From the NCBI GenBank assembly GCA_029975295.1, contig JARKPK010000151.1:1-52074 (forward strand): a DNA stretch of 52,074 nt, read 5' to 3'. Below, one piece after another: positions 1 through 52,074 of this stretch; within the stretch, counting starts at the first letter, position 1, and the number at the start of each line of letters is the position of its first letter. Under the pieces are notes generated by a model, which was given only the letters and a program-made list of their open reading frames with translations, was not told where the DNA came from and searched no databases. The translations under genes were made by a program, and so were the position numbers. The stretch is from Thermoguttaceae bacterium (GTDB lineage: Bacteria; Planctomycetota; Planctomycetia; Pirellulales; Thermoguttaceae).

Positions 1-171
1 CAGTGGAAACTTGTCGGTGTCGATCTCGTCGAGCCCGTCCTCGGTTTGAAGGAAGATGGGTTTCGGCGCTTGGGAGCCGAAGGTGCTCTTGCCGATTCCC
101 TCGGTTCCGTACAGCAGCACGCGAGGCGGCATCGTCTGCCGGCCCCGCTGAATCTTGGCGAACATGCTCAT
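1..171 (-). CDS. Phage-type P-loop ATPase (AAA_24/Sak4-like), partial
   Basis: Only the first 57 codons are in the window; the gene continues past the left edge. A Walker A motif, GTEGIGKST, lies about residues 23-31, preceded by PPRVLLYG and followed by QTEDGLDEID. This arrangement is typical of the RecA-like AAA_24 proteins of phages and mobile elements, some of which (Sak4 type) act in single-strand annealing or recombination. The start overlaps the upstream stop as ATGA (169-171 against 168-170), so it should be translationally coupled to the 100-aa gene. The P-loop is seen directly. The recombination role is inferred from family and context, and other phage ATPase roles are possible. Confidence 0.6.
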   Translation of the reverse strand, partial: MSMFAKIQRGRQTMPPRVLLYGTEGIGKSTFGSQAPKPIFLQTEDGLDEIDTDKFPL

Positions 172-470
172 GCGGCGGTTTCCTGGGGTTGAGGGGGTCG
201 CTGGGTGAGGCGTTCGATGCGGAAGGCGTCGGGACCGACTTCGCGGCCGATGAAGCCGACGAACAGGCGGTTGAGATCCCGACCGACCGGCGTGCCCGCG
301 TCGATGACGCAGGCACGCTGGGCGCGGTCGAAATAATGGGCCGCGTCGAGGCGCGTGGCGGCCTCGCCGTGCAGGGCCTCGCAGCCCCAGATCGCCAGGA
401 GCAGCGCGCCTTCGATGTCCTCGGGCCGCACCCGCGCGTCGAAGGCGTAGCGATGGAGGTCCGTCTGCAT
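168..470 (-). CDS. Hypothetical 100-aa protein of the mobile region
   Basis: I do not recognise a family. The protein is acidic to neutral with a helical centre (ALLLAIWGCEALHGEA) and a Pro/Gln-rich tail. The ATG at 470 was chosen because AGGAG sits 6-7 nt upstream; the in-frame ATG at 503 has no ribosome site. The gene lies between the sigma-like gene and the P-loop ATPase on the same strand and overlaps the latter by 4 nt. It probably shares a transcript with both and may be an accessory to the ATPase, though nothing in the sequence proves that. Confidence 0.55.
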   Translation of the reverse strand: MQTDLHRYAFDARVRPEDIEGALLLAIWGCEALHGEAATRLDAAHYFDRAQRACVIDAGTPVGRDLNRLFVGFIGREVGPDAFRIERLTQRPPQPQETAA

Positions 471-544
471 GTGCCGCTCCTGGCGATTCGTTGGGGCCGA
501 CATCTGGATAAAGACCCGGTTGGCCGCCAAACTGACGAGGCGCG

Positions 545-1165
545 CTACAGGTAATCCTTCAGGCCGCGCTCTTCGAACCGGCCGCGCAGCCTGGCGAGCC
601 AGGTGTTCAGCGTGGTCCGTGGGATGCCCATGTCGCGGGCGACCTGGGAGATCGAGTCGTGCTTGAGCCGCTCGCAGAATTCGCGCTGCCGCTCGTCGTC
701 GACGTCCGCCAGGCAGGCGGTCACGTCCAGCCGCAGTTCGGCCAGTTCCTGGTCGCTCCGCTTGACGCGGCCGCGGCGGGAGGGGATTTCGTGCTCCCCG
801 ACCAGGTCGGCCAGTTCCACCGGCCCGTCGGGTGTGCCGATCCGCACGTGGAGCGAACAAGCGCGGCGATGGTCGCGCTTCTCGGCCTCGCCATCGCGGG
901 CCATGCTGACGACGTGGCGGCGGACGGTGATCGCCACCAGCGCCTTCCACTTCGGATCGTCGGGATCGCCGCCGCGCAGGCGGGCGGCGAGTTTCAGATA
1001 CAGCCGCTGTTCGATCTCCTCGCGATCCTGCCGGTGGAAGCCGAATCTGCCGGCGAGCCGCCGCGCGGCCTTGCGGACGAAGCCCTGGGTGAACGGATCG
1101 AGACCTTCATGGATCGCGGCCGACGAACCGTTCGATCCCCCTGTAAGAACTTTCTCCTGGACCAT
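545..1165 (-). CDS. Sigma-70-like (ECF-type) factor of a mobile element
   Basis: This 206-aa protein resembles small sigma factors. The N-terminal part (about residues 25-90) is helical and region-2-like, with REEIEQRLYLKLAARLRG and ITVRRHVVSMARD. The C-terminal part (about 150-200) has a clear helix-turn-helix, SQVARDMGIPRTTLNTWLAR, as in region 4. A basic and acidic linker lies between. The ATG has GGAG about 9 nt upstream. The gene sits behind the terminator at 1246-1283, so it probably has its own promoter and would lead the 100-aa and ATPase genes. It could direct polymerase to genes of the element. A plain DNA-binding role without core-polymerase binding is the main alternative. Confidence 0.6.
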   Translation of the reverse strand: MVQEKVLTGGSNGSSAAIHEGLDPFTQGFVRKAARRLAGRFGFHRQDREEIEQRLYLKLAARLRGGDPDDPKWKALVAITVRRHVVSMARDGEAEKRDHRRACSLHVRIGTPDGPVELADLVGEHEIPSRRGRVKRSDQELAELRLDVTACLADVDDERQREFCERLKHDSISQVARDMGIPRTTLNTWLARLRGRFEERGLKDYL

Positions 1166-1245
1166 TTTGCAAACTCCGACGGGTGGTGTTCCCGCCGTGC
1201 CCGATGCACGGCGACACCCCCCGCCGGTCTTGCAGATAATCGCGC

Positions 1246-1283
1246 AAAAAAAATGCGGCCCCGACGTAAGTCGTGGGACCGCA
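1246..1283 (-). terminator. Rho-independent terminator
   Basis: Read on the minus strand, a GC-rich hairpin (arms 1283-1270 and 1265-1254, loop 1269-1266) is followed directly by eight T residues (1253-1246). The stem is nearly perfect, with mismatches where CCCACGAC faces GTCGGGG. It lies about 60 nt after the stop of the 317-aa gene and about 80 nt before the sigma-like gene. It would therefore end the lexA transcript and separate the two halves of the minus-strand gene run. Confidence 0.7.
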
Positions 1284-1307
1284 GGCTGTTGCGTGATTGA
1301 AATATCC

Positions 1308-1344
1308 GTCTTGCACTTGCAGCAAATCGACCAAAGTGCAAGAC
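1308..1344. repeat. 11-bp perfect inverted repeat
   Basis: GTCTTGCACTT (1308-1318) and AAGTGCAAGAC (1334-1344) are exact reverse complements separated by 15 nt. The repeat begins two bases after the stop of the 317-aa gene and precedes the terminator at 1246-1283. It could be an RNA hairpin protecting the 3' end, part of a double terminator, or a binding site for an element-encoded protein. Confidence 0.75.
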
Positions 1345-1345
1345 G

Positions 1346-2299
1346 CTAGGTTCGTCGCCCCCTGTTGACCGGTCCCTTGAACTTCATGATCTGGTCCAGG
1401 TCGTCGGCGATTTCCCAGTACAGACGCAGTTCCGCCGCCTTCTCATCCTTGAGGCAACGACTGACGTCTGACTCGGACAAGCCGGTTCGCTCGCCGAGCG
1501 CCTTCTGCGTCGGGCGAGGCAGCAATTCCGGCTCGCCCGTCCGCTCCTTGGCTGCGAACGCATGGTCTCGCGCCGCGCGAAGGTGTTCGACCATTTCCCT
1601 GCTCAATGACTCGATGTTGGCGGCTCGATCCGCGCGTTTCTTCGTCGGCCGCCGCACCGGTGTGGCTGGCCCCAGGCCCGCGTCGATCAAGAGTCCCTCG
1701 ACATGGGCGACGTCGAAAACGATCCCTTCGCTGGAGAGCGTCAGCGTCGATTCGAGCGAAATCGTCAGATGGCCGAGCGACTGCCGCCAGAGCGCCGCAC
1801 CGGCCTCCGTCGGCGCGAACAGGATCGCCTTGGGGCGTCGCTGCATGATGTCACGCGCGGCGGCGGCCGCGCCGCGGCGGAAGCAGCGGGCGAACCAGAC
1901 CTCGCGGGAGCGGCCGGCCCAGTTCGCCTTGCCGACCTGCCAGAGGCGATCCGTGATATGCGGCACGATGGCCAGGCTGATCCCCTGAAACGCCGCCGCC
2001 AGCAGCGCCTCGTCGTCGATCCGCCAGCGCCGCAGCAGTTCTTCGGGAACCGGCGTGACGCCGCACGGGCAATGGATGAAACCCGCCTGACCGCCGCCCT
2101 TGCTCGGCAAATAATCGACGCGGCGGCGCTCGCCGCACTCGCAGCAGGTGTGCGATCCGGCGGGCGTCGCCGGCCGCAGAAGCGACCGCTCGCGAAGCGA
2201 CTCGAAGATGGGCTTCAGTTCGCCATGGGCCTCCTCCGCGCCAAAGAGCGGCGGGTCAATCTCCCACCGCGAGAGCACTGGTTTCAGGAGTCGGCGCAC
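1346..2299 (-). CDS. Unknown protein with Zn-ribbon-like cysteines and C-terminal HTH
   Basis: This 317-aa protein is not recognised. About residues 50-80 carry CCECGERRRVDYL followed by HCPCG, four or five cysteines able to bind zinc. The middle (about 100-200) is a mixed domain containing GKANWAGRSREVWFARCF. The C-terminus (about 260-315) has a helix-turn-helix-like stretch, QKALGERTGLSESDVSRCLK. GTG at 2299 is preferred because GGAAGA lies 7 nt upstream; a TTG at 2305 is too close to it. The gene overlaps the end of the 399-aa gene by 44 nt, which implies coupled translation. With LexA and the 399-aa protein it forms an apparent SOS operon. A role as DNA-binding regulator or nucleic-acid sensor is inference only. 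Confidence 0.6.
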   Translation of the reverse strand: MRRLLKPVLSRWEIDPPLFGAEEAHGELKPIFESLRERSLLRPATPAGSHTCCECGERRRVDYLPSKGGGQAGFIHCPCGVTPVPEELLRRWRIDDEALLAAAFQGISLAIVPHITDRLWQVGKANWAGRSREVWFARCFRRGAAAAARDIMQRRPKAILFAPTEAGAALWRQSLGHLTISLESTLTLSSEGIVFDVAHVEGLLIDAGLGPATPVRRPTKKRADRAANIESLSREMVEHLRAARDHAFAAKERTGEPELLPRPTQKALGERTGLSESDVSRCLKDEKAAELRLYWEIADDLDQIMKFKGPVNRGRRT

Positions 2300-3455
2300 G
2301 ATCAATCTTCCAGCGTTTCAAATACTTCTGGATCAGTTCCACTCGCTCGGGCCGGGCGTTGCGGAGGCCGCACGAGCGGGGATACCCGACATCGAAGCTC
2401 TGCTGGCCGTGCTTTCGCCCCTCCAGCGGCAGGAACTCGAAGCAGAACGTGACGAGCGTCACGTTCCATTCGGAAAGGGGAACGGTCTCCAGGTTGACGC
2501 ACTCCTCGATGGCCTTGTGGATGTTGTCCTCCGGATCGTCGTCGTCCACCTCGATGAGCATGCGCCGCCCGCCGTATTTCGCCGACAGCCGCATCTTGCG
2601 GATACGCACGCGCAGGCGGTCGGCCGGATCGGGCGTCAGGTCGAACGCCGGGTTCTTGAGCTGGTTGAGCTCGTACACGGCGTCCGGTTCATGGGGGCCG
2701 ATCTCCCAGTGCAGGATCGCGTCGGCGAAGATCGCCTCCAGCTGTTCCTTCATCGGCTTGGGCAGCTTGGCGAACGTCTCCAGCGTTCCCTCCTCGCGGT
2801 CGTAGGCGAACGCGATCAGCATCGTCTGGCGGAACGCCTCCGCCGTGAGCCGGCCGTGCTCATCGTGAACGGTGACGTTCTGCACGAAATCGTCGGGATA
2901 GGCGAGGAAGTAGTCGACGCCGCCGATAATCGTCGTTTCGACGGTGCAATCCTTGCCGCGGCCTTGCGACTTGAGCAGCGTGGAGATGTCCCGCTCCATT
3001 TGCGCTTTGGCGTCCGCCGACATGTCCGGCTCGTTGGCCGGCAGGTCGTTGCGTTTGCGCCACCAGGCCATGTGCTCGACGGTATGGATCACCTGGGCCC
3101 GCTCGAACACCGGACGGTGGTGGAGCCAGACCCACATCGCCCGCCCGTAGAACGAGAGGTCGTCGGGCACCAGCGAGGCTAGGCCCGCGACGCCGCAGTG
3201 CGGGGCCGCTTCGATCAGCGACTGAAAACCGCTTTCGCAGGCCAAGTCGAACACGCTCCGCAGCACGCTCTCGATCTCGTTGAGGCGATCCAGTGGGAGT
3301 TCGCCGAGGTAATCGAGAATCGGGTCAATCTCCTGGCTGCGAAGTTCGCGCCAGCGCGGATCGAAGTCGCCGTGCCCCAACTCGCGGAAGCACTCCTCGA
3401 GCAGCGCGTTGGGCGTCATCCGCAAAACGGTTGGAATGGAAAACTGTCGTGACAT
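2256..3455 (-). CDS. Unknown 399-aa protein in the lexA operon
   Basis: No family recognised. It is a soluble, acidic protein without signal peptide or membrane segment. Notable stretches are GHGDFDPRWRELRSQEIDP near residue 25, the aromatic MWVWLHHRPVFERAQ near 110, and an acidic patch EVDDDDPEDN near 310. The open frame continues upstream through lexA, but ATG 3455 follows GGGAGGTGA by about 11 nt and sits 8 nt after the lexA stop. That start gives sensible protein, whereas the upstream frame is Arg-rich shadow. It lies directly downstream of the LexA-type gene and overlaps the 317-aa gene, so the three are probably co-transcribed. Confidence 0.65.
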   Translation of the reverse strand: MSRQFSIPTVLRMTPNALLEECFRELGHGDFDPRWRELRSQEIDPILDYLGELPLDRLNEIESVLRSVFDLACESGFQSLIEAAPHCGVAGLASLVPDDLSFYGRAMWVWLHHRPVFERAQVIHTVEHMAWWRKRNDLPANEPDMSADAKAQMERDISTLLKSQGRGKDCTVETTIIGGVDYFLAYPDDFVQNVTVHDEHGRLTAEAFRQTMLIAFAYDREEGTLETFAKLPKPMKEQLEAIFADAILHWEIGPHEPDAVYELNQLKNPAFDLTPDPADRLRVRIRKMRLSAKYGGRRMLIEVDDDDPEDNIHKAIEECVNLETVPLSEWNVTLVTFCFEFLPLEGRKHGQQSFDVGYPRSCGLRNARPERVELIQKYLKRWKIDRAPTPETSALAVGD

Positions 3456-3463
3456 TCGATGAT

Positions 3464-4117
3464 TCACCTCCCTGCCGGGTGTCGTATCGCAATGACCTTT
3501 CCAAGTATCCGAAAGTCGGTTTCCGGTGAGACCGCGATCGGTTTGTAACGCTTGTTTTCGGGCCGCAGTTCGATGCGGTCCCCTTGAATCGACAGCCGCT
3601 TGACCGTCGCCTCGTCCCCCAACAGCGCGACGACGATCTCGCCGCTCTCGGCCACCGGCTGGCGGCGCACGATCACCACGTCCCCTTCGCGCATCCCCGC
3701 GCCGACCATGCTGTCGCCGGAGATCACCAGCGCGAAGCACGCTCCGCGGCCGGCGACGGCGCTCTCGACCAGGATGTGCCCCGCGAGGTTTTCTTCGGCC
3801 AGCATCGCCGGCCCCGCCATCACCAGTCCCAGCAGCGGCACCTCGACCAGTGTGTCGATCTCCCGCTGGGGTTCGCGCACGACCGCCAGACTGCGCGCCT
3901 GGCGCGGCTGTCGCGTGACGTAGCCCTTGCGCTCCAGCTGCTTGACCAACTGGTGGGCGCTGGCGGCGGTCACGTCGAGCAAAGCGCCGAGTTCCTGCAT
4001 GGTGGGCGGATACCTTTTGCGGGCGATGAAATCGCGTAACACCTCGAGCGTCCGTCGCTGGGCGTCGGTGATCTCATCCTGATTCGGACGTCCCGGCCCC
4101 TTGCGGCTGGCTGCCAT
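3464..4117 (-). CDS. lexA: LexA-type self-cleaving repressor (S24 peptidase)
   Basis: This 217-aa protein has the full LexA layout. A winged helix-turn-helix spans about residues 15-75 (RRTLEVLRDFIARKRYPPT, then LGALLDVTAASAHQLVKQL). The Ala101-Gly102 cleavage site lies in VMAGPAML. Catalytic Ser136 is in SGDSMVGAGMREGD and Lys173 in EATVKRL. All cleavage residues are present, so it should respond to RecA filaments or act as an immunity repressor of the element. It stands at the divergence point of two operons and probably controls both. Its neighbours suggest it belongs to the mobile element rather than being the host's main LexA; that point is inference. Confidence 0.9.
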   Translation of the reverse strand: MAASRKGPGRPNQDEITDAQRRTLEVLRDFIARKRYPPTMQELGALLDVTAASAHQLVKQLERKGYVTRQPRQARSLAVVREPQREIDTLVEVPLLGLVMAGPAMLAEENLAGHILVESAVAGRGACFALVISGDSMVGAGMREGDVVIVRRQPVAESGEIVVALLGDEATVKRLSIQGDRIELRPENKRYKPIAVSPETDFRILGKVIAIRHPAGR

Positions 4118-4164
4118 CGGTCGGCTTTCAATTAGCGCTGATGAACGTCAATGCGAGCTTACGG

Positions 4165-4193
4165 TTTATAGCGGTTTTGAGGGGTTAACGCAA
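4165..4193 (-). promoter_or_regulatory. Candidate lexA promoter
   Basis: On the minus strand there is a -35-like TTGCGT (4193-4188), a 17-nt spacer and a -10-like TATAAA (4170-4165). This gives a leader of about 40 nt before the lexA ATG at 4117. Two palindromes lie just upstream, AGCATGCT (4193-4200) and GTGCTAGCAC (4201-4210), the first touching the -35. That placement fits an operator, but no planctomycete LexA box is known to me well enough to claim a match. Confidence 0.5.
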
Positions 4194-4246
4194 GCATGCT
4201 GTGCTAGCACTTACAAGTCACTCCGGCGCAATGACTTGCGAATTCG
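4193..4246. promoter_or_regulatory. Palindromes in the divergent lexA/recombinase promoter region
   Basis: Three perfect palindromes sit between the divergent operons: AGCATGCT (4193-4200), GTGCTAGCAC (4201-4210) and CGAATTCG (4239-4246). They are plausible binding sites for the adjacent LexA-type repressor. The sequences differ from one another, so at most one is likely to be the operator. Confidence 0.35.
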
Positions 4247-4307
4247 AACCGCGAATGCCGCAGGTGAATCGTCGTCAGTTTCCGCCCGCACCGGGTCGTT
4301 AACAGGC

Positions 4308-4610
4308 ATGGCAATTTCCGCGAAATCGGCTCGCGCCGCCCCCAGCACCGGGATGTTCATGCGATTAATCGACGACGTTTCCGAACTCACTCCCGACCAG
4401 CGCCGCCGCGAGCTGGTCGCCATCCTCGCTGTTGGCGTGCTGCGCCTGCGGCAGCGCCGCCTGCGGGCCGGCGAACCGGCCGCATCGCCGCCAAAAACCG
4501 CTCCAGATTCCACTGCCAACGCCTTGAGGTTTCGGAAGAAACCGTGCTCAGTGTTCCCACGGTTTAACGGTTTCGAGAGTCCCGAACACAAGGAGCGAAG
4601 CAGATGTTGA
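4308..4610 (+). CDS. Small protein of the DUF2924/recombinase module
   Basis: This 100-aa protein has a conserved-looking core, SELTPDQRRRELVAILAVGV, about residues 22-42. I associate this core with small genes placed before DUF2924 and recombinase genes in planctomycetes. The tail is low in complexity and ends SPEHKERSRC. The stop overlaps the DUF2924 start as ATGTTGA, so translation is coupled. The start is uncertain: ATG 4308 has only a weak AACAGG upstream, and ATG 4353 is an alternative that keeps the core. Function unknown; context suggests a role in recombination or its control. Confidence 0.6.
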   Translation: MAISAKSARAAPSTGMFMRLIDDVSELTPDQRRRELVAILAVGVLRLRQRRLRAGEPAASPPKTAPDSTANALRFRKKPCSVFPRFNGFESPEHKERSRC

Positions 4611-5101
4611 ACGTAAGTAAAGAGGTCGCCGCGCTGGAGCGGTTGACCGTCGGCGAGCTGCGCGAGCGGTACGCCGAGCTTTTTCAGGAGACGACGCGGG
4701 CCTGCAACCGCAAGTGGCTCGTCCGCCGGATCATCTGGCGGATGCAGTCGCTCGAAGGAGGTGGGCTGTCCGATCGTGCCCGCGAGCGGGCTGACGAACT
4801 CGCCAACACTTCCGACTTGCGGGTCACTGCGCCACGCGAGGCCAAGCCGTCATCGGACGCGCCCGAACGCACCCTGACCGCCCCGTGCCGCATCAAAGGC
4901 GGTTCGCGTCTTCCGCTTCCCGGCACGCTCGTCACGCGCCGCTATAAGGGCCGATTGATCCAGGTCCAGGTCGTCGCGGAAGGCTTCGTGTTTGAGGGCG
5001 ATCTCTACAAGTCTCTCAGCGCCGTGGCGAAGAAGGTCACCGGCTCCCATTGGAACGGCTTCAAGTTCTTCAACCTCGAGAAGGAAGGGGGTGCGGCATG
5101 A
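4604..5101 (+). CDS. DUF2924 domain protein
   Basis: The 165-aa protein matches the DUF2924 pattern. The N-terminal part has VAALERLTVGELRERYAELF and NRKWLVRRIIWRMQ. The C-terminal part has PGTLVTRRYKGRLIQVQV, FVFEGDLYKSLSAVAKKVTG and HWNGFKFF. The family is found next to serine recombinases in phages and mobile elements; its biochemical role is not established. AAGGAG lies 8 nt before the ATG. It overlaps the gene before it by 7 nt and the recombinase by 4 nt (ATGA), so the three proteins are probably made together. Confidence 0.85.
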   Translation: MLNVSKEVAALERLTVGELRERYAELFQETTRACNRKWLVRRIIWRMQSLEGGGLSDRARERADELANTSDLRVTAPREAKPSSDAPERTLTAPCRIKGGSRLPLPGTLVTRRYKGRLIQVQVVAEGFVFEGDLYKSLSAVAKKVTGSHWNGFKFFNLEKEGGAA

Positions 5102-6657
5102 AACGCCACAGTCAATCGAAGCAGACCTCGGCAGTGCGATGCGCCGTCTATACGCGCAAGAGCACCGAGGAAGGTCTGGAGCAAGAATTCAACTCGCTCG
5201 ACGCCCAGCGCGAGTCGGGCGAAGCGTTCGTCGCCAGCCAGCGCCACGAGGGCTGGCAATGCCTGAGCGAGCACTACGACGACGGAGGTTTCACCGGCGG
5301 GAACATGGACCGGCCGGCGCTCAAGCGACTCTTGGGCGACATCGAGGCGGGCAAGATCGACTGCGTGGTCGTCTACAAGGTTGACCGGCTCAGCCGCAGC
5401 CTGCTCGATTTCGCCCGCATGATGGAGACGTTCGAGAAGCACGGCGTCTCGTTCGTCAGCGTCACGCAGCAGTTCAACACGGCCACTTCGATGGGCCGCT
5501 TGATCCTCAACGTGCTCCTCTCATTCGCCCAGTTCGAACGAGAAATGATCAGCGAGCGTGTCCGCGACAAGATTGCTGCCACGCGCCGCAAGGGCAAATG
5601 GTCGGGCGGCATGCCGTTGTTGGGCTACAATGTCCACGAGACGAAACTGGTCGTCGAGGAAGTCGAGGCCCAGAGGGTCCGGCAGATCTTCGAGATGTAT
5701 CTCGAATACCAGGCGCTGCTGCCGGTGGTGACCGAACTCAACCGGCGCGGCTGGACGACGAAGCATTGGACGACCAAGAAGGGCATCCACCGCGGCGGAC
5801 GGCTCTTTACCAAGAACAGCTTGTACGCACTGCTCACCAACGTCACGTACATCGGCCAGATTCGTTACAAGGACGAAGTGCATCGGGGCGAGCACCAACC
5901 GATCGTGCCGGATGAGTTGTTCCGCAAGGCGCAGGCCCTGTTGCAGCGGAACGGACATACTGGTGGGCGGGCGGTTCGCAATAAGCACGGCGCGCTCTTG
6001 CGCGGCCTGTTGCGCTGCGGACCATGTGGATGCGCGATGTCCCACACCTATACCGCCAAAGGGAACCGCCGCTATCGCTACTATGTATGCGGCACGGCCC
6101 AACAGCGCGGCTGGTCGGAGTGTCCTTCGCCCTCCGTCCCCGCTGGCGAGATCGAGCGGTTTGTTGTCGAGCAGATCAAAGGCATCGGCCGCGACCCGGC
6201 GGTCGTCGCGGAAACCGTGCGGCAGGTTCGCCAACAAACGGAGGCCGGCATCAAGCGGTTGGAACAAGAGCGATCGGCCCTTCAGCGACAACTGCGCGAC
6301 GACCACGCCAGGTTGCAGGCCGCGGCGGCAATGACGGACGACGTCGAACGCGTCTCGCACCTGGCGAACATGCAGGAGTGCGTCCGCGTTGCCGAGCGCC
6401 GGCTGACGGAAATCGACAACGAGCTCATCGCGCTTCGCGGCGAGCTCGTGGAAGAAACTGAGGTATCGAAGGCCCTGGCCGAGTTCGACCAGATGTGGGA
6501 AACGCTCGCGCCGCGAGAGCGAGCCCGTGTCTTAGAACTTCTCGTCGAACGGGTCGAATACGACGGTCAGCGCGGCAACGTCTCGCTGACGTTTCACCCC
6601 TGCGGCGTCAAATCGCTTACCCACGAACTCACCAACCGCCAGGAGGACGCTGCATGA
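5098..6657 (+). CDS. Large serine recombinase
   Basis: A 519-aa site-specific recombinase of the resolvase/invertase superfamily. The catalytic domain (about 12-160) contains AVYTRKSTEEGLEQEFNSLD with nucleophile Ser22, then VVVYKVDRLSRSLLDF and SFAQFEREMISERVRDKI. A recombinase domain follows (about 180-290). The zinc ribbon comes next (CGPCGCAMSHT ... YYVCGT ... SEC), and then a coiled-coil segment (about 380-460). Length and domain order are complete. It would integrate, excise or switch DNA of this element. The start overlaps DUF2924 by ATGA. It has no recognised directionality factor, although the flanking small proteins are candidates. Confidence 0.92.
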   Translation: MKRHSQSKQTSAVRCAVYTRKSTEEGLEQEFNSLDAQRESGEAFVASQRHEGWQCLSEHYDDGGFTGGNMDRPALKRLLGDIEAGKIDCVVVYKVDRLSRSLLDFARMMETFEKHGVSFVSVTQQFNTATSMGRLILNVLLSFAQFEREMISERVRDKIAATRRKGKWSGGMPLLGYNVHETKLVVEEVEAQRVRQIFEMYLEYQALLPVVTELNRRGWTTKHWTTKKGIHRGGRLFTKNSLYALLTNVTYIGQIRYKDEVHRGEHQPIVPDELFRKAQALLQRNGHTGGRAVRNKHGALLRGLLRCGPCGCAMSHTYTAKGNRRYRYYVCGTAQQRGWSECPSPSVPAGEIERFVVEQIKGIGRDPAVVAETVRQVRQQTEAGIKRLEQERSALQRQLRDDHARLQAAAAMTDDVERVSHLANMQECVRVAERRLTEIDNELIALRGELVEETEVSKALAEFDQMWETLAPRERARVLELLVERVEYDGQRGNVSLTFHPCGVKSLTHELTNRQEDAA

Positions 6658-7079
6658 ACGGTCAACTCACCGTGACGCGACAGTTCCACGTCGCCCGCCG
6701 AAACCACGGCCGCAAACAATTCCGCGACGGCACAGCGCCCGACGTGCCAATGGGACGCATCCCGCGGATCGCCCGCCTGATGGCGCTGGCGATCCGCTGC
6801 GAGAAGTTGATCCAGGACGGCGTCGTGGCCGACCAGTCGGAACTGGCCCGCTTCGGGCACATTACGACCGCGCGGATGACGCAAATTATGTCGCTGCTCA
6901 ATCTGGCCCCCGACATCCAGGAGCAGATACTCTTCCTCCCACGGACAAAGCGCGGGCGCGATGTGGTGAAAGAGACGGACATCCGACCTATCGCCGCAGT
7001 GCTCGACTGGCGGAAACAACGGCGGATGTGGGCGGGGGTCCAGCGCCGCATTGAACACGACGACGATGGTTCGCGGTAG
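6654..7079 (+). CDS. HTH (ParB-like) protein following the recombinase
   Basis: This 141-aa basic protein contains PRIARLMALAIRCEKLIQDG and SELARFGHITTARMTQIMSL (about residues 35-90), a helix-turn-helix resembling the ParB/KorB DNA-binding fold. A motif IRPIAAVLDWRKQRRMW lies near the end. The ATG overlaps the recombinase stop (ATGA) and has AGGAGG 6-7 nt upstream, a strong site. As the last gene of the operon it may bind DNA near the recombination site or serve as a regulator or directionality factor. That is inference from position and fold. Confidence 0.7.
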   Translation: MNGQLTVTRQFHVARRNHGRKQFRDGTAPDVPMGRIPRIARLMALAIRCEKLIQDGVVADQSELARFGHITTARMTQIMSLLNLAPDIQEQILFLPRTKRGRDVVKETDIRPIAAVLDWRKQRRMWAGVQRRIEHDDDGSR

Positions 7080-7348
7080 GTTGCGTCCGCCTCGCGGTCC
7101 CAACCAGAGTGTTAACAAGCAAGGTGGTCTTAAACCGAGAGCGAGAGAGTTCGCGGGCGATTTCTTGAACCAGCGGAAGCAACCCTTCGCCACGGCGCTC
7201 TACATGGGGCGATGGAGAGAGTAGGTTAAACGCCGCCATCGTCGCAAACTCTTCCGCAGCCTGCGGATAACTCGCGACCTGCGAAAACCATCTTTTGCGA
7301 CCGGAGAGCTAACTGCCGTATCGCTCTGGTTCCGCAAGAGTAAAGCAG
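7080..7348. other. Non-coding stretch at the possible right edge of the mobile region
   Basis: No convincing gene is present between the last recombinase-operon gene and the tRNA. Open frames here read as low-complexity shadow. If the element ends in this window, its right junction should be here, but no direct repeat can be matched because the left end is outside the window. Confidence 0.3.
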
Positions 7349-7422
7349 TACCCCGGGCGTGACTCGAACACGCAACCCGCAGCTTAGAAGGCTGCTGCTC
7401 TATCCGATTGAGCTACCGGGGC
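7349..7422 (-). tRNA. tRNA-Arg (anticodon UCU)
   Basis: The minus strand folds into a standard tRNA. The acceptor arms are GCCCCGG and CCGGGGT with discriminator A; the D arm is GCTC/GAGC; the anticodon stem is GCAGC/GCTGC with loop CTTCTAA. The anticodon TCT lies at 7388-7386. The T arm is GCGTG/CACGC with loop TTCGAGT. The CCA end is not encoded. UCU reads AGA and AGG, codons that are rare at high GC. It lies 270 nt from the recombinase operon. Confidence 0.93.
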
Positions 7423-7638
7423 ATCGGAACCGGCCTCGGGACGCCGTGTTTTGTTGCGGTCAGCCCGCCAGGGCGCCGATTTCGCTCGGCCGGTTCGGGC
7501 CGCGCGGACTGCAAGGCCCGCCCGCAGAGATCAAGTCGCCAATGAGAATGCCGAAGCCGAAGGTCTATCTTACCACCCGCGGAATGCTTAGGCCAAGGGC
7601 CACGGTCCGGCTGCGTCCCAGCCCGGCGCGCTGCAACG

Positions 7639-8184
7639 TTAGGACTGCTTTGGCGGCCGGAGGCGCCGCGCCCATCGAAACCGAGAAACGACCAAGAAAA
7701 CCGACGCGGTGATGATGCCGATGCCGCCGCCCAAATAGCTGAAATCGTGCATCGTTCCGGCGCGAACGAACGCGGCGCGGTCGGCAACGCCTACGGGAAC
7801 CCAGTAGTCGGCAATCGCTGCTTCCGGCAGGGCAACGTATGCGTACACCAGCGCGCCCAGGCCCAATACGATCGCCGTAACCAGAACCACGGCGAAAGAG
7901 AGAAGCCCGTGCTTGAGATAGGTTTTCGCGTCGGGCATGATCAGCGCAATGGAAAGGACGGGTAGCCCGACGCACAGGCCCATCCACCACGAGGCATGCC
8001 AACCGACAATCGACGCGCCGACACGGTTTCGCAGTTCCTCGGGAATTTGGAACTGAAGGAATTTGAACTTGAAGAAGTAGTCGGGCGAAACTGTGTACGA
8101 GATCTGATTGTGCAGTACCCCGTAACAACCAGCCACGCCGCAGGCCGCGACGAGCAACAGCGCAAACAGAGAGAGTTTTGTCAT
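7639..8184 (-). CDS. Predicted membrane protein
   Basis: I do not recognise this 181-aa protein. An N-terminal hydrophobic segment (LSLFALLLVAACGVAGC) could be a signal anchor or a lipoprotein signal. Further membrane segments follow about residues 68-84 (WWMGLCVGLPVLSIALI), 92-118 (LLSFAVVLVTAIVLGLGALVY) and 150-166 (GGGIGIITASVFLVV). The C-terminus is basic (RFRWARRLRPPKQS), so positive-inside topology would place it in the cytoplasm. It stands alone between the tRNA and the GlcG-like gene, both also on the minus strand. Confidence 0.7.
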   Translation of the reverse strand: MTKLSLFALLLVAACGVAGCYGVLHNQISYTVSPDYFFKFKFLQFQIPEELRNRVGASIVGWHASWWMGLCVGLPVLSIALIMPDAKTYLKHGLLSFAVVLVTAIVLGLGALVYAYVALPEAAIADYWVPVGVADRAAFVRAGTMHDFSYLGGGIGIITASVFLVVSRFRWARRLRPPKQS

Positions 8185-8343
8185 CGGTTGCCTGCCGGCG
8201 CCGAGCGGAAAACGGCTTTTATCGCAACGGTTCTATCGAACCGCGGGGGATCAGTTGCACAGGGCTTGCCCGAGGAAGGCCGTTCGGCGCGAACCAATGG
8301 TGGCCGGCACGGCGAATCCGCAGTCGAGCGGCCTGCGGGAAAA

Positions 8344-8754
8344 TCAATGCGAACCGAGGGCGGCCGCGCCGGCCGTCGCCACGGCATGATCATTTTCGAC
8401 CGTGCTGCCCGAAACACCGATCGCCCCAATCACACTGCCTTGGGCGTCTTTAATCGGCACGCCGCCGGGAAAGGTAATCAGCCCGCCGTTGCTGTGTTCG
8501 ATGCCGAAAAGCGAGCCGCCCGGCTGCGAAAGGCTGCCGATCGCCCCGGTGGGCATGTCGAAGAACCGTGCGGTGCGGGCCTTGCGAATCGAGATGTCGA
8601 TCGACCCCAGCCAAGCGCCGTCCATTCGGGCGAACGCCTTGAGATTCGCTCCGGCGTCCACGACTGCGATGTTCATCAGAACGCCCAGCTCCTTCGACTT
8701 CGCCAACGCGGCCGCCACGGCCGCCTGCGCCTGCTGCAACGACAACTCGCTCAT
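8344..8754 (-). CDS. GlcG/HbpS family protein (DUF336)
   Basis: A 136-aa protein of the GlcG/HbpS family (DUF336). Family features are the N-terminal helix [19 protein letters not shown], the strand [35 protein letters not shown], and the C-terminal [20 protein letters not shown] with a final Ala/Gly-rich helix. Relatives include HbpS, a haem-binding sensor partner, and GlcG, of unclear function. ATG 8754 was chosen over an upstream in-frame start because AGGAG lies 6 nt before it. No signal peptide is seen, so it is probably cytoplasmic. The ligand cannot be told from sequence. Confidence 0.85.
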
Positions 8755-9142
8755 CCTTCGCTCCTCGACAGTAGAGTGTTGTTTGCCAAACCCGGAACTG
8801 AGACGCGAAACGGTCGGCCGAAAACGGGCCGACTTCGACGGACGAAACACGATCTTGCCGCAGCGCTGCTTTGCCGCGCCGATTCTCGAAAACCACGAGT
8901 ATTATACCGGCCGATCAAGGGGCCGAAAACGCGGCATCGCCGGTCGAGCTTACCCGATGGACCCTCTGCCGACCGATCGCTGCGGTCGGCCGGCGGTTCG
9001 GTGCGGCTTGTCGGCTCCCGGGCTGGTGCTATGCTGTACGCTCGGCCCGGGGCGCCCTTGGGCTTGTGCCGACCGCGACGGCGCCGCCGGGCGTCGCCGA
9101 CCGACGGACGGGTTGACTCGGAGAGATGATAAGGGGATCGCG
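8755..9142. other. Divergent intergenic region
   Basis: Between the GlcG-like gene (minus) and tmk (plus) I see no gene. It contains a perfect -10 TATAAT on the minus strand (8916-8911), which could serve the GlcG-like gene, although no good -35 accompanies it. It also holds the candidate tmk promoter at 9008-9035 and a short hairpin, GTCGGCC with GGCCGAC, around 8814-8834. Confidence 0.4.
9008..9035 (+). promoter_or_regulatory. Candidate sigma-70-type promoter for tmk
   Basis: TTGTCG (9008-9013), a 16-nt spacer and TATGCT (9030-9035) resemble -35 and -10 elements. They lie about 108 nt before the tmk start at 9143 on the same strand. Confidence 0.4.
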
Positions 9143-9799
9143 ATGGCCGAACGACGCGGGTTGTTCATCTCAGTGGACGGCGGCGACGGAGTAGGCAAGT
9201 CGACTCAGTTGAACTTGCTGCTGCCGTGGCTGCGCGAAAACGGACACGACCTTGTCGCCTGCCGCGATCCGGGCAGCACGCCGTTGGGCGAGGCAATCCG
9301 CCAAATCGTCTTGTACCGCCACGATCTTGCCATCCATCGCCGCGCCGAAATGCTGCTCTACATGGCGGCCCGAGCCCAATTGGTCGAAGAGGTGATTCGG
9401 CCGGCGCTCGAGCAAGGCCGCACGGTGGTCTCCGACCGATACCTGCTGGCCAATGTGGTTTACCAGGGTTACGGCGGCGGGCTGAATGTGGACGAACTTT
9501 GGCGCGTCGGCGCTACGGCCGTGGCGGGCATCATGCCCGACGTCGTGTTGCTGCTCGACGTTCCGCCCGAGATTGCCAAGTTGCGGATCGGCCGTCCGCT
9601 CGACCGCATGGAAAGCCAAGGCGACGAATTCCGCATTCGCGTGCGCGAGGGCTTCCGCACCGAGGCCGCCCGCCGGAGCGAGATCATCGTCGTCGATGCG
9701 TCGGGCGGCGTCGATCAGGTGCAAGCGTCCTTGCGTTCGCATTTGGCCGTCTGGCTCGACCGCCGCGGAAATGGTGGACAATGCCCCCGCGCTCAATAG
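9143..9799 (+). CDS. tmk: Thymidylate kinase
   Basis: This 218-aa enzyme phosphorylates dTMP to dTDP with ATP in the cytoplasm, the step feeding dTTP synthesis. The P-loop GGDGVGKS lies at residues 13-20. The nucleotide-binding DR motif is in VVSDRYLLANVVYQGYGGG about residues 99-117, and RDPGSTPLGEAIR corresponds to the dTMP-contacting loop. PDVVLLLDVPPEIA precedes the lid region. Length is normal. AAGGGG lies before the ATG. It appears to be a single-gene unit, with 410 nt before sat. Confidence 0.92.
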   Translation: MAERRGLFISVDGGDGVGKSTQLNLLLPWLRENGHDLVACRDPGSTPLGEAIRQIVLYRHDLAIHRRAEMLLYMAARAQLVEEVIRPALEQGRTVVSDRYLLANVVYQGYGGGLNVDELWRVGATAVAGIMPDVVLLLDVPPEIAKLRIGRPLDRMESQGDEFRIRVREGFRTEAARRSEIIVVDASGGVDQVQASLRSHLAVWLDRRGNGGQCPRAQ

Positions 9800-10209
9800 A
9801 ACTTCCGCCTGAAATAGAACCTCCGACTGCGCGAATCGCTCTCATTTCAAATTCGCTGCGAGAAACAGCGGTTTCAATCGGACATGCCCTGCGCCCGCGG
9901 CCCGATTGAACACGCAACAGACGCATCCGCGGGTCAATACTCGCAGTCGTTGCGGAAGAACGCCCGAACGCCCTGTTGGGCCGCTTCCGTCGCGGCAAAG
10001 ACCTCTTGCCGATGCAATTTTCGGGCTCCTTGCCGGTTGGAGAACGGGGGGCTATATTGGCCGGTTCTGTTTCTGTCAGGCGGTTTTGAGTTTTTGCCGT
10101 TTCGGCGAACGAAGCAGCGCGAATCTGCCGGCTGCCGAGCAACTCGGCCCGAGGCAGAGCTGCTGCGGCCGTGTTGGAAGTCGGAACGCCCGTTGAAGAG
10201 GATCCCACG
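9800..10209. other. Intergenic region upstream of sat
   Basis: No plausible gene is seen. Minus-strand frames here read Arg-rich and lack ribosome sites. The only feature I support is the candidate promoter at 10030-10058. No recognisable riboswitch structure was found. Confidence 0.4.
10030..10058 (+). promoter_or_regulatory. Candidate sigma-70-type promoter for sat
   Basis: TTGCCG (10030-10035), a 17-nt spacer and TATATT (10053-10058) give good -35/-10 spacing. The site lies about 150 nt before the sat ATG at 10210. Confidence 0.5.
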
Positions 10210-11472
10210 ATGTCCGGTTTGTTGCCCGTCCATGGCGGTTTGGAAAGCCCGGTGTGCCGAACGGTTCCGGCCGAAGAGGTGAAGGAATTTCTGGCCGAGG
10301 CGGCATCGTTGCCGAAAGTGCCGGTTTCCGACGCCGACCTTTCCACGGTGTACCGTTTCGGCGACGGAGGACTCAGCCCGCTGGTTGGCCCGATGGACCG
10401 CCAAACGTATCAGCGCGTGTTGGACGAGTCGGTGATCGAACATCAGGGGCGGCTTTACGCTTGGACAATCCCGCTGTCGCTGCCGGTGACGGCCGAGTTG
10501 GCCGGCTCGCTGCGTGTCGGCGGGCGGGCGGCGCTGGTCGATAGTTCGGGGCAGATCGTTGCCACGATTGACCTGTCCGACGTATTCCCGTGGGACAAGG
10601 CGGAGTATCTCCGCAAGGTCTATTTGACCGAACGCACCGATCATCCCGGCGGCGACATGGTTTTGCGGGGCGATGCCGACAAGACGCATCTGATCGGCGG
10701 GACGCTGCGAGTTTTGCCGCAGCCGAAGCATCCGCGATTCGGCAAGTATGTGCTGACGCCGCGCGAGGTTCGCGCATTGTTGGCCGAGAAGGGCTGGGAG
10801 CGCGTTGTCGCCTTCCAAACGCGCAACCCGTTGCACCGCGCCCACGAGTATGCATTGGTTTACGGGCTCGAGACCCTTTTGCGGCAGGGATACAACGCGG
10901 GCGCCTGCCTGAATCCGCTAATCGGCGAAACCAAGGGCGACGACGTCGATGCCGACACCCGGATGCACACCTACGAGGCGCTGATCGAAGATCGGGCGTT
11001 GGGCGAAGGCGACAGCGATCAGGCTCTCTGGGGGCCGCGAGGCGAGAGCGTGCCCGACCGGGTGATTCTGCTTGGGCTCGACATCAAGATGTTCTACGGC
11101 GGCCCGAAAGAAGCGGTGATGCACGCCATCTATCGGCAGAATTTCGGATTCACCGACATCATCATCGGCCGCAAACACGCCGATGCGCCTTACCACGACG
11201 GAACGCCAATTTGGGGCGATTTCGATGCGCAGACGATCTTCGATCATCTGGCCGGCACGCTGTGCATTCGCCCGTTGAAGGTCGGTTTTGCCGCCTATTA
11301 CGATTCGATCGGACGCGTCGACCTGATGGAGAACCATGCCGACGAGAAGCCCGTGTTCATCTCCGGCAAGGAAGTGCGCAAGTGCCTGGTGGAAGGTCGG
11401 CCCGTGGACCCGCGGATCATGCGTCCGAGCACCGCGGCGATTTTGAGCCGGGCGATGGCCGGCAAGCTGTAG
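10210..11472 (+). CDS. sat: Sulfate adenylyltransferase (ATP sulfurylase)
   Basis: A 420-aa monomeric-type Sat that converts sulfate and ATP to adenylyl sulfate and pyrophosphate. The ATP/sulfate-binding motif [11 protein letters not shown] is at about residues 203-213. The second conserved block is [12 protein letters not shown] with IIIG before it, and [11 protein letters not shown] lies near the end. It belongs to the Sat type shared by dissimilatory and many assimilatory bacteria rather than the CysDN type. No fused APS kinase domain is present. ATG 10210 follows GAGG by about 8 nt; an in-frame GTG at 10171 would add 13 residues. No cysC, cysH or apr genes are nearby. The TauE-type gene downstream suggests a shared sulfur role. 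Confidence 0.93.
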
Positions 11473-11484
11473 CCGCTTGTTGGG

Positions 11485-11511
11485 GCCGGCCTTGGTTTGC
11501 CGACGGCCGGC
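11485..11511. terminator. Terminator-like hairpin after sat
   Basis: GCCGGCC (11485-11491) and GGCCGGC (11505-11511) form a perfect 7-bp stem 13 nt after the sat stop. There is no T tract, so intrinsic termination would be weak. Confidence 0.35.
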
Positions 11512-11657
11512 GATGCCTGCCTTGATTGGTCGGGGCCGCCGCAGCTCGAATTGTTTGTCGGGCCGCACGGCCGGCGCGGCGGTTGCCCCGCGGGCGATTT
11601 GCGCCTTCGGATCACCTAGGGCGGCGGAACGTGTTTCTTGAAGACAGATAGGTGGCG

Positions 11658-12416
11658 ATGGACTTCACGTGGACGGCATACCTGCTCGGCGGAGTGGCAG
11701 CCCTGTTGGTGGGGCTGTCGAAGACGGGTGTGCCCGGCGTGTCGCTGCCGGCGATCATCTTGATGACCGAAGCGTTTGCCGGCAACGAGAAGCAGTCGGT
11801 GGCCGCGATCTTGCCGCTGTTGCTGCTGGCCGATTGCTTCTCGGTCGGCTTCTATCACGAGCATGCCGATTGGAATCGCCTGTGGCGGCTTTTCCCCTAT
11901 GTGGCGATCGGCATGGCCCCGGGCGTGGCCGTGCTGGTTTGGGCCAATCATGCCCAATTCCGCCAAGTGCTCGGTTGGATGGTGATTGTGCTGCTGGCGC
12001 TGGAGGCCATTCGGCGGCGATTGGAATGGGACAACCTTCCGCATTCGCGGCTGTTCTCCGCCTCGTTGGGCGCGATGGCCGGGTTCGGCACAATGGTCGG
12101 CAATGCGGCCGGCCCAATCATGAGCATCTACTTGGTCAGTCGCGGGCTGAAGAAGCATCAGTTCATGGGCAACTGGGCTTGGTTCTTCCTGATCGTCAAT
12201 GCGAGCAAGGTTCCGGTGTTTGCCGCGATGAAGTTCTTCGGGGGGCCCGACCTGCTCACCTTCGAGTCGGTTCAGTTCGATCTGAAGGTGATGCCCTTGG
12301 TTGTCGTCGGCGCGCTGGCGGGAAGGCAACTGTTTCGCTGGATTCCGCAACGAATCTTCGATCCGATCGTGTTGGTGCTGGCCGCTTTGGCGGCGGCACG
12401 GCTGGTTTGGGTTTGA
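11658..12416 (+). CDS. TauE/SafE family sulfite exporter-like membrane protein
   Basis: The 252-aa protein has about eight membrane segments in the TauE/SafE (DUF81) arrangement. The family start GGVAALLVGLSKTGVPG, with a conserved Gly/Lys/Thr turn, is followed by LPAIILMTEAF. The second half repeats it with ASLGAMAGFGTMVGNAAGP. Members export sulfite, sulfoacetate or other organosulfur anions, and many have unknown substrates. ATG 11658 was chosen because AGGTGG lies 4-9 nt upstream; GTG 11652 would add two residues. It lies 185 nt after sat on the same strand, which supports a sulfur link without proving it. Confidence 0.85.
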   Translation: MDFTWTAYLLGGVAALLVGLSKTGVPGVSLPAIILMTEAFAGNEKQSVAAILPLLLLADCFSVGFYHEHADWNRLWRLFPYVAIGMAPGVAVLVWANHAQFRQVLGWMVIVLLALEAIRRRLEWDNLPHSRLFSASLGAMAGFGTMVGNAAGPIMSIYLVSRGLKKHQFMGNWAWFFLIVNASKVPVFAAMKFFGGPDLLTFESVQFDLKVMPLVVVGALAGRQLFRWIPQRIFDPIVLVLAALAAARLVWV

Positions 12417-12427
12417 GCGAATCGGGC

Positions 12428-12443
12428 GGCCCCGTCAGGGGCT
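12428..12443. terminator. Weak hairpin between convergent genes
   Basis: GCCCC (12429-12433) and GGGGC (12438-12442) with loop GTCA, extended by one G-T pair, lie just after the TauE-type gene and before the end of murJ on the other strand. No T run follows. Confidence 0.25.
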
Positions 12444-12537
12444 TGCCCGGCGCCGTGGGCCAACAGAACAGCCGGCCAGTGTTGGCGGACGCAAGCCATT
12501 GCGCCCTTTCTGCCCATCGCCGCGGCCGCGCAGACGC

Positions 12538-14184
12538 TCAGGGCCGCGGCTTGGGCGAATCCCAGGAATCAGGCTCGGGCGGCATTGTCCAGGGGCGGCC
12601 ACCCAGGCAGAGAACCGCAACAAGATAGGCGATTACCGCAGCCGAAAGCGGCACGAGCAGGGCGATCGCCCGTACCATCAGCCCTTGCTGATCGCTCCAA
12701 CCGTCGAGGGCGCGGAGCGTTGCTGCGCCGACGACCGCCATCACGCCGGCGGCCGCCGCGGTGCGGAGTGCGGCCGCCGCCAAGGCGCGTCTGTCTAATC
12801 GGCCGATGGTGCGAGAAAAAACGGCAAGCAGAATAATCGCCTGCAACGTCGCGCACACACTGGTGGAGACGGCCAAACCGGCTTCGGCCATCGGCCAAAC
12901 CAAGACGACATTGAGCAACAGGTTCAACAGAACCATCGCCGCCGCCAGCATCGAGGGAGTCCGCGTTTGGCCTGCCGCGTAGAACCCTCGGAGGATGATC
13001 GGCAGGGCGCAGAACGCGGGAACGCCGAGGCCATAGGCCGTCACCACTCGGGCGGCGCGAACGGCGTCGGCTGTTGAAAATGCGCCGCGCTCGAAGAGCA
13101 GGCGGGTGAGCGGAACCGCAAACAGCACTAGGGCCGCGGCAGCCGGGGCCGCCAGAAAGAGAACGATTCGCGTGGCGGCGGTCAGATCGGCTGCCAGCCG
13201 GTCGGTTCGGCGTTCGGCCGCGTGCCGGCTGAACCGCGGGAAGATCGCCGTGGCCACGGCAAGCCCGAGCAATCCCAGGGGAAGCCAGTACATTCGCTCG
13301 CCGAAGTAGATGGCCGCCGCTGCGCCTTGGCTGAGCGGCGGTCGGACGCCGCCGAGCCAGGCGATGCGGTGTTCCGGATCGCCGCCGTCGGAGAGCCCCC
13401 AGGCGATCATGCTGTCGAGAAACGTGTTGATTTGCACGGCCGCTGCGCCAAGGAGCAAAGGGAGGAATCGGCGGGCAAGCTCGCCCAGCGGCTCTGCCAC
13501 GACCGCTGGACGATGATCGAAGCGGAACCCCAATCGGCGCAGCGCCGGAAGCTGCACGACGACCTGCAACGCGCCCGAGATCACCACGGCCGTGGCAATG
13601 GCGGCTGCCTGTGTCGCCGGCGAGTCGGGCCATCGGGGGGCAATCAGCCAAACGGCGGCCAGCCAACAAATGTTGAACAGAATCGGCACAATCGCCGGCA
13701 GGGCAAAACGCCCCAACGCGTTCAAGGTGGCCGAAAGCTGCACGGCCAAGCATACGGGCATGGCGTAGGGCAGCAGAATTGCCCCGAGCAAGGCGAGCAC
13801 CCGGTTGTCGCTGCCCGGCGGGCTGAGCCACCAAACCAGCGCGTAGCACAGCTCGCCGAACACGACGACGGCGGCCAGCGCCCAACTCATTCGCGCGAAA
13901 ACGACCGTCGCCAGCGCCCAGGCCGTCGCCGGCGACCGCTCTTTCTCTGCCGTGAAGACGGGCAGATACGACGACGCCAACGCACCCTCGCCCAACAGGG
14001 CGCGGAAGAGATTCGGCACGCGCAAGGCGATGATCAGCGCGTCGAGAACCGGACCTTGCGACAGGCCGAACAACGCCGCCGTGGCCATGTCGCGAACCAA
14101 CCCCAGCACGCGCCCCAATAGGGCGCCCATGCTGGTGAGCAGAGCGGCAGAGGCGATTCCCGCGCGCGTGGCTGGGCGTTTCAT
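12538..14184 (-). CDS. murJ: Lipid II flippase MurJ
   Basis: A 548-aa integral membrane protein of the MurJ/MviN group (MOP superfamily) that moves lipid II across the inner membrane for peptidoglycan synthesis. The N-terminus shows the signature ALLGRVLGLVRDMATAALFG, then RVPNLFRALLGEGALASSYLP. Further hallmarks are FPRFSRHAA about residue 320 and PIILRGFYAAGQTRTP about 405. About 14 membrane segments are visible, as expected. A Pro-rich cytoplasmic tail (PPEPDSWDSPKPRP) ends the protein. Its presence fits the evidence that many planctomycetes make peptidoglycan. It is a single gene, convergent with the TauE-type gene. Confidence 0.9.
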   Translation of the reverse strand: MKRPATRAGIASAALLTSMGALLGRVLGLVRDMATAALFGLSQGPVLDALIIALRVPNLFRALLGEGALASSYLPVFTAEKERSPATAWALATVVFARMSWALAAVVVFGELCYALVWWLSPPGSDNRVLALLGAILLPYAMPVCLAVQLSATLNALGRFALPAIVPILFNICWLAAVWLIAPRWPDSPATQAAAIATAVVISGALQVVVQLPALRRLGFRFDHRPAVVAEPLGELARRFLPLLLGAAAVQINTFLDSMIAWGLSDGGDPEHRIAWLGGVRPPLSQGAAAAIYFGERMYWLPLGLLGLAVATAIFPRFSRHAAERRTDRLAADLTAATRIVLFLAAPAAAALVLFAVPLTRLLFERGAFSTADAVRAARVVTAYGLGVPAFCALPIILRGFYAAGQTRTPSMLAAAMVLLNLLLNVVLVWPMAEAGLAVSTSVCATLQAIILLAVFSRTIGRLDRRALAAAALRTAAAAGVMAVVGAATLRALDGWSDQQGLMVRAIALLVPLSAAVIAYLVAVLCLGGRPWTMPPEPDSWDSPKPRP

Positions 14185-14309
14185 GCGTCGGTTCCGTCCA
14201 ACGTCGGCGATGTGGGCTCGTCAGGTCGGCATTGCGCCCAGGCCGACGGACGACCTTCAAACACATTGCGACGAGCTTCACATTGCCCCGAGCGCGGCAA
14301 TCGGCCGCG

Positions 14310-14645
14310 CTAGCCTGGCGGCCAACTGAAGGTCCGGCCGCCTAAGAGATGAAAGTGCAAGTGCATCACTTCCTGGCCGGCGTCGGGCCCGCAGTTGGTC
14401 ACCACCCGATACCCGTTGCCCAACCCGAGTTGAGCGGCGACCTTTCGGATGGCCGAGAACAACCGGCCGACCAGCGCCTCATCCTCCGGCTCGATGGCGT
14501 CGACCGAGGCAATCGGCTTTTTGGGAATCACCAGCACATGGACCGGGGCCGCCGGGTGGATGTCTTCAAAGGCCAGGCAGTCGTCGTCTTCATAAACGAC
14601 CTTGGCCGGAATTTCGCGACGGATGATTCGCTCGAACACGTTCAC
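14310..14645 (-). CDS. HIT family (HinT-like) nucleotide hydrolase
   Basis: This 111-aa protein has the histidine triad HLHFHL (His95, His97, His99) and the N-terminal family pattern FERIIRREIPAKVVYEDDDC. It matches HinT-type purine nucleoside phosphoramidases. It starts with GTG at 14645, whose GTGA overlaps the stop of the Trm112-like gene, so the two are coupled. It is cytoplasmic with no extra domain. The physiological substrate of bacterial HinT proteins is poorly defined. Confidence 0.92.
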   Translation of the reverse strand: MNVFERIIRREIPAKVVYEDDDCLAFEDIHPAAPVHVLVIPKKPIASVDAIEPEDEALVGRLFSAIRKVAAQLGLGNGYRVVTNCGPDAGQEVMHLHFHLLGGRTFSWPPG

Positions 14646-14899
14646 GGCAGTTGCTCCAGTGCAATCGATTCGTCGGCGAGCATGACCGGAATCCCATCGA
14701 TAATCGGATAGAGCACCTTTTCGTCGGCGCGCAACAAGCCGCCGTCGAGCCTCCGTTCAACCGCTTGTCCGCCGCGCATCGTCAGCCGATTTGCAGCCAC
14801 CGCCTGATTGAGCCGCTCGATCAATTCCGGCGGAGCGGGCCGAAGAGGTTGATGGGTTTCCGGGCAAACCAGTATTTCCAGCAGCTTCTGATCGATCAT
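14642..14899 (-). CDS. Trm112-like small zinc-ribbon protein
   Basis: An 85-aa protein of the Trm112/UPF0434 group. The N-terminus IDQKLLEILVCPETHQPL is typical, but the first zinc pair is reduced to a single Cys (LVCPETH, where many members have CPxC). The C-terminal VLYPIIDGIPVMLADESI is the other family signature. Start ATG 14899 follows GGAGC by 5-6 nt. Relatives activate methyltransferases in eukaryotes and archaea; the bacterial role is not settled. It overlaps the HIT gene by 4 nt. Confidence 0.85.
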   Translation of the reverse strand: MIDQKLLEILVCPETHQPLRPAPPELIERLNQAVAANRLTMRGGQAVERRLDGGLLRADEKVLYPIIDGIPVMLADESIALEQLP

Positions 14900-15205
14900 C
14901 TCTTGCTCCGTATCCCAAAGTCCAGCCGCCGTTTGAGGCGATCGCGCCGCGGTGCGGCCTTCAACCAACCGCAGGGGCCGTCGGCGATCGCCGCGGCCGC
15001 CCATTGCCGCCGCAACCCGGCCGTGTTCGGCAGGCCTTCTGCTGCGGCAGCACCGTTGCATTCCTCAAAGCGCGATCAACAAATCATGGCGATTATACCG
15101 ATAATACGACTTGAGAGATATTCTATCCCCGCAAAAAGCAAGCGGCATCGGCGGCTCCGGGCGACCAAAGCGCCCAGCCGCCTGCGTGGTGGGTGGGCCC
15201 ATGTC

Positions 15206-16444
15206 ATGATCCGATTGATCCTGTTGCTCGGCACTTGCATTGCTGCGATGGGCACGATGGCGCCCGTGGCGGCGTCGGCCGACGAGGTTCGCTATTTTAC
15301 CGAGAACAACACGCTCTATCGGGAAACGCGGCGGTTTGTCGAGCGACCTGTGACGGAGGCCCAAGCGGCCGCAATGGTTGCCCAACCTCAGGCCGCCCCG
15401 TCTGCGACTGCCAAACAGCAATACCACCGCGCGCGTTGGGTGCAGGTGGTCGAGTACCGCTACGAACCGATTTGGGGAACCTACTGTTCGTCAACGTGTC
15501 AACCGTGTCTGATTCCGCGCTGGGTTCCCTACACGCGCTGGGTGTGGCAGCAGGAAGCGGCGCCGGTGATGGTGGAAAGCCGCACCGTGGGGCTGGCCCC
15601 GCAAACGGCTTCGTTCTGGCCGGGGAATCGCACGCGTTACGTCGTTGAAGAGGTCGTCGAGCGGGTGCCCATCGCCCAGTTCGGCGGCAAAGCAGCCGCG
15701 GCAACAGCCGGCTCGGGCCGACCGCAATCGTCGCCCATCGCGGCCACGACGGCCGCTGCCTCGGCCGGCTCTGTCGCGCCCTCGTCCCCGACAACGCCGA
15801 GGGAGAATCCTCCGGGCGGCACTTCGGGGTTTCAATGGGCCGATGGAATGCCTGCCTATGGAAGCTCGGCCGACAGAGGTTCGACCGCACGCCCGGCGAA
15901 CGACCGGACGACGATCAGCCCAACGCCCGCCGGGCCAGCCGCGCCGAACGACCCGCGGACCGGTTCGCCGATGGTTGCCCCGGGTCTGGTTTCGCCGGGA
16001 TCGCTTTCTTCAGGCGCCGGCGGAGCGGCCTCGCCTTCGACCCCGCCGCCGGTTCTAAGCGTTCCCTCTCGCCCCGGGCCGACCGCGCCGGCGCCGCCCA
16101 GCGGCATCGCTCCTCCGTACTCGATCGGCAGCGGTTCCAACGCCGCGCCGCCGTTGCCCGCCGCCACGTCCGGCGCCCCATCGGCGGCGGCCGTTCCGTC
16201 GGCGGCGCTGCCGCAAGGGGCCGGCGGATACACTCCGCCTACCGCACCGACCAGAACGCTGCCAAGCAACGCGTCGCCAAACACCACCTATGCGCCCCCG
16301 GGCGGCTTCTCCCCGCTGGGGTTTGGCGGTGGTTTCGGCGCGACAGGCGCGGGGACGGGTTCAGCCGCGCAATCGCCGACAACGCAGCCGTTCCCATTGG
16401 GCGCTCAGCCGGGCACGGGCGGATTTGGCCGAGGTGGGCCTTGA
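15206..16444 (+). CDS. Secreted Pro/Ala-rich protein with aromatic N-terminal repeats
   Basis: The 412-aa protein starts with a signal peptide (IRLILLLGTCIAAMGTMAPV, cleavage likely after ASA). A domain of about 130 residues follows that contains YFTENNTLYRETRRFVERPV, a tyrosine/tryptophan-rich section (YRYEPIWGTYCSSTCQPC, PYTRWVWQQE) and YVVEEVVERVPIAQ. Residues from about 170 to the end are low-complexity Pro/Ala/Ser/Gly, ending GFGRGGP. I associate secreted proteins with ETRR..RPV and WVPxTxYR motifs with planctomycetes; function is unknown. ATG 15206 has GGTGGG upstream and places the signal peptide at the very start. Likely site: periplasm or cell wall. Confidence 0.75.
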   Translation: MIRLILLLGTCIAAMGTMAPVAASADEVRYFTENNTLYRETRRFVERPVTEAQAAAMVAQPQAAPSATAKQQYHRARWVQVVEYRYEPIWGTYCSSTCQPCLIPRWVPYTRWVWQQEAAPVMVESRTVGLAPQTASFWPGNRTRYVVEEVVERVPIAQFGGKAAAATAGSGRPQSSPIAATTAAASAGSVAPSSPTTPRENPPGGTSGFQWADGMPAYGSSADRGSTARPANDRTTISPTPAGPAAPNDPRTGSPMVAPGLVSPGSLSSGAGGAASPSTPPPVLSVPSRPGPTAPAPPSGIAPPYSIGSGSNAAPPLPAATSGAPSAAAVPSAALPQGAGGYTPPTAPTRTLPSNASPNTTYAPPGGFSPLGFGGGFGATGAGTGSAAQSPTTQPFPLGAQPGTGGFGRGGP

Positions 16445-16467
16445 CGCCCCCGCCATCGCTGACACCG

Positions 16468-17436
16468 CTACCAAAAGATGTCGATCACACCGAGAACGAA
16501 CACGCCGACGCTGAAGATCGCGTTGACGTGGAAGAACGCCCGATTGACACGGGTCAGGTCGTCGGGCCGCACAAGCCAATGCTCGTAGGCGATCACGCCG
16601 GCCAAAATGATTAGGCCGACGGTGAACACCGCGCCCAGGGGCGGATAGAACCAGGGCAGCAGGCCCAGCAAAATCAGCATCAGCAGATGGCAGCCGGCGG
16701 CAATCCGCAGTGCGCCAGGCAGCCCCCAGCGAACCGGAACGCTATGAAGCCCGGTTTGCCGATCAAATTCGTAGTCTTGGCAGGCGTAGATCACATCGAA
16801 TCCCGCTACCCAAAACATCACCGCCCCGCCCAGCAACAGCGGCGACCAGTCGAACACAGGCCGAAGCGCCGCCCAAGCCGCCAAAGGAGCCAACATTAGG
16901 GCCGCTCCCAACCAGAAATGCGACCATGCCGTAAACCGTTTGGCGTAGCTGTAACCGAAAAGAAAAAGCAGCACCGGCGCCGCGGCGATAAGCGGGATGT
17001 AATTCCGCGGCAGAAACAGTAGCGTCGAAGCCGCAAAACCGGCCGACGACGCCACGGTCAACCCGATCACGGCGGCAACGGAAATCGCCCCGCGCGGCAA
17101 GTGCCGTTGCGCCGTCCGCGGATTGGCGGCATCGAATCGCCGATCGACGATGCGATTGAACGCCATCGCGGCGCTTCGTGCGGTGATCATGCACAGGACA
17201 ATGCCCAACAGCTCTTGCCAACGCAAGGCCACCGGCGGCGAATCCGCCGCATTGGCATGCACCGCCATCGCCGCCGCCAGCAAGGCAAACGGCAGAGCGA
17301 ACACCGTATGGCTGAATCGAACAAGCTCGAGATACGCGCGAACTGTCGAACCGATCGAAGCAAAGCCCACAAATGCCACAAGGCCGACCATCGGAAGGCC
17401 GGCTTCCGCGAACCGAGGGCTGTCGTGGAGTTGCAT
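16468..17436 (-). CDS. UbiA-family polyprenyltransferase
   Basis: A 322-aa membrane enzyme of the UbiA family, which attaches a polyprenyl chain to an aromatic ring. The family's first Asp-rich motif appears as MAFNRIVDRRFDAANPRT, and the second as CQDYEFDRQTGLHSVPVRWG, with eight to nine membrane segments. The second motif form resembles the menaquinone/futalosine-route enzyme (MqnP) and UbiA. The start is uncertain: ATG 17436 gives 322 aa and ATG 17391 gives 307 aa; neither has a strong ribosome site. It lies downstream of ubiX on the same strand. The pair is common in quinone synthesis, where UbiX supplies the UbiD cofactor. Confidence 0.85.
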   Translation of the reverse strand: MQLHDSPRFAEAGLPMVGLVAFVGFASIGSTVRAYLELVRFSHTVFALPFALLAAAMAVHANAADSPPVALRWQELLGIVLCMITARSAAMAFNRIVDRRFDAANPRTAQRHLPRGAISVAAVIGLTVASSAGFAASTLLFLPRNYIPLIAAAPVLLFLFGYSYAKRFTAWSHFWLGAALMLAPLAAWAALRPVFDWSPLLLGGAVMFWVAGFDVIYACQDYEFDRQTGLHSVPVRWGLPGALRIAAGCHLLMLILLGLLPWFYPPLGAVFTVGLIILAGVIAYEHWLVRPDDLTRVNRAFFHVNAIFSVGVFVLGVIDIFW

Positions 17437-17664
17437 CGCTTTACTGAAGAACAACAGGCTGTTTGCTTGGGCCTTGGCGGGCGATGGCCTGCCGATGTCG
17501 CGCGTCGGCCTGCCGCCGGCCGCTCGCGCCGGCTGCGCGGGCATTGATCGCAGCTTTCGCCGCACCAACGCATGGTGTTCCGGCCAAGGCTGCTCGGCTG
17601 TCCCGCGGCCGCCTTGAGCACCAATCAACAGGCCCACCGCAAATGGCCCGGGAAACGCAACTGT

Positions 17665-18315
17665 TCAATCGGACGGGCATCGTGTTGATTGGCCGGCAGG
17701 GCTCGGCGGATTCCAGGGGGCAATCAGCCCGTGGGCGGCCCCCAACTGATCGCACGTGCGGGCCACGACGAAATCAATCATTTCCTCAACGGACCGTGGG
17801 CGATGATACATGGCGGGCGACGCCGGCAGAACGACTGCCCCAGCCTCCGCGGCTGCCGCCATGTTGCGAATCATCGGCAGAGAAAGCGGCGTCTCTCGCG
17901 CAACAAGCACGAGCCGGCGGCGCTCTTTCAGGTGAACGTCGGCAGCGCGATGAATCAGATTCCGTCCAACGCCCAGGGCCACGGCAGCCAACGTGCTGCT
18001 CGAACAGGGGCAAATCGCCATGCCATCGGTGACGAACGAACCGCTGGCGATCGGCGATGAAAGATCGTCTGCTCGGTGGTAAACGACCGCTTCGGCCGGC
18101 AATGCGGGCCACAATCGCCCGACGATCTCTCGATCATCCTCAACGCGTGCGCCGCATTCGTGAGCGATCACGTCGAAGGCCGCCGGACTGATCGCCAGAT
18201 GCACCGTTCGGCCCGCGCCGACAAGCACTTCGACCAGCCGCACCCCGTAGGCCGCGCCGCTGGCGCCGGTCAGGGCGACAACGATCGGCTTGTGGACTGG
18301 CGAGTTAAGGCTCAT
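17665..18315 (-). CDS. ubiX: Flavin prenyltransferase UbiX
   Basis: This 216-aa protein makes prenylated FMN from FMN and dimethylallyl phosphate for UbiD-type decarboxylases. Visible features are ALTGASGAAYGVRLVEVL (FMN-binding loop), SGSFVTDGMAICPCSSSTLA, and the C-terminal LVLVARETPLSLPMIRNM followed by PAMYHRP. ATG 18315 (MSLNSPVHKP) gives the usual length; an in-frame ATG at 18357 would add 14 residues. No ubiD is in this window. The gene lies between a ROK kinase and ubiA on the same strand. Confidence 0.92.
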   Translation of the reverse strand: MSLNSPVHKPIVVALTGASGAAYGVRLVEVLVGAGRTVHLAISPAAFDVIAHECGARVEDDREIVGRLWPALPAEAVVYHRADDLSSPIASGSFVTDGMAICPCSSSTLAAVALGVGRNLIHRAADVHLKERRRLVLVARETPLSLPMIRNMAAAAEAGAVVLPASPAMYHRPRSVEEMIDFVVARTCDQLGAAHGLIAPWNPPSPAGQSTRCPSD

Positions 18316-18384
18316 GGGGTTCTCGAGTGCCGCTGGGGACGCCGTTGCCGATTGCATCGGCGGTCGGTCGCCCGTGGGCAGGTT

Positions 18385-19461
18385 CTATGATCGCCGCCGC
18401 GCCTTGGGCGACGGCAATCCTTCGGGCCGGAGTCGCAAGTGTTCGAGCCGGGCAATGCCGGCCGCGCCGATGAAGCCGGCGTCGCCGCCGAGTTGAGCGA
18501 AGCGGATCAGCGTGTTCTTCGCCAATGTGGGGAATGCGCGTCGCTGCACCTCCGAAGAGATGCGTTCGAGGAACGAACGGCCGAGCCGATGCCGAGCGCC
18601 GCCAAAGGTCATCGCTCCGCCCAAAATAACCATTGTTGGATCAATCGTGTGCATCAGTGAGACGACGCCGATTCCCAACCAACGCGCCGTTTCGTCGATG
18701 GCCGACAGGGCGAGGGCGTCGCCGGCTTCGGCCGCCTCGGCAATGGCCAAACCGTCGATCTTTTCGCCTGCCCGATGCCGTTGGGCCAAAACCGACTCGG
18801 CGCCGCGCTCGATCCGCTCGATCACGTGGCGAATCAAGCCCGAGGCACTGCCGTACGCTTCTAAACAGCCCGTTTTGCCGCAGCCGCAGCGGGGCGCATC
18901 GTCGGCGGGGTTGACGAGCACGTGCCCGCTCTCGCCTCCGTGGCTGTGTTCTCCGTCGAGGATCAGATCGCCGATGATGATCCCGCATCCAACGCCCGTG
19001 CCCAGTGTCAGCAACACGATGCTGTGCGCCTTGCGGCCGGCTCCCGCCCATTTCTCGCCGTAGGCGGCTGCGTTGGCGTCGTTCTCGAATGCGACGGGCA
19101 GCCCGCACTCCTTGCTCAGCCGATCGCGCAGCGGAAACTGCCGCCATGTGGGCAGATTGACCGGTTCCAAAAGCATGCCGTGCGGAATATCCATCGTGCC
19201 GGGCGAACCGAGCCCCACCCGCGCCACATCGCGTTTCGGCTTCAGCTTCAACGCGGCAATCGCGTCTTGCACGGCGCGGCCCATCCGCTCGACGCCGTTG
19301 TCGGGCCCGCGATCGTGCTCCGTGGGTATGCTGTGGCGATAGAACACCTTGGCGTTGCTATCCACCACGCCGACTTTGATGTTCGTGCCGCCAAGGTCCA
19401 CTCCCACATAGAAGGGCTTTTTGCCGGCGGACGGATCGCGGACGTAAGGTTTTGAGGGCAT
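18385..19461 (-). CDS. ROK family sugar kinase (glucokinase-like)
   Basis: A 358-aa ROK kinase. The phosphate-binding VGVDLGGTNIKVGVVD is at about residues 19-34. Catalytic Asp128 is in AFENDANAAAYGE. The zinc-binding His180 is in HGGESGH, with Cys192, Cys194 and Cys199 in CGCGKTGC. TLGTGVGCGIIIG forms the second phosphate loop. No DNA-binding domain is present, so it is an enzyme rather than a ROK repressor. Glucose is the common substrate, but other hexoses or N-acetyl sugars cannot be excluded. No clear ribosome site precedes the ATG. It lies upstream of ubiX and ubiA and could share their transcript. Confidence 0.87.
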   Translation of the reverse strand: MPSKPYVRDPSAGKKPFYVGVDLGGTNIKVGVVDSNAKVFYRHSIPTEHDRGPDNGVERMGRAVQDAIAALKLKPKRDVARVGLGSPGTMDIPHGMLLEPVNLPTWRQFPLRDRLSKECGLPVAFENDANAAAYGEKWAGAGRKAHSIVLLTLGTGVGCGIIIGDLILDGEHSHGGESGHVLVNPADDAPRCGCGKTGCLEAYGSASGLIRHVIERIERGAESVLAQRHRAGEKIDGLAIAEAAEAGDALALSAIDETARWLGIGVVSLMHTIDPTMVILGGAMTFGGARHRLGRSFLERISSEVQRRAFPTLAKNTLIRFAQLGGDAGFIGAAGIARLEHLRLRPEGLPSPKARRRS

Positions 19462-19832
19462 AGCTATTGGCGGCAGGCCGAGTACCAGCGGTGCATGGGA
19501 TTTCCCTCGTCACGCGGCAGGCGCCTGGTCGTCCCAAAACAGCAACACGCCGCTGGCAAGGCCGCGGCGCGCTGATGCCGTCTCCCATCAAACCAATCCG
19601 CCAAAGGGGTTCTGTGGCGGCTCAGCCCGAAGTGAGGAAAACTCGAAGGCGCAAACGCTGACGAGTCCCATGAATATACTCAGGCCGTTTTCCTGCCGCA
19701 ACTGGCGCGAACCGTGACAAGACCAAGCACCGAGCGGAAGCTTTTCGCAGCTGGCGATCGGGAAGTCATCGGTCGGGGATTGCGCGGGCGGCCGCGTTGA
19801 GTCCCGGCCGCCCCCTGCGATGCAGGAGCGTA
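19462..19832. other. Intergenic region between sod and the ROK gene
   Basis: No convincing gene is present. Apart from the hairpin at 19786-19813, I see nothing that can be named. Confidence 0.4.
19786..19813 (-). terminator. Terminator-like hairpin after sod
   Basis: GGGCGGCCG (19786-19794) and CGGCCGCCC (19805-19813) form a perfect 9-bp GC stem with a 10-nt loop, about 20 nt beyond the sod stop on the minus strand. No T tract follows, so it may be Rho-assisted or an RNA-stability element. Confidence 0.45.
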
Positions 19833-20471
<639 letters not shown>

Positions 20472-21122
20472 CGCATCTAACTCCTTTTTTCAGAAAGGTT
20501 TGTAATTCACTATTTCCGGTCGGTCGCGACGTTCGCACCTGTAGGGTTCACCGACCCGCAATCGGAAGCTCGGAATGCACCGGCTAGCTCAACGCTCACC
20601 AAATCGACGCAATCTAGCCGTTTTTAGCATTTATGCCAGACTTGATTGTGTTTATTTTATTCATGTCGCTTCGCCGGGCAAGCCCCTGAGCATTTCTCTC
20701 AAAAAAGCCGTGCCAGCTTTGATTGCCCGCCATCGACGGACTTCCGTTTGAAGAATTGCAAAACCGGCAGGCAGCCCAGCCCTTTGCAACCAAGCTCGGA
20801 TTGGCACGGGAACGGCAGGTGCTGCTAGGCGCCCTGAAACCGGCGCGCATCGGCTCTTGCAACGGCGGGAAGCGGCTGATGGAAGCCACCATGCCGCGCG
20901 TTCCACCTGGGCATTCGATCGAGCGCAAGCCGCCATCGTCGTGCCGTCGTCCGGCGCAAAAAGCGGACTGGACTTCGTTAGGGCTTTTGACTATCGTTCC
21001 GCTCCGCAACTTGCGATGGCCTGTCGGCCCGGAGGTGGGGGGGAACCCGACGTCAAGGACGATTTCGGGGGGCGACAGGGCGTTGCATCAGTCCATGCAT
21101 GGTCGAGGCTCGGGAAGCAGGG
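20472..21122. other. Long divergent intergenic region, sod to flhA
   Basis: About 650 nt without a credible gene. A locally AT-rich stretch at 20617-20665 stands out from the GC-rich surroundings and is a plausible promoter area, but no clear -35/-10 pair could be fixed. Several open frames here look like shadow: no ribosome sites and Arg/Ser-rich content. No flagellar sigma-28 site is evident. Confidence 0.4.
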
Positions 21123-23216
21123 ATGTCCACCGTCGCCGCTCAGAATGGTTCGTCGGGCTTGGGGGCGTTGCGCCTTCAAGACTTGGCGTTGCCGCTCAGC
21201 ATCGTTGCCAGCGTGCTGGTGATTCTGGTGCCGCTGCCAACGGCGATGATGGACTTGTTGTTGTCGGCCAACATCACGATTGCCGTGATCATGCTGCTGA
21301 CGACCATCTACGTCCGCACCCCGCTGGAGTTCAGCATCTTTCCCTCGCTGCTTTTGGCCACCACGCTGTTCCGCTTGGTTCTTAACGTGGCCACCACCCG
21401 ATTGATCCTGACCGGAGGCGGAGTCGACGGCCTGATGGCTGCCGGCGGCGTGGTTAAGACGTTCGGCGAATTCGTCGCCAGCGACAACATCGTCATCGGC
21501 ATCATCATCTTCGCGATTATCGTGGTGATCCAGTTTGTGGTGATCACCAAGGGCTCGACGCGAATCAGTGAAGTGGCCGCGCGTTTCGCCTTGGACGGAA
21601 TGCCGGGACGCCAAATGGCGATCGACGCCGATTTGAACGCCGGCATCATCGACGAGCACGAGGCGCAGCGGCGGCGGGCCGAGGTGACACGCCAGGCCGA
21701 CTTCTTCGGCGCTATGGACGGCGCCAGCAAGTTCGTCCGCGGCGACGCGATTGCCGCGATCGTCATCACGCTGATCAACGTGATCGGCGGGCTGGTGATC
21801 GGCGTATTTCAGTCGGGCATGTCGCTAATGCAGGCGGTTGACGTGTTCACCAAGCTTTCGATTGGCGATGGTTTGGTCAGCCAGGTGCCCGCCTTCCTGA
21901 TTTCGCTTGCCGCCGGCTTGCTCGTTACGCGGAGCAGCAGCGAGGTGAACCTGCCTGGCGAATTCCTGCATCAGATGTTCTCGCGCCCGGTGGCTTTGGG
22001 CGTGGCGGGCGCGTTTTTGGGTTTGTTGGTGTTCACCAGCCTCCCCCGATTGCCGTTGCTCTCGCTGGGCGCAGCCTGTTTGGCGACGGCGGTGATTCTC
22101 ACGCGTCAAACGCGCCGCGAGGCCGCGGCGGCCGAAGCCAAGAAGCAAACCGAGGCGGCCAAGGCGCCCGACGAGCGAATCGAAGATTACTTGACCGTCG
22201 ACCCGATGGAAGTCGAGATCGGCGTCGCGCTGATTCGTCTGGCCGATCCGAAGCGGGGCGGCGACCTGCTCGAACGGATTCAGCGGGTGCGGCAGAACGT
22301 GGCGGCCGACATCGGCATCATTCTGCCGAAGGTCCGCATCCGCGACAACATGCGGCTGGAACAGAACCAATACCGAATCAAGATCAACGATACGGCCGTC
22401 GCCCTGGGCACAGTCTATCCGGGCATGCTCTTGGCGATCGAATCGGGTTCGACCACCGGCTCGCTTCCGGGCATGGCGACGAAGGATCCGGCGTTCGGCA
22501 CTCCGGCCGTTTGGGTCGAACCATCGGTGCGCGACCAAGCGGAATTGATGGGCTACACCGTCGTCGAGCCGGGGGCGGTGATCGCCACGCATCTGACCGA
22601 ATGCGTCCGCCGCCACGCCGACGAAATTCTCACCCGCGACGCAACCAAACACCTGCTCGACGAGTTGGAACGCACCTCGCCGGCGGTGGTGAAAGAATTG
22701 ATCCCCGGCGTGATGAAGCTGCCCGAGGTGCAACACATCCTCCACCTGCTGCTTCACGAGGGAGTGCCGATCCGCCAATTGGGGCCGATCCTCGAGACGT
22801 TGGGCGACTACGGATCGCGAACGAAAGATCCGATCCTGCTGACGGAATATGTGCGGCACCGGTTGGCGCGAACGATTTGCGCCCGCTATCGCGACCGCGA
22901 GGGGCGCTTGTGGGTGGTTACGCTCGATCCGGCTTTGGAAGACCGCGTGCGGGCCGGATTCGACCAGAACGAGCACGGGCTGTTCATTCGCATGTCGCCG
23001 CCGGCGGTGGAGAACCTCTGCCGACTGGTTCACGACGCGGTGTCGAAGCTGACGGCCGGCAACCATCCGCCCGTGCTTCTGGTCAGTCCGCAAGTGCGCG
23101 CGGCGGTGAAACAGATGATCTCCGGTCAACTGCCGCAGGTGGTGGTGCTGAGTTACAACGAAATCACGCGCGATACGCGCATCGAGTCGGTGGCGGTGGT
23201 GAGCGACGGCCCGTGA
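21123..23216 (+). CDS. flhA: Flagellar export gate protein FlhA
   Basis: A 697-aa FlhA, the largest inner-membrane protein of the flagellar type III export gate and docking site for export chaperones. The N-terminal half has eight membrane segments and the conserved blocks TPLEFSIFPSLLLATTLFRL and VVITKGSTRISEVAARFALD with GMPGRQMAIDADLNAG. A linker follows, and then the cytoplasmic domain from about residue 350 to the end. Length is normal. ATG 21123 is preferred, with GGGAAG upstream; ATG 21099 would add eight residues. It leads the flagellar set flhA, 61-aa protein, flhF, 85-aa protein and fliA. Confidence 0.94.
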   Translation: MSTVAAQNGSSGLGALRLQDLALPLSIVASVLVILVPLPTAMMDLLLSANITIAVIMLLTTIYVRTPLEFSIFPSLLLATTLFRLVLNVATTRLILTGGGVDGLMAAGGVVKTFGEFVASDNIVIGIIIFAIIVVIQFVVITKGSTRISEVAARFALDGMPGRQMAIDADLNAGIIDEHEAQRRRAEVTRQADFFGAMDGASKFVRGDAIAAIVITLINVIGGLVIGVFQSGMSLMQAVDVFTKLSIGDGLVSQVPAFLISLAAGLLVTRSSSEVNLPGEFLHQMFSRPVALGVAGAFLGLLVFTSLPRLPLLSLGAACLATAVILTRQTRREAAAAEAKKQTEAAKAPDERIEDYLTVDPMEVEIGVALIRLADPKRGGDLLERIQRVRQNVAADIGIILPKVRIRDNMRLEQNQYRIKINDTAVALGTVYPGMLLAIESGSTTGSLPGMATKDPAFGTPAVWVEPSVRDQAELMGYTVVEPGAVIATHLTECVRRHADEILTRDATKHLLDELERTSPAVVKELIPGVMKLPEVQHILHLLLHEGVPIRQLGPILETLGDYGSRTKDPILLTEYVRHRLARTICARYRDREGRLWVVTLDPALEDRVRAGFDQNEHGLFIRMSPPAVENLCRLVHDAVSKLTAGNHPPVLLVSPQVRAAVKQMISGQLPQVVVLSYNEITRDTRIESVAVVSDGP

Positions 23217-23412
23217 CCCGCCGCAGCCGACATCCGTGGGAGACTATTCGAGCGGTTCCGCGACGGTGCGAACAAGTCGAACCCCGCAGAACCGCGGAGT
23301 GATGAAAGCCGTTGGTGCGGGCTTTGCGTTCGAGCGCCCGTTTCGCCGCGTTGGCGGCCGCTTTCCCGATTGTGTGAACCGACTTGGCAACCGATTCGAC
23401 GAAGGAGTGAGC

Positions 23413-23598
23413 ATGCTCGATGGCTTGAAGATCTTGGTCATCGCAGCCGCGGCTTTTTGGGCCGGAATGCTCTGCCGCGGCGCGATCGAGCACTTCCGAA
23501 AGGCGGCCGACCCGGTTTCGCCGGCGGCAGAGCGTTCGCTGCATTTGGCGTGCGGCGATCTTGATGGAGTGCGTTACTTGTTCGAGGAAGTGCCATGA
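23413..23598 (+). CDS. 61-aa single-span membrane protein coupled to flhF
   Basis: A short gene with good support: GAAGGAG lies 6-7 nt before the ATG, and its TGA overlaps the flhF start as ATGA. The protein has one hydrophobic segment near the N-terminus (LKILVIAAAAFWAGMLC), then a basic to acidic soluble tail (RGAIEHFRKAADP ... LDGVRYLFEEVP). The family is not recognised. Its coupling to flhF suggests a role in flagellar placement or assembly, perhaps as a membrane partner of FlhF. Confidence 0.7.
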   Translation: MLDGLKILVIAAAAFWAGMLCRGAIEHFRKAADPVSPAAERSLHLACGDLDGVRYLFEEVP

Positions 23599-24743
23599 CC
23601 GACGTCCGCACGTTTCGCGCCGCCACGATGCACGAAGCCCTGACGATGGTGCGCCGCGAGTTGGGGCCGCAGGCGGCGATACTGCATACGCGCGAAGTGC
23701 AAACCCGGCGGCTGTTCGGTTGGTTGGCAGGCCCCCGGCAGATCGAGGTGACAGCGGCAACGGCCGTGAATGTGCCGAGCCGTTTGCCGCCGCGGCCGGC
23801 CAGGGACCGCGAGCCGGAACCGGGCTTGCCGTCGCCGCCCTCGCCCCGCACCGCCCCGCTGCCCGAAGCCATGCAGTCGCAATTGAGCGAATTGCAGGCG
23901 ATGGTGAAGCAGCTTTGCCGACGGTCGGAAGACCGCCGCGGGCCCGAATTGCCCGAAGGGCTGTTCCGTCTGTTCACCGACCTGCTCGATTGCGACTTGA
24001 GCGAGCAATCGGCGCGGGAATTGATCGAGCGGGTTCGCTCTCAGACGCCGCTGGGCCAGGCCGACGACGTCATGTTGGCCAAGGCGCGGCTGGCGCGAAT
24101 GATCAGCGGAGAGATCGGCACGGCGGGGCCGATCGCGCTTGTCCCCGGCCGCTGCCGTTTGGCCGCCTTGGTGGGGCCGACCGGCGTGGGCAAAACCACG
24201 ACGATCGCCAAACTGGCGGCGATTTATCGCCTGAAGGAAAAGCGCCGGGTCGGGCTGATCACGGTGGACACCTACCGCATCGCGGCCGTGGAGCAGTTGC
24301 GCACCTACGCCGAAATCATCGAACTGCCGATGCAAGTGGTTTCAACGCCGCGCGAGATGCGCGAGGCCGTCCGCCGCATGGGAAACTTGGACTTGGTGTT
24401 GCTCGATACGGCCGGTCGCAGCCCGAAAGACGAAGTGAAGATTCAAGAATTGCGCGCGTTTCTGACCGAGGCCGAGGCGGACGAAGTCCATTTGGTCCTC
24501 AGCGCCGTGGCCGGCGCGTCGTGTCTGCAACACACGGTCGAACGCTTCAGCGGTGTGGGCGCTACGGCAATCTTGTTGACCAAGCTTGACGAGGCGCCGA
24601 GTTTGGGCCATTTGCTCCCGCTGTTGCGCGGGAACCTGCCGCTGAGCTACCTGACCAACGGGCAGAACGTGCCCGACGACATCGAAGTGGCCGACGCCAA
24701 ACGCTTGGCCGGTTTGCTGCTGAAGCTGGAAGAACTGCGTTGA
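23595..24743 (+). CDS. flhF: Flagellar GTPase FlhF
   Basis: A 382-aa SRP-type GTPase that sets flagellar position and number. The N-terminal B-domain (about 1-55) has VRTFRAATMHEALTMVRREL and GPQAAILHTREV, followed by a Pro-rich linker, the helical N-domain (about 95-185) and the G-domain. GTPase motifs are GPTGVGKTTT (194-203), VDTYRIAAVEQL, LLDTAGRSPKDE and LLTKLDEA. Length fits the family. The usual partner flhG is not next to it; 394 nt without a gene follow, and then an 85-aa membrane protein. Confidence 0.93.
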   Translation: MTDVRTFRAATMHEALTMVRRELGPQAAILHTREVQTRRLFGWLAGPRQIEVTAATAVNVPSRLPPRPARDREPEPGLPSPPSPRTAPLPEAMQSQLSELQAMVKQLCRRSEDRRGPELPEGLFRLFTDLLDCDLSEQSARELIERVRSQTPLGQADDVMLAKARLARMISGEIGTAGPIALVPGRCRLAALVGPTGVGKTTTIAKLAAIYRLKEKRRVGLITVDTYRIAAVEQLRTYAEIIELPMQVVSTPREMREAVRRMGNLDLVLLDTAGRSPKDEVKIQELRAFLTEAEADEVHLVLSAVAGASCLQHTVERFSGVGATAILLTKLDEAPSLGHLLPLLRGNLPLSYLTNGQNVPDDIEVADAKRLAGLLLKLEELR

Positions 24744-25137
24744 CGGCTTTGTATGATCGAACGGCGGGTCGCGGCGCGCATTGGGCAAGTGGAGAGACAA
24801 AAGTTTCCTCGGAAGCGATTCGCGACGGGTTGCCGGTTGCAATCGCAGTCGGCCGACGATCGAGATCGACCGGGGAGAAGCGATCGGACCGGCGAATTCG
24901 GACTCGTGATTGCCGCGGCCTCCTCGCAGAATGCGGCAGGTTCGGCTTCGGGTTTCGCCCATGCCGTCGGGCCGATGGGCCGTGGTGTTTGACAAACCGT
25001 GATTATCAGGCTGGATAGGAGAATGATTCAACTTCGCGCTCCGGGCATCCGATAAAGAGCGAAAACTATCGGTATGCACTGCGGCGGTAAGATTTGCGGC
25101 TGGCGCAAGGTTTGCCGTCGGGAACGCGAGCGGTGCG
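24744..25137. other. Intergenic region after flhF
   Basis: No flhG or other plausible gene is present. A perfect -35 hexamer TTGACA lies at 24989-24994. The matching -10 would be the weak TGGATA at 25012-25017. It might drive the 85-aa gene and fliA. Confidence 0.35.
24989..25017 (+). promoter_or_regulatory. Possible promoter of the 85-aa/fliA unit
   Basis: TTGACA (24989-24994) matches the -35 consensus exactly. With a 17-nt spacer the -10 is TGGATA (25012-25017), which is poor. It lies about 120 nt before the start at 25138. Confidence 0.3.
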
Positions 25138-25395
25138 GTGGCACGGATCTACGCCGGAATTCTAGGATTGTTGGCTTTGGTGACGACCGTCGCGCGGGCA
25201 GGGATCCACGGCGGCTCGTTGCCCGAGGCTTTGTGGACGGGATGCGGCTGGTTGGTGGTGTTCGCTCTGATTGGGGCGCTGGTGGGCAAGGTTGCCCAAC
25301 AGACCATCGACGAGTCCGTCGCCGCGCGGTTGGCGACGGAGTTGGCGGCATCGAGTTCGCCCGATCCGGTTTCCGGCGAGACGGCGGCCGAGTGA
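25138..25395 (+). CDS. 85-aa two-span membrane protein between flhF and fliA
   Basis: The protein starts with GTG and has two hydrophobic stretches, about residues 4-22 (IYAGILGLLALVTTVARAG) and 32-52 (ALWTGCGWLVVFALIGALVG). A short acidic tail follows (QQTIDESVAARLATEL). I recall similar small proteins in this position in other planctomycetes, but no function is known. It lies 88 nt before the sigma factor gene on the same strand and probably shares its transcript. The ribosome site (GGGAACG) is weak, so the start is not certain. Confidence 0.65.
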   Translation: MARIYAGILGLLALVTTVARAGIHGGSLPEALWTGCGWLVVFALIGALVGKVAQQTIDESVAARLATELAASSSPDPVSGETAAE

Positions 25396-25483
25396 TTGTT
25401 CACTGCTTCGGTGGACGGTGATGCCGTAGATCCCGGTTGCCCGGCACTCGCCCGGCAGGCGAAAACGAATCAGGGAGGATTCG

Positions 25484-26269
25484 ATGGCGACGACCACGAC
25501 GATGGCGCCCGAAGATATCGAACAGCTTTGGGTCAAGTTCAAAGAGAATCCGACACAAGAGCTTCGCAATCGACTGGTCGAAATCTACTACCCGCTGGTC
25601 AAGTACAACGCCGAGCGGATCTGGTCGCGCCTGCCCGAAGGCGTTGAGCTCGACGACCTGATTTCGGCGGGCGTTTTCGGGCTGATCGACGCGATCGACG
25701 CCTTCGATCTTTCGCGGGGCGTCAAGTTCGAAACCTACTGCGTGCCGCGCATTCGCGGGGCGATGCTCGACGAGCTGCGCACGATGGACTGGGTGCCGCG
25801 GCTGGTCCGCAGCAAGGCGAGCAAGCTGAACGAGGCGGTGAAGAACCTCGAAGCCCGTTTGGGCCGTTCGCCCTCGGAAGTCGAATTGGCCGAGGAGCTG
25901 CAAATCTCGGTGGCCGAGCTGGAAAAGATGATGCTCGACGCCAACGCCGTCAACCTGATCAGTCTGAACAAAAAGTGGTACGAGACGGACAGTTATAAAG
26001 ACGTCCGCGAAATCGACATTCTCGAAGACAAAAAGGGCGAAGACCCCACCCGACGCATCCAAAAGAACGACCTGATGCGGTTGGTGACCAAAGGGCTCAA
26101 TCGCAACGAGCGGCTGATCATCATCCTCTACTACTACGAAGAGCTGACGATGAAAGAGATCGGCGCCACGCTCGATCTCTCCGAAAGCCGCGTCAGCCAA
26201 ATGCACAGCGCCATCGTACAACGGCTTCAGCAGCAGCTTGGCCGGCGCCGGCCGGAGTTCAGCGCGTAG
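25484..26269 (+). CDS. fliA: Sigma-28 factor (FliA/WhiG type)
   Basis: A 261-aa sigma factor for late flagellar genes. Region 2 has LVEIYYPLVKYNAERIW, GVELDDLISAGVFGLIDAID and KFETYCVPRIRGAMLDELR. Region 3 has KASKLNEAVKNLEARLGRSP, and region 4 has LTMKEIGATLDLSESRVSQM. This matches FliA/WhiG closely in order and length. GGGAGG lies 6 nt before the ATG. FliA is usually held by the anti-sigma factor FlgM, which is not in this window. The gene closes the flagellar set and is followed by a GC hairpin. Confidence 0.93.
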   Translation: MATTTTMAPEDIEQLWVKFKENPTQELRNRLVEIYYPLVKYNAERIWSRLPEGVELDDLISAGVFGLIDAIDAFDLSRGVKFETYCVPRIRGAMLDELRTMDWVPRLVRSKASKLNEAVKNLEARLGRSPSEVELAEELQISVAELEKMMLDANAVNLISLNKKWYETDSYKDVREIDILEDKKGEDPTRRIQKNDLMRLVTKGLNRNERLIIILYYYEELTMKEIGATLDLSESRVSQMHSAIVQRLQQQLGRRRPEFSA

Positions 26270-26273
26270 GCGA

Positions 26274-26293
26274 CGCCGCGCAGCGGCGCGGCG
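26274..26293 (+). terminator. Terminator-like hairpin after fliA
   Basis: CGCCGCGC (26274-26281) and GCGCGGCG (26286-26293) form a perfect 8-bp stem with loop AGCG, four bases after the fliA stop. There is no T run after it. Confidence 0.45.
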
Positions 26294-26426
26294 CGATTGG
26301 TTGCCCGCTGCGGACGCCCCGCCGCGCGTCCCTTCAAATCACGCTTGCGGAATCAGCAACGGCGCGTTGCGATCCGATACGCCCACGGGCGCAATCAACC
26401 GCGACTGATCGGCCTTCGGCAACTCT

Positions 26427-27413
26427 CTACAGCAGCCAAGCGAACCAAGCGAACAAGGCCCCCAACAGCCCGATCAAACCGAAGATCAACCACATCGCGG
26501 CCGGATTGAGCACCTCGCCGCCGAACGTCTGCGGCGGGCGGCCGTCGGCGAACTGCCGATTGCACCACTCGCATTGGCGCGTGAACTGCGGCACAAACGG
26601 CTCGTCGCATTGCGGGCAAATCACCAACAGCTCGGCCGGTTCGTCGTGCGGGCCGGAAACACAATCCGACGACAACGGCGCTGCCACAGGCGGCTCAGTT
26701 GCCGCACCGCATCCGCCGGGCCCGCAGCACGGTCCAGCGGCCGTCTGGGCCGGGGCGAAGATGTCGATGCCGCCCGGGGCCGGATTTTCGCCGCGCTGGC
26801 GGCCGGGATCGGTCTCGGCCGATTCATCGGCCATCGGATCGGGCGGAGGTTCGCCGAGCGGAAAATCGCTGCCGCAAGCGCCGCAATAGGGGCATTGCGC
26901 GATTCGCTTCCGTCCGCACTCCGGACAGCACGGCCAGGCGGGCAACTCATTGCCCGCCCTGCTCCTTCGGCTGCGGGTCGATGCCGCAACGGCGTTCGTT
27001 GCCGCAATCGTCGCTTCGCGCCGCGCATCGTCCGAAGCGGCGCTCTGCGATTCGGGCGAGCCGATCGCGCCGATTTCCTCAAGGGCCGACTCCACTTCGA
27101 TCTCGCCGCGGTGCAGGCGGTTTGTCCGGTCGTAATCGAGGGCAATCAGCCGGGCGCGGCCGGCATCGCTTTCTCGCACAAGCAGCCGAGGCAACGTGGG
27201 CCAACCGACGATATCCACGCCCGAGCCGCCCTCGAGCAGCGAGTTGGTCACCTCGGCCGTGATCCCCTCCTCGGCCAAGATGTTCTTCACGTGGTAGGCC
27301 TCGGCCAGGTTCGCCGCGGCATAGACAACCACATATCGCTCGATCGACCCGTCGGCCGATTGATAACGGCCCTCGGAGCCCGCATCGGAACGCGATGGTT
27401 CGTGTGCATCCAT
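26427..27413 (-). CDS. DUF2007 and zinc-ribbon protein with C-terminal membrane anchor
   Basis: This 328-aa protein begins with a DUF2007-like domain (about residues 25-100: VVVYAAANLAEAYHVKNILA, then GWPTLPRLLVRESDAGRA). A zinc ribbon follows about residues 160-180 (CCPECGRKRIAQCPYCGACG), then a Pro/Gly/Cys-rich stretch, and a second zinc ribbon about 265-290 (ICPQCDEPFVPQ ... CEWCNRQF). The end is a single membrane span (WLIFGLIGLLGALFAWFAWL), so the protein is probably tail-anchored with its domains in the cytoplasm. DUF2007 resembles a PII-like signalling fold; its role is unknown. AGGA lies about 10 nt before the ATG. Confidence 0.75.
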   Translation of the reverse strand: MDAHEPSRSDAGSEGRYQSADGSIERYVVVYAAANLAEAYHVKNILAEEGITAEVTNSLLEGGSGVDIVGWPTLPRLLVRESDAGRARLIALDYDRTNRLHRGEIEVESALEEIGAIGSPESQSAASDDARREATIAATNAVAASTRSRRSRAGNELPAWPCCPECGRKRIAQCPYCGACGSDFPLGEPPPDPMADESAETDPGRQRGENPAPGGIDIFAPAQTAAGPCCGPGGCGAATEPPVAAPLSSDCVSGPHDEPAELLVICPQCDEPFVPQFTRQCEWCNRQFADGRPPQTFGGEVLNPAAMWLIFGLIGLLGALFAWFAWLL

Positions 27414-27572
27414 GACGAGTGCTTCCTACCGCCCTTGAAAGCCCAACACGGGACTCTCGGCGGATCGTTTATCGGTTCGCTGCTGTGTTGTTTGAATGCC
27501 TGATTCTTCGAACCGCTTGCTGCTGGAATTGTCGATCGCATCGCCGACGCACTGCGGCCGTACGCAGGCGCC

Positions 27573-28835
27573 TTACATCGGTTTGATCGAGGTGACCCAA
27601 AGGAACGGGCGATCCGCTTCGTCGGCGCGGATCTCGAATTGCAGCCCGGCCTGCGACAGCGCTTTCCGCAGCGCCAGGCTATACGTGGTTCGGCCCGGAG
27701 GCACGGTAACGGGCTTGCGCACATCCAACCCGTGCCGAGCCACGGCATTGTGATCGATGAGCACCGGCACGTTCAATCGCCCGGCGATGGCGTTCAAGGC
27801 GTCGGCCGCCGGCGCGTTTTGCAGGTTGACGTTGAGAAACTCGAAGATACCGGGCAGGGCTTGGTTGGGTGTTTTCACAGGCCAACCGACGGGCCAAACC
27901 TCCAGCCCGGGCCGAGCGGCGACGACGCTCCACCGCAGCCGCCCGCCCTCGGCCTGCGGCCGGAGGCAGAAGCCCGGCGCGCGGAGCACATAGGCCAAGG
28001 CCGTGCCGGCCGACAGATTTTGCAGCTCCTCGGGCAAGGTGTCTTCGGCCAACACGCGCGCGGCGGCCGCATCGAGCAAAAGCGGGTGTTTCAGCCGCTG
28101 GGCGATCCGTTCGACGACTTCCTTGCGATTGAGCTTGGCCGTGGCGAACCCAACCGGCTGGGCGGCATCGTCGTGCAGGGCGGTGAACTGCGCGCCGGTC
28201 AGCCCGAATGCACCGACCGGTTCGCGCGCATCGGCGGGGCCTCGGGCGGCCAGATCGTCGAGCCAGGCTTTCAGCTCGGCAGCTTGCGAACGTTTGAAGC
28301 GCCGGCCGGGCAAAATCACTTCGTCGTGCGAAACAACCAGGCCGACAACGCGATACGCCGGCCGATCACCGCCGGGCAGTCGTTCGATGGCCGGCCGGTC
28401 GCCCGGTTCGGCCGCCCGAAGCCGCACGTTGCGCACGCCCGCCCGATCAAGAGCCTCGGCCCACTGATGAAAAGTCTGGCCGACGCCCTGCGGATCGCCC
28501 ACCAATTCCAGCCGCACCATGCCGGGGCTGTGCGCGCCGGGTTCGCCGGCCGCCGCGGCCGCGCCGCCGGTCAGGCAGCCGAGGCCGACGACAATCGCCG
28601 CCGCGACGCTTGCAACCGCGCGGCCGAAACCACTCCCTCGGCCGGCATTGCCCGCTGGCCCCGCGGAGCGTTGCCGCAACCTGCTGCTTGCACGGCCGCG
28701 CAAGCCGACCGTGGCGCCCAGAGCAATCGCTGTAAGAACACGAGCTGCTTTGCCGAATGAACGGGCATGGACGGCCGCGGCCATGCGCAACGTTCGGAAG
28801 TCCATCGAGATCAACCGTCGAAAAACTTTTCGCAT
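27573..28835 (-). CDS. Exported protein with secretin-like C-terminal repeat
   Basis: A 420-aa protein with a basic N-terminus and a hydrophobic export segment about residues 75-98 (AVASVAAAIVVGLGCL). The mature part has VRLELVGDPQGVGQTFHQW and VVGLVVSHDEVILPGRRF. The last 80 residues (NVNLQNAPAADALNAIAGRL, NVPVLIDHNAVARHGL, TTYSLALRKALSQAGLQFEI) resemble the secretin/TonB short domain often seen in planctomycete envelope proteins. ATG 28835 follows AGGCGAG by about 7 nt; the unusually long stretch before the export segment leaves the start open. Role unknown, perhaps an envelope assembly factor. Confidence 0.6.
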   Translation of the reverse strand: MRKVFRRLISMDFRTLRMAAAVHARSFGKAARVLTAIALGATVGLRGRASSRLRQRSAGPAGNAGRGSGFGRAVASVAAAIVVGLGCLTGGAAAAAGEPGAHSPGMVRLELVGDPQGVGQTFHQWAEALDRAGVRNVRLRAAEPGDRPAIERLPGGDRPAYRVVGLVVSHDEVILPGRRFKRSQAAELKAWLDDLAARGPADAREPVGAFGLTGAQFTALHDDAAQPVGFATAKLNRKEVVERIAQRLKHPLLLDAAAARVLAEDTLPEELQNLSAGTALAYVLRAPGFCLRPQAEGGRLRWSVVAARPGLEVWPVGWPVKTPNQALPGIFEFLNVNLQNAPAADALNAIAGRLNVPVLIDHNAVARHGLDVRKPVTVPPGRTTYSLALRKALSQAGLQFEIRADEADRPFLWVTSIKPM

Positions 28836-29077
28836 TAGGGCACTCGCCTGTTCGTCCTCGGCACCTTCGAGCAATGGAGGAACCGCTGGTCCTCATCTTC
28901 AATTATGGGCCACGGGCGAGTTGGGGGCGAGCGGCACGCGCAAAGGGCGGGGGTTTTTTGCGCAGATGGAGACGGATTTCCGCCGCCCGGCGCTCGGCCG
29001 CAACGCCTGAGCAGAAGGCGAACTGCTTTTTCGGAAGAATCCGCGAGAATCCGCAGGGTTTCGGCGACGGAGTTGCT

Positions 29078-30817
29078 TTACGGGGCGGCCGGGCGGGGCT
29101 GCGAAACCAAGTCGCCAAACGGGCCGAGCAGTTCGTACTTGTCTTGCCAGGTGGTGTACATGATGCCCAGCGCGCCGGGCGTGCGGTCGAGCGCCTCCAG
29201 CCAGCCCTTGGGGTTCTCGAGCGTCGCGCCGTCGTAATAGGCGCCGGCCAGCGTGGCGAAGCCGTGCTTCGAGAAATGGGCAAGGCTTTCCTTCCGCTTT
29301 TCGTAGTACCAGCACACGATCCGCAGATCGCGCGGCACATGGTTCCACGAACCTTCGTAGCTGCCCTCGACCAAGTAGTAATTGTCGCGGGCGTTGTGGT
29401 TCGGATCGAGCATGTCCGACCAGCAGAACACCTCGGCCTCGGGATTGACCTTGCGGATCATTTCGTACTGCGTGGTGATGCAGTCGCCGAGGATCTGCGC
29501 CGGCGTCAGGCCGCGGGCTTTGCAGGCCGCGCAACTGGCGCCCATCCGCACTTCGTCCATCGCCAGCAGCCATTTCCGCGGCCGAAGGTGCTTGTGGATC
29601 AACTCCACTTGCCGCCGCCAGTAGTCGTACACGGCCGGTTCCGACATGCAGATCGACACCTGATCCTCGTGAATCCGCAGGCCGTGATAGTAGCTGACGC
29701 GCACCACGGCGCCCTCGGCGATCCGCGAACCGGACGGAATGACGATCGCCGGGCCGTCGTGATCGAAGCGGAAGTTCAGTTGCCGGTCGGTCACCGGGGC
29801 GAAGTCGCGGCCCTCTTCGTACTCGATCGTTCCGCTTTCGTCTGTTACTTTCAGCGGAGCGCCGGGCCGACGAAGCACGTTGACCAAGCCCACTTCTTCG
29901 ATCCGCATGTCGTCCACCCAGAAGCGGCCGCGTTTTGCGCCCCAGGTGCCCGCGTAGATGCGCACTTTATCGTAATCGAGGCTGTTGAACCCGATGACCA
30001 CCTGCCGCCAATCTGTTGTGGCAGGCAAGCGGATGACCACCGGCGCTAGCGAACGCTCGCCCGCCAGCACTTGCAGGCGGAAGCAGTCGGCCGGGGCCAG
30101 TTCTTCGGTGCGAATGTAGGCGCTAACGCGGTAGCAGCGCCGCGGTTTGACCGCCACCTCGAACATCACTCGCCCGTGTCCGTGGGGGTCGTCGCCCATG
30201 TTCTCGAACCGCAACGCGGCTTTGCCCTCGCGGACGATCTGGGTATCGACGAAGCTCACCTTGCCCGGGGCGTCGTGAAAGCGGCAACCGCGGACACGGT
30301 GGCCGGAGTAATCTTCGAAACCGCCGCCGGTGATTTCGACGGGGAAATCGGAGTCGAGCCGGGCCTTGCCGTCGGCAACCTTGAATCGCGCGCCGACGAC
30401 GGGCAGGCCCTCGGCCAAATTGCGGTCGAAGCCCAGCACCCCGCCGCCGTAGCCGGCCGAAAAGCCGGTGGCGATCGCCTCGATGCCCACCGAGTCGCAG
30501 TGGCTTTTGATCTGCTCGACGCGGCGAATGTAGTCGGCGCCGCGGCGCTCGATGCCGTCGAGCCCCACGGAGAGCACGGCCCCATTGAGCCCGTGGCGTT
30601 TCGCGGTGTCGATCACCTTATTGATCCGCTCCACATCGGCATCGTCGCGGATGCCGGTGTGGAAGAACACCCAGCGAAGCGGATAGACCTTGCCAGCCGC
30701 TTCACCGGCCCGCGCCGAATTGGGAAGGCCGTTCCAACAAGCGATTGCCACGATGGCCCAACAGATCGCTTTCGCAACAGCACTCAGATCCAACATGGCC
30801 GAGAGTGGGTGCGGCAT
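29078..30817 (-). CDS. Secreted glycosidase-like TIM-barrel protein
   Basis: This 579-aa protein has a signal peptide (AICWAIVAIACWNGLPNSARA). A barrel-like section starts about residue 47 with YPLRWVFFHTGIRDDADVER and HGLNGAVLSVGLDGIE. A beta-rich carbohydrate-binding-like region spans about 160-330 (MFEVAVKPRRCYRVSAYIRT). The second barrel part has KWLLAMDEVRMGASCAACK, VFCWSDMLDPNHN and GIMYTTWQDKYELLGPFGD. The Asp-Glu pair in AMDEVRMG resembles the catalytic DE of GH20-type hexosaminidases, but I cannot assign a family. GGAGAG lies 7 nt before the ATG. It follows the GH127 gene and may act on the same polymer. Confidence 0.6.
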   Translation of the reverse strand: MPHPLSAMLDLSAVAKAICWAIVAIACWNGLPNSARAGEAAGKVYPLRWVFFHTGIRDDADVERINKVIDTAKRHGLNGAVLSVGLDGIERRGADYIRRVEQIKSHCDSVGIEAIATGFSAGYGGGVLGFDRNLAEGLPVVGARFKVADGKARLDSDFPVEITGGGFEDYSGHRVRGCRFHDAPGKVSFVDTQIVREGKAALRFENMGDDPHGHGRVMFEVAVKPRRCYRVSAYIRTEELAPADCFRLQVLAGERSLAPVVIRLPATTDWRQVVIGFNSLDYDKVRIYAGTWGAKRGRFWVDDMRIEEVGLVNVLRRPGAPLKVTDESGTIEYEEGRDFAPVTDRQLNFRFDHDGPAIVIPSGSRIAEGAVVRVSYYHGLRIHEDQVSICMSEPAVYDYWRRQVELIHKHLRPRKWLLAMDEVRMGASCAACKARGLTPAQILGDCITTQYEMIRKVNPEAEVFCWSDMLDPNHNARDNYYLVEGSYEGSWNHVPRDLRIVCWYYEKRKESLAHFSKHGFATLAGAYYDGATLENPKGWLEALDRTPGALGIMYTTWQDKYELLGPFGDLVSQPRPAAP

Positions 30818-31177
30818 GGCAGGCTCTCCGAGGAAGGCGTGCAGTGGTGATCGGTTGGTGGGCGGCAGGGGCGGCGTAAGCCGAAATCGCGAACACGCGG
30901 CACGGCAGCGGCCGGCGTCGGCGCACTGTGCAACCGCAACATCGGCGTCGCTTGCGCCGATCGCCTCGGTCGTTCACTCGACGCGGCATCGCCTTCGATT
31001 CGACGGAGCCGGCGACGATTCAACCACCGGACGATTCGGCAATGTCAAGGTACGCGATGCAGGCGCGGCAGGCAATCCGGCGACGGTGGCGGTCAACATC
31101 GAACGCCTCGCTCAGGCCGAATTGAGCCTGCACGAACCGGCATCGGTCGGTCATCAACGGCGCTCAACGTCCGTCGG
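30818..31177. other. Gap between two glycosidase genes
   Basis: About 360 nt without a plausible gene. Nothing I can name. Confidence 0.4.
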
Positions 31178-33649
31178 CTACTCCACGCGCCACTCGTGGA
31201 TGCCGGCGGAGAACTTCTCGGGCAATTGCACCTCGATCCGCAGTGCGGTGGTTTTTACCGGGTCGAAGGTGGTGCGATTGTATTGATCGGGTTTGCAGCC
31301 GAAGCCGCTGGGATTGTTCACCGGCCGCCACTGGTCGCCGTCGCGGTAGAGCAACCGCCAGCCGGCGGGCACGCGGCACTCGCCCCGTCCGGTATCGTCG
31401 AACCAATAGACCTCGACGGCCGACACCTCGGTCGGCTCGGCGAAGTCGTATTGCACCCATTCGGTGGTGCCTTTTCGCGGCCACCAGTGGAGGAAGCGGT
31501 GGGTGTGGTCGCCCGACGATTTCGGCTCGCGCTGGTCGTTCAGCGCCTTCACCTCGCCGCCGGAGGCCGATGCCTTCGCCTTCGAGGCGATGGTTGGGGC
31601 GGGCAAGGGCACAGCGGCCGACTCTTCTCGGGCGAGCCAAACGGCCATCTCGCCCGGCCCGCGATGCGCCCAGGCATAGTACGGTATCGCGACGATCTTC
31701 CGCGGCTCGCGCAGGTGCGGCTTGCCGACGCCGGCGCGGGTCAGCCCGAACCCCTCGGTTTCGACGACCATCACTCCGCCGAGCAGGTCGCTGCGCCATT
31801 GGGTTGAGAGCTTGGCCTCGTCCGGCAGCAGCAGGTTGAGCACTTGGCCTTGCGCCACGTCGGGCCACTCGACGCAATAGACCAACGGCCCGCGCTGCAA
31901 CGCCACGCGCCCCCGATTGGCCTCGACCTTCTCGTGCGACACCACGCGGCGCACGGGCATCGGCAGGCGGAGTTCCACGGTGTCGCCGGCCTGCCAGGCC
32001 CGCGTCACTCGGGCGTAGCCCAGTTCGACCGAGATCGCCTGCTTCTCGCCGTTAACCAGCAATTCCGGCGAGGAGGGGTCGTTATCGGCAAAGCGGTACA
32101 AGTCGCTGGGCACGGGTTCGTTCCGCGCCCAGCCGGGAATCCGCACGCACAACGTCCATTGCTTGCCGGGCGCCGATGGGGCGACCTCGATCTTCACCGC
32201 TCCGTCCCAGGGATAATCGGTTTGCTGACGTAAGACGACCTTCGCATCGCCGCCTTCGCCCACGGCGACCTCTGCCCGGCCGCTGACGAACAGGTTGACG
32301 TACACCTCGCCATTTCGCTGGGCGTAAGCGTAGCCGGGGATCGACGCCATGAAGCGGCACACATTGCTGGGGCAACAGGCGCAGCCGAACCACGGGCTGC
32401 GCTGATGCCGGCCGTCGGACTCGAGCGGGTTCGGGTAGAAGAACGACTTGCCGTCCATCGAAACGCCGGAGATCACGCCGTTGTAAAGCGTGCGTTCCAG
32501 CACGTCGATGTATTTCCCTTCGCCGTGCAATAGGAACATCCGATGGTTCCAGAACACGTTGCCGATGGCCGCACAGGTTTCGCAGTAGGCGGTCAGATTG
32601 GGCAGCTCGTAATCATCGCCGAAGGCCTCGCCGGCCCCGCGGGCGCCGATGCCGCCGGTAACATACAACTTCCGCCCGACGACGTTCTCCCAAATCGCCT
32701 TCAGCGCCTTCAGGTATCCTTCGTCGCCGGTCAGCGCGGCCACGTCGGCCATGCCCGAGTACATATACACCGCGCGGACGGCATGGCCCACCGCCTCGGT
32801 CTGTTCAACGACCGGTTTGTGGTCTTGGCTGTAGGGTCCGTACAGACGGTGCGTTTCGGCACGGCCGCGGATGTCGAGAAAGTATTTGGCCTGATCAAGG
32901 TACTTGCGATCGCCGGTGGCGCGGTAGAGTTTGACCAGCCCGATCTCGATCTCTTGATGTCCGGGCGGCCAGGTTTGCGATTTGCCCGGCCCGAAGGTAG
33001 CGCAAATCAAGTCGGCATTCTTGATCGCCACGTCGAACAGCGAGCGTTTGCCCGTCGATTGATAGTGTGCTACGGCGGCCTCGAACATGTGCCCGGCGTT
33101 GTAGAGCTGATGGGCGCTGCCTCCGTTCGACCAACGGTCGTTGCGGTTGGGCCGGCAGCCCACACGCTCGAAGTTCTCCACGGTGTCGCGGGCGGTCCAG
33201 AGAGTGTAAAGGAAACCGTCTGGCTCTTGCGCGGCGGCATAATAGCTGATGATCTCGTCGAGGTAGGCGTCGAGCTTCGGATCCTTTCGGGCGGCCATGC
33301 AGTAGGCGGCGCCTTCGATCACCTTCGACACGTCGGAGTCGTCGAAGCCCGCCCCGCCGCGCCACCGCGCCTTCGACAACCCGCCGGCGACCTTGAAATT
33401 CTCGATCCGTCCGGTTTCCTCGCACTTCTGGAAAGCGAAGGGCACCGTGACCGAGTGATTCGTCTCGATCCGCGGCGACCAGAATTTGTCGGCGAAGTGG
33501 ACCGCCGTGAACGGCACGGGCCGATAGGGATAATCGCTCTTCGTCTGCTCGTCGGCGAGCAGCCGGTTCAACCCGAACGCCGCAAAACAAACGGCCATGC
33601 CTCCGACCACACCGATAATTCCCCGGGCAAATCTTCCGCAGATTCTCAT
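31178..33649 (-). CDS. Secreted GH127 beta-L-arabinofuranosidase-like enzyme
   Basis: An 823-aa exported enzyme with signal segment FARGIIGVVGGMAVCFAAFG. The GH127 (DUF1680) catalytic barrel spans about 40-440. Key family residues are visible: AYCETCAAIGNVFWNHRM with Glu357 and Cys359, and GCACCPSNVCRFMA with Cys425 and Cys426. In characterised GH127 enzymes these groups bind zinc, and the second set supplies the cysteine nucleophile. Beta-sandwich domains follow to about 690, then a galactose-binding-like module (WVQYDFAEPTEVSAVEVYWF) to the end. ATG 33649 has AAGGGAG upstream. It should release L-arabinofuranose from plant or algal glycans outside the cytoplasm, feeding the araA/araD-like genes nearby. 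Confidence 0.88.
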   Translation of the reverse strand: MRICGRFARGIIGVVGGMAVCFAAFGLNRLLADEQTKSDYPYRPVPFTAVHFADKFWSPRIETNHSVTVPFAFQKCEETGRIENFKVAGGLSKARWRGGAGFDDSDVSKVIEGAAYCMAARKDPKLDAYLDEIISYYAAAQEPDGFLYTLWTARDTVENFERVGCRPNRNDRWSNGGSAHQLYNAGHMFEAAVAHYQSTGKRSLFDVAIKNADLICATFGPGKSQTWPPGHQEIEIGLVKLYRATGDRKYLDQAKYFLDIRGRAETHRLYGPYSQDHKPVVEQTEAVGHAVRAVYMYSGMADVAALTGDEGYLKALKAIWENVVGRKLYVTGGIGARGAGEAFGDDYELPNLTAYCETCAAIGNVFWNHRMFLLHGEGKYIDVLERTLYNGVISGVSMDGKSFFYPNPLESDGRHQRSPWFGCACCPSNVCRFMASIPGYAYAQRNGEVYVNLFVSGRAEVAVGEGGDAKVVLRQQTDYPWDGAVKIEVAPSAPGKQWTLCVRIPGWARNEPVPSDLYRFADNDPSSPELLVNGEKQAISVELGYARVTRAWQAGDTVELRLPMPVRRVVSHEKVEANRGRVALQRGPLVYCVEWPDVAQGQVLNLLLPDEAKLSTQWRSDLLGGVMVVETEGFGLTRAGVGKPHLREPRKIVAIPYYAWAHRGPGEMAVWLAREESAAVPLPAPTIASKAKASASGGEVKALNDQREPKSSGDHTHRFLHWWPRKGTTEWVQYDFAEPTEVSAVEVYWFDDTGRGECRVPAGWRLLYRDGDQWRPVNNPSGFGCKPDQYNRTTFDPVKTTALRIEVQLPEKFSAGIHEWRVE

Positions 33650-33815
33650 CGCCTTTTCTCCCTTCGAAACTGTTGTCAGATTGATTCTTGTTGCCTCGCC
33701 GCATCGATTGCCCGGCGAGCCATTCACCCCTCGGAACGGCGACGGCCGCGAACGCGCTCAAACACTCCGACCCGTCTCCGCCCTCTCATTGTCTGCCGTT
33801 GTACGATCCCGGGGC

Positions 33816-36107
33816 TCAATCGGCAAGCGACAGAACGGGCGACGGTTGCGGCAACTTGGCCAAACCGATGGGCGGCGAGCGGCTCGCGGTCGATTGGGCC
33901 TCGCGGCGGTCGTCGGCCTGAGGAGGCGGGGGATCGAGCGGTTCATCGACCAACCACCGCCATTCCCACGCGCCGCCCCAGGTGATCGTTTCGGTGCGAT
34001 CGGGATTCTTCACCGCTTTCACGTCGGACTTCATCCGGTAGGCCGCTCGAATCCGCTCGTCGGCGATGTGAATGACGAAGAACCCTTTTTCCGTCTGGCC
34101 GTCGTTGATGCACAGCCAGGGCCGGGTTTCGCCCTTGGGGGCCCAGCGGCGCACCCCGGTGCCGCTGTGTCCGTAGAGGTAAAGCACCACACGATAGTGT
34201 TTGACGGCCTGATACAGCTCGTTCCAGTCGTCCGGCGTCCACCAGTCGGTGTCGAAGCCGCAATGGCTCATCAGCACCACGGGCCGCCCGCTGCGGCCGA
34301 CGTGCTCGGCCAAGTCGGCCTTGAGAAACGCCAGCGATTGCTGCGGATCGTGCCAAACGGGCGAATAGCGCACGCCGTCGCGCTGCCGATCGGCCGGGTA
34401 GATGTTCAGTTGAACGAAGCGCACATCGTCCCAATTCCAAGCGTAGTGCAGGCCGTTCTCCGAAACGTGGTCGATCAGGCCCGCGGCCAACCGCTGCCGA
34501 TTGCGTTTCTTCAACTGGGCTTGGAAGCTGAAGCCGTGCTTTTCGGCGCCCTCGGGCGGGCCGTCGTGGTTGCCCCAGCCTTCGAACACCGGGAAGCGCA
34601 GCAGTCCGTCGCTGCCGTTCAGTCCGAAGTCTTTCACGAAGAACTCGAATTGACGGGCGCTTTGCGGCTTCCCGTTGAGCAGCCGATCGCCGTCGTCGAT
34701 GCAGTCGCCCAATACAAGCACGCCGCGGGGACGTCCGATCGGCCCGCCGCCGAGCTTGTCGGGCCAACGGCGCTGCTCGATGGCGTTGATTTCGGCGATG
34801 GTGTCGCGGTTCCGCGCATTGCGATCTTCGCTCTCGAAGGCGTCGTAATGGGAATCGGAAGTCGAGATGAACAGCACATCGCGCTTTTTCGACGATTGCG
34901 AAGTCTCTGCCCCGAGCGGTGATCGCCCGTTGTTCGTCGCAGAGGCGGCGTCTTTAGGCGACGATGGCCCGTTGGTGGCCGAGGCCGCCGGAACCGCAGC
35001 GGCGTTGCCCGCGGATTTGGCGGCTTCAGTCGCCGGCTGAAGCTCTTGATCTTGCGGTGAAGTCGGCTGTGCCGCCGCGGCGAGCGCTTTCCGCGCCACC
35101 GTTCCCCACGAGCCATCGAGATTGCGTTGGGCGACGAGCATCGAGCCGGCGCTGATTCGCACGACGAAAAACCCGTGCCGCACCGGGCAAAGTGTCGCGG
35201 CCGATGCCTGGGACGACTGCTTATTGTTATTGGACTGGGAATTCGCTTGCGCGCCGGCCGTGGGTGCCTTCTCTGCGTCTTTGGGTTTCGGCGGCTTGGG
35301 AACGTCGATATGCGGCGGGTGATAAACGTCGATCTCTTGCCAGCGATAGATTTCGGACCGATGCGCGTGGCCGTGAAAGATCGCCGCGACGTTGTGGCCG
35401 CGGATTTCGGCAAGGTACGCATCGCGGGCCTCGTCGGTCCACCAGCGGAGGCTATGGCCGGGATCGAACCCGAAATGATGCAGCAAAATCAGCGGCTCGC
35501 CGCGGCGAACGTGCCGCTTGAGGTAGCTTTTCAAAAAGCTCAGGCTGTCTTGCGGATCGTAGGGATGAAATCGGCCGCCGATCGACACCCCCAACTGGAT
35601 GAAATGGATGCCGTCCCATCGCCAAGCGTAGTGCATTCCCTCGGGCGAAATCGCCGTCAGATCGCGGCGGAGTTGGTTCCGTGCCTTGATGCCCAGCCGC
35701 ACCGGGCTTTCCGGCCCGCCGTCGTGGTTGCCGAAGGTTTCGTAGCAGGGGAACTTCAATCGGCCTTCGCCGTTGACGCCGAAATCCTTGATGAACGCCT
35801 GCCACTGAGCCGGTTTGGCGTCGTTGGTGCAGTCGCCCAGGTGGATCACGCCGCGCGGCCGGCCCACCACGCCGTCGCTCGCATCGGGAAAGGCCGTGCC
35901 CGGCAGGCGGTTCATTTCGTCCACCAGCCGGCCCAGGGCCTCGTCGCCGCCCAGGCCGTAGTGCGTGTCGGAAACCACGAAAAAGGTCAGCTCGTGCGCG
36001 TCGGGCCGAGCATCGTCGGCAGGCGACGTTCGTACGCCGACCGCCCAAGAGATCGCCAACGCGGCGGCAACGCGAAGAAGCGAGCGAATCATTTCGGCAT
36101 GGCCCAT
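33816..36107 (-). CDS. Exported metallophosphoesterase with two tandem domains
   Basis: A 763-aa protein with a signal peptide (LLRVAAALAISWAVGVRTS). It contains two calcineurin-like phosphoesterase domains. Domain 1 has SDTHY (46-50), LGDCTND (90-96), GNHDGG (126-131), LLHHFGF (about 208-214) and HGHAH (245-249), a full metal set. A low-complexity linker spans about 275-405. Domain 2 has SDSHYD (417-422), LGDCIDD (466-472), GNHDGP (512-517), MSHCGF (613-618) and GHSG (646-649), where the second His of GHxH is lost. ATG 36107 follows AGGAAG. Substrate unknown. It lies upstream of the GH127 gene and divergent from araD. Confidence 0.85.
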   Translation of the reverse strand: MGHAEMIRSLLRVAAALAISWAVGVRTSPADDARPDAHELTFFVVSDTHYGLGGDEALGRLVDEMNRLPGTAFPDASDGVVGRPRGVIHLGDCTNDAKPAQWQAFIKDFGVNGEGRLKFPCYETFGNHDGGPESPVRLGIKARNQLRRDLTAISPEGMHYAWRWDGIHFIQLGVSIGGRFHPYDPQDSLSFLKSYLKRHVRRGEPLILLHHFGFDPGHSLRWWTDEARDAYLAEIRGHNVAAIFHGHAHRSEIYRWQEIDVYHPPHIDVPKPPKPKDAEKAPTAGAQANSQSNNNKQSSQASAATLCPVRHGFFVVRISAGSMLVAQRNLDGSWGTVARKALAAAAQPTSPQDQELQPATEAAKSAGNAAAVPAASATNGPSSPKDAASATNNGRSPLGAETSQSSKKRDVLFISTSDSHYDAFESEDRNARNRDTIAEINAIEQRRWPDKLGGGPIGRPRGVLVLGDCIDDGDRLLNGKPQSARQFEFFVKDFGLNGSDGLLRFPVFEGWGNHDGPPEGAEKHGFSFQAQLKKRNRQRLAAGLIDHVSENGLHYAWNWDDVRFVQLNIYPADRQRDGVRYSPVWHDPQQSLAFLKADLAEHVGRSGRPVVLMSHCGFDTDWWTPDDWNELYQAVKHYRVVLYLYGHSGTGVRRWAPKGETRPWLCINDGQTEKGFFVIHIADERIRAAYRMKSDVKAVKNPDRTETITWGGAWEWRWLVDEPLDPPPPQADDRREAQSTASRSPPIGLAKLPQPSPVLSLAD

Positions 36108-36189
36108 CGGGTTGCTTCCTGTTGGCGGGAAAACGGCATGAGGCACAGGCGGGGATTGTGGCCGAGCTTGGGTGGTACCGGCTTGTCCG

Positions 36190-36231
36190 CGGTTGTCGCA
36201 CAACCGGCTTGCCGCAGCGCTGCGCGGCAAG
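36190..36231. promoter_or_regulatory. Palindromes in the arabinose intergenic region
   Basis: CGGTTGT (36190-36196) and ACAACCG (36200-36206) are exact inverted copies around a 3-nt centre, a shape common in operators. Directly after it, CTTGCCGC (36208-36215) pairs with GCGGCAAG (36224-36231). Either could bind a regulator of the divergent genes or form an RNA hairpin in the leftward leader. Confidence 0.4.
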
Positions 36232-36394
36232 CGCGGCCGCAACCGATGACGACATCAACGAACGGGTGCAAGCCGCAGCGACGGCCGGGTTGATGGCCTT
36301 GCTAACGATTACTTCACTTGGTGTCCGCGGCCGCGTCAACACCCGACAAGGTTTTTTGCGTGTTTTCGCGAAACATTCTGCGCAAAGTCGGGCA

Positions 36395-36424
36395 TTGTTG
36401 TTCCTTCAGACAGCGGGATACACT
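36395..36424 (+). promoter_or_regulatory. Candidate promoter for the araD-araA unit
   Basis: TTGTTG (36395-36400), an 18-nt spacer and TACACT (36419-36424) resemble -35 and -10 elements, about 80 nt before the araD-like start at 36506. Confidence 0.4.
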
Positions 36425-36505
36425 AGATGGCGATGCTACAGCGAAGCGACGCCGGCGCACACGCAAACACGCACAGCGGCGCGGGCACGATCCTCGGGCT
36501 TTGTT

Positions 36506-37234
36506 ATGACGCAGCTTGCCGAACTGAAGGCTGCCGTTTGCCGGGCGAATCTCGACCTGGTTCGCGCTGGGTTGGTTACGCTGACTTGGGGCAATGCCAG
36601 CGGCATCGATCGCGCGCGGGGATGGGTTGCCATCAAGCCCAGCGGCGTCGATTACGAAACGATGACGCCGGACGACATGGTCGTCGTCGATCTCGACGGC
36701 CGACGGGTCGAGGGCCGCTGGAAACCTTCGACCGACACGCCGACGCATCTGGCGTTCTATCGTCGTTGGCCCGAGTTGGGCGGTGTGGTTCATACGCACA
36801 GTCGGGCGGCGACGGCCTTTGCCCAAGCGCGGCGCGCGATTCCCTGCCTGGGCACGACCCATGCCGATCATTTCTTCGGCCCTGTGCCGCTGGCCCCGCC
36901 GCCGTCGGCCGACGAGGTGCGAGAGAACTACGAAGCGGCCACGGGCGAGGCGATCATTCGTCGGTTCGAGGAACTGGCGCTTCGCCCACTCGATGTGCCG
37001 GCCGTGTTGGCCGCCGGGCACGGGCCGTTCACCTTCGGAAAATCGCCGGCCGAGGCGGTGCACAACGCCATCGCGCTGGAGGCCGTGGCCGAAATGGCTT
37101 TGGCCTCGCTGGCATTGAATCCGGCGGCTGAATCATTGGAAGGCTATCTTCTGGAAAAGCACTATCACCGCAAGCACGGCGCCGGCGCGTACTATGGGCA
37201 ATCGGGCGAGCCGCCGCGCGGCGGTGGTTCATAA
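36506..37234 (+). CDS. araD: L-ribulose-5-phosphate 4-epimerase (AraD-like, class II aldolase fold)
   Basis: A 242-aa cytoplasmic enzyme of the AraD/FucA aldolase-epimerase family. Substrate-loop motifs are TWGNASGIDRARGWVAIKPS and STDTPTHLAFY. The zinc ligands lie in VVHTHSRAATAFAQ, followed by GTTHADHFFG and AAGHGPFTFG. The C-terminal EKHYHRKHGAGAYYGQ is typical of AraD rather than fuculose aldolase. It converts L-ribulose 5-phosphate to D-xylulose 5-phosphate. No clear ribosome site precedes the ATG. It lies 21 nt before araA. No ribulokinase gene is nearby. Confidence 0.9.
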   Translation: MTQLAELKAAVCRANLDLVRAGLVTLTWGNASGIDRARGWVAIKPSGVDYETMTPDDMVVVDLDGRRVEGRWKPSTDTPTHLAFYRRWPELGGVVHTHSRAATAFAQARRAIPCLGTTHADHFFGPVPLAPPPSADEVRENYEAATGEAIIRRFEELALRPLDVPAVLAAGHGPFTFGKSPAEAVHNAIALEAVAEMALASLALNPAAESLEGYLLEKHYHRKHGAGAYYGQSGEPPRGGGS

Positions 37235-37255
37235 CCGCACGATGTTGGAGAAAGC

Positions 37256-38755
37256 ATGACCGCTGAATCGCACATCCGGTTGGCCGTGGGCAGCCAACAC
37301 TTGTACGGTCCGGAGACTTTAGAGCAAGTGGCCGCCAATGCGCGCCAGGTGGCCGAAGGGTTGGCGCGGGCGTTGCCGCCGGGTGTGGCTGTGGAAGTCG
37401 GCCCGGTGCTGACCACCGCCGAGGCGATTGCCGCCTTCTGCCGCGAGGCCGAGGCCGACCCGCGCTGCATCGGCGTGGCCGCTGGGATGCACACCTTCTC
37501 GCCGGCGCGGATGTGGATCGTCGGGCTGAAGTCGCTGGGCAAGCCGCTGGTGCATCTGCACACGCAGTTCCACCGCGATCTGCCCTTTGCGGCGATCGAC
37601 ATGGACTATATGAACCTCCATCAGGCGGCCCACGGAGACCGCGAGTTCGGCCACATCTGCACGCGGCTCGATGTGCGGCGGAAGGTGATCGTCGGGCATT
37701 GGGCCCAGGCCGAATTCCTCGCCCGATGGGCGGCCTGGGCGCGTGCGGCCGTCGCCTGGCGCGATTGGCAGAACGGGCCGATCGCCCGCTTCGGCGACAA
37801 CATGCGCAACGTGGCCGTTACCGAGGGCGACAAGACGGCGGCGCAAATCCAGTTCGGCTTCTGTGTGAACGGCTACGGCGTGGGGCTGCTGGCCCGATAC
37901 GTCGAAGAAACGTCTGAGGCCGAAATCGGCGCGTTGGTGAACCGCTGCCTCGACGAATATGCTGTCGCGCCCGAACTTGCCCCCGGCGGCCCAAGGCACG
38001 AAAGCCTGCGCGAGGCGGCCAAAATCGAAGCCGGTTTGCGGCGGTTCCTCGGCGAGGGCGGCTTCAAGGCGTTCACCACCACGTTCGAAGATTTGCACGG
38101 TTTGCGGCAGTTGCCCGGGCTGGCCGTGCAGCGGTTGATGGCCGAGGGCTACGGCTTCGGCGCCGAGGGCGATTGGAAGACGGCCGCATTGGTCCGTGCA
38201 ATCAAAGTGATGGCCCGAGGTTTGCCCGGCGGCAGTTCGTTCATGGAGGACTACACCTACCATCTCGATCCGCAGGGGATGATGGTGCTCGGCGCGCACA
38301 TGCTCGAAGTGTGCCCCACGTTGGCCGGGGCGAAGCCGTCGCTGGAGATCCATCCGTTGGCCATCGGCGGCAAAGACGACCCGTGCCGATTGGTGTTCGA
38401 TGCCGCAGCCGGGCCGGCGTTGAACATTGCGCTTGTGGACCTGGGCACGCGATTCCGGTTGCTGGTCAACCAGGTGGAGCTGGCCGAACCATCCGAGCGG
38501 CTGCCGCGGTTGCCCGTGGCTCGGGCGCTGTGGAAACCGTTGCCCGACTTGCCGACCTCGGCCGCGGCCTGGATCTATGCCGGCGGGCCGCACCACACCT
38601 GCCTGACGACTTCGCTAAGCATCGAACATCTCGAAGACTTCGCCGAAATGGCGGGCGTGGAACTGGTCAAAATCGACGCGCGCACCACCGACCTTTGGGC
38701 GTTCCGCCAGTCGCTTCGCTGGAACGAAGCGTATTATTCGAGCCGTTCGCGCTAA
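37256..38755 (+). CDS. araA: L-arabinose isomerase
   Basis: A 499-aa enzyme that turns L-arabinose into L-ribulose in the cytoplasm with Mn2+. Family features are the start [52 protein letters not shown], the active-site region [15 protein letters not shown], and [13 protein letters not shown] with a metal-binding Glu and His. Near the end are [12 protein letters not shown] and the closing ALRWNEAYY-like block. Length is standard. GGAG lies 5 nt before the ATG. It pairs with the araD-like gene. With the secreted GH127 enzyme on the other strand it makes an arabinose-use locus. Confidence 0.95.
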
Positions 38756-38769
38756 TCAAAGCAATCAAA

Positions 38770-38796
38770 GGCCGTGTTTCGGAGAACGGCCGAAAC
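38770..38796 (+). terminator. Terminator-like hairpin after araA
   Basis: GTTTCGG (38776-38782) and CCGAAAC (38790-38796) form a perfect 7-bp stem. An overlapping GGCCGT/ACGGCC pairing starts at 38770. It lies about 15 nt after the araA stop; no T run follows. Confidence 0.4.
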
Positions 38797-39161
38797 GCCT
38801 TGGGCAGTCGGCTCGACCGTTCTCATCCCGTGGCGTCGGCCGCGACGGCCCGGCGGCCGGCGCGATCGGCTGTGTTTGCGCGGTGTCGGTCGAAAGATGC
38901 GTACTCGGCCTGCGGCGGGCGGTTGTCGCCGGCGCGCGCCCGTGGACCGAAGGGCCTTTCCACGCGCTTGCCCACCGTTTCTTTTCAGATCGCCCCGCCG
39001 AATAGACGAAAAGCAGGGCAGACTGCGCTGTTGCTGCGGCCGGGAACCGCGCGGCATTTCTTGCACAATCCGTAGAATTGGAATGCGCGACGACTGCGGC
39101 CGCGGCCGAATTGTTCGGCCTCGGTTGTGAGCCGGCAGGAACAGTGCGGGCTGTGTGCCTC

Positions 39162-39318
39162 TGCCGGCTTGCCCGGCTTTTGGCAGGTTGTCCCGTCGGC
39201 TGAGACGATTCCGGCTGAAACGGTTTTGTGAGGATGCTTCTGCCGGCTTGAACGGGTTATCGGGTGCCATTACCAGCTTGAGTTTTTGGGTGCCATTGCC
39301 GGCTTGCCCGGCAGTGCC
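39162..39318. repeat. Short dispersed palindromic repeats
   Basis: TGCCGGCTTGCCCGGC occurs at 39162-39177 and again at 39297-39312, with a diverged third copy at 39241-39256. GGGTGCCATT occurs at 39262-39271 and 39288-39297. The last copy can fold: 39292-39302 pairs with 39308-39318 (9 of 11 positions). The look is that of a small palindromic intergenic repeat with two decayed copies. Confidence 0.65.
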
Positions 39319-39472
39319 GAAGCCGTCGAGGGCGAGATGAACCTCGAGCCGTGCCTCGATCGGCGGCCGCGATGGGCGGGCTCGGCCGTACCTCGGGCAA
39401 CTTCGACTTTGGCCTGAACGGCCGCTCGGACAATGTGCCGTCGGGCCCGATCGGTTCTCGATGAGATTCACA

Positions 39473-40558
39473 ATGAACACCGATTGGATACACAAAGCCA
39501 TGGCGGTGTTGGTCGAAGCGATCCCCTGCGGCTACCATCGCACGGGGCCGGCGGCCGTCGAACCGACCGCGCTGGCCTTGGCTGCACTGTGCGGCCTTCA
39601 CCCCAAGGGTGCGGCGCCCACGGCGTCAGTCGGGCCTGCGTTGCGGCAAGTCCGCGGCAACGATCCGAATACGGATATGAAATTGGCGGTTCTCCGCGAA
39701 GCGTTGGGAGAGTTGTTCAAGGCGAAGTCGCGTGGCATCAGTTGGCTTTTGGACCAACAAAATCCCGATGGCAGTTGGGGAGTGACGGCTGAGCAGCGTC
39801 GGCCCTGTTGGCCCACCGGCTGGGTCGTGTGGACCCTGTGGGAAGCGGCACGCTTAGATCGCATGATGGGCGACTCCGAGAAGCCCGAGCCGGATGGCGG
39901 CCGCGGCGCGGAGTCGGGCTTCGGCGACCAGCGCCGGATGATCGCGGCCGCGCAGCGGGCCATCGAGTGGTTGTTGCGCACGGCAGGCCGACCGATCAAG
40001 AACGCCGACGACGACGGGCGATTCGTCGGCCACGACACCCAACTGCAAGGTTGGCCTTGGGTCGATACGACCCACTCCTGGGTCGAGCCGACAGCGATGG
40101 CCCTGCTGGCCCTGCGGCGAGTGGGCCGCCGCGATCACCCGCGGTACGACGAGGCCGTGCGGCTGTTGCTCGACCGGCAACTGCCCAACGGCGGCTGGAA
40201 CTACGGCAATACGACGGTGTTGGGCAACACCCTGCGGCCGCACGTGCAACCCACCGGCCTGGCGCTTTGGGCGCTGGCCGGCGAGCCTGATGTGCGGCGG
40301 CGGGTCGATCGGTCGATCGACTACCTCCGCCGATCGATCGATGAACGAACCGCGACGGCATCGCTCTCTTATGCGATGATCGGACTGGCGGCCTTCGCTG
40401 CCGCGCCGAACGACGCCGACGACTGGTTGGCCCAAGCAGCCGAGCGAACGTTAGCCGCCGATGCCCCGCCCTATCAAACGGCCTTGTTGTTGCTGGCGGC
40501 ACAGGCTGTGGAGGCCGGCCGCAAGGCGTTGCACGAAGGCGCCCCGGCGGTTGGTTGA
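39473..40558 (+). CDS. Alpha/alpha-toroid protein (prenyltransferase/squalene-cyclase repeat)
   Basis: This 361-aa protein consists of repeated helices with QW-type motifs, such as SWLLDQQNPDGSWGV (about residues 85-100) and LLDRQLPNGGWNYG (about 230-245). PTALALAALCG, PTAMALLALRRVG and PTGLALWALAGEP form regular units. This is the terpenoid-cylinder fold shared by squalene cyclases and prenyltransferase beta subunits. The DxDD catalytic motif of cyclases is not seen and the protein is half their size, so enzyme activity is doubtful. No signal peptide is evident. The start is uncertain (ATG 39461 or 39473). It lies 45 nt before the DUF362 gene, likely in one operon. Confidence 0.75.
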   Translation: MNTDWIHKAMAVLVEAIPCGYHRTGPAAVEPTALALAALCGLHPKGAAPTASVGPALRQVRGNDPNTDMKLAVLREALGELFKAKSRGISWLLDQQNPDGSWGVTAEQRRPCWPTGWVVWTLWEAARLDRMMGDSEKPEPDGGRGAESGFGDQRRMIAAAQRAIEWLLRTAGRPIKNADDDGRFVGHDTQLQGWPWVDTTHSWVEPTAMALLALRRVGRRDHPRYDEAVRLLLDRQLPNGGWNYGNTTVLGNTLRPHVQPTGLALWALAGEPDVRRRVDRSIDYLRRSIDERTATASLSYAMIGLAAFAAAPNDADDWLAQAAERTLAADAPPYQTALLLLAAQAVEAGRKALHEGAPAVG

Positions 40559-40603
40559 GCGGCCGCTTTGCCCGCAGCACGCGCACGAGAACGGATACGC
40601 GCC

Positions 40604-41638
40604 ATGGACGATCATCCGACGCCTGCGACCGACGAGGAAATGAAACAAGCGGACCATGCCGTTTCCCGCCGACGTTTGCTGCTGACCGCCGGGGGCGGAC
40701 TGGCCGTCGCGGCCGTCGGCTATCCGCTGGTTCGTTGGCTTCGGCCGCGTCGGCATCCGGTGTTTCTGGCCGCCGGTCAGAAGTACGACGGCCCGCTGGC
40801 TCAAACGATCGCCGACGGGCTTTCGGCTGTGGGGTTCGACCCGGCCGGCATTCGCGGCCGAAAGGTGCTGCTCAAACCGAACATGGTCGAACCGACCCGA
40901 GCCGCCCCGCACATGACCACGCACCCGGCGGTGGTCGCCGCGGCGGCCGAGGTCTTCCTCCGTTGGGGCGCCGAGGTGATCGTGGGCGAAGGGCCCGGCC
41001 ATGTCCGCGACACGGAAATGGCGTTGGCCGAGTCGGGCATTGCCGATGCCCTTCGAGATCAACGGCTGCGGTTTCTCGACATCAACTACGCCGAAGTCCG
41101 CGAAACCCCCAACCGCGGACGGGTGAGCCGGCTGTCGTCGTTGGTATTTCCGGCCGAGTTGCTTTCGGCCGATCTGATCGTTTCGATGCCGAAGCTGAAA
41201 ACGCATCATTGGATGGGCATTACCGCGGCGATGAAAAACATGTACGGCGCGCTGCCCGGGCTGATCTATGGTTGGCCGAAGAACGTGCTTCATTATGCCG
41301 GTATTCCGCAAACGGTGATCGACATCAACGCCTCGCTGCCGCCGACGATCGGCATTGTCGACGGCATCGTGTGCATGGAAGGCGATGGTCCGATCTTGGG
41401 CACTCCGAAGCCGATGGGCCTGCTGGCCGTCGGGCTGAATCTGCCGGCGCTCGACGCCACGCTGGCGCGAATCGCCGGCTTCGAGCCGACGCGCATTCCC
41501 TATTTGGCGTTGGCGCAAGGCCGACTGGGCCGGATCGACGACGCTTCGATCATCCAACGCGGCGAGCGCTGGCAGTCGCTGCGCAGCCCGTTCGACTCGG
41601 TCGATGCGCCGCATTTGAATGAAATGCGGGCGGGCTGA
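40604..41638 (+). CDS. Tat-exported DUF362 protein
   Basis: A 344-aa protein with a twin-arginine-like signal (SRRRLLLTAGGGLAVAAVG, about residues 22-40). DUF362 features are GRKVLLKPNMVEP, VIVGEGPGHVRDTEMAL, MPKLKTHHWMGITAAMKNMY and IGIVDGIVCMEGDGP. Some members bind iron-sulfur clusters, but no ferredoxin-like cysteine set is visible here. It would act outside the cytoplasm. In-frame TTG 40568 is an alternative start with no better site. It follows the toroid gene on the same strand and the two may work together. Function unknown. Confidence 0.8.
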   Translation: MDDHPTPATDEEMKQADHAVSRRRLLLTAGGGLAVAAVGYPLVRWLRPRRHPVFLAAGQKYDGPLAQTIADGLSAVGFDPAGIRGRKVLLKPNMVEPTRAAPHMTTHPAVVAAAAEVFLRWGAEVIVGEGPGHVRDTEMALAESGIADALRDQRLRFLDINYAEVRETPNRGRVSRLSSLVFPAELLSADLIVSMPKLKTHHWMGITAAMKNMYGALPGLIYGWPKNVLHYAGIPQTVIDINASLPPTIGIVDGIVCMEGDGPILGTPKPMGLLAVGLNLPALDATLARIAGFEPTRIPYLALAQGRLGRIDDASIIQRGERWQSLRSPFDSVDAPHLNEMRAG

Positions 41639-41950
41639 GGCGGAAGGCCGAATCGTTTCCGGCCAAGGTTCCTGCCGCAGCGCGATTCTTGCAAGCCATT
41701 GCCGCACTTCGCTTTGCGGCTTGGCTTCGCCCCCAGGGCTCATCGTCTTGGCTGCATTGCGATAGAATACGCCCGGGCAGCGCATCGGACTGGAGCGGCA
41801 ACGCGGATTCGTTGCGTGCAACGGCGCCGCGGCCGAGCAACTGTCCGAAGATCATGCGCGGTCCGGGCGATCTGTTCCGTTGTTCGGCCAAGCGGCGCTG
41901 CGGCAAGTGGGTGGAACGCTTCTCGGACAATTTGCACAAAGGGGCGCGAC
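41639..41950. other. Gap before the lipoprotein gene
   Basis: About 310 nt with no plausible gene or named element. Confidence 0.4.
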
Positions 41951-42295
41951 ATGGTTGGCGCGTTGCGAGCGGCAGTGATTGCGGCGGCCTGTTTGTTGTT
42001 GATCCTCAGCGGATGCCGGGACACGCCCGATTCGTTGATGAAGTCGCAGATTCGCACAATCAACAAAATGGCCGCTGCGATGGAAAACAAGCGGCCTGCA
42101 AGCGAAATCGACGACTTGCGCGCCGATTGGATGGAAACGGTCCGAAAGCTGAACGCATTGGAAATGAGCTCTGCCGATCGGATGGCACTGTTGCAGAAGT
42201 ACTCGTCGGAAATGGGCGATGCCATGCTTCGGCTGAACAAAGCGACGTTGGGGCGCGCTGCCGACGGATTAGAGTCGCTGCTGCCGAAAAAGTGA
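41951..42295 (+). CDS. Small lipoprotein
   Basis: A 114-aa protein with a lipoprotein signal (LRAAVIAAACLLLILSGC), the lipobox ending LSGC about residue 22. The mature part is helical and charged, with IRTINKMAAAMENK and WMETVRKLNALEMSSADRMA, suggesting a short coiled coil. The frame continues upstream, but ATG 41951 puts the signal at the start. Not recognised further. It precedes dnaE by 211 nt on the same strand, with no sign that the two are linked. Confidence 0.75.
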   Translation: MVGALRAAVIAAACLLLILSGCRDTPDSLMKSQIRTINKMAAAMENKRPASEIDDLRADWMETVRKLNALEMSSADRMALLQKYSSEMGDAMLRLNKATLGRAADGLESLLPKK

Positions 42296-42506
42296 TGGAG
42301 CCGCCCAAACAGTCCTTTGGGCGACCCGATCAGGCGCTTGCGCCGGCGGCGAAAGGCGCGTTGTGTTGTGAAGCGGGGCAGGCGGTTCGCGGCCTTCCAT
42401 GCCCACGGCTCGCCGATGCCTGGTGGCAGCGCCGGCGGGAGCAATAGGCGGCAGCGCCGTTGTTCCGCAACGCGATGACGGAAGGGAAGCAACGAGGAGG
42501 GAGCCG

Positions 42507-45500
42507 ATGAGTTCGTTCGTCCATTTGCATTGCCACAGCCATTACAGTCTGCTCGACGGAGCGGCCAAGATTCCCGATCTGCTCAAGCGGACTAAGGAAT
42601 TGGGCATGGACGCCTTGGCGCTGACCGACCACGGCAACATGCACGGAGCGCTGGAGTTCTACACGAAGGCTCGCGATGCCGGCGTCAAACCGATCGTGGG
42701 GATCGAAACCTACATCGCTCCCGACAGCCGCTTCCGCCGCGAATCGTCGGGCGGCATGAAGGAAGCGAGCTTCCACCTGACCTTGCTGGCGATGAACCGC
42801 ACGGGGTTCCGCAATCTGGTCAAGCTCTCGTCAGCCGCGTTTCTCGAAGGGTTCTACTACCGGCCGCGGATCGACAAGGAGCTGCTGGCCGAGCATCACG
42901 AAGGGTTGATTTGCCTGAGCGGGTGTTTGGCGAGCGAATTGAGCCGGCTGTTGCTTTCCGGCGGCGAAAGCCGCGAGCGGCAGGCGCGCGAGTTGGTCGG
43001 TTGGTTTGCTGGAGTGTTCGGCGACCGCTATTACGTCGAATTGCAGAACAACGGCCTGGCGTCGCAGCAATTGGTTCTCGAAGCGGCGGCCGACCTGGCT
43101 CGGCAGATGGGCGTGCCCACGGTGGCCACCAGCGACGTGCATTACCTGCTGCCCGAAGACGCCGAGGTTCAAGACATTCTGTTGTGCGTCAACACGGGCA
43201 AGTTCCGGACCGATGAGAACCGGATGCGGATGGAAACGAAAGAGTTCTATTTGCGCAGTCCGGAAGAGATGCGCGCGGCGTTTCCCGGAATGGCCGATGC
43301 CGTGGCGCGCAGCACTGAGATCGCTTCGCGGGTCGAGCTGGAACTGGAACTCGGCAAACGCCATTTCCCGGTGTACTACCCGCCCGACCAGAAAAGCTCC
43401 GAGGAGTATCTGCGCGAGTTGTGCGTTGAAGGACTGAAGGAGAATTACCGCGACGATCCGAGCCGTTGGGTCGATGGTCAGTTGGCGCCCGAGGTTCTCG
43501 CGCGGCTGGAGCGCGAGCTGGGCGTGATCAACAAGTTGGGGTTCGCCAACTACTTTCTGATCGTGTGGGACTTCGTGCGGTTCGCTCGTTCGCAGGAGAT
43601 CGAGGCCGGCGCCCGCGGCTCGGGCGTCGGTTCGCTGGTGGCCTACGGCCTGCATCTGAGCCACGTGTGCCCGTTGAAATACGACCTGCTGTTCGAGCGA
43701 TTTCTCGACGAAAGCCGCCGCGAGGCGCCCGACATCGACATCGACTTCTGCCAGCAGCGCCGCGGCGAAGTGATCGACTATGTGAAACAGAAGTACGGCT
43801 CGGAGAACGTCGCGCAGATCGGCACGTTCGGCACGATGGCGGCCAAGGCGGCCATCCGCGATGTGGGCCGCGCGCTGGGGCTGCCGCTGGCGAAGGTCGA
43901 CTCGATCGTGGCCATGATCCCGGAGAAGTTGAACATCAAATTGGCCGCCGCGCTGGAAGAAAGCGAAGAACTCCGCAAGGCCTGCCAATCCGATCCGGAA
44001 ACCGCGGAGTTGATCGGCTTGGCCCGCAAGGTCGAAGGCTTGGCCCGCAACGTGGGCACGCATGCGGCGGCGGTGGTCATCGCCGATTGCGCCCTGACCG
44101 ACTACGTCCCCTTGCAGCATGTGCAAGACAAGTCGGAAGTGATCACGCAATGGGCGATGGGCGACGTGGAGCGCGCCGGGCTGCTGAAGATGGACTTTCT
44201 CGGCCTGCGCAATCTGACGATCCTTTCGAAGGTGGTCGACCTGATCGAGCAAACCACGGGCCGACGGATCGACCCGTATCGGGTGCCGATCGACGACGCC
44301 CCCACCTACGAACTACTTTGCCGCGGCGAAACCAAGGGCGTTTTCCAACTGGAAAGCGGCGGCATCCGCGATTTGCTGCAACGGATGAAGCCCGACCATT
44401 TCCGCGACATCATCGCCACCAACGCGCTGTATCGCCCCGGCCCGCTCGAAGGCGGAATGGTTGATGATTACATCGCCGTCAAACACAAGCGCCAGCAGGC
44501 CGAGTACAAACATCCGGTTATGAAGGAGGTGCTGGAAGAGACGCACGGGGTGATGGTTTATCAAGAGCAGGTGATGCGCATTCTCAATCGGCTGGGCGGA
44601 ATTCCCTTGGCCGAGGCCTACACCTGCATCAAGGCGATCAGCAAGAAAAAGCTGGAAATGATCGCCAAGTACCGCGAGCAGTTCGTCGCCGGCGCCGTGC
44701 AGGGCGGCATGAGCCGTTCGGACGCCGAGGAAACCTTCGCCCTGATCGAAAAATTCGCCGGCTACGGCTTCAACAAGAGCCACTCGACGGCCTACGCCCT
44801 GATCGCCTACATCACGGCCTACTTGAAATGCCATTACCCAGTGGAGTTCATGGCCGCGCTGCTTTCCAGCGACATCTCCGGCCGCAACTTCAAAACGAAA
44901 GATTCGTTGGTCGAACACATCGAAGACAGCCGGCGGATGGGCTGCGAAATCGTTCCGCCGGATGTGAATCGCTCGGACGCCGAGTTCACCGTCGTCGATG
45001 GGAAAATCGTTTTCGGGCTTTCGGCGATCAAAGGCTGCGGCGGAGCGGCGGCGCGGGCGATTGCGGCGCAGCGGAAAAGCGGTGGACCTTACAAGAGCCT
45101 CTTCGATTTTTGCGAACGGCTCGACGCCGCCCAGGTGAACCGCACGGCCATCGAAAACCTGATCAAGGCCGGCGCCATGGACAGCTTCGGCGCCCGGCGC
45201 GCCCAGCTTTGGAACGTCATCGACCGGGCGCTGCAAAACGGCGCGGCGCGTGCCGCCGATCGGCGCCGCGGACAGCGCGGGCTGTTCGACCTGATGCCGC
45301 AGCAGTCCGCCCCGCCCGCCGAAAAACTGCCCGATGTCGCCGAGTGGGACGAAAAAGAAAAGCTTCAGAAGGAAAAAGAAGTGCTGGGATTCTACCTGAC
45401 CAGCCATCCTTTGGCCGAACATGCCGACGCGCTTGCCGCCTTCAGCTCTCATACGGCGCGGAAAGCGGCCGACGAACAGAACAAGGCCGAGGTGTACATC

Positions 45501-46049
45501 GGCGGAATCATCTCGGCCGTGAAGCACTCGCACACCAAACCGCGCAGCCCGGGCGAACCGACGCACTACGCCAGCTTCGACTTGGAGGATCAAACGGGGT
45601 TGATCCGCTGCAATCTATGGCCGAGCAACTTCGTCGAGTACGGTTCTTTCGTTCAACCCGACGCCATCGTGCTGATTCGAGGCACGATCGATCGCCGGCC
45701 CGGCGGCAACCAGGTGAATCTGACGGTCCAGGAGATCATTCCCCGCGAACAACTCGAACACCGCATGGCCCGCGCCGTGCGCGTGCGGGTTGTCGCCGGC
45801 TCGGGCGGGACGGGCAAGCTCCAGAGGCTTTACGAGATTTTGCGCGGATATCCCGGCGACCGCGAACTGCAATTGGTGCTCGTCTTCGAAAACGGCGAAA
45901 GCGTGGAGTGCCGCTGCGAACGGTTCCGCGTGCGGATCGACGCCGAAATGCAGCGGCGCGTGGCAGAGTTGCTCGGGCCAGGCAATTTGCGCTTGGTCGG
46001 CCCGCCGCGCGGAGGGCGATTGCGCGCCGCGTCCGCCGCCCGCAATTAG
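42507..46049 (+). CDS. dnaE: DNA polymerase III alpha subunit
   Basis: An 1180-aa replicative polymerase. The N-terminal PHP domain keeps its metal motifs (HLHCHSHYSLLDG, LTDHGNM, TSDVHYLL). The C-family polymerase core has GARGSGVGSLVAYGLHLSHV, the catalytic aspartates in APDIDIDFCQQRRGEVIDYV, and FAGYGFNKSHSTAYALIAY. A tandem HhH region (about 830-920) and an OB-fold (YIGGIISAVKHSHTK, YASFDLEDQTGLIRC) follow, and then a short C-terminal domain. Length and the intact OB and tail parts mark it as the main DnaE1 type rather than the mutagenic DnaE2. AGGAGG lies 6 nt before the ATG. Confidence 0.95.
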   Translation: MSSFVHLHCHSHYSLLDGAAKIPDLLKRTKELGMDALALTDHGNMHGALEFYTKARDAGVKPIVGIETYIAPDSRFRRESSGGMKEASFHLTLLAMNRTGFRNLVKLSSAAFLEGFYYRPRIDKELLAEHHEGLICLSGCLASELSRLLLSGGESRERQARELVGWFAGVFGDRYYVELQNNGLASQQLVLEAAADLARQMGVPTVATSDVHYLLPEDAEVQDILLCVNTGKFRTDENRMRMETKEFYLRSPEEMRAAFPGMADAVARSTEIASRVELELELGKRHFPVYYPPDQKSSEEYLRELCVEGLKENYRDDPSRWVDGQLAPEVLARLERELGVINKLGFANYFLIVWDFVRFARSQEIEAGARGSGVGSLVAYGLHLSHVCPLKYDLLFERFLDESRREAPDIDIDFCQQRRGEVIDYVKQKYGSENVAQIGTFGTMAAKAAIRDVGRALGLPLAKVDSIVAMIPEKLNIKLAAALEESEELRKACQSDPETAELIGLARKVEGLARNVGTHAAAVVIADCALTDYVPLQHVQDKSEVITQWAMGDVERAGLLKMDFLGLRNLTILSKVVDLIEQTTGRRIDPYRVPIDDAPTYELLCRGETKGVFQLESGGIRDLLQRMKPDHFRDIIATNALYRPGPLEGGMVDDYIAVKHKRQQAEYKHPVMKEVLEETHGVMVYQEQVMRILNRLGGIPLAEAYTCIKAISKKKLEMIAKYREQFVAGAVQGGMSRSDAEETFALIEKFAGYGFNKSHSTAYALIAYITAYLKCHYPVEFMAALLSSDISGRNFKTKDSLVEHIEDSRRMGCEIVPPDVNRSDAEFTVVDGKIVFGLSAIKGCGGAAARAIAAQRKSGGPYKSLFDFCERLDAAQVNRTAIENLIKAGAMDSFGARRAQLWNVIDRALQNGAARAADRRRGQRGLFDLMPQQSAPPAEKLPDVAEWDEKEKLQKEKEVLGFYLTSHPLAEHADALAAFSSHTARKAADEQNKAEVYIGGIISAVKHSHTKPRSPGEPTHYASFDLEDQTGLIRCNLWPSNFVEYGSFVQPDAIVLIRGTIDRRPGGNQVNLTVQEIIPREQLEHRMARAVRVRVVAGSGGTGKLQRLYEILRGYPGDRELQLVLVFENGESVECRCERFRVRIDAEMQRRVAELLGPGNLRLVGPPRGGRLRAASAARN

Positions 46050-46078
46050 GGAAAACGCCACAGCGCCGCGCCGGCCGT

Positions 46079-46094
46079 TGCCGAGAGCTCGGCA
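46079..46094. terminator. Small hairpin between convergent dnaE and ilvB
   Basis: TGCCGA (46079-46084) and TCGGCA (46089-46094) can pair around GAGC, 30 nt after the dnaE stop. The stem is short and no T run follows. Confidence 0.25.
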
Positions 46095-46218
46095 GAGATT
46101 TCCCGCCGATGCGCCGCGGCGCGAGCCGCCCGAGCAGGCCCGCGCCGCCAGCGCATCGCGGATCGATCAACAAACGGCCGCTGCTCGCTCAGCCGGCGGC
46201 TCGTTCTTGATCGGCGCA

Positions 46219-48009
46219 TTACTCTTTGATCAACTCATGGACCGTTTGCCCGGCGGGAATCATCGGCAGCACGTGCTCTTGATACGGAACGAGAACGTCG
46301 AGGAGGTACGACCCGGGCGATTCGATCATTTCCGTCAACGCCTCGGTCAGCTCGGCCTTTTCACTCACGCTGCGGGCCTGCCAGCCGAAACCGCGGGCGA
46401 CCGTGACGAAGTCGGGGTAGCGATGCTGGGGCGAAATGCCGTCGCCGCGGCCAAGCGCCTCGGGATCGTCGATCGATCCCAAGTAGGTGTGCGCGCGGTT
46501 GGCCTGGTGGAAGCGGTCTTCCCACTGCACCACCATGCCCAAATGCATGTTGTTCAGCAACAAAACCTTCACCGGCAGCTTCTCGCAGCGCGCCGTGGCG
46601 AACTCTTGGATGTTCATCAACAGGCTGCCGTCGCCGTCGATATCGACCACAAGCTTGTCGGGATGGGCGGCCTTGGCCCCGATCGCCGCGGGCAGGCCGA
46701 ACCCCATCGTCCCCAAGCCGGCGCTGGAAACCCACCGTCGCGGGCGGCGGAACTTGTAGTATTGCGCCGACCACATCTGATGCTGCCCCACGCCGGTAGT
46801 GATGATGGTGTCTCGGTCGCGCGTCAGCCGCCACAGTTCGCGGATGGCGTATTGCGGCAAGATCCCCGCATACTGGGTGTTGAACCGGAACGGCTCCGAT
46901 TCCTTCAGGTCCGCCACGCGGCGCAGCCACGGTTCATGATCGGCCGGCGGATCGACGATTTTGTTCAAGTCCGCCAACGCCGCGCGCACGTCGCTGCAAA
47001 TCGAGAGATCGGTGCGTTTGATCTTGTTGATTTCCGACGCGTCGATATCGACATGCACGATCTTCGCGTGCGGGGCGAACGCGCTCACCTTGCCGGTGAC
47101 GCGATCGTCGAACCGCACGCCCAAGGCGATCAGCAGATCGCACTCGCTGACGGCCACGTTGGAGTACACGCTGCCGTGCATGCCCAACATGTCGAGCGAA
47201 AGCGGATCGTCGCCGGGGAAACAGCCCAAACCCATCAGCGTCATGGCCACCGGGATGCGGGTTTTCCGCACCAGGGCGGTCAGCTCCTCGGAGGCGTCGG
47301 AAGCGATCACTCCGCCGCCGGCATAGATCAGCGGCCGCTTGGCCGCACGGATCAGCGAGGCCAGTTGCTCGATCTTCGCCGGATTGGCTCGCGGTTCCAC
47401 GTCGCGGTAGCCCGGCAGGTCCATCGGGGCCTGGAAGTCAGGCACGGTCGAGGCCAGTTGTACATTCTTGGGCAGGTCGATCAGCACCGGGCCTTTGCGG
47501 CCGGTGGTAGCCACGTAGATCGCTTCGCGCACCACGCGGGCGACGTCGCGGACGTCGGTGACCAGATAGTGGTGTTTGGTGATGCTGCGGCAGACCTCGA
47601 CGATCGGGGTTTCCTGGAAGGCGTCGGTGCCGATCACGCTGGTGCCCACCTGGCCGGTGATCGCCAGCATGGGCACGCTGTCGAGCTTGGCGTCGGCCAG
47701 GCACGTCACCAAATTGGTCGCCCCCGGTCCGCTGGTTGTGGTGCACACGCCCAGACGGCCGGTTGTTCGCGCATAGCCCTGCGCGCCGAAGCCCCCGCCC
47801 TGTTCGTGCCGCGGGAGAATCACGCGCACGCGATCGCGAAATCGCGTCAACGCCTGATGCAAAGGCATGCTGGCTCCGCCGGGATAAGCGAAAACGACCT
47901 CGACGCCGTGGTTGACCAAGGTTTGAACAACGATGTCGGCGCCCGACATCGGTTCGTGCAGCGTCTTGGGCATGGCGGTCGTCTCGTTGGCGGAATACGC
48001 GGTAGTCAC
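46219..48009 (-). CDS. ilvB: Acetolactate synthase large subunit
   Basis: A 596-aa ThDP enzyme for the first common step of branched-chain amino acid synthesis. Catalytic Glu is in ILPRHEQGGGFGAQGYAR. The FAD-binding middle domain has IYAGGGVIASDASEELTALV, and the ThDP/Mg motif is GDGSLLMNIQEF through LLLNNMHLGMV. GTG 48009 was chosen because GAGGAG lies 5-6 nt upstream. A regulatory ilvN subunit normally follows, but the next gene is convergent dnaE, so ilvN must lie elsewhere. A perfect 16-bp palindrome sits about 40 nt before the start. Confidence 0.94.
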   Translation of the reverse strand: MTTAYSANETTAMPKTLHEPMSGADIVVQTLVNHGVEVVFAYPGGASMPLHQALTRFRDRVRVILPRHEQGGGFGAQGYARTTGRLGVCTTTSGPGATNLVTCLADAKLDSVPMLAITGQVGTSVIGTDAFQETPIVEVCRSITKHHYLVTDVRDVARVVREAIYVATTGRKGPVLIDLPKNVQLASTVPDFQAPMDLPGYRDVEPRANPAKIEQLASLIRAAKRPLIYAGGGVIASDASEELTALVRKTRIPVAMTLMGLGCFPGDDPLSLDMLGMHGSVYSNVAVSECDLLIALGVRFDDRVTGKVSAFAPHAKIVHVDIDASEINKIKRTDLSICSDVRAALADLNKIVDPPADHEPWLRRVADLKESEPFRFNTQYAGILPQYAIRELWRLTRDRDTIITTGVGQHQMWSAQYYKFRRPRRWVSSAGLGTMGFGLPAAIGAKAAHPDKLVVDIDGDGSLLMNIQEFATARCEKLPVKVLLLNNMHLGMVVQWEDRFHQANRAHTYLGSIDDPEALGRGDGISPQHRYPDFVTVARGFGWQARSVSEKAELTEALTEMIESPGSYLLDVLVPYQEHVLPMIPAGQTVHELIKE

Positions 48010-48444
48010 GGCACTCCTCACAAAAGTTGAACACAGGAAAACAGTTAGCGCGTCGCGCGACGCGAAAAGCAATTCAGCATACGCAGCTTTCGGCGAAGTT
48101 TCAAGGCTTTGCCCAGCCGGCTTTTCGGAGGCTCCCGGAAACCGCGGCGCGGCGAATCGGTTCGGCCCCCGGGGCGGTGGAGTCGGCGCCGGCAGCCATC
48201 AGGCCATCTTTCCACCTCGCCCGACCCTTGCCCAGCGTAGAACCGATGTGCTAAAGTGGTTCAATTTTACACTGTTCGGGCGACCCAATCTGGAAAATGG
48301 CCTCGTGGATCAGCCTGTTTTTCGGGAGGCCCAGCAGTAAAGCTGCTCACGGATTGCCGGTTCGAAAACTAAAGTGAACCCTTTGTCGCATATCGGATGT
48401 GAATCAATAGGCGATTCCACCTGCCTTTGGGAGAATGTGCTAAC
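48010..48444. other. Divergent region between ilvB and carB
   Basis: No gene seen. It holds the palindrome at 48049-48064 and presumably the promoters of ilvB and carB, which I could not fix with confidence. No leader peptide rich in Ile, Val or Leu codons was found. Confidence 0.4.
48049..48064. promoter_or_regulatory. Perfect 16-bp palindrome upstream of ilvB
   Basis: CGCGTCGCGCGACGCG is an exact inverted repeat centred about 47 nt before the ilvB GTG. It may be an operator or a stem in the ilvB leader RNA. Confidence 0.45.
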
Positions 48445-51400
48445 GTGCCGCGCCGCAACGACATCCACAAGATTTTGCTGATTGGTTCCGGCCCGATCAT
48501 CATCGGTCAGGCCTGCGAGTTCGATTATTCCGGCACCCAGGCTTGCAAGGCCCTCCGCGAAGAGGGTTATGAGGTGGTGTTGGTCAACTCGAATCCGGCC
48601 ACGATCATGACCGACCCGGAAATGGCCAATCGCACCTACATCGAACCGCTCACCTGGGAAATGGTGGCCAAGGTGATCGAGCGCGAGCGGCCCGACGCTT
48701 TGCTGCCCACTTTGGGCGGACAAACAGGCCTCAACGTGGCCATGGACCTCTGGCGGCACGGGGTTCTGGAGCGATTCGGCGTGGAGATGATTGCCGCCAA
48801 CGCCGAGGTGATCGCCAAGGCCGAAGAACGCGACAAATTCAAGGCCGCCATGGAACACATTGGGCTGGAGTGCTGCCGCGGCCGAACCGTGCGCAGTCTG
48901 GAAGAAGCCCGCCGCGTCATTGCCGAGATCGGACTGCCTTGTGTGGTCCGCCCCAGTTTCACCCTTGGCGGCACCGGATCGAGCATCGCCTACAACCGCG
49001 AACAGTTCGAGGCCAAGGTGGCCTATGGGCTCGACGCTTCGCCGGTTCACCAAGTGCTGCTGGAAGAATCGGTGATCGGCTGGAAAGAGTACGAAATGGA
49101 GGTGATGCGCGACGCCGACGACAACGTCGTGATCATCTGCTCGATCGAGAACTTCGATCCGATGGGCGTGCACACCGGCGATTCGATCACCGTGGCGCCC
49201 GCCCAAACGCTGACCGACAAAGAATACCAGCGGATGCGCGACGCCTCGCTGGCGGTGATCCGCGAAATCGGCGTCGAAACCGGCGGCTCGAACATCCAAT
49301 TCGCCATCAACCCGCGCGACGGCCGAATGGTGGTCATCGAAATGAACCCCCGCGTCAGCCGCAGCTCGGCGCTGGCGTCGAAAGCGACCGGCTTTCCCAT
49401 CGCCAAGATCGCCGCCAAGTTGGCCGTCGGTTATCGCCTGCACGAATTGCCCAACGACATCACCCGCGAAACCCGCGCCTGCTTCGAGCCGACCATCGAC
49501 TACGTGGTGACCAAGGTCCCCCGCTTCGCTTTCGAGAAGTTCCCCGAGGCCGACTCCCACCTGACAACGCAGATGAAAAGCGTGGGCGAAACCATGGCCA
49601 TCGGACGCACCTTCAAAGAATCGCTGCAAAAAGCGTTGCGCGGGCTGGAGGTGGGCAGTTTCGGCCTCGGTTGCGACGGCAAGGACCTGTGGGGCAAACC
49701 CGACCAGCCAACGATCGACGAAGTTCGCGCCAAGTTGGCCGTCCCCAACGATCAGCGCATTTGGCATGTCCGCTATGCGATGAAGTACGGCATGTCGATC
49801 GAAGAGATTCACGAAATCACTCGGATCGATCCCTGGTTCCTCCAGCAAATGGCCGAGATCATCGAGGTCGAAGATCGGCTCCGGGCCGTCGGCGGGCTGG
49901 CGCAATGCCCCGACGAATTGCTCCGCGAGGCGAAGCGGACGGGCTTCTCCGATCGCCAACTGGCCACGATCTTCGACAGCACGGAGATGGAGGTTCGCCA
50001 AGATCGCAAGCAGCGGGGAATCGCGGCAACGTTCAAGTCGGTCGATACCTGCGCGGCCGAGTTCGAGGCCTACACCCCCTATTACTACTCCACCTACGAA
50101 AGCGAAGACGAAACCCCGCCCAAGAAACCCGACAAGAAACGGGTGATGATCCTCGGCGGCGGGCCGAATCGCATCGGGCAAGGAATCGAGTTCGACTATT
50201 GCTGCTGCCACGCGAGCTTCGCCCTCCGCGAGCTGGGCATCGAGTCGGTGATGGTCAACAGCAATCCCGAAACGGTTTCGACCGACTACGACACCAGCGA
50301 CTTGCTCTTCTTCGAGCCGCTGACGGTCGAAGACGTGCTGAACATCTTCGATCGCGTGCAACCCGACGGCGTGATCGTCCAATTCGGGGGCCAAACCCCG
50401 CTGAACTTGGCCCGCGCCCTGAGCAACGCCGGCGTGCCGATCCTGGGCACCAGCGTCGATACGATCGAGGCTGCGGAAGACCGCGAGAAATTCGCCGAGT
50501 TCCTCGGCCAGTTGGGCATCCGGCAGCCGGCCAACGGCATCGCCCGCACCATGGATCAGGCGCGGGGCGAAATCGCCAAAATCGGGTTTCCGGCCTTGGT
50601 TCGGCCCAGTTTCGTGCTCGGCGGTCGGGCGATGGAAATCTGCTACGATATGCAGCAGTTCGACCGATTCGTGGCGGCCGCCTTTGCCGTGGCCCAAGGC
50701 CAACCGGTGCTGATCGATCGCTTTTTGGAAGACGCCGTTGAAGTGGACGTCGACGCCATCGCCGACGGGCAGCGGGTGGTTGTCGCCGGCGTGATGGAGC
50801 ATATCGAAGCGGCCGGCGTTCACTCGGGCGATTCGGCCTGCGCCATCCCGCCCTACAGCCTGCCCGGTCCGGTTGTTCGAGAAATCCGCGACGCTACGAT
50901 CAAAATGGCCCGCGCGCTCGATGTCCGCGGGCTGATGAACGTGCAGTTCGCCGTCAAACGCGAGGACGGCCGACCCACGGTTTACGTGCTCGAGGTCAAT
51001 CCGCGGGCAAGCCGCACCGTGCCCTTCGTGGCCAAGGCCACCGGGGTGCCGCTGGCGAAGATCGCGGCCAAGGTGATGGTGGGCGTATCGCTCGACGAAC
51101 AGGGCCTGACCGAAGACCCCATCCCGGCCAACGTGTCGGTCAAAGAGGCGGTGCTGCCGTTCGTCAAATTCGCCGGCGTCGATATCGTGCTCGGCCCCGA
51201 AATGAAAAGCACCGGAGAGGTGATGGGAATCAGCCCGCGGTTCTCACTGGCGTTTGCCAAAAGCCAGTTGGCTGCCGGCACGGTGTTGCCCCGCGGCGGA
51301 AAGATCTTCGTCAGCGTCGCCGATCGCCACAAGGAATACGTCGTCGATTTGGCCAAACGCCTCGAGCGGATGGGCTTCACGCTTCTGGCCACCCGCGGCA

Positions 51401-51702
51401 CCGCGGCTGCCTTGGAACAACACGGCGTGACCGTGACGCGGCTGAACAAGATTCAGGAAGGCCACCCCAACGTGCTCGACCATATCGCCGACGGCGACCT
51501 GCACCTGATTATCAATACTCCCCGCGGCAAAGGCGCTTTCACCGACGAAGGTCGCATCCGGTCGGCGGCCGTGGCCCACGGCGTGCCCTGCCTTACTACC
51601 ATCCAAGCGGCCGACGCGGCCGTGCTGGCCATGGAGGCCCTGCGGGACGAAGAGCTTGCCGTCGAGGCTGTGCAAGATCGATTCCCACAACCGCGCCGAT
51701 AA
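48445..51702 (+). CDS. carB: Carbamoyl-phosphate synthase large subunit
   Basis: A 1085-aa enzyme that makes carbamoyl phosphate for pyrimidine and arginine synthesis. The two homologous ATP-grasp halves are evident. The first begins [20 protein letters not shown] with [17 protein letters not shown]. The second has [20 protein letters not shown] and [14 protein letters not shown]. The C-terminal allosteric domain shows [20 protein letters not shown] and [19 protein letters not shown] 48445 places the protein start at the family's usual PxR.DI; an in-frame TTG at 48427 would add six residues. GGGAG lies about 11 nt upstream. carA is not adjacent upstream, where ilvB diverges. Confidence 0.95.
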
Positions 51703-51846
51703 CCCGGCCGAGACAGTTCCCGTCGATCAACAACCAGCGACGAGTGACAGCCCCCGAGGCCAAACTGCCGACGCCCGGCGTTTTTCGCCATTCCTGTCGG
51801 CAAGGTGTACTCGCTCTTGCGTGCCAAGGCAGGCAGGGCAGCCGGT

Positions 51847-52065
51847 CTATTTCCGACGATCCCAGGGGGAGTGAACCGCCCACTGTGGCAGGGGGCGTTC
51901 GAACCGGTCGGGCAGGGTCCAGGCCGACTCCAGCCGTTTCAACTGGCGTTCGATCGACCGGGCAAATCGCTGCAACACCTTGGCAGGCACGCGAATCACG
52001 ACGGGCTCGGCCGACGAGTTCAACTCGCCAATCCGCTGACGATACGTGAGTGTCTGCGCCGTCAT
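51847..52065 (-). CDS. Small hypothetical protein at the right edge
   Basis: A 72-aa frame with ATG at 52065. The sequence looks protein-like, with a strand-rich start (RIGELNSSAEPVVIRVP) and a charged helix (AKVLQRFARSIERQLKRLES). It ends WAVHSPWDRRK. No family recognised. The ribosome site cannot be judged because only nine bases lie upstream in the window. It is convergent with carB. Confidence 0.5.
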   Translation of the reverse strand: MTAQTLTYRQRIGELNSSAEPVVIRVPAKVLQRFARSIERQLKRLESAWTLPDRFERPLPQWAVHSPWDRRK

Positions 52066-52074
52066 CGAACCCGT

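Follow-up and report, generated by a model that had tools for sequence, protein, structure and literature searches.

The described systems closest to this locus are the immunity region of phage lambda (N, rexB-rexA-cI, cro), the repressor operon of phage 434 and a gene pair found in Wolbachia. Lambda RexA is reported to belong to the RdgC/CENP-N/Iml3-Chl4 fold group (PMC11077077). Hex, a protein of the 434 repressor operon, blocks RecA-stimulated cleavage of the repressor, without such an effect on E. coli LexA (PMC3564112). In wStri, a Wolbachia strain with a WO phage, a recombinase is encoded immediately downstream of a DUF2924 gene (PMC10299305). Descriptions of the present prophage group, of its module or of its leader were absent from the literature matches listed.

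The window, i.e. the whole stretch of 52,074 nt of Thermoguttaceae DNA analysed here, starts with what is quite probably one end of a temperate, siphovirus-like planctomycete prophage, serving integration, immunity and early control, truncated at a contig edge and governed by the switch mechanism proposed below. The sequence documents that the joining contig has the gene content of a phage, that gene order is conserved, that LexA is complete, that a large serine integrase is present and that the leader of the sigma-like gene covaries. What is new is the anatomy of the switch and the RNA, the mobile unit itself being an ordinary phage.

Extent of the prophage

In its own genome (G000), contig C140 begins at base 1 of the window, and the leftward gene set is therefore cut there. 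The gene at this edge, encoding a Sak4-like ssDNA-annealing ATPase (AAA_24), keeps its N-terminal 57 residues (1–171, minus strand). Residues 62–262 are found on contig C155 of the same assembly (24121–24723), with four residues absent between the halves, which are 72% (1–57) and 75% (62–262) identical to the Sak4 protein of genome G009 (phrog_124, 2.6e-47; PF13479, 1.4e-53). The remainder of the prophage lies on C155, with genes of the SSB, RusA, helicase, primase, ParB-methyltransferase, terminase, portal (PF05136, 9.2e-58), capsid (PF25209, 4.3e-43) and tape-measure types. Relatives of the terL, tape-measure and replication genes of the G009 prophage are among them, and the G009 relatives were typed as Sak4, SSB, RusA, helicase, primase, ParB-methyltransferase, terminase and tape measure. 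No overlapping sequence is common to C155 and C140; G000 has a single match to the 399-aa protein discussed below and a single helicase match, which leaves no other copy that could be joined to the window instead.

An initial annotation had described a mobile module distinct from a simple IS, which agrees with the large serine integrase and the phage genes on C155; these also rule out an IS or transposon. It had considered the system unnameable. It can be named, as the immunity, integration and early region of a temperate tailed phage: integrase, terminase, portal, capsid and tail genes are all present (terL and tape measure typed via G009 relatives). A non-phage integrative element, or a defence or genomic island under LexA control, is very improbable: no structural phage gene is visible in the window itself, the left end of the element is beyond view, and some related elements (G047 and G227) seem to stop once terL is passed, without a recognizable capsid gene, but on C155 portal, capsid, terminase and tape-measure genes adjoin the same replication genes. 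The close module relatives in G047 and G227 are units of ∼15 kb ending at terL and recall a phage satellite that is not self-sufficient; this reading is hardly credible and is rejected for the window's own copy, whose head and tail genes lie on C155.

The prophage so assembled is incomplete. At its left end, C155 carries an IS-like repeat, where the prophage loses its own left end, and a tail gene is cut there (126 of 260 aa), so that the prophage may be defective in this genome. A search of the window's genome for a homologue of a gene lying later in G009 (424 aa), meant to locate the missing end, found none. The right end is placed by inference at 7080–7347, following the stop codon of the last element gene at 7079, and has no direct repeat. 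The chromosomal flank carries a tRNA-Arg(tct) gene (7348–7422, minus strand) whose 3′ end faces the prophage, followed by host-type genes (HbpS-like, thymidylate kinase, ATP-sulfurylase, TauE). Neither att direct repeats nor a duplicated tRNA-Arg 3′ end were found in C155 and the window, and integration into tRNA-Arg through such a duplication was rejected. In G009 a tRNA-Asn gene adjoins the element, with a terminator-like stem–loop after it (by eye); tRNA adjacency may thus be incidental. An empty integration site was not recognized in any of the relatives, all of which belong to other genera. Comparison of G227 with G047b, homologous from 17690 to the terL stop at 32720 of the joined G227 stretch, gave no readable shared core for att borders.

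Repressor, candidate operators and gene order

As the initial annotation had stated, a complete LexA-type repressor stands at the divergence of the two gene sets (3464–4117, minus strand), which makes induction by DNA damage plausible. It combines HTH and S24 peptidase domains (PF01726, PF00717) and passes the TIGR00498 cut-off (162.5 versus 110.95 bits). Residues A101 G102, S136 and K173, which we take to be the Ala-Gly cleavage site and the Ser/Lys dyad, are invariant in 7/7 sequences. Upstream of the gene lie two candidate operators, O2 (4131–4142, AGCGCTAAT on the minus strand) and O1 (4202–4209, TGCTAGCA), and between them a candidate lexA promoter, TTGCGT-17-TATAAA (4165–4193, minus strand), seen by eye and not listed by the consensus promoter scan. 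GCTAGC occurs in 6/8 lexA upstream regions and an AGC-CTAAT-type site in 7/8 (in L082 only as AGCCTTAAT; 6/8 with the pattern on which the chance estimate was based), with a spacing of 69–70 bp between the two in four regions; the motifs were chosen after the sequences had been seen. The host's other LexA is encoded on contig C11, and the core motifs do not occur in the 3.5-kb region around it.

On the rightward side, the 100-aa frame listed initially (4308–4610, plus strand) is real, with a conserved core of 83 aa from the ATG at 4359 (by eye); look-alikes precede DUF2924 in L077, L078, L079, L082, L086 and G009 (by eye). The DUF2924 (RAMA-like) gene follows (4604–5101; PF11149, 5.9e-41) and then the 519-aa large serine integrase (5098–6657; phrog_95, 1.4e-124), with Resolvase, Recombinase and zinc-ribbon domains all present (PF00239, PF07508 and PF13408 over cut-off). 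The last gene of this plus-strand set encodes a 141-aa HTH-type protein (6654–7079; phrog_14161, 4.9e-17 with a longer frame), whose ParB/KorB-like match is weak (PDB profile 4umk ParB, 0.019; ribosomal S13/S15 at 0.03–1).

Every gene listed initially is genuine (lexA, those of the 399-aa, 317-aa, sigma-like and 100-aa proteins, the ATPase fragment, DUF2924, recombinase and HTH). Two generalizations need amendment. Overlaps of 4–50 nt, said to occur at nearly all junctions, are found at five of eight (4, 44, 7, 4 and 4 nt), the others being separated by 8 nt (399-aa/lexA), 74 nt (100-aa/sigma-like) and 180 nt (sigma-like/317-aa). The divergence is real, but the leftward operon probably consists of two transcription units, lexA-399-317 and then sigma-like-100aa-sak4 onwards, between which lies a structured leader that includes a terminator-like hairpin.

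The initial annotation would have been contradicted by unrelated contexts in relatives or by host housekeeping loci; instead, the genes stand together in many relatives, though not in the most distant loci of the 399-aa gene. Recurrence of the gene order argues against a chance assembly, in loci that are related by descent. L077, L082, L086 and others keep [DUF2924-integrase] beside [lexA-399-317-leader-sigma-like-100aa-sak4-ssb], and in L064, L090, L133 and L134 the sigma-like unit with its leader diverges from lexA. The module is also present in the cultured relative SV_7m_r (CP036272), where its copies may not be intact. As lexA is directly upstream of the 399-aa gene in only 6/27 relatives, and integrase-HTH precedes it instead in four loci, the 'repressor operon' is not universal.

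The 399-aa and 317-aa proteins and the structured leader

The 399-aa protein (2256–3455, minus strand; phrog_37634) is given here with the start conserved in relatives, the gene caller of this analysis having chosen 3419. Its structural model (pLDDT 87) has RdgC and CENP-N as best PDB matches, with borderline scores and without sequence similarity, and is predicted to belong to the RdgC/CENP-N/Iml3 fold group. Foldseek gave RdgC (2owl) at E 1.6e-4 (prob 1.00, TM 0.27/0.34), the one PDB row with E <0.001, and the first seven rows are RdgC or chain N of CENP-N/CCAN entries. VIA-align gave Z 8.4/7.8 for CENP-N (CENP-N/Chl4) and 6.2 for both RdgC and Iml3; unrelated folds reach the level of RdgC (phosphoglucomutase 6.2, adaptin 6.0). 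The CENP-N resemblance spans both a helical region and a sheet. In the viral structure library, the fourth row is a 'Recombination-associated protein', below three unnamed rows. The RexA structure 8TWQ, named in PMC12894663, lies outside the best 50 Foldseek and VIA rows listed, an absence that carries no evidence.

Sequence proof of homology to RexA or RdgC was not obtained. The 399-aa protein has no match to PF04381 (E up to 0.1), and hhalign gave E 0.26 against a RexA profile (4 sequences) and 0.85 against an RdgC profile (3 sequences); since RexA and RdgC profiles compared with each other likewise gave no signal, the test has little power with such thin alignments. Lambda RexA belongs to another family (phrog_12654), and no relatives of the 399-aa protein occur among INPHARED phages. 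The 317-aa protein (1346–2299, minus strand), whose gene overlaps that of the 399-aa protein by 44 nt, combines zinc-ribbon-like cysteines (C52, C55 and C77 invariant in 11) with a C-terminal HTH; against known folds, no VIA row exceeds Z 5.3 and the best Foldseek E is 0.036.

The pair could be a phage-defence or superinfection-exclusion module like RexAB instead of tuning the switch. This has an appreciable chance, though below even: the genomic position is that of RexAB, the predicted fold of the 399-aa protein is of RdgC/RexA type, and RexA-type proteins exclude other phages (PMC11077077, PMC12894663). In the other direction, PADLOC provides no convincing family (best 0.011 for the 399-aa protein, none for its partner), the pair also occurs next to the integrase instead of the repressor, and RexB of P. 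putida is an inner-membrane protein (PMC12894663), unlike the partner with its zinc-ribbon cysteines and HTH. Tuning of the switch is the role retained below.

Early genes lie beyond the pair, on the same strand. The ECF-type protein encoded at 545–1165 (phrog_1740 sigma factor, 1.1e-7; TIGR02937, 2.9e-8) is called sigma-like because its TIGR02937 score of 33.5 bits is under the cut-off of 42.9. Between its gene and sak4, a conserved 100-aa protein (168–470) has relatives in 10 loci and matched no family, either at full length or with its C-terminal 91 residues.

The 180-nt gap between the sigma-like and 317-aa genes, which the initial annotation did not mention, is the most interesting non-coding part. 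It holds a structured 5′ leader of three hairpins directly 5′ of the sigma-like gene (1165–1345, minus strand; z −7.1). Among 397 genomes of the class, 16 contain matches, 19 in total with the own genome included; the leader is directly 5′ of a sigma-like ORF in 9/9 further loci tested, and covariation amounts to 107 cells changed on both sides, versus 38.5 in shuffles and 17–39 when slid. Rfam 15 gave no match at the gathering score (best chance match E 0.25, 17.9 bits versus 50). Hairpin 1 (1307–1345) is an inverted repeat with 12-bp arms, a 15-nt spacer and a TTGCA...TGCAA core (helix 1, 88.2% of cells paired). Hairpin 2 (1246–1283; helix 3, 7/8 pairs with changes on both sides) is followed by eight T and is terminator-like. 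Hairpin 3 (1168–1234; helices 5 and 6) includes the GGAG located just ahead of the start codon of the sigma-like gene.

The T-run at hairpin 2 (at least 6 T in 8, a threshold chosen after seeing the sequences) is present in 19/20 leaders with the 317-aa gene just upstream and in 2/6 without it; it is absent (0/4) from the divergent leaders, which are part of the same leader set. As the T-run mostly goes with the upstream 317-aa gene, hairpin 2 may end the lysogenic operon. A simple terminator scan did not list it, giving four terminator-like sites, fewer than in shuffles (6.2), and the consensus promoter scan gave none on the strand of the leader, where ECF or sigma-70 promoters were also unconvincing by eye. 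Mutually exclusive terminator/antiterminator folding was rejected, as the alternative pairing would enclose hairpin 2 and not break it. The inverted repeats might instead be DNA sites (operator or replication origin iterons), with RNA folding secondary. This is rather doubtful. In its favour, the core of hairpin 1 hardly varies, hairpin 1 and the stretch preceding hairpin 3 both contain a repeated GATTTCGTGCAACT-like unit (by eye), and in L066 TTGCA/TGCAA turns jointly into TTTCA/TGAAA at all copies (by eye). Against it, the loop-separated stems of hairpins 2 and 3 have undergone compensatory changes on both sides, and the T-run mostly follows the position of the 317-aa gene. A structured RNA leader is the reading kept here. 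It is a conserved structured element without Rfam 15 match, associated with one phage gene, and its role is directly testable.

A proposed switch and its relation to known systems

Induction and repression, like the att sites of the prophage, are inferred, and the switch would work as follows. In the lysogen, two palindromic sites ∼70 bp apart would let the phage LexA repress the promoter from which it is itself expressed (lexA-399-317) and perhaps also the integrase side. Hairpin 2 would end the lexA-399-317 transcript, keeping the early operon off, and hairpin 3 would hide the ribosome site of the sigma-like gene. DNA damage would lead to RecA-stimulated self-cleavage of LexA and release repression; the sigma-like protein, then made, would drive sak4, ssb, rusA, helicase and primase, and the serine integrase with its partners would excise the prophage. 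The 399-aa product of the repressor's operon would most likely bind DNA without sequence preference and tune the switch, either like RexA in lambda or by damping RecA like RdgC, with the 317-aa zinc-ribbon/HTH protein as its coupled partner.

It is tempting to propose, tentatively, a lambda-type switch made of different components. A genuine LexA would serve as the repressor; rexA would be replaced by the gene of an RdgC/CENP-N-fold protein setting the RecA threshold, accompanied by a zinc-ribbon/HTH partner; and, instead of N/nut antitermination, the three-hairpin leader would gate an ECF-like sigma factor as a cis-acting RNA of a new class. Planctomycete temperate phages would thereby gain a defined, testable switch. 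The layout of repressor, RdgC-fold protein and partner would recur with LexA instead of CI, which would help to decide whether RexA-type proteins mainly tune lysis–lysogeny or exclude other phages. If the CENP-N resemblance is true homology, these phage proteins bear on the origin of kinetochore CENP-L/N.

The likeness to lambda extends to a leftward operon of a repressor gene, a gene whose product has, here by prediction, an RdgC-type fold, and a third gene, followed by a regulatory gap, a leftward early operon that includes a regulator of its own, and divergent genes across the operators. Lambda uses CI, N/nut and a divergent cro, whereas this locus has a true LexA, a sigma-like gene with a structured leader, and a divergent integrase module; the zinc-ribbon cysteines and HTH of the 317-aa protein are unlike the make-up of RexB, and the 399-aa protein has no sequence similarity to RexA. 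The RexAB/RdgC/Iml3-Chl4 (CENP-L/N) group, as set out in PMC11077077, holds the best Foldseek and VIA matches of the 399-aa model, which differs from it by an extra N-terminal helical region and by the lack of PF04381 and of a profile–profile signal. With 434 Hex, the 399-aa protein shares synthesis with a repressor and the idea of setting an induction threshold, the two being different proteins. The DUF2924–recombinase pair has the same order as in wStri, to which the window adds the HTH-type gene after it and the adjoining LexA repressor. Compared with bacterial SOS LexA, the repressor has the same domain make-up and exceeds the TIGR00498 cut-off, yet it is a phage-borne second copy, and the host copy on C11 has a different DNA-reading helix (by eye).

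A prophage cut by a contig edge

All genes named in the initial annotation are present in the window, and its mobile module stands as a set of real genes; as first stated, it is ordinary phage biology viewed through a contig edge. Contig C140, one of 190 in the assembly, begins at window base 1, inside a gene fragment (1-171, minus strand) whose P-loop product corresponds to residues 1-57 of a Sak4-like annealing ATPase. The right end of another contig, C155 (24,723 bp), encodes residues 62-262, with four residues missing between the two. No sequence overlap was found between the C155 and C140 ends. Since the 399-aa protein and the phage helicase each have just one match in the assembly, the join has no rival second copy, and we infer from the split sak4 that C155 joins C140. 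It is near certain that this end of the window is a prophage end. C155 carries relatives of prophage genes of the related genome G009, namely those for SSB, RusA, helicase, primase-polymerase, ParB-methyltransferase, terminase large subunit and tape measure (named after the best family of the G009 counterparts), together with directly typed portal (PF05136, 9.2e-58) and capsid (PF25209, 4.3e-43) proteins. Its left end is a repeat, IS-like by eye, that four contigs carry at or close to an end (C155:1-130, C87:1-130, C5:29881-30010 and C66:67113-67241), and the tail gene there spans only ~126 of 260 residues; because of both, this prophage copy may be defective. Further relatives of the cut tail gene (C4:36506-37288, C147:1228-2019 and C189:50424-50612) suggest, by sequence, other prophages or prophage pieces in the genome.

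Nearly all gene junctions had been described as overlapping, which is overstated: five of eight overlap (by 4-44 nt) and three do not, and a 180-nt non-coding gap separates the 317-aa gene (1346-2299, minus) from the sigma-like gene (545-1165, minus), itself followed by the 100-aa gene (168-470, minus). The rightward genes (DUF2924, 4604-5101; serine integrase, 5098-6657; HTH, 6654-7079) are followed by tRNA-Arg(tct) at 7348-7422, an unnamed 181-aa gene, then HbpS-like, thymidylate kinase, ATP-sulfurylase and TauE genes, all of which look like host DNA. The G009 prophage also adjoins a tRNA (Asn, L071:4192-4264, 3' end facing the element), where the search turned up no long repeat of the end of that tRNA. 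The DUF2924 protein has a partial match to RAMA (a weak hit in Pfam, 0.037; see also PMC11342252). With a ParB-DNA methyltransferase gene in the same prophage (C155:15639-17033), this raises the idea that recombination could be methylation-sensitive.

Most relatives of the window, among the genomes of the class and the named genomes searched, are planctomycetes. Related ~15-kb elements occur in G047 (L056:17700 to L057:13036) and G227 (L060:17690 to L061:12720). Both run between the same borders, the integrase side and the terL stop codon, and encode TerS and TerL. The 10 proteins scanned from this stretch and its flank included no portal or capsid, and the elements are possible phage satellites with their own terminase. 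An intein-like Hint region (PF14890, 6.1e-8, slightly below cut-off) splits the 804-aa ParB-methyltransferase of G009 (L070:9348-11762); relatives of that enzyme are shorter, such as the 464-aa protein of C155. Over an 11.7-kb stretch that extends as far as the ParB-methyltransferase, a 'Fimbriimonadales' MAG contig (JAOACB010000054.1, L087) has 99.0% identity with the G009 prophage, reflecting either mis-binning or a phage shared very recently.

Repressor, candidate operators and conservation

Beyond the initial annotation, the analysis adds the anatomy of the switch and the leader. The phage LexA (3464-4117, minus) exceeds the TIGR00498 cut-off (162.5 versus 110.95 bits), and the Ala-Gly dipeptide, which we take to be the cleavage site, and the Ser and Lys residues, presumably the catalytic pair, are kept in seven of seven sequences. 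GCTAGC is present ahead of phage lexA in six of eight loci, and a AGCNCTAAT-type site in seven of eight (just AGCCTTAAT in L082; AGCGCTATT in L090), or six of eight under the pattern used for the chance estimate. Chance expectation per locus is 2.5% and 1.2%, respectively, from mononucleotide shuffles, a rough guide for motifs chosen post hoc in kindred loci. The spacing of the two sites is 69-70 bp in four loci and 222 bp in L081; in the window a TTGCGT-17-TATAAA pair, found by eye and not listed by a consensus promoter scan, lies between them. A separate host LexA is encoded on contig C11; the 3.5-kb surroundings of its gene contain no match to the core motifs and one two-mismatch match to a 12-base form. 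We infer that the phage LexA binds these candidate sites; LexA control of the prophage is likely.

The 399-aa protein (2256-3455, minus) has relatives in 25 of the 248 class genomes searched (its own among them), five viral contigs and 24 loci of named genomes, with none among 50,697 phage records. Among 27 relatives with a called 399-aa gene (29 loci, many on short contigs), the 317-aa gene comes next in 15, lexA lies directly upstream in six, and an integrase and a sigma-like gene are present in 13 and 10, respectively; tblastn additionally finds the 317-aa sequence in L079 and L084. In four loci (L084, L087, L089 and L093) the 399-aa gene comes after integrase-HTH and not lexA, which counts against a strict repressor-operon reading. 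The sigma-like gene is divergent from lexA in L064, L090, L133 and L134. Around the more distant members (L092, L095-L101) the other module genes are absent from the stretch covered, save that L098 and L099 each have a match to the helicase.

A structured leader

The RNA 5' of the sigma-like gene (1150-1345, minus) folds at -96.1 kcal/mol, versus -65.4 +/- 4.3 for shuffles (z -7.1). It matches no Rfam family, and a search of 397 class genomes with its covariance model gave 19 matches, spread over 16 genomes that include its own. In nine of nine further loci tested, the leader end is the start of a sigma-like ORF, with short or weak similarity in L008, L009 and L015 (E 6e-13 to 8e-6). When 26 distinct leaders are aligned with MAFFT, two-sided changes affect 28 of 50 pairs, and such cells number 107, versus 38.5 in shuffles (0/500 as high) and 17-39 with the pairing slid, in a test that favours the structure, built from the same sequences, and with 20% of cells unpaired. 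For further pair types, 51 of 500 shuffles reach the observed value.

Hairpin 1 has a nearly invariant TTGCA/TGCAA core and a GATTTCGTGCAACT-like unit recurs before hairpin 3, so that these repeats possibly also act as DNA or protein-binding sites. A T-run (six or more T in eight positions, a threshold fixed after seeing the sequences) comes after hairpin 2 in 19 of the 20 leaders that have the 317-aa gene just upstream (exception, L088) and in two of the six that do not (L078 and L131); the four divergent ones among these lack it. We propose that hairpin 2 would terminate the lysogenic operon; a simple terminator scan did not list it. Hairpin 3 includes the GGAG ahead of the sigma-like start codon and is proposed as a brake that would act on translation of this gene. 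In L078 (4203-7340), a 1045-aa opposite-strand reading frame between the 317-aa gene and the leader resembles an insertion sparing the leader.

The 399-aa protein and the parallel with lambda

The AlphaFold2 model of the 399-aa protein (mean pLDDT 87, pTM 0.60) retrieves by Foldseek E. coli RdgC (2owl, E 1.6e-4, probability 1.00, TM 0.27/0.34) as the top and sole PDB row below 0.001. Rows 1-7 are all RdgC or CENP-N, counting as CENP-N two that are chain N of kinetochore complexes. VIA-align matches it to chain N of a yeast complex (Chl4/CENP-N; Z 8.4, 177 aligned, rmsd 6.0), human CENP-N (Z 7.8), Iml3 (Z 6.2) and RdgC (Z 6.2, 223 aligned, rmsd 8.0, residues 127-393). Since phosphoglucomutase reaches 6.2 and adaptin 6.0, this comparison does not single out RdgC. 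In a viral structure library, three unnamed phage proteins (2.4e-5 to 4.2e-4) precede a 'Recombination-associated protein' (1e-3). The CENP-N/Chl4 likeness, borderline in Z, covers helical and sheet regions (residues 59-255), and the 399-aa proteins might be informative about how this kinetochore protein arose.

Lambda RexA is described as having the RdgC fold and as related to Iml3 and Chl4 (PMC11077077). Because the best structural rows fall within this one published group, the modelled protein probably shares its fold. Profile-profile comparison gives no signal for the 399-aa protein against RexA or RdgC, nor do these two give one against each other; PF04381 is absent from relatives' genomes G138, G047 and G009. 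Given the borderline structure scores and the lack of profile-profile signal, the claim is of a shared fold and a position analogous to that of RexA, not of family membership.

In lambda, cI-rexA-rexB, then oL and N, run leftward, with oR and cro rightward; in the window, lexA and the 399- and 317-aa genes, then the leader and the sigma-like, 100-aa and sak4 genes, run leftward, with a small ORF, DUF2924, integrase and HTH rightward. The roles of the 399-aa protein, the 317-aa protein and the leader are proposals. RexA is reported to tune the lambda switch and RdgC to reduce RecA-dependent LexA cleavage (PMC11077077). 434 Hex, made together with its repressor, is reported to block RecA-stimulated cleavage of the 434 and P22 repressors and not that of lambda repressor or E. 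coli LexA (PMC3564112). By analogy with RexA, RdgC and Hex, the 399-aa protein would most likely adjust the threshold of prophage induction.
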